Of a stretch of 20,058 bases of DNA, positions 1 through 20,058 are shown piece by piece. Positions within the stretch are counted from its first letter, which is position 1. Every line of letters begins with the position of its first letter. Source of the DNA: a virus; the IMG/VR virus record IMGVR_UViG_3300030104_004886, positions 1-20,058 of that record. One strand, 5' to 3'. The notes under the pieces were generated by a model. It searched no databases. It worked only from the letters and a program-made list of their open reading frames with translations, and was not told where the DNA came from. Position numbers and translations under genes: made by a program.

Positions 1-121
1 CCTTTAGGACGTTGTCCCCGTCAATCTTCATGGTGCGTACATCGTTGTTTCGGATTTCTGATGCAAGGTCATAAAAGTATGTTTGGTCATAGTCTACTGG
101 TGGATTCGGTAAGGTACTCAT
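1..121 (-). CDS. 5' end of an unidentified phage gene (cut by window edge)
   Basis: An open frame starts with ATG at 121-119 and runs off the left edge after 40 codons (begins MSTLPNPPVDYDQTYFYDLA). The ATG overlaps the TGA of the 649-residue tail gene as ATGA, the same translational coupling seen elsewhere in this operon, which supports the start. The visible part is hydrophilic, with no signal peptide or membrane segment. Its place after the tail gene suggests another late or virion gene, but I do not recognise the family and too little is visible to say more. Confidence 0.7.
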   Translation of the reverse strand, partial: MSTLPNPPVDYDQTYFYDLASEIRNNDVRTMKIDGDNVLK

Positions 122-2067
122 CGACGCTCACCTCCTGCGACGTTCAGTCTCATCCGGCCCAGTCTCCACTCCTGATCAAATGGTGATTCCACCCTAAAAT
201 ATGCGGATCTTCCGACTGGAACCCGTGCGTCAGTGTAGCCATCGTTCTCCAGCTTATAGGGGCCATTCAGGTTGCCTTCCTTGTCAGGTGTTTTATTCGT
301 TTTAATTTTCAACCTGAGACCATTATCTCCGGCATCAGAGTCAGAAATAATTTGGTTGATGTGAACCATTCTATCACCATCACCAATGCTGATTGCTCCT
401 GTTTCAGCAAAACAAAAATGTTCTTCCGAAGTTGGCTCCGTTGCCATCCCCTTTGCCATGATCCGATTGGTTGACGAAACATCAAAAATGGAGGTCGGTG
501 TGGTTACAGCCGGACCACGGTTCAGCGTCCCAGCCGGATCAAACTGGATCTCATGTTTGTAGATGTAACCATCAGTCCCTGACGCAATTGGGAAACCGAT
601 GGCACCAGAGTCATCCCATGCGGATCGGTTCAGTTCACCAGTGACCCAGTGATTTTCTCTGTAGCTCCAAACGACATATCGATCATTGGTTGAGCTTCCA
701 GCCTTCGGGTAGAGCCACCAGATTTCCCCGAATTGTGGGTTGTGTCCAGCGTAGACTAACCCCTCTAATTCATAATTGAGATCACTGAAAACGTGGTCGG
801 CTACGGTGCATTCCAATTCTTTAATGTATCCACCTTGGTAGCTCATGAACCTCTGACCATTGGTGATCCAGGCCAGGATGTCAGATGAGCCACCGATGGC
901 ATTTGGCCCCAGTGGTCCCTGACCCTCAGTCAGTCTTTCGGCTGAATATTGGAGTGGGCTTCCAACATAGGAAAAACGCCAAACGTCGGCTGTTGTGAAG
1001 ATGACGGTTCCGTACCTGGATTTGCGTCCGGCAATAATCTCTCCACGGGTCTGGATGGTGATCGATCCAGCCGTGTTGGTGTTGGTCGGGGTCCAGTCTG
1101 TTGGGTTCCCCTTGGAACACCACTGGACGGTTCTTCCATCACCTGACGGGCATAACGCAAAAATAAACCTTTCAGGGGTTGCCAGGACTCCGGTGCAACC
1201 CGTGGGGCTGTTTGCCAACTGGGTTGCCAGTGTTGCCGACTGGTTAGTGTCGGAAAAAGATGCAGATGAAGAGTCCCAGAAATAGATATTTCCTTGGGCC
1301 GAATGACACGCAATGATGTCATCCCCGTAGTTATCGATGTGCCACACTGGAACTCCGACATCAGCCTGGACTGGTTCTCTGGGAGTCCCGTAATATTCTC
1401 CTCCCATGACGGTCATGTCATGAGTTCCGGTCCCCGTGTCGGTGATATTTACGGCTGTTCCGGCTGTTGCGTCTGACAATGACGAAGCCAGCTTTACAGT
1501 CTGGTTCCCAGTGTCAATCGCATGAAGATAATATTTTGTGTTTCCCGTTAACCCAGCCGGAAGGACTGAACTGGTTGAGACCATGACCACGGACCCCGTT
1601 TCCTGTTGGGACAGATCCGTGCCTGACGGGAACGTCAGCGTGTCTGAACTTACATCAGCCGTGAAGTTTTGGAACAGTTCCCCCCCATAGTCGAAGGTGC
1701 CGTATCCTAACCCTGAAACTGTGAAATCGGTCTTATTGACAAAGTCAGGGGCTGGAGTCCCAGCCGTAGGGGTGATGTCATAAAAGTATGCCTGAGTGTC
1801 GGCTGAGAGATCACTGGACCAGATTTGGAGTTCTTTTGGAGAACCGACGATGATGTACCTGATCCCTAGTGAGGTCCGGTAGGAGTGAATACGCCTGATC
1901 GGGTTAGTGAACTGGGTCTCAGAAAGACGGGTCCAGCCACCGATGGGCCGAAGTCTTCCTTCTGAGAAACGGACTAGGTTCCCATCATACCATCGGCCCG
2001 ACACTTCATATTGAGTGCCGTTCCGGTAGAATCCTGGGGGGATGTCAAGCCCTAAAAGTTTTCCCAT
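118..2067 (-). CDS. Large tail/neck structural protein, nozzle or DNA-stabilisation type
   Basis: A 649-residue protein without signal peptide or membrane segment. The N-terminal part (residues 12-45, with RFSEGRLRPIGGW) matches my memory of a widespread podovirus family annotated as stabilisation or tail protein, analogous to P22 gp10 or T7 gp12, which closes the tail tube below the portal. The body is rich in short beta strands with repeated W, G and Y, consistent with a beta-propeller. Residues about 138-221 look like an inserted beta-rich module: the family's usual glycine-rich stretch leading to YGTPRE is interrupted here. The ATG overlaps the TAA of the M15 peptidase gene by one base (TAATG), and the end overlaps the next gene as ATGA. 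The tail role is inferred from family resemblance and position; the exact part of the tail is uncertain. Confidence 0.75.
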   Translation of the reverse strand: MGKLLGLDIPPGFYRNGTQYEVSGRWYDGNLVRFSEGRLRPIGGWTRLSETQFTNPIRRIHSYRTSLGIRYIIVGSPKELQIWSSDLSADTQAYFYDITPTAGTPAPDFVNKTDFTVSGLGYGTFDYGGELFQNFTADVSSDTLTFPSGTDLSQQETGSVVMVSTSSVLPAGLTGNTKYYLHAIDTGNQTVKLASSLSDATAGTAVNITDTGTGTHDMTVMGGEYYGTPREPVQADVGVPVWHIDNYGDDIIACHSAQGNIYFWDSSSASFSDTNQSATLATQLANSPTGCTGVLATPERFIFALCPSGDGRTVQWCSKGNPTDWTPTNTNTAGSITIQTRGEIIAGRKSRYGTVIFTTADVWRFSYVGSPLQYSAERLTEGQGPLGPNAIGGSSDILAWITNGQRFMSYQGGYIKELECTVADHVFSDLNYELEGLVYAGHNPQFGEIWWLYPKAGSSTNDRYVVWSYRENHWVTGELNRSAWDDSGAIGFPIASGTDGYIYKHEIQFDPAGTLNRGPAVTTPTSIFDVSSTNRIMAKGMATEPTSEEHFCFAETGAISIGDGDRMVHINQIISDSDAGDNGLRLKIKTNKTPDKEGNLNGPYKLENDGYTDARVPVGRSAYFRVESPFDQEWRLGRMRLNVAGGERR

Positions 2068-2576
2068 TATTCCTGAATCCCGTCCTCATAAACGACCTTA
2101 CCGTCCTGACGGGATGCCGTCATCCACTTGTTTCGGTTTTCACCGTTGGCCTTGTAGCTCACATGAATCCAGCCTGAACGCCCGTAGTGTGGGGCTTTGT
2201 CGATTTTGTCCCCCTTGACCCACATCTCCAAAATTCCTTGATCCACCTCCAGGTTTGCCTGAATCCATCGGGCTAATTCAATGTTTGAGATGGCAGGACA
2301 CTCAATATCACACGCTTCCCCAAACTGATGCTGGGACTTAGAGTCTGGGTTGCCCGTGATGATGGCGTTTAGGGCTGGGACTCTCAGGCCAGAATTGATG
2401 TCAGTCCGACCATGGGTATTTCTAACTGGCTGAAGAACCTTCTGGGCAAGTGCAGTCAGGCTGATAATCGTCTGATGACCGTCCTCACTGTATTCAGGAA
2501 GGTTTGATATCCCATGCCGTTGTGCCGTTTGTGATTTACACACTTCGGCAAGCGAAAAATTAGGACTCAGCTTCAT
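2067..2576 (-). CDS. M15-family peptidoglycan peptidase, probable endolysin
   Basis: A 169-residue protein of the M15 (D-Ala-D-Ala carboxypeptidase/VanY-like) peptidase group, which cleaves peptide cross-links of peptidoglycan. The zinc motif SQHQFGEACD gives ligands H83 and D90; the third ligand is H138 in WIHVSY; E117 in DQGILE sits where the catalytic acid is expected. An RVPALN segment (about 65-70) precedes the zinc motif, as usual in phage members. There is no signal peptide, so release would need a holin, and two membrane proteins lie just upstream. The ATG is two bases after the stop of a 19-residue micro-ORF and has no clear Shine-Dalgarno, so translation is probably coupled. It could instead be a virion-borne hydrolase, but its place beside holin-like genes favours lysis. 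Confidence 0.9.
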   Translation of the reverse strand: MKLSPNFSLAEVCKSQTAQRHGISNLPEYSEDGHQTIISLTALAQKVLQPVRNTHGRTDINSGLRVPALNAIITGNPDSKSQHQFGEACDIECPAISNIELARWIQANLEVDQGILEMWVKGDKIDKAPHYGRSGWIHVSYKANGENRNKWMTASRQDGKVVYEDGIQE

Positions 2577-2578
2577 GA

Positions 2579-2638
2579 TTAATATTTACAACTGCATTTA
2601 GTTTTTCCGCATTTAGGACACTTTTTTTTCTTTTTCAT
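2579..2638 (-). CDS. 19-residue lysine-rich CxxC micro-protein (candidate)
   Basis: A 20-codon frame reads MKKKKKCPKCGKTKCSCKY then TAA. It has a CPKC and a CSC pair, i.e. four cysteines in 11 residues behind a run of lysines, like a minimal zinc ribbon or zinc knuckle. Its ATG overlaps the TGA of the upstream 62-residue gene as ATGA, and its TAA ends two bases before the ATG of the endolysin. It therefore fills the only gap in the lysis block exactly and would keep ribosomes moving into the endolysin, which has no strong Shine-Dalgarno. The function is unknown; zinc binding is inferred from the cysteine spacing. It is short enough that chance is possible, but the fit at both ends argues against that. 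Confidence 0.6.
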   Translation of the reverse strand: MKKKKKCPKCGKTKCSCKY

Positions 2639-2823
2639 GAGAAGAAATCCTTGACTGACTTCAGATTATTCTCAGGCATTTCGTCAACGACGGCATCAAT
2701 CATTTTCATCTGATCTTCGCTCAGATTATCTTCCATCATTTTAGTCACATTTTCTTTTGCCAGTGTAGTCGCAGAATCGACGATCAGGCTCTGTATTACG
2801 TTAAGCAATAGGGCTGGAACCAT
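2635..2823 (-). CDS. 62-residue helical protein of the lysis block, function unknown
   Basis: The start is well supported: a strong Shine-Dalgarno (AAGGAGG, 2830-2836) lies six bases before the ATG at 2823-2821, inside the end of the upstream gene, which overlaps by 23 bases. The protein is predicted to be mostly helical, with a moderately hydrophobic N-terminus (MVPALLLNVIQSLIVDSATT) followed by an acidic region (residues about 29-52). The hydrophobic part contains Q and D and is marginal as a membrane segment. Its position between two-helix membrane protein and endolysin suggests a role in lysis or its timing, but I do not recognise the family. Confidence 0.7.
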   Translation of the reverse strand: MVPALLLNVIQSLIVDSATTLAKENVTKMMEDNLSEDQMKMIDAVVDEMPENNLKSVKDFFS

Positions 2824-3151
2824 TTACTTCCTCCTTAGTTTCTTCATCAGGGTTATTGGGATCACTTGTATCATTAGAATCAGCGTTACTATCTGAAAAA
2901 AAGAATGAGCCTGTCTGAGATATTAACACGGTCAATGCTGAGATTACGGATACCAAAAGTGTCGAAACCTTATCATCCATATTGATCTCAGAGTACATTA
3001 ACGAATAAATGGTAAATCCATAAATTGCTAGGATGAGAATTGCTAAGACGAATCTAAAATTAGAACGCCTTAAAACTAATTTCTCTTTGACGGTTACTTC
3101 TGAACCTTTACCGTTACCTTTTATTGTTTTCTTTTCGACTATCGTTTCCAC
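2801..3151 (-). CDS. Two-helix membrane protein, holin candidate
   Basis: A 116-residue protein starting at GTG (3151-3149), with AAGGA nine bases upstream as a weak Shine-Dalgarno; no ATG occurs before the first membrane segment. A basic N-terminus (residues 1-31) is followed by two hydrophobic segments (about 33-52 and 62-85) joined by a short polar loop, then a very acidic, Asn/Asp/Glu-rich tail (about 87-112). Size and topology are within the range of small phage holins, though the tail charge is opposite to the usual basic one. It overlaps the upstream gene by 13 bases and the downstream one by 23. Together with the neighbouring single-pass protein and the M15 peptidase it forms a lysis block. 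The holin assignment is inference from topology and context. Confidence 0.65.
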   Translation of the reverse strand: METIVEKKTIKGNGKGSEVTVKEKLVLRRSNFRFVLAILILAIYGFTIYSLMYSEINMDDKVSTLLVSVISALTVLISQTGSFFFSDSNADSNDTSDPNNPDEETKEEVNGSSPIA

Positions 3152-3474
3152 TGGGCTGAATCCTTAATTGCTTGGGTCATTTGTTCGATTGCTATCTTTA
3201 CTTGCAGATGGACATCACTACTTTTCTGCACCATTTCTAAAAGTTTATTATCATGTTCTTCGTCTTTAGCCCAAAAATTCTCCCTCTCTTTACGGGCTTC
3301 AATGGACTGAAAACGTATGAACCAGAAACTGGCAAAGATCACACACGCTGGGATGCCCAGATCCATGATTATTGAAGAAATTTGACCGACATCTGGCATT
3401 GGTGTCTCCATGTAGTTTCGGGGTTGATAGTTGTAGTATTGATCAGCCGGATTTGGGGGGAAGTGATGGTCCAT
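3139..3474 (-). CDS. Single-pass membrane protein with coiled coil, holin-like candidate
   Basis: A 111-residue protein with a proline/tyrosine-rich N-terminus (1-28), one hydrophobic segment (about 31-54, including MDLGIPACVIFASFWFI) and a charged helical C-terminal half (56-105) likely to form a coiled coil. This layout resembles small single-pass, BhlA-like or haemolysin XhlA-like phage proteins, but the order of membrane segment and coiled coil is the only basis and I cannot confirm the family. The ATG is two bases downstream of the TAG of the large fibre gene. It could be a holin partner, a spanin-like accessory or an unrelated virion membrane protein. Confidence 0.6.
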   Translation of the reverse strand: MDHHFPPNPADQYYNYQPRNYMETPMPDVGQISSIIMDLGIPACVIFASFWFIRFQSIEARKERENFWAKDEEHDNKLLEMVQKSSDVHLQVKIAIEQMTQAIKDSAQWKR

Positions 3475-3476
3475 GT

Positions 3477-6400
3477 CTATGCGAAGGCACAGTAGATGTA
3501 GGTTTTACCACTTTGGTTTTGGTTTGCGCTTGTTGAAGCTAATGTAAATTTAAAGCCATTAGTATCATACACAATTGTGTATATTGAATTATCTATTTCA
3601 GCCCAATCACCATCAGCCCATACACCAGTAGTTTTTGTGTCGCTTTCATCTCTAAACGAATCGTGGATCTCCCAACTTCCATCTGCATCAATATTTTTAA
3701 CCATAGTAAATCTAGGCTTAAAACCTATATCTTGCGCCCCACCATTATTACCAGATGTCCAAGCACCCCCTGTTCCCTCATACGTCCCAAACGCACTCAC
3801 GCCTGACACCGCTTTCCATGCGTAGCAGATGTAATCTCCCCCACCAAATAAAGAGTTTCCTGAACCTCCTGCGGTCAGTACAATATTTGTTGATGTTTGT
3901 GTACCAAAATAACCATTTGGAGTTGAACCAGTTCTAGCAGAATTTGTGTCTAAAAAGATGTTATATCCAGTACCTAAGTCCTTATGGTAAGTAAGCCATG
4001 AGCCAGTTCCATCTAATTTTTTAATTAAAATCCATTCTGGAGTACCCCCTAAATTATGAGGGAATTCAATACTTCCTGAAGATGCCCCAGTATATTTTGT
4101 GATACTGAATCCAGTTGTTGATGATGCGGATTGAGTTACGCTAGAAGCACCAGTTAACCCAGATGTAATTGAAACAGGCGCACCACCAGCCTTCCATCCC
4201 CATGCTATATATTTTTCATCTACTTTATTAAGATACCATGTGCCATCAGCCCCTGACTCAAAACCATCTGCATTATATGCAGTCAATGTATCGGTGTTGG
4301 ATGTGTTTTCAGCAACATCCCGGTCGGATTCTAAAAACTTCGCTGTACCTCTGACTGAATCAAAAAGTGCGTGATGGTAGGCTTGACTTCTGATTTTAAA
4401 CCACACTAAATCTGGGGCTAGGCCAAATTCATTTATATCTCTTACTGCGCCCGTACCCATATACCTTCGTGCGCTAAATAGCACTGGCGCACCCCCAGAT
4501 GCTTTGGTGATCGTATGGGAATAAGCCTGTTTCCGGTTGGGATCGATGTTGGCGTTGGTCCCGTCACTGGTTGCACGGGCCACCAGATTGATAGCGTGTT
4601 GACCAGACGATGCAGTCAGGTCTCCCGTGATGGTAGCCTGATTGTCGGTGGACTCTGCTTCGTTAAGTGTCAGTCCGGCTGGTAGGGCTGATGTGGTTTC
4701 AGTTTGGCCGGAAAGCGTGGCGTTATTGAAGGTTACGTATCCTCCACCAGTCCCTGCCGTTCCGGACAGGGTGACGGTGTCGATGGTGTCGGATTGATAA
4801 GCTCCGTAGATTTGGGTGGGTAATCCAGAAACAAAATTGTTGGAAGATGTACTGGTTTGGCTATTGGTATAAAGTGGGTCAGATGAGTCTGCGGTTACAT
4901 TCCCAGCACTAAAGCGATAATTATCTATGTAACCATTCCAATTTTTTCTGTTAGCAGATGTCCCTGTACCACCACCACCACTATAATAAGCGTTTGCTCC
5001 AATATTCATGTAATCAACTGAATTGTAACTACTTAGAGTTTTCTGTGCAGTCGATCCTGAAGCAAAACCTTGGCTTCCTAAATATTTCCCATCCTTATAA
5101 ACCTTCATGGACATTGTTGTGCCTGACCAACTCAGCACAAAAAGCAGATGCATCCATGTATTTAATGCAGGAGTGTCAGTAGTTTGATCTGTTTCTGGCC
5201 CAAAAGAACTGTCCTGTATCCAGCCCCAATAACCAGTACCTCCAGAGGTTGCATTATGGTAGCCAATGTCAGTTCCGTAGGTTAACCCATCTGTTGTGCC
5301 TAATATTGAAAAACCTTTGCCATCGGCAGGATAGGCAGTCATGTAGAGCCAACAATCTAAACTCCAACTACCAGTGTTCCATGTGGTAGCAATATCATTC
5401 TGGGTTGATGAGTCTAAAAGATTTAAATGATCCTGATCTCCATCAAAATACATCCCAGCACTTCCAGTTGCCTTCTTGCTTGCAGGGAACGTCATCGCAG
5501 AGGCGATCCCTCCGTGGCCCTGATCGTGTCCTGCACCATTTGAGGTTATGCTATGGGTTGTCCCAGTTGTTGCACTGTCTACAATCCTATGGCTACCTGT
5601 GTATAAAAACTTAATGTTACTAGCGTTAGAAGGGAGTAATGTCGTAGCATTACTATCAGTAGAGGTGGTGTTATAACTGGATGTCATTAATGTTCCAGAG
5701 CTATCCGTATGCGTCCAGATCGATTCTCCTACAACAATTCTGAATTCAGAAATATAATTTGTGAGTGAGGCACTTCCTGCAATATGCCCAAATCTTAATA
5801 CAGCACTATCAACATCAATTGATGTCATATCACTTGCAGTGCCAGTTGCATCTTGTCGTGCGCCATTTTTGTATGTAGCCAATGTTGTGCCACTTCTCAT
5901 GACAGCCCAGTGTTCCCAAGTGTTGTCACCTACGCTATTAGATCCATCGTCAATTTTATAAGCATTGTTCCACCTAACGTCAGTGCCATCACCTCCATCA
6001 TCTCTAAACCCAAAGAAATCTGCACCAGCCAAGGCTGTTGGAGTGCCTATACCAAAAATCCAATTGTCAGTAGTTCCAGAGCCAGTTGTTTTAATCCAAA
6101 AATCCACCATAAAATCGTTAGTACCTAACCCGATATTTCCTATAGGATATTCGTAGTATTGGACGTTAGACGATGTAACAACTTTTATTGCTCTTGCAGA
6201 AAAACTGTGACTTGAAATCGTTCCAGTGGTTCCTGCATTTTCCTGAACAGCACTAGAAGTTCTTGTGGGGTATTTATCTGTGATTTCATCAAATGTATTA
6301 TTACTATGAATCAGCAACTTGGTATTATCGATTGCTGTCAGTCGGCTGGTTGGGACAGTGAAATCTGAGGTGTAAACGGCACTGCCTTTGACGATGCGGA

Positions 6401-7997
6401 TTTCGTCCATGTAACAATTGGAATGGTTAGCCCCATCGTAACTGTCTCCAATCCTTAATTTTTCACTTGAAGCGGTTAATGTATTGTCAGTATTAGCATG
6501 ACCATTTTCTTTGCCGTCTATATAAAATCTGTAGTCATCACCATTCTTTACAAATGCAATATGTCTCCAAGTATTAGAACTACCAATTCCTGCACCTGAA
6601 GAAGAGAAATTCACTTCAACAGAACTACCCCCCCACTGATTAAAATTTAATTCTGAAGAACTTCTTCTGATATTCCATCCGCTTAAACCACCAGTGGTTT
6701 GATTGGTAAACAACCCATCACCATCTGCTATCCCAATATCGTACAGCCAAAACTCAACTGTAAAATTTCCACTACCTATATCAAAATCGGTGCTATTATC
6801 TATTTCTAATAAATCATCACTCCCATCAAAGTAAATCCCTGACTTCCCATCCCCAAAAGGTGATGCTTTGATGACTGCGTTTGTTGCCGTGATTTTGTGG
6901 CCCGATCCTCCATTATTGCTTGAGTCCTCAACGTCCTGGCCTCCATTTCGGTCAAAATTCAGCAATAGTTTTGTGTTAGAATCCTGACCTCCTCCTGCGA
7001 CTGTCCCTCCAAAAGATCCGACGCTTGCCGTATTGGAAATAGTTGCTGAGTTGACCGTGGTCACGGAGGTCGGGTCAGCCGAAATGACGTAGCCAGTTGC
7101 AAATAAAGATTCTCCTCCACTTGTGTAGGCTTTGACCTTTAACGTGTCTCCAGCCGATATTGATCCGACTCCATTTGGATTTATGGTAAACCTCCATTCG
7201 GTTTCAGACTGGTGAGATGCGGATGTCACACAACCCGTCAGGCCAGACTGATTATTCCCGACTATTGCATTGGATTGGGTGGTGTTAATGATCTGGACGT
7301 AAGAAGAAGTATTAAAGACCCCAGATGAACCTAAATTATTACCAGAAACTTTGAGGTATGTTGCGTCATCGATATTGATTGCTTCCGACGCACTGAGCGT
7401 GGATGAATACCCTGAATCTGAATACCATGTCAGACCCGTGATTTCTGGGGTCAACGCCACATCTCCCCAAGTAGTTCCACCGGAACCATTGGAAAGAATC
7501 ACCTGAGTATTGGACCCTGTTCCTGTTGGGAATGTGAAACTCTGGGGGAGTTTCCCAGAAATGGTGTCCAGGTTCTGGTTGGAGAACTGGCCCCACTTGT
7601 CCGTTGCATTTGCCAGGATCGGCTTCTTTAACGCAACCCCCGTGGTGTTCGCAAACTCTGCACTGGTTGTGTTTGCCTGTCCACCCATTCCTGAGTGTCC
7701 ACCCGTTGCACAATAGTAATAAAGTGGGTTTGTCGTTGAACTGGTTACCGCAATTTCCGTGTATGCTCCAGACGTTCCGGCTGTACCGTTGACGGTCACC
7801 CCAGTTGTGTATTCAGATCCACCTCCATGAGTCCCATCTGATGTTGTGGAAAATTTAAATAAATGTCCGTTGTTTGTGCTATCTGAGGTGTCAAATCGGT
7901 AGGTCAGATCATGACCCAGATCAACGGTCTGTTGACTGACCCCATCGATCACAAATTTAGACCCTGCGACTGTTACATAGAAGGTGTAGTTTGCCAT
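3477..7997 (-). CDS. Large mosaic tail fibre: cupredoxin-like, three LamG domains, triplicated C-terminal module
   Basis: A 1506-residue protein, probably a host-recognition fibre or tail-associated adhesin. In order: residues 1-113, a beta-rich cupredoxin-like domain with H45 and a C96-x4-H101-x2-M104 group; 114-184, Gly/Asn-rich linker; 185-310, an IPT/Ig-like beta domain; 341-545, 556-760 and 795-1035, three concanavalin-type LamG domains, each with the F/Y-DG and F-x-VEFWL- or W-x-LDCWL-type core strands and a W-H/E-H or W-M-H strand before the sheet that returns to IDE- or YIDN-type ends; 1065-1165, an Ig-like segment; 1172-1506, three tandem copies of a roughly 100-residue module of the kind seen at fibre C-termini of marine phages (DUF7483-like from memory). 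No signal peptide or membrane span. It follows the collar fibre gene by four bases. Base composition changes along the gene, suggesting domain shuffling. Confidence 0.85.
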   Translation of the reverse strand: MANYTFYVTVAGSKFVIDGVSQQTVDLGHDLTYRFDTSDSTNNGHLFKFSTTSDGTHGGGSEYTTGVTVNGTAGTSGAYTEIAVTSSTTNPLYYYCATGGHSGMGGQANTTSAEFANTTGVALKKPILANATDKWGQFSNQNLDTISGKLPQSFTFPTGTGSNTQVILSNGSGGTTWGDVALTPEITGLTWYSDSGYSSTLSASEAINIDDATYLKVSGNNLGSSGVFNTSSYVQIINTTQSNAIVGNNQSGLTGCVTSASHQSETEWRFTINPNGVGSISAGDTLKVKAYTSGGESLFATGYVISADPTSVTTVNSATISNTASVGSFGGTVAGGGQDSNTKLLLNFDRNGGQDVEDSSNNGGSGHKITATNAVIKASPFGDGKSGIYFDGSDDLLEIDNSTDFDIGSGNFTVEFWLYDIGIADGDGLFTNQTTGGLSGWNIRRSSSELNFNQWGGSSVEVNFSSSGAGIGSSNTWRHIAFVKNGDDYRFYIDGKENGHANTDNTLTASSEKLRIGDSYDGANHSNCYMDEIRIVKGSAVYTSDFTVPTSRLTAIDNTKLLIHSNNTFDEITDKYPTRTSSAVQENAGTTGTISSHSFSARAIKVVTSSNVQYYEYPIGNIGLGTNDFMVDFWIKTTGSGTTDNWIFGIGTPTALAGADFFGFRDDGGDGTDVRWNNAYKIDDGSNSVGDNTWEHWAVMRSGTTLATYKNGARQDATGTASDMTSIDVDSAVLRFGHIAGSASLTNYISEFRIVVGESIWTHTDSSGTLMTSSYNTTSTDSNATTLLPSNASNIKFLYTGSHRIVDSATTGTTHSITSNGAGHDQGHGGIASAMTFPASKKATGSAGMYFDGDQDHLNLLDSSTQNDIATTWNTGSWSLDCWLYMTAYPADGKGFSILGTTDGLTYGTDIGYHNATSGGTGYWGWIQDSSFGPETDQTTDTPALNTWMHLLFVLSWSGTTMSMKVYKDGKYLGSQGFASGSTAQKTLSSYNSVDYMNIGANAYYSGGGGTGTSANRKNWNGYIDNYRFSAGNVTADSSDPLYTNSQTSTSSNNFVSGLPTQIYGAYQSDTIDTVTLSGTAGTGGGYVTFNNATLSGQTETTSALPAGLTLNEAESTDNQATITGDLTASSGQHAINLVARATSDGTNANIDPNRKQAYSHTITKASGGAPVLFSARRYMGTGAVRDINEFGLAPDLVWFKIRSQAYHHALFDSVRGTAKFLESDRDVAENTSNTDTLTAYNADGFESGADGTWYLNKVDEKYIAWGWKAGGAPVSITSGLTGASSVTQSASSTTGFSITKYTGASSGSIEFPHNLGGTPEWILIKKLDGTGSWLTYHKDLGTGYNIFLDTNSARTGSTPNGYFGTQTSTNIVLTAGGSGNSLFGGGDYICYAWKAVSGVSAFGTYEGTGGAWTSGNNGGAQDIGFKPRFTMVKNIDADGSWEIHDSFRDESDTKTTGVWADGDWAEIDNSIYTIVYDTNGFKFTLASTSANQNQSGKTYIYCAFA
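3480..4484 (-). repeat. Three tandem copies of a ~100-residue C-terminal fibre module
   Basis: Protein-level repeats inside the large fibre. Copy 1 is residues 1172-1271 (4185-4484), copy 2 1297-1397 (3807-4109), copy 3 1400-1506 (3480-3800). Shared landmarks are an opening Y-x-G strand, a G-x-x-P-x-x-(V/I/T)-x-x-K segment (GLAPDLVWFK, GGTPEWILIK, GFKPRFTMVK), a following aromatic/H-containing strand (HHALFDS, WLTYHKD, WEIHDSF), and a closing YIAWGWKA, YICYAWKA or YIYCAFA. The copies have diverged strongly at DNA level, so they are not recent duplications. Confidence 0.7.
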
Positions 7998-8001
7998 GTC
8001 T

Positions 8002-8874
8002 CTAACTTGGGTAAGCGACCAGAATTATGTAGTTAATAACAACAAATGGAGCCATATTTTCATGGACGTTGTCAGACCCTGTCCCTTGTGTTGCAGACAC
8101 ACTCAACGAAGCATCGTTGACGGTTATTCCTGTTGTGTTGGTGGCAAGGGTGTGACTTGCGACACTGACGGTTGATGTGCTACTTGCTCCTGTTGTTGTA
8201 TGTCCATTTACAGTTGGGTACATTTCAACGTCACCAGTATGATTTTCTCCAGTCCTGGCACTTGAGTTTCCAGGCTCTGTAACTGGCAAGGGGCTAGTGT
8301 AAGAATGGGTGTGATCATTCTCTGTGACATTGTGAGCATCAATGCTGTGACCGTGTGCCGATTCCGTGATGTTGTGGTTGTGGCTGGTGTCACCCAGATT
8401 ATGGGTATGGTTTGCCAGTTGTGCTTCAGTCAGAGCAACATTTTCTTTCCCCCCTTTGACGTTCAGGGAACGTGTTGAAAGTTTGGTGGCATCAGTCCCT
8501 GAGATGTCGATATTTGCGTCGGTGTTGTACCCGACGGGGACTCTGGCTCTCATGTCTGGAAGATTAAATGTTGTCGTTACTCCTGACTGGTCGGTCACAC
8601 CGGATGAGAATGCTGTCCCTCCGTAATTATTGGTAATGATTGCGTGAAGGTCTTTGTAGGTGTAGGTGTTGAGTGCAGAACCGTCACATACTTTCCAGTA
8701 GGAATTTGGTGAAGCTGTCCCGACAAACATCTGAATCAGACCCAGTGGGACTGTTGCTCCAAGGACTGAATCAGTCTTACTCCAATTCTGGTTTAATTTT
8801 CCACCCCACGTACTTCTGGAGCCACCAGTCTGGGGAAGGACATAGGAAAAATTCGTGGTTGTAGTGTCTGCCAT
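8002..8874 (-). CDS. Tail collar-domain short fibre with HxH repeats
   Basis: A 290-residue protein. Residues 43-118 carry the phage tail collar domain (PF07484 type): PLGLIQMFVG, W60, CDGS (63-66), YKDL (73-76) and FNLPDMRARVPVG (103-115). It is followed by a histidine-rich region with HxH motifs at 156-158, 165-167, 174-176 and 188-190; the first three are spaced exactly nine residues apart. In T4 gp12 and relatives such HxH motifs line the fibre axis in a trimer and coordinate metal ions, so a metal-stabilised trimeric fibre is likely. The C-terminus (HENMAPFVVINYIILV, 271-286) matches the conserved end of collar fibres. It probably acts in adsorption or as a base for the larger fibre encoded next. 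Confidence 0.9.
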   Translation of the reverse strand: MADTTTTNFSYVLPQTGGSRSTWGGKLNQNWSKTDSVLGATVPLGLIQMFVGTASPNSYWKVCDGSALNTYTYKDLHAIITNNYGGTAFSSGVTDQSGVTTTFNLPDMRARVPVGYNTDANIDISGTDATKLSTRSLNVKGGKENVALTEAQLANHTHNLGDTSHNHNITESAHGHSIDAHNVTENDHTHSYTSPLPVTEPGNSSARTGENHTGDVEMYPTVNGHTTTGASSTSTVSVASHTLATNTTGITVNDASLSVSATQGTGSDNVHENMAPFVVINYIILVAYPS

Positions 8875-8883
8875 AAGTTTTAC

Positions 8884-9234
8884 CTATATCGTGTCTGTGA
8901 TGTCAGTCCAGGTTCCTGTTGGGTCTGTAACCCCCTGCCACAAAATAAGGCCGGAGGACACTGATGTTGTTCCTTCATCGGAACGGAGTCCTGAAATGAA
9001 ACTGGCTCTGCAAGCAGATTTCATGGCTGATAGCTCAGTTCCTCTGACTCCCAAGTCGGTTCCGGTTGCTTCAACAGTAGGGCCAACGACCATGGTCGAA
9101 GTATCACTCGATCGGAATCCTGGAAGATATTCGGCATAGTTCCCGATCCGTGTGGTACTGGTCGAAATAACGGCACCGAATTCTCCAGAAGTTCCGAAGT
9201 TTCCTGAACCCCATGCACCCAGCCCATAGGACAT
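8884..9234 (-). CDS. 116-residue virion-associated protein, function unknown
   Basis: A Gly/Ser/Thr-rich protein opening with MSYGLGAWGSGNFG, followed by predicted beta strands and a tryptophan-containing end (WQGVTDPTGTWTDITDTI). Composition and lack of charge resemble phage tail or fibre accessory proteins; I do not recognise a family. The ATG lies one base after the stop of the 137-residue gene, and the stop is nine bases before the collar fibre start, so it is in the same transcript. It may be a fibre adaptor or a chaperone-like assembly protein; this is inference from location. Confidence 0.7.
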   Translation of the reverse strand: MSYGLGAWGSGNFGTSGEFGAVISTSTTRIGNYAEYLPGFRSSDTSTMVVGPTVEATGTDLGVRGTELSAMKSACRASFISGLRSDEGTTSVSSGLILWQGVTDPTGTWTDITDTI

Positions 9235-9235
9235 T

Positions 9236-9649
9236 TCAAGTCAGCCGTACCTGAAGGTTTCCGGCACTGATTCTGAAAATATCTCCTGTTGAAATCGTCT
9301 TCGGATTGCTGGTCGAAAAATCAGATGACAGGGTCAGTTCCGCAAACGCCAGGAAGTTACCACTACTCAGTGCGTCGTAGATTCCGGCATGGGTCACTGT
9401 CCCCCAGGATGCTGTTGAGGTCGGAAAAGTAATTTGAGCCGTGTTCGTCACACTGGACGGGTCACCGGATGTGAATGAGAATGCCACGGTTTGTCGGGCA
9501 TATGATCCACCGGAGACCTCAGTCCCAGCCGTCGAATCTGACGGGGTACTGGTGAATAGCCCCACATACAATGCTGTTGGACTGGTATATGCGACGTTCC
9601 TGAAAACGTGTTCCAGGACTTTTTGTTCTAAAAAATTCGTGAAACTCAT
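9236..9649 (-). CDS. Conserved phage structural protein, 137 residues
   Basis: The sequence opens MSFTNFLEQKVLEHVF, followed by YTSPTALYVGLFTSTPSD and GGSYARQTV. This order (N-terminal helix, YVGLFT, then YARQ) is one I know from many tailed-phage genomes as a small conserved virion protein near head-tail genes, often annotated as a tail or structural protein. The rest is beta-rich with few charges. The start has AGG in TAGGTTGATATG as a Shine-Dalgarno, immediately after the stop of the adaptor gene. It may be a minor tail or decoration-like protein; the exact location in the virion is not known to me. Confidence 0.75.
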   Translation of the reverse strand: MSFTNFLEQKVLEHVFRNVAYTSPTALYVGLFTSTPSDSTAGTEVSGGSYARQTVAFSFTSGDPSSVTNTAQITFPTSTASWGTVTHAGIYDALSSGNFLAFAELTLSSDFSTSNPKTISTGDIFRISAGNLQVRLT

Positions 9650-9650
9650 A

Positions 9651-10274
9651 TCAACCTACTGAGGAAAATGAGATTTTAGGTGCGACCCCAGAATATTTAC
9701 TCTGTTGGTCGCTATAGTTCAGGGTTTCAATTGCCGTGTTCATGAGCCGTTCCCAGACTGGTATTCTTTCATCTGCCATCAGAAAACTGGCTGAGTGATA
9801 AAGGGCTGAATAAAGATAAATATTCGGGGATTTTGACAATAACCAGTTGCTGGAATTTGAGTCAGTCAAAGCCGGAATTTCATTGTAATATGCGACCTCA
9901 ACCGTGTAGGTCGTATCAGGGGCTGGCTTTACCTGGATCGCTTCACCAAGGAGGGTGAAATAGACGGGCCGACCTACTGTTGAGTAGGTCAATGCCAACT
10001 CATCCAACTCCTCTGGAGTCTTGTATTCCAACAGCCGTTGAGGGTCCGTGTTTAGCTGGATGTTTCTAATCTGAAGCATTCCAGCCGGAATCGGGACATA
10101 CTCCGTGGCAAGGCTTGCCGTGGCCCGTTTGATCATCTCACGGGTACGGAGCCTGTTGTTGAAGTCAGACTCTGCTAACTGGATAAACTGGGGGATGTAT
10201 TCGTCTAAATCAGAACGATTGAGCCACCCAGAAATGCTTGACTTCAGGGTTGCTAAGTTCGTTATTGTAGACAT
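9651..10274 (-). CDS. Head-tail adaptor protein
   Basis: A 207-residue, largely helical protein. The N-terminal part (residues 6-42) has the pattern LKSSISGWLNRSDLDEYIPQ...AESDFNNRLR, typical of phage adaptor proteins of the P22 gp4/HK97 gp6-like connector class. These form the ring below the portal and prepare it for tail attachment. The central part (about 60-135) is beta-rich with GRPVYF and an EVAYYNEIP strand, also typical, and the C-terminal part is helical (WLLSKSPNIYLYSALYHSASFL). The ATG overlaps the TGA of the preceding 101-residue gene by one base (TGATG). Position after the capsid gene fits. Confidence is good for adaptor class, less for a specific family. Confidence 0.8.
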   Translation of the reverse strand: MSTITNLATLKSSISGWLNRSDLDEYIPQFIQLAESDFNNRLRTREMIKRATASLATEYVPIPAGMLQIRNIQLNTDPQRLLEYKTPEELDELALTYSTVGRPVYFTLLGEAIQVKPAPDTTYTVEVAYYNEIPALTDSNSSNWLLSKSPNIYLYSALYHSASFLMADERIPVWERLMNTAIETLNYSDQQSKYSGVAPKISFSSVG

Positions 10275-10579
10275 CAGACCAACCTTCCAGCATACGTCCT
10301 AAAAGGTTTGTTTTCAGGCTTATCCAACCATTTGAGTAGAGCCTTTGAGTCTCCCCAGATCCCTTCAGCGATCAGCTTCTGGACCATGACCATCGGTAAT
10401 TCTGCAACGTGCCGGAAGTCCTCATGGGGCCGGACACGTTCCTGGTGTTCCTTGCAATAGTCGATGACGGGTTGAACGTCTTGCTGGGAGTGCAAGTGCG
10501 CCGTCCCGTCACCATCCTCAGTGGTGACCATGTTGGTTAGGCCACCACTATTTGAAAGGACCGTCGTTTGTCTAGGCAT
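10274..10579 (-). CDS. 101-residue phage protein, function unknown
   Basis: A hydrophilic protein with a low-complexity N-terminus (1-35) and a helical C-terminal half ending WLDKPENKPFRTYAGRLV. The motif (D/K)-x-x-N-x-x-FRT-x-x-G-x-(L/V) near the end is one I recall from small podovirus and siphovirus proteins encoded close to the capsid gene, of unknown function. The start forms a TAATG overlap with the capsid gene stop, and the stop overlaps the adaptor start, so expression should follow the capsid gene. A head-completion or assembly role would fit the location but is not shown by the sequence. Confidence 0.75.
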   Translation of the reverse strand: MPRQTTVLSNSGGLTNMVTTEDGDGTAHLHSQQDVQPVIDYCKEHQERVRPHEDFRHVAELPMVMVQKLIAEGIWGDSKALLKWLDKPENKPFRTYAGRLV

Positions 10580-11541
10580 TAACTCAGGTCGTTATCTGCG
10601 ACTAAAGCGTGGGCCTTTTCCGACGTACACTCTAACCCAAATTCCACCGTGATTTGACGCTTCTCAGCATCTCCTGCGATTGAAATTTCCTTTTGCTCAA
10701 AGGGTCTTAGATAAGCGACTTTGGCGTACTCAGGATTCACGATCCAAACATCACGGTCACGCTGAAATCGGTTCGTTACACTCTTATATGTTCCGAAGTC
10801 CCCGATATAAACGCTGACCGTCGCTTGCACTTCATCGGCCTTCGTTGGAAGGGCAACGACCTGAGTGGCTGATGCTCTACCGGAAAACCCTGACAAAACA
10901 CCTTTATTATAGGGTCCAGTCATGATCATCGAAGGTTGGTCCGATGCATTGGTGTAAGCTAACTTCAGGGCATCCTTCAAACGGGTTTCCGTGAAGTTTT
11001 CCTGGGTGCCGTCATTTCGGGGATCTCCTCCAACTGCATCAGTTGGGTTCGTGCCGTCAGACGCTTTGGATACATTGGTTTTGATCCATGCACCCATTCC
11101 AGCCGTGGAACGTGTTGGGGAACCATCAGATCCTGAAGCCTTTGCTTGGTTTGCAAGCAGGACGGTTTCGACATCTCTGGCTAATGCCCTTGAGATGATA
11201 GCCATTTGATGGCTCATTTCATCTGATTTTCCGGCATTATCTACAGCCAACTGGGTTCCAGAAACGGTGGCGTTTCTTGCCAAAATTTGGGTTACATTAG
11301 AAACCCTGACCGTTGCGGTGTGAGCGTCATTTTCTGCTTGCGCTCCTTCCTCACGGGCCGTGGTCACCACGCTGGGCAAATCTTCAACTTGCCACTCAAA
11401 TGTGGTATTGCTGACATCCCTCCGACCAATCGACTCCATAAAGGGTCGTTCTTCTGGAGAAAGGTTTGAAATTACATTGTTTAAATCTTCCCTGATCGCT
11501 GTTGCGTCATAGGTAGACATGTTTCCGGTTACTACTGCCAT
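10579..11541 (-). CDS. Major capsid protein (SU10/DUF5309 type)
   Basis: A 320-residue protein of the HK97-fold group I recognise as SU10-like major head protein (DUF5309). Evidence: MSTYDATAIREDLNNVISNLSPEERPFMESIGRRDVSNTTFEWQ-type N-terminus (residues 8-52, read here in parts), then a QAENDAHTATVRVSNVTQI strand, VSGTQLAVDNAG, a long helix with ARDVETVLL, a loop rich in Gly, Asp and Ser (about 135-180), and a C-terminal beta region (YIGDFGTYKSVTNRFQRDRDVWIVNPEY). About 320 residues is normal for the family. A Shine-Dalgarno (AGAGG) overlaps the scaffold stop codon six bases before the ATG. It lies directly after the scaffold gene, as is usual. High expression is expected. Confidence 0.92.
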   Translation of the reverse strand: MAVVTGNMSTYDATAIREDLNNVISNLSPEERPFMESIGRRDVSNTTFEWQVEDLPSVVTTAREEGAQAENDAHTATVRVSNVTQILARNATVSGTQLAVDNAGKSDEMSHQMAIISRALARDVETVLLANQAKASGSDGSPTRSTAGMGAWIKTNVSKASDGTNPTDAVGGDPRNDGTQENFTETRLKDALKLAYTNASDQPSMIMTGPYNKGVLSGFSGRASATQVVALPTKADEVQATVSVYIGDFGTYKSVTNRFQRDRDVWIVNPEYAKVAYLRPFEQKEISIAGDAEKRQITVEFGLECTSEKAHALVADNDLS

Positions 11542-11544
11542 TTT

Positions 11545-12465
11545 TTACCTCTTTTTTTCTGCATTTAGCATGTGTTTGAAAACATCTTGTGCATCCTTCA
11601 TTGACCCAGTTTTTGCCAGTTTCTGTTTTGCACGGGTGTAACTGGTTACCTTCCGTGCTTGCTGGGGAAGTGTTCCGGCACCAATCGTTGGTGTTCCTGG
11701 AGCCATCTTCTGTTGCCCAGTTTTCTGCATATTCGCCAGCAACATTCCGTTGCGTAGGGTAACGACGGCACGGCTATCATAAACTTGGGATAACTCCTGG
11801 GGAGTCCACCCAATTGACAGCGCATATTCACGGATCGCATTCTTTTCAGATGCCATCCGTTCTGGATCAGACCATTCAGGAATCAGTTTTGTGAGGTTCT
11901 GTTGCTCTGCTTGCAACTGAGCCTGAAACTGTTGCTGACGCTCCTGCTCCTGACGGTGTGTCAACATCTGTTGCTGTTGTTGCAACTGTTGTTGCTGTTC
12001 CCGTCGTTCCCGTCGAAGTTCCTTCTGGCGCATCCACTCTAACGGGTCTTGGTCGTAGAGTGCGTTCCAGTCTGGTTCTGGTTCTTCGGTCTGCACTTGT
12101 TGCAACTGTTGAAGGGCTTGCTGGTGCATGGCCCGTTCTTGTCGCAACTGTTCCTGTTCCTGCTCAAAAGCCTGACGCTGTTGCGCTAACTCCTGAGTCT
12201 TTCGGGTGTAATCAGCGTGTCTGGAATATCCAGCCAGTGCTTCATCCAGAGTTATCTCAGACGGTTCACCGTTTATATTAACGGAGTATCGTTGAGGTTC
12301 TGGTGTTGGCTCTGCTTCGTACTCTTCAGCTTCACCCTCTTCTTCGACCTCACCATATTCTTCTGGTGGAGTCTCTTCGTTTTCATCCACTTGCTGTTGT
12401 TGATCGGCATCACCGGACAACATCTGTGAAAAGGCATTTTCAGCCTGTTGGAGTCCTGTTTCCAT
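11545..12465 (-). CDS. Capsid scaffolding protein
   Basis: A 306-residue, highly charged protein: acidic N-terminus (29-57, many Glu), a segment DEALAGYSRHADYTRKTQELA (74-94) that I associate with phage scaffolds, a long Gln/Glu/Arg coiled coil (95-190, with glutamine runs at 157-166), a compact region LIPEWSD (194-200) to ELSQVYDSRAVVTLRNGM, and a basic C-terminus (276-306) that would bind the capsid shell. Scaffolds guide assembly of the procapsid and then leave. It lies three bases upstream of the capsid gene. The start at METGLQQ is the first ATG in frame; no strong Shine-Dalgarno precedes it, so a nearby start cannot be excluded. The CAA/CAG-rich tract (about 11968-12000) is a hot spot for length variation. 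Confidence 0.88.
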   Translation of the reverse strand: METGLQQAENAFSQMLSGDADQQQQVDENEETPPEEYGEVEEEGEAEEYEAEPTPEPQRYSVNINGEPSEITLDEALAGYSRHADYTRKTQELAQQRQAFEQEQEQLRQERAMHQQALQQLQQVQTEEPEPDWNALYDQDPLEWMRQKELRRERREQQQQLQQQQQMLTHRQEQERQQQFQAQLQAEQQNLTKLIPEWSDPERMASEKNAIREYALSIGWTPQELSQVYDSRAVVTLRNGMLLANMQKTGQQKMAPGTPTIGAGTLPQQARKVTSYTRAKQKLAKTGSMKDAQDVFKHMLNAEKKR

Positions 12466-12497
12466 GGTTGTTCCAACGGGTTAAAGGTTAAAAATTT

Positions 12498-12764
12498 CTA
12501 AGAACGCTTACGCTTCTTCGCATTTTCGATGAGGTTCTTATTAAACTCACCTCTGGAAACTATAACATTGATATGTCTCCGCAATTCACCTACAGCCCAA
12601 AAGAGTTGCCACATTGTTTCACGGGCATCCGTATCCTTCGGCTGGGTTTCTTTCCATGAATTAAAATAGATTTCTTCCAGTTCATTAAATATTTCCCCGA
12701 TCAACGGGTCCGACATTAATGCTTTCGCACGTTCCGCACGTTTGATTTCTTCATTTTTATCCAT
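12498..12764 (-). CDS. 88-residue helical protein between portal and scaffold
   Basis: A charged, all-helical protein with the pattern RAKALMSDPLIGEIFNELEEIYFNSWKETQPKDTDARE (read in parts, residues 12-49) then WQLFWAVGELRRHI and a basic end (AKKRKRS). I recall similar short proteins at this place, between portal and scaffold, in many tailed phages; no function has been settled as far as I know. The ATG overlaps the end of the 42-codon membrane ORF by eight bases, so translation is probably coupled. A role in head assembly is likely from location alone. Confidence 0.8.
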   Translation of the reverse strand: MDKNEEIKRAERAKALMSDPLIGEIFNELEEIYFNSWKETQPKDTDARETMWQLFWAVGELRRHINVIVSRGEFNKNLIENAKKRKRS

Positions 12765-12885
12765 GGCTCCGCATCTTTTTAATTATGAAGTATGCACCCG
12801 TAACGACGGCAAAGATGATAATGCTGTCAATTAAGTGAATACTCAGATGTTGACCAGTGGCTAACATTTCATGGGCGTATGCCAT
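12757..12885 (-). CDS. 42-residue single-pass membrane protein (candidate)
   Basis: A 43-codon frame filling the gap between portal and the 88-residue gene. It encodes MAYAHEMLATGQHLSI then HLIDSIIIFAVVTGAYFII (residues 17-35, one strongly hydrophobic helix) and a basic end KKMRSHG. The positive end suggests an N-out/C-in orientation. Its ATG is one base after the portal TAA, and its stop overlaps the next ATG by eight bases, so it fits exactly into the translational chain. Small membrane proteins of this size are common in phages, but this one lies in the head block, not the lysis block. Function unknown. Confidence 0.65.
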   Translation of the reverse strand: MAYAHEMLATGQHLSIHLIDSIIIFAVVTGAYFIIKKMRSHG

Positions 12886-12886
12886 T

Positions 12887-15028
12887 TTAATTCAGTGGAT
12901 TTTCCGGTGGCCCAGTCACCGTAGGTTGAGGTTGCGCTGACTGTTGCATCTGGGTCCGTTGCAACAGAGATTGTTGTCTCACCTCCTCCCGTTCCCGTTC
13001 CATCAATCCACGGATCGTGGCCTGATCGACGCTAGTTGAATATTTGGTTTCAAGTTCCTTGATCTTCAACTGAAGTTCTGCTTCAAACTGATCTCTGATG
13101 CGGTCATCCTCACGGATCATTTTTTCACGGTCCAGGTTCAGACGGGCTTCAGATTCTGCGATGTCTGCGACAATCTTTTGATTTTGAATCTGAGCATAGA
13201 TTTCTTCAGCCGACGGTTTCGGTTCTGGAGGTGGAGGTGGCTGAAATTGTGCCGGATCGCTGAAGAATTGACTGGTGTCAGCATAGCCAGCATTTTCCAG
13301 GGTCTTAACTAAGGTCTGGTAATACTGTTGCTGGTTGACCAACGGGTTGACTGGTCCCTGTTGCTGGAGGATCTGTTCCTGTTTCTGGACGATGCTTTGA
13401 AGGAATCCCTGACGTTCTGCATCAGATGCTCCTCCCAGTGGTATGTCAACGGTGACATCCATCATGGCATCGAAGTGCCGTGGATCGATGGGGATGTATT
13501 GGTTCCGAAGCCGGACCAATTTTTCTTTGTCCTGGTATTTTTTCACCAACTGGAAAACACCCTTGTAGAGTTTCTTCAGTCCGTTCTCAGCAAAGATCCT
13601 TGCCAGGAGTTCCAGGTGCGCCTGAGAAGCCTTAACAGCCGTGTCGATTGCGACTCTGGTTGTTGACATCAGGCTTTCTACATCGGTGCCAGCCGATGCT
13701 TTTGTGATGCCTGTCCTTTTCTCAAGTGTGGAATCCAATAGCTGAATGATTGGGAGGGCTTGCCCACCTACGAATGGCTGTTGAAGCTGTTGGACGGACC
13801 CCATGTTTCGGACACGGATAATACTCCCGATTTCCTGGTTCAGAACATCGTCAATATTACAGGCATTTTCCTGCACGATTGTTCTGGGATTTAAGCTGAA
13901 ACTGAGGGAATCCAATACGTTCCGCATCACATTTGTTTTGATGCGCTGGATATCTTTCACGATGTCAGTGACTCCAAAACCCCGTCCTCCCCAGTCATGG
14001 GGTTCAGGGTCTGGGGTCAGGGTGACAAACGGAATGTAGTCACATGGCTCATCACTGAAAACTTCATAGGCTGTTCCCAGACATAATACTTTTCTGAGTT
14101 CCGCAATGCCGTCCTGGTCCTTGTCGATTTTGATGTATGCTTCAATCGTCAGGACTTTTTTGTTGGAGTCATCCAGTTTGTCAGATCCACGGTTGTAGGA
14201 ATCATCAAATCTGGCTAAATATTCGGAGTTTGTTTCAAAGGTTGACTGGTTCCCTGCAACCTCCAAAACGGCTTCGTAGTCGTATCCCATTGCCACCAAA
14301 TCACTGACGCTGACCATGCTCCGATGAGCGACAATGGTAGCGTCCTCAAGCGACCTTGCATCCCTGTTGATCAGAAACTCTTCAGGGGGCAAGCATTCAA
14401 TAGCGACTTTGCCTTCCTCTTTTCGGTACTTGATCCTGGCGTTGACTTCCGGTGGCTGTCCTTCGGCTTGTGTCTCTTCAATCTCAACGGCTTCAACACC
14501 GTCCTGTCCTGCAAGGATCGCAAGCTGTTGCTGGTCCAGCCCCGTGTATCGGCTGGTGCAGACTTCCGTGTGTTGTTTCCAGTAGAATTTCAGGATTCCG
14601 GTGCGTCGGACCAGTGCGTCCTTGAATGCCGAATAGAACGTGTTAAAGGAATCAGTCTCTTCGGTGACAATGTAATTGATATAATCGGAGCATTGTTCAG
14701 CCATAAGGCGGTCTTCGGCTGAACGGGGGGCGAAATTAATGACTCTCTTGGAGCCAAAAAACATTCGCATGAGGGAGGGCAGAATCTGTTGGACCGTGTC
14801 CCTCACATCATGAGAGACAACACGGCTCCTACCAACGTCAACATCACCTTCATAGGAACCCCGATAAAGATCGGTTGCTTCGGCACGGTCTTCACCCAGT
14901 TCAAGGTCTATGTAATCGACTGCACTTTTGATTGCAGACCCTACATACCCCTGATATTCGACTTCGTCCATTGGCTCTGGGCCGTCGAACGAATCTTCGA
15001 TCTCAGCGTCTTCAGAATATTCTGCCAT
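12887..15028 (-). CDS. Portal protein
   Basis: A 713-residue protein close in length to P22-type portals (about 725). Features: acidic N-terminus, LYRGSYEGDVDVGRSRVVSHDVRDTVQQILPSLMRMFFGS (split reading, residues about 54-93), which matches portals of environmental podovirus-like phages; the central ECLPPEEFLINRDARSLEDA-type segment; and an ITKASAGTD region with helices that line the channel. A PPPPP run (597-601) precedes a long charged coiled coil (about 605-690), as in portals with a barrel extension. The portal forms the dodecameric ring through which TerL pumps DNA. It is the first gene of the minus-strand block to the left of the plus-strand cassette. There is no clear Shine-Dalgarno before the ATG. 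Confidence 0.9.
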   Translation of the reverse strand: MAEYSEDAEIEDSFDGPEPMDEVEYQGYVGSAIKSAVDYIDLELGEDRAEATDLYRGSYEGDVDVGRSRVVSHDVRDTVQQILPSLMRMFFGSKRVINFAPRSAEDRLMAEQCSDYINYIVTEETDSFNTFYSAFKDALVRRTGILKFYWKQHTEVCTSRYTGLDQQQLAILAGQDGVEAVEIEETQAEGQPPEVNARIKYRKEEGKVAIECLPPEEFLINRDARSLEDATIVAHRSMVSVSDLVAMGYDYEAVLEVAGNQSTFETNSEYLARFDDSYNRGSDKLDDSNKKVLTIEAYIKIDKDQDGIAELRKVLCLGTAYEVFSDEPCDYIPFVTLTPDPEPHDWGGRGFGVTDIVKDIQRIKTNVMRNVLDSLSFSLNPRTIVQENACNIDDVLNQEIGSIIRVRNMGSVQQLQQPFVGGQALPIIQLLDSTLEKRTGITKASAGTDVESLMSTTRVAIDTAVKASQAHLELLARIFAENGLKKLYKGVFQLVKKYQDKEKLVRLRNQYIPIDPRHFDAMMDVTVDIPLGGASDAERQGFLQSIVQKQEQILQQQGPVNPLVNQQQYYQTLVKTLENAGYADTSQFFSDPAQFQPPPPPEPKPSAEEIYAQIQNQKIVADIAESEARLNLDREKMIREDDRIRDQFEAELQLKIKELETKYSTSVDQATIRGLMEREREEVRQQSLLQRTQMQQSAQPQPTVTGPPENPLN

Positions 15029-15034
15029 GGGGAC

Positions 15035-15043
15035 AGTATATCA
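15035..15043 (-). promoter_or_regulatory. Possible extended -10 promoter for the portal operon
   Basis: On the minus strand TGATATACT (15043-15035) fits an extended -10 element (TGn followed by TATACT). It ends only six bases before the portal ATG, so a transcript from it would be nearly leaderless, which would agree with the absence of a Shine-Dalgarno there. No good -35 is visible at the right distance. A promoter is needed somewhere here unless transcription reads through from terL, but this site is a weak call. Confidence 0.3.
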
Positions 15044-15109
15044 GAAGCCACTGATTGGAATGGATCTGAGGGAAAATAAAAAAAAAGTGAAAATAATTGA
15101 AAAAAAGTG

Positions 15110-15138
15110 TTGACAAGCAGATCCAATGGATCTATTAT
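15110..15138 (+). promoter_or_regulatory. Sigma70-type promoter of the plus-strand cassette
   Basis: TTGACA at 15110-15115, a 17-base spacer, and TATTAT at 15133-15138: a consensus -35, optimal spacing and a near-consensus -10. The expected start of transcription is near 15145, giving a leader of about 36 bases before the ATG at 15181. The spacer holds an inverted repeat, AGATCC-AAT-GGATCT (15119-15133), that touches the -10, an ideal place for a repressor. It is preceded by an A-rich stretch (15073-15106) that could act as an UP-like element. Confidence 0.75.
15119..15133. promoter_or_regulatory. Operator-like inverted repeat inside the promoter
   Basis: AGATCC AAT GGATCT is a perfect six-base inverted repeat around three bases, lying in the spacer and first base of the -10 of the promoter at 15110-15138. 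The nonamer AATGGATCT also occurs at 15059-15067, and its reverse complement AGATCCATT at 15463-15471, just before the second cassette gene. A likely binder is the helix-turn-helix protein encoded at 15976-16251; that link is inference. Confidence 0.5.
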
Positions 15139-15166
15139 GTACTCATGGTTGATCAATTAATTAATT

Positions 15167-15183
15167 TCAGAAAGGCAAATATG
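15167..15183 (+). promoter_or_regulatory. Repeated translation leader, copy 1
   Basis: TCAGAAAGGCAAATATG, ending in the ATG of the first cassette gene. AAAGG is the Shine-Dalgarno, five bases plus before the ATG. It decides the start at 15181 over an in-frame upstream ATG at 15097, which lies upstream of the promoter. Copies 2 and 3 (15478-15494, 15684-15700) differ only at the base before TATG. Confidence 0.8.
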
Positions 15184-15405
15184 GAAACAATCCAATACCA
15201 AAATCATCCAAGGCAAAAAGAATCATTTATTGAAAATGAAAGGGTCAGGCTTTCTAGGTTCCAAGACCCAAGGGACGGGAAATGGTATGCATTTGTAGAA
15301 ACTAAGTCTGATGAGTTCCATCTATTCAGTGGACCCTGGAAACAAAAATATAAAGCTACAGAGCAAATCCGAATTTGGCATGGGGATGATGACTTAATCT
15401 TCTAA
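15181..15405 (+). CDS. 74-residue cassette protein 1, function unknown
   Basis: A small charged protein beginning METIQYQNHPRQKESF, with a probable beta-rich core (RVRLSRFQDPRDGKWYAFVE, then FHLFSGPWKQKY) and an acidic end (HGDDDLIF). The frame is open upstream to 15097, but the ATG at 15181 has the repeated Shine-Dalgarno leader and lies downstream of the promoter at 15110-15138, so the shorter form is called. The first 60 bases are about 28 percent G+C by hand count, well below the neighbouring terL and portal genes. I recognise no family. As first gene behind a strong promoter it is probably an early or constitutively expressed phage factor. Confidence 0.75.
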   Translation: METIQYQNHPRQKESFIENERVRLSRFQDPRDGKWYAFVETKSDEFHLFSGPWKQKYKATEQIRIWHGDDDLIF

Positions 15406-15411
15406 GCCGAA

Positions 15412-15450
15412 ACACCCTTCGGGGTGTCGTTCTGGGGATGATCTCCCAGA
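15412..15450 (+). other. Two adjacent RNA hairpins between cassette genes 1 and 2
   Basis: ACACCC-TTCG-GGGTGT (15412-15427) is a perfect six-base stem closed by C(UUCG)G, an unusually stable tetraloop. It is followed by TCTGGG...CCCAGA (15431-15450), a second six-base stem with an eight-base loop. Neither is followed by a T run, so they do not look like a classical intrinsic terminator. They may stabilise or process the mRNA, attenuate transcription or reduce downstream expression. Confidence 0.55.
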
Positions 15451-15477
15451 CCTGATGATGGCAGATCCATTGAATTT

Positions 15478-15494
15478 TCAGAAAGGCAAGTATG
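15478..15494 (+). promoter_or_regulatory. Repeated translation leader, copy 2
   Basis: TCAGAAAGGCAAGTATG, ending in the ATG of the second cassette gene. Identity with copy 1 extends upstream in part: AGATCCATT and an AATTTT/AATTAATTT stretch lie before each copy, so a longer leader seems to have been duplicated. Confidence 0.75.
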
Positions 15495-15677
15495 AGAATC
15501 AAAGACATGGACACGCAAAGTTTAAAAAAACAGGAATCTGATATTTCTGAGGTACTGCACTTTGCTTGTGATAGAGGTGACAAAATCGATGCATACTTTG
15601 ATCGTCGCTTAAACTTAATTCGGTCTGAATTAAAAAAAAGGAGAAGCGACGCAGAAAAACAAATATCCAATCTCTAA
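15492..15677 (+). CDS. 61-residue helical cassette protein 2, function unknown
   Basis: Begins MRIKDMDTQSLKKQESDISEV; highly charged and predicted to be almost all helical, with a coiled-coil-like second half (RRLNLIRSELKKRRSDAEKQ) rich in Arg and Lys. One cysteine (C26). The start has the conserved leader. The protein could bind nucleic acid or a host factor because of its charge, but no family is recognised. It shares AT-richness with genes 1 and 3 of the cassette (about 37 percent G+C over 15481-15540 by hand count). Confidence 0.7.
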   Translation: MRIKDMDTQSLKKQESDISEVLHFACDRGDKIDAYFDRRLNLIRSELKKRRSDAEKQISNL

Positions 15678-15683
15678 AAACAC

Positions 15684-15700
15684 TCAGAAAGGCAATTATG
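15684..15700 (+). promoter_or_regulatory. Repeated translation leader, copy 3
   Basis: TCAGAAAGGCAATTATG, ending in the ATG of the third cassette gene and placed seven bases after the stop of gene 2. The sequence upstream of the shared 17 bases differs from copies 1 and 2. Confidence 0.75.
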
Positions 15701-15979
15701 AAAAAGAAAAATTTTAATGATTCAAATGATTCCAAAAGAATCGAACTTGCCAGAAAGTTAAGGGACAGAACAGTATCAACCAATTATGAAGAAGGAATTG
15801 TTGAAAAGTATTTCAAGCCCTATGGCAAAAAAGCTGAAGCCGATTTGGAATTTGTTGAATTCAGAAAATTAGTTGATAGAAACAAAGGTCGTAAAACAGG
15901 CTGGTTGAACAGTTCAGGACATACCATCAATGGCCTGATGGAAGCAATGTTTGGATGGGCTGAAGTAGGAGAAAAATGA
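15698..15979 (+). CDS. 93-residue cassette protein 3, function unknown
   Basis: Starts MKKKNFNDSNDSKRIELARK; basic, mostly helical, with YEEGIVEKYFKPYGKKAEAD in the middle and a Gly-containing C-terminal part (GRKTGWLNSSGHTINGLMEAMFGW). No membrane span. The start carries leader copy 3; the TGA overlaps the ATG of the regulator gene as ATGA, so the two are translationally coupled and probably act together. I recognise no family. Such a pair (unknown small protein plus HTH protein) could be an antirepressor/repressor or toxin/antitoxin arrangement, but nothing in the sequence decides this. Confidence 0.75.
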   Translation: MKKKNFNDSNDSKRIELARKLRDRTVSTNYEEGIVEKYFKPYGKKAEADLEFVEFRKLVDRNKGRKTGWLNSSGHTINGLMEAMFGWAEVGEK

Positions 15980-16251
15980 CTGACCTAAAACACATACGGA
16001 AAGCACTGGGCATCAGCCGGACTGAGGTCTGCAAAGCCACTGGGGTTTCCTACAATACATGGAAGCACTGGGATGACGGGGATCGAAGGACTCCAGGATA
16101 CGCCTGGACGCTGTTGTATCTCCATCATCTGGTGAAGACTGACCGTGTCAATCTGTTCCCGTATCCCTTTAATGGAGATCAGTCCCTGTCATGGCAATCT
16201 AAACAATCCCTCCAACGGATCGTCGCAACGGCTGATTCCAGGGCCGACTAG
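15976..16251 (+). CDS. Helix-turn-helix DNA-binding regulator
   Basis: A 91-residue protein whose first half has an XRE/lambda-repressor-like helix-turn-helix: LKHIRKALGISRTEVCKATG (residues 4-23), then VSYNTWKHWDDGDRRTPGYA as recognition helix and following turn, then a helix WTLLYLHHLVK. The C-terminal 40 residues are not recognised; the last 17 or so are encoded antisense to the 3' end of terL (overlap 16199-16251). It is coupled to cassette gene 3 (ATGA), with AGGAG before the ATG. Its G+C content (about 53 percent over 16021-16080) is near that of the late genes, unlike the AT-rich genes before it. It probably regulates the cassette promoter and perhaps the facing late genes. Confidence 0.8.
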   Translation: MTDLKHIRKALGISRTEVCKATGVSYNTWKHWDDGDRRTPGYAWTLLYLHHLVKTDRVNLFPYPFNGDQSLSWQSKQSLQRIVATADSRAD

Positions 16252-17623
16252 CCCCTGCCAACACACCGGACACGCTACCAAAGGTCAGAACAAAAGCGTC
16301 AGCGAAGTCCGGTGACCCCCTTCCTCCCAACCGTTTCCGCATTTCATCCTTCGTTTCCAGTTTGATCCTTCCGGTGGAGTCAAATGAATACCGTGGGGAG
16401 CATAATTCATACATCAGACGGTTATCACGGGGTATTTTACAGTCCCGTGCTTCAAACCATTCCTTGGCCTGATGCCACAATTCACACCTCAGATTTTTAT
16501 ACATCTGGTTCAGGGACGCTGATTCCCCCGTATTGATGCCGACAATCGGCATTCCTAACTCTGAGCCACGGTCACACACTGATGCGCCCAAACCGACCAC
16601 ATCTGCACAAATAGCATCAGGACCATCACCCTCCTGGAGTGCCTTTTCATATTCCTGGTAGACTGCGCCCGTCAACGCCATGGTGTCCTGATTCGACCAG
16701 AATTTGATGGGTTCCAGGACCGTGTTTCCCTGACGCTTGCAAAGTGCTGATTTATCAGTCCCAAAACGTGCGATGTCCAGCCCCCAGATGGTTCGACCTC
16801 CAGTCGGTTCGACATCACGGGTCACTGCACTTTCAACGATTTCATTTGAGATCAGGGTGTCCTCAGAAGTCTCAGGAAACTCTCCAAGGCAACGGATACG
16901 GAAAGTCTGGCTGTCCCTACCGTAACGGTCCTCCAGTTCTGTCACAAAGTCCTTGGAGACCCGTGGAGAGTCCTCTGAAGAAACAGTGCGGAGCCACCAC
17001 TTGTCGGCAAGCCGTGTAAAAGCATCATAGAAGTATCCCTCCGGTCTGGTCGGGTTCCCCAGGAGGATCAGAGTCGCATTTTCAGAGGATAAAGATCCAC
17101 CAGCCGATTCAAACGTGGCACTGGAAATTATGCTACTTTCGTCAGCAATCAGGAGCGTCCTTGGGCTATGAATACCCTGGAGCGATTCCGGAGATTCCGG
17201 CCTGGAAGTACGACACGAAATGAAGCTCCCAGACGGGTCAGCCTTCAAAACAATCCGGTCACTGGAAACCTCAAACAGATTCTTCAGGGCCGGAGGAAGA
17301 TTGTTCAACTGGGACTTCAGTTCCGCAAAAAGCGCATCAAACAACTGGGCCGATGTCGGAGCCGTCAGGACCGTCTTCTGGGGGTATTGACAGATGATGT
17401 TATGGAGTGCAATCCAGGAAGCCGTAGTCGATTTTCCGACTCCATGACCTGACTTGACTGCACAAAGCCTTCGACCAGAATTAGGGTTCCCACACTTCGG
17501 AAGGCTGGCTTCCATAAGTTCCCTTTGCCATGGGTCCGGTTCACACTCCAGAATGTCCCTGACAAAACTGACGGGGTCATCTGAATACTTGTCAATGAAC
17601 TCAGTGAAAAGCGTGGTTGCCAT
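16199..17623 (-). CDS. terL: Terminase large subunit (ATPase and nuclease)
   Basis: A 474-residue packaging motor protein. The ATPase half shows Walker A SGHGVGKST (58-66), Walker B LLIADE (157-162, D161 and E162) and the coupling motif LGNP (188-191). The RNase H-like nuclease half shows GLDIARFG (D283), ICADVVGLG (D341) and SPDFADAF (D439/D442). It cuts concatemeric DNA and pumps it through the portal. The frame is open to 17764, but the upstream part would lie in the signal-peptide gene and is not family-like; the ATG at 17623 begins MATTLFTEFIDKYSDDP, normal for the family, with AGGACGGG just upstream. It overlaps the previous gene by 23 bases and is separated from the portal by a plus-strand cassette. 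Confidence 0.95.
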   Translation of the reverse strand: MATTLFTEFIDKYSDDPVSFVRDILECEPDPWQRELMEASLPKCGNPNSGRRLCAVKSGHGVGKSTTASWIALHNIICQYPQKTVLTAPTSAQLFDALFAELKSQLNNLPPALKNLFEVSSDRIVLKADPSGSFISCRTSRPESPESLQGIHSPRTLLIADESSIISSATFESAGGSLSSENATLILLGNPTRPEGYFYDAFTRLADKWWLRTVSSEDSPRVSKDFVTELEDRYGRDSQTFRIRCLGEFPETSEDTLISNEIVESAVTRDVEPTGGRTIWGLDIARFGTDKSALCKRQGNTVLEPIKFWSNQDTMALTGAVYQEYEKALQEGDGPDAICADVVGLGASVCDRGSELGMPIVGINTGESASLNQMYKNLRCELWHQAKEWFEARDCKIPRDNRLMYELCSPRYSFDSTGRIKLETKDEMRKRLGGRGSPDFADAFVLTFGSVSGVLAGASRPWNQPLRRSVGGIV

Positions 17624-17903
17624 AGATTCCCGTCCTGCATAAGTGGGTGGCCTGGATGAACCATTGGGTGTTGTTATCCCTGGAGTAAAGATCCTCAAAA
17701 GAAAACCGTTCCCGTGTGAGGTCCAAAATACAGTCGCAGACCTCAACCTCAAAAAACGGATCAACCCCAGGATTTCGCTTCATGGTCGTTTCAAAACAGA
17801 CTGACCACATGGTCCTAATGTGGTTGGTGTTGTATGTCCCCGTAAAGTTATCAGCAAACAATGATGATGCCGTAAAAAAGAGGACCAGGATTAATTTTTT
17901 CAT
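17601..17903 (-). CDS. Secreted four-cysteine protein, function unknown
   Basis: A 100-residue protein with a clear signal peptide: MKKLILVLFFTASSLFA, cleavage expected after A17. The mature 83 residues have four cysteines (C36, C56, C58, C89), including a CDC motif, and should be oxidised in the periplasm; no lipobox is present. The start at 17903 is supported by an ATGA overlap with the upstream gene; a longer frame to 17951 would hide the signal peptide. I do not know a function. A phage-encoded exported protein between terS and terL is odd for a packaging block; it might modify the host envelope, as in superinfection exclusion, or be carried by lysis. Confidence 0.8.
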   Translation of the reverse strand: MKKLILVLFFTASSLFADNFTGTYNTNHIRTMWSVCFETTMKRNPGVDPFFEVEVCDCILDLTRERFSFEDLYSRDNNTQWFIQATHLCRTGIYGNHAFH

Positions 17904-18394
17904 GGTTCCATAAGTTCTGAGATTGGTTTTAATTGATGATTCGGAATCCAAAATGCCCTGTTTGTTGTCCCATTGTTATCATGGAACCAATCTTTGCGTG
18001 TGAAGGCATAACTGGAAGGCATGAACCCCTGGATGACATACTCACCAAAACTGCCAGTGACCAGGACATAAAAATGGAAATCCTTGTCAGTTGATTTAAT
18101 GAACAACTGATAGTTCGACTTCCGACGGGTACGGACCTCAATGTTCCGGCCTACATCCGTACCCCAATGGCTGGTCATTCCCGTGTGATACTGGTTCAGA
18201 CACTTCGACACTGCTAACTCCCCCAATGCTCCCTCAACCGCATTGCTCCAAAGCCCCTCAGACGAAGGATCATTGTGTCTCCGCATATAAACCTCCAGGA
18301 TCTTCTTCCGGTCCTCAGACTTTCCAATCTCACGGATCTGACGCTGAATCCCGACCATCGCCCCAATCTGGATCTCAGCTAGACTCAAACTCAC
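17900..18394 (-). CDS. PD-(D/E)XK nuclease-like phage protein
   Basis: A 164-residue protein if it starts at GTG (18394-18392), giving MSLSLAEIQIGAMVGIQRQI, which resembles the usual beginning of this phage family as I remember it. The frame is open to 18574, and an ATG at 18358 is an alternative. A helix EGALGELAVSK (E59 in GE) is followed by TDVGRNIEVRTR (D80, E86, R88) and strands FIKSTD and FHFYVLVTG: the layout of a PD-(D/E)XK nuclease core, with Arg where Lys is common. It may be an endonuclease acting in recombination or packaging, or an inactive relative. It overlaps the upstream gene by about 20 bases and the secreted protein by ATGA. Confidence 0.65.
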   Translation of the reverse strand: MSLSLAEIQIGAMVGIQRQIREIGKSEDRKKILEVYMRRHNDPSSEGLWSNAVEGALGELAVSKCLNQYHTGMTSHWGTDVGRNIEVRTRRKSNYQLFIKSTDKDFHFYVLVTGSFGEYVIQGFMPSSYAFTRKDWFHDNNGTTNRAFWIPNHQLKPISELMEP

Positions 18395-18614
18395 GGACGG
18401 TGTGCCAGAGGTAGATGTTGACTTCTCTGTTTCTGGGTTCTGGAAGCTGGAGGACTCCATACTTTTCTGGGGGCATACACTCCTGGAGCCAATTGGTAAG
18501 TCGGGTTGCGTCCACAACGGAATCACATTTTGTGAGACTGGAGCCGTGTGACCGGATTTGATGTTTGATGTCATTCAGAGTCTTTTGGTCAGGTCTGTAG
18601 TTCTTCACGCTCAT
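18375..18614 (-). CDS. 79-residue protein, function unknown
   Basis: The protein begins MSVKNYRPDQKTLNDIKHQI and ends in a beta-like part, PRNREVNIYLWHTVREFESS. Two cysteines (CDS and QECM). The ATG at 18614 is inside the end of the upstream gene (26-base overlap); the frame is open to 18722, but that extension is antisense-free, very Arg/Ser/Leu-rich and looks like the other frame of the previous gene. No family is recognised. It belongs to a chain of overlapping small genes between the terminase subunits. Confidence 0.65.
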   Translation of the reverse strand: MSVKNYRPDQKTLNDIKHQIRSHGSSLTKCDSVVDATRLTNWLQECMPPEKYGVLQLPEPRNREVNIYLWHTVREFESS

Positions 18615-18810
18615 AATAAGCAAAACGTGGGGTAGGGATCGGAGAGACCTCATTGAGCGCATTCTTTGCGCCACGGATTCCCTCCGTGATGAAGGAGTCA
18701 ATGTGAGACTCAGGCATCGCATTCAGGTAGGACTGGGCCAAACGGATCGCACGGATTAGTTGGTCGTTGGACATATTGCCTTTCAGGATGATGTGTGTGG
18801 GGTAGGACAT
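18589..18810 (-). CDS. 73-residue helical protein, function unknown
   Basis: Begins MSYPTHIILKGNMSNDQLIRA and is predicted to be mainly helical up to residue 55, then polar. The ATG at 18810 is chosen because a G run (six G on the mRNA) lies six bases upstream; the frame is open to 18879, but that part is coded by the low-complexity G/C tract. The G run lies in the 3' arm of a strong hairpin, so translation may be controlled (see the hairpin at 18817-18841). No family is recognised. The C-terminal end, RFAYYEREELQT, overlaps the next gene. Confidence 0.65.
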   Translation of the reverse strand: MSYPTHIILKGNMSNDQLIRAIRLAQSYLNAMPESHIDSFITEGIRGAKNALNEVSPIPTPRFAYYEREELQT

Positions 18811-18816
18811 ATGCCA

Positions 18817-18841
18817 CCCCCCGTAAATGGAGGACGGGGGG
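18817..18841 (-). promoter_or_regulatory. Hairpin covering a ribosome-binding site
   Basis: On the minus-strand RNA, CCCCCCGU (18841-18834) pairs perfectly with ACGGGGGG (18824-18817) around a nine-base loop. The G run is the only Shine-Dalgarno-like sequence before the ATG at 18810. A G-rich tract upstream (GGGAGGGGGAGGG, 18860-18848) could pair with the same C run and release the ribosome-binding site. Whether the two forms switch is inference. Confidence 0.5.
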
Positions 18842-19082
18842 GCTAAACCCTCCCCCTCCCTCAGAAATGGGCCTTCCACCTGGAAAAGCCCGAAGGTTCA
18901 CCCCCCTCCAGTGGTGATCAACCACTTGATCGACTTGGGGAACCCGTTGAAATTGTTGCATATCCGAAGCATCACGGTTCATCTGGTGTTGTCATGTGGT
19001 GATTGCTTGGCATAAGTTTACATAATATGAACGGGCGCATAGGCACGGCTGAGTTCTGGTGCAAAGGTGCGTCTGAACTCAC
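18842..19082. other. Gap without a convincing gene between small-gene blocks
   Basis: No frame here looks like a conserved protein; those present include a 22-codon frame (18972-19040) and a longer one that runs through the G/C tract. Inverted repeats are present: GGGC-n-TTCC/GGAA-nn-GCCC (18869-18891, imperfect) and AGTGGT-GATCA-ACCACT (18910-18926, perfect six-base stem). This could be a regulatory or packaging-related region between the terminase subunits; no promoter is obvious. Confidence 0.4.
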
Positions 19083-19268
19083 TCACCCCCACAATCCTCC
19101 CAGCTTCACATACTTATTCCCCCGTAACCTCACTGCTTTCTTCCTCTTCTTCTTTCGTTGTTCACCATACCGTAGAACTCTGTAGCCCCATCGTTCATGG
19201 TGCCTGATGGAATACAGGCACTCCGGTGATACCCCCAGATATTCCGCTTCCAGTTCTTCCAGTGTCAT
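19083..19268 (-). CDS. 61-residue basic protein, function unknown
   Basis: Begins MTLEELEAEYLGVSPECLYSI, an acidic helix with a possible short helix-turn-helix-like segment, then a strongly basic part (GEQRKKKRKKAVRLRGNKYVK) that could bind nucleic acid. Its ATG overlaps the TGA of the upstream gene as ATGA. It is the last of three small genes that follow terS before the gap at 18842-19082. No family is recognised; a DNA- or RNA-binding role is inference from charge. Confidence 0.6.
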   Translation of the reverse strand: MTLEELEAEYLGVSPECLYSIRHHERWGYRVLRYGEQRKKKRKKAVRLRGNKYVKLGGLWG

Positions 19269-19471
19269 TCCAGGTCAAACTTCATCATGGTCTGTTCATT
19301 GAGCCATAAATCCACTTTCTTCTCCAACTCCCTGCATCGTATCAACAGATCAGGACTTCGGTGTTTGAAGTATTGTTTCTGGACTTCCCTCATGCGCTTC
19401 ACTAAGACTCTGAACTGATCACCTTCCTGCATTTTTACTCCTATTGCATTCACCCATTGTTCATCCTTCAT
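19265..19471 (-). CDS. 68-residue helical protein, function unknown
   Basis: Begins MKDEQWVNAIGVKMQEGDQF and is almost entirely predicted helix with alternating charge (LVKRMREVQKQYFKH, then LLIRCRELEKKVDLWL), suggesting a coiled-coil hairpin. The ATG lies within the end of the upstream gene (11-base overlap), and the stop overlaps the next gene by ATGA. No family is recognised. It lies close to terS and may be part of packaging or of a small accessory complex. Confidence 0.65.
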   Translation of the reverse strand: MKDEQWVNAIGVKMQEGDQFRVLVKRMREVQKQYFKHRSPDLLIRCRELEKKVDLWLNEQTMMKFDLE

Positions 19472-19745
19472 TTTCGGTGTACCTCATCTGAGGATCATAT
19501 TGTGGTTTCGCTTCATACTCTTCACTACGGGTCTGTTCCACCCATGACTGGTCGCTCATCCTAAGAACCAGTTGCTGACGTTGATGGACCATCTCCGTGA
19601 TCTCTTTGACCTTGCCCATATCAATTCCCCGAAGGTGATCGGGCTGTATGACCTTCGCCTTCCGAAGATCCACAATCATGTCCAGGATGTCATCAAGTGC
19701 ATCCAGTTGTTCCAGGTTCAGGACCAGCCTAAAGTTCTTCTGCAT
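19461..19745 (-). CDS. 94-residue helical protein, function unknown
   Basis: Begins MQKNFRLVLNLEQLDALDDI. The first two thirds are predicted helical with heptad-like leucines (LEQLDALDDILDMIVDL); the last third (about 66-94) is polar with Glu, Gln and Tyr, and probably disordered. It overlaps the 3' end of terS by 17 bases. No family is recognised. The short overlapping genes in this block share the same mode of translation. Confidence 0.65.
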   Translation of the reverse strand: MQKNFRLVLNLEQLDALDDILDMIVDLRKAKVIQPDHLRGIDMGKVKEITEMVHQRQQLVLRMSDQSWVEQTRSEEYEAKPQYDPQMRYTENEG

Positions 19746-20058
19746 CCAGTTTCTTCGGCTCTGGAGTGATGTTGATTGCGTTCTTCTTCATCCGGTCCTG
19801 GAGCGCATTCAAGTGCATCTGAGTCGCATCCTGGACAACCATGTTGATGTTTTGTTGCTGTCCGAAATCAACGGGTGAATACTTCTCAGCCACCCATTGC
19901 TTGGCATTGATCACGGTCTTAGCAGACGCTGGATCAATCTGACCCATCTCCAGCTTCTTCCGGATGTCATCGATCTCATAGACAGTCATTTGGGCATAGG
20001 CTGACTTGGCTTGCTGATACATCCCCTTGAGAGTTGGATCAGAGATTATTTTGTTGTA
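19729..20058 (-). CDS. terS: Terminase small subunit, C-terminal part (cut by window edge)
   Basis: The frame is open through the right edge with no stop, so the ATG at 20022 is probably internal: the residues before it (DPTLKG just before MYQQAK) continue the same pattern. The end has INAKQWVAEKYSPVDFGQQQNI, which matches the common C-terminal motif of phage TerS proteins, (T/A)(R/K)-x-W-x-(A/x)-x-K-x-x-P-x-x-(Y/F)G. TerS recognises the packaging start and loads TerL. The preceding helical part (AKSAYAQMTVYEIDDIRKKLEMG in parts) fits the oligomerisation region. The N-terminal DNA-binding domain is outside the window. Confidence 0.75.
   Translation of the reverse strand, partial: YNKIISDPTLKGMYQQAKSAYAQMTVYEIDDIRKKLEMGQIDPASAKTVINAKQWVAEKYSPVDFGQQQNINMVVQDATQMHLNALQDRMKKNAINITPEPKKLDAEEL

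Follow-up and report, generated by a model that had tools for sequence, protein, structure and literature searches.

A putative self-repressed, ribozyme-bearing accessory operon lying antisense at the terL-portal junction of a viral contig

Genes of the cassette and its flanks

The window, by which we mean the whole stretch of 20,058 nucleotides that was analysed, comes from an uncultured phage, probably a marine one. On this 20-kb contig every long ORF is on the minus strand apart from four located between terL and the portal gene. The portal gene (12887–15028, minus strand) was recognized by PF23899 SU10_portal (E 1.3e-185) and PHROG 1216, and terL (16199–17764, minus strand) by PHROG 2 (E 1e-43) and PF03237. 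Upstream, the terL frame stays open as far as a TTG at 17764, and since relatives align only from about residue 42–52, its true start is probably near 17620. Just upstream of terL, a gene at 17604–17903 on the minus strand encodes a small protein whose start (MKKLILVLFFTASSLFA) resembles a signal peptide; counterparts of about 38–39% identity are present in the related loci L105 and L118, and no Pfam family was matched.

The four plus-strand genes encode proteins of 74 aa (ORF1, 15181–15405), 61 aa (ORF2, 15492–15677), 93 aa (ORF3, 15698–15979) and 91 aa (ORF4, 15976–16251), and are spaced by 86, 20, and −4 bp. The start of ORF4 lies inside the ORF3 stop codon (ATGA, a 4-bp overlap), while its 3′ end overlaps terL tail to tail by 53 bp. 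ORF1, ORF2, and ORF3 have in common a start box, TCAGAAAGGCAANTATG, which precedes ORF1 at 15167–15180 (plus strand; TCAGAAAGGCAAAT) and recurs at 15478–15491 and 15684–15697. This box is also present in the cassettes of L084, L094, L104, L106, L115, and L118. The G+C content is 39, 36, and 35% for ORF1, ORF2, and ORF3, compared with 52% for ORF4, 52% for terL, and 49% for portal. An earlier note, made from the sequence alone, had described four plus-strand genes on an otherwise minus-strand contig, a low G+C content of the first three, a terminal HTH regulator overlapping terL, and a consensus-like promoter in front; ORF calls, base composition, HTH matches, and the promoter sequence agree with each of these points. 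What it had overlooked is the operator-like palindrome and the ribozyme described below.

We consider ORF1 and ORF2 to be real genes because both have relatives. Those of ORF1, in L112–L115 and L127–L129, show 61–82% amino-acid identity, and comparison with the L112 protein gave a dN of 0.10 against a dS of 0.69; the ORF2 relative, 73% identical, is found in L127, where it lies downstream of the HTH gene. For ORF3, which is otherwise an open frame, the gene support is limited to the start box and the 4-bp overlap with ORF4; no relatives were found, and a search of named phages returned weak matches only. ORF1 had no relative in named phages and none in bacterial genome scans, and its predicted fold gave no usable match (pLDDT 64; Foldseek E above 0.03 against BFVD and about 1 against the PDB).

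The junction in related phages and exchange of parts

Scans with TerL and portal yielded 19 and 62 viral loci, respectively, whereas cassettes were found by scans for the start box, ORF1, and cargo family F0 (first encountered at L115:3029-3238); the sampling is biased in that cassette-bearing relatives were found via cassette parts. In nine relatives (L004, L005, L007, L010, L022, L037, L041, L064, and L082) terL and portal are separated by a gap of 95–212 bp. The near-identical relatives L021 and L071 (portal identity 96–99%) stop short of the junction. In others, the junction holds genes on the terL strand, encoding an HNH endonuclease (L002), a PAPS-reductase-like protein (L003), a radical-SAM-like protein (L008), a 2OG oxygenase (L044), or proteins of 570–925 aa, and in L028 (3612-4664) it holds an ART-PolyVal gene (ADP-ribosyltransferase domain of polyvalent proteins, E 3.4e-11). 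Large sense-strand proteins (350–925 aa) were seen between terL and portal in L028 and L023-L066. Antisense cassettes, most of them ending in an HTH gene, occupy the same junction in about 15 related contigs; plus-strand junction cassettes were recorded in L084, L094, L104, L105, L106, L112, L113, L115, L118, L120, L121, L122, L125, L127, L128, and L129. Several of these are fragmentary: in L084, L104, L121, and L122 the HTH gene is wholly or partly past the contig end, and in L128 no HTH gene adjoins ORF1. In L114/L126 ORF1 and the HTH gene lie at another place. When viral contigs were scanned for the start box, most matches other than those in L084, L094, L104, L105, and L106 were single ones unrelated to cassettes. 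The junction DNA had no match in named phages, and the TerL search of bacterial genomes gave one distant MAG. Judged by its contents in relatives, the terL-portal junction is a hotspot for accessory genes.

In a quick TerL tree, strongly supported branches force at least three changes of cassette state; all six rows of the window's clade have a cassette, and all nine of the sister clade are without one. The earlier note had proposed an insertion between terL and portal, and the comparison of junctions speaks in its favour, the junction being empty (95–212 bp) in nine relatives and occupied by other genes in the rest, with no set of the same four genes common to all. Its view of the insertion as a moron or control cassette holds in part. 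Morons are accessory genes that lie among late genes but are expressed independently, and the cassette resembles them in its own promoter, its position among late genes, its lower G+C content, and its presence or absence between relatives. It differs in being multi-gene, in having its own predicted repressor and operator as well as a ribozyme, and in recurring at one site with exchange of parts; a regulator with its own operator and a hammerhead that would divide the mRNA go beyond the moron reading. Nor is it a one-off: the cassette recurs in at least three TerL lineages with changing cargo, and a single-site insertion limited to the window was rejected because the cassette type recurs.

Grouping by similarity gave some 40 cargo families across 17 cassettes, made up of shuffled small orphan proteins. 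None of 35 cargo proteins scanned matched PHROGs, NCBIfam, or PADLOC, two of the 35 had weak Pfam matches that made no sense, and no Acr homologue was detected among the cargo in Pfam, NCBIfam, or PHROGs. The start box, ORF1, and the ribozyme form a block (15167–15474, plus strand) that shares 311 nt at 87% DNA identity with L112/L113, whereas the TerL proteins of these phages are about 43% and the HTH proteins 29% identical to those of the window. This indicates that the ORF1–ribozyme block has moved between distant phages. From the contrast between 87% for the block and 29% for the HTH protein, and from the position of the ORF2 relative behind the HTH gene in L127, cargo and regulator therefore appear to travel separately. 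The junction serves as an address, at which the promoter-palindrome, the ribozyme, and the HTH gene single out dozens of small proteins as candidates for a role in anti-defence or host takeover.

Promoter, regulator, and hammerhead ribozyme

The promoter claimed by the earlier note, TTGACA-17-TATTAT, is located at 15110–15138 (plus strand) and matches the consensus in 11 of 12 positions. Among the five sites that a sigma-70 promoter scan of 4.5 kb returned it scored best, but the count equalled that of shuffled sequences (5 vs. 5.1) and the scan was rejected as proof of a promoter. We therefore put the weight on the comparison with relatives: every related cassette for which the start could be seen has a similar promoter in the corresponding position. 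The −35/−10 spacer is filled by a palindrome, AGATCCA-A-TGGATCT (15119–15133, plus strand), with 7-bp arms and a 1-bp centre (p about 0.006 by shuffling), which we propose to be the operator of an ORF4 repressor.

ORF4 gave profile matches to PHROG 8898 (E 6e-9) and HTH_31 (E 2e-4, below the Pfam cutoff). Its top match among PDB sequences was Aca10 (7XI5; phmmer E 1.3e-5 over 44 residues), and a profile search gave Aca10 an E of 3.6e-5. Foldseek with the predicted ORF4 structure, the HTH part of which has a pLDDT of 82–89, likewise ranked Aca10 first, with a TM of 0.71 on the target and 1.6 Å over 49 columns, but with an E of 0.036. The two proteins differ in length (91 aa vs. 65 aa for Aca10) and are similar over about 44–49 residues, with R37 of ORF4 aligned to R44 of Aca10. 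Aca10 represses its own acr operon by binding to a palindrome that has a 1-bp centre and overlaps the −35 and −10 elements, the DNA-binding residue R44 being critical (PMC9410881). For bacterial Aca families, autorepression was seen in every one tested, with an inverted repeat in the core promoter (PMC9410906). On the sequence and fold match, we predict ORF4 to be an HTH repressor of the Aca10 type; the two operators are alike in geometry and have a CA-W-TG core in common, but differ in sequence. HTH proteins with 44–57% identity to ORF4 are encoded in L094, L105, L106, L114, L115, and L118, and searches of named phages gave weak matches only. No terminator was identified after ORF4.

The spacer palindrome differs between cassettes. 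TTACCCA-W-TGGGTAA takes this position in L084, L094, L104–L106, L115, and L118, whose HTH proteins form one type (in L115 the cassette promoter carries TTACCCAWTGGGTAA), and an imperfect copy of it is present in L126. ACA-NN-TGT palindromes were found in L112, L113, and L120–L122, whose HTH is another type, and a third kind of palindrome in the L127 promoter. Those of L112, L120, L122, and L126 are individually not significant; taken together, the palindromes are consistent with operator type following HTH type across cassettes. The place and geometry of the palindrome and this correspondence provide strong, though indirect, support for cognate autorepression by the HTH protein via the spacer palindrome, and regulators swapped together with their operators would make a natural data set for HTH–DNA specificity. 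A second operator at 15463–15477, where a repeat lies, was rejected as a first explanation because AGATCCATT is the invariant ribozyme tail in phages with quite different operators.

The sole Rfam match of the window is a predicted type II hammerhead ribozyme at 15405–15470 (plus strand), between ORF1 and ORF2 (RF02276, Hammerhead_II; 47.8 bits vs. a cutoff of 37, E 3.2e-7, full length 1–66 of 66). It begins on the final base of the ORF1 stop codon. The core comprises CUGAUGA, GAAA, and a GUC cut triplet with its C at 15428, in keeping with the NUH rule, and the predicted cut falls between C15428 and G15429. Stems I and III are closed, stem II is open, and a loop I–tail pseudoknot (GAUCU/AGAUC) can form. 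The minimum free energy of the region is ordinary (z −0.74); the predicted fold retains the stem I and stem III hairpins, and plain folding cannot show the active form. Type II hammerheads of prophages and metagenomes (Perreault et al., 2011, PMC3088659; RF02276) have the same core, open stem II, and closed stems I and III, the loop I–tail pseudoknot described for this type, and a place between small phage genes. The copies described here differ in belonging to a predicted self-repressed antisense operon, in which they mostly follow the first gene, in occupying one junction in many phages, and in having, for the most part, an extra U beside stem II.

The ORF1–ORF2 gap region is conserved among cassettes. 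RF02276 scored above its cutoff in 12 places across nine other cassette loci, and L125 has one further, truncated match. The usual place is after the first gene, with two copies further on in L112/L113 and L122. The L084 and L094 records (37–38 kb) each have one hammerhead, located in the cassette, and none elsewhere; none was found in 17 cassette-less relatives (145 kb), and the cassettes of L106 and L126–L129 also lack it. CCCC-UUCG-GGGG hairpins were seen directly before gene starts in cassettes without a hammerhead (L126:5752-5751, L127:2249-2291, and L129:4960-5270).

Proposed mechanism and other readings

We propose, with a probability of roughly 0.6, that the cassette is a self-repressed, ribozyme-processed accessory operon with an acr-aca-like layout, placed antisense at the terL-portal junction, whose cargo most likely serves counter-defence. 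Host RNA polymerase would read it from its own promoter once the DNA enters the cell, yielding a single mRNA with ORF1, the type II hammerhead, ORF2, ORF3, and the HTH gene ORF4. To judge from its structure, the ribozyme would cut this mRNA after the ORF1 stop codon, leaving an ORF1 mRNA with a 3′ stem III hairpin and an ORF2-3-4 mRNA with a 5′ stem I hairpin, which would allow different amounts of the two parts to be made. As the HTH protein accumulates it would bind the −35/−10 palindrome and shut the operon off, as suggested by the place and geometry of this palindrome and its co-variation with HTH type. The products of ORF1–3 would act early on the host, and related phages would swap cargo, ribozyme-linked units, and regulator–operator pairs.

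The known acr-aca operons are defined by genes of <200 aa on one strand with gaps of <250 bp (PMC9765179). The cassette has genes of 61–93 aa on one strand with gaps of 86, 20, and −4 bp, an HTH gene downstream (ORF4), and, at 15119–15133, an inverted repeat inside the core promoter. In the acrIC7-acrIC6-aca10 operon of Pseudomonas citronellolis (PMC9410881), small genes are likewise followed by an HTH regulator and a palindrome with a 1-bp centre overlaps the core promoter; ORF4 is closest to Aca10 in both sequence and fold, R37 corresponding to R44. The cassette departs from this operon in its operator sequence, in the hammerhead in its mRNA, in its antisense location at the terL-portal junction, and in yielding no Acr homologue in Pfam, NCBIfam, or PHROGs, for which last reason we describe it not as an acr-aca operon but as one that would work like it. 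The anti-defence reading of the cargo draws on this layout, on cargo turnover, on the ART-PolyVal gene at the junction of L028, and on hammerheads flanking the anti-restriction gene ardA in A. tumefaciens (PMC3088659). Neither a hammerhead between small phage genes nor an acr operon repressed by an HTH protein is new by itself. As a weak negative result, a search of open-access papers (preprints and most subscription papers excluded) found no report that joins a hammerhead to an acr-type operon or describes an antisense cassette between terL and portal.

A real but lesser possibility is that the cassette serves early host takeover in general and has no anti-defence function, its self-repression limiting toxicity, with ribozyme and repressor working as proposed above. 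High-turnover orphan proteins, an early-type promoter, and the lack of an Acr homologue in the three databases would suit it, and the earlier note's idea of control or timing was of this kind. We prefer the counter-defence reading, as the regulator and operator most closely resemble the acr-aca arrangement and a relative has an ART-PolyVal gene at the same location.

The hammerhead could also have lost its cutting activity and persist as a decayed remnant or an anchor for recombination. In most copies, including that of the window, an extra U stands between CUGANGA and stem II, which may slow cleavage, and the exchanged block ends in the ribozyme. However, two copies (L112a and L122a) are free of the extra U, the CUGANGA/GAAA core is intact in 10 of 10 sequences compared, and loop I can pair with the tail over 4–5 bp, as GAUCU/AGAUC or GAUC/GAUC. 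The sequence of stem I differs in nearly every phage, yet 56 of 56 cells are paired, against a mean of 36 for random strand pairing, and six of its seven pairs show compensatory two-sided changes. Such covariation, with an invariant core and pseudoknot over divergent phages, requires selection on structure and makes decay unlikely. An elaboration of the counter-defence reading, in which the hammerhead is a regulated switch and either cleavage or the HTH protein bound to the AGAUCC tail sets downstream output, takes up the resemblance of this tail in the window to the DNA operator half-site AGATCCA, but we consider it improbable.

It is still more doubtful that antisense transcription itself is the point, with convergent reading into terL damping the late packaging genes until the repressor acts: ORF4 or its counterpart overlaps terL tail to tail in the window, L115, and L118, but the proteins are under purifying selection and the overlap is missing where other genes follow the HTH gene (L112, L120, and L125). 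Least probable of all is a toxin-antitoxin or superinfection-exclusion module with a toxin-like ORF3 and, as in HigBA, ORF4 acting as the HTH antitoxin or repressor. Although ORF3 and ORF4 overlap at ATGA and ORF4 also weakly matches the HigA, MqsA, and HipB antitoxins, ORF3 has no match to a toxin family and does not stay beside the HTH gene in relatives, where the HTH neighbour changes.

Two minor observations concern the surroundings of the junction. In the related phages L041 (8693-9292) and L082 (5482-6138), two group I introns lie close together downstream of portal. In L013 (671-4365), portal and terL are divergent, unlike in all relatives, which points to a rearrangement or a chimeric contig.
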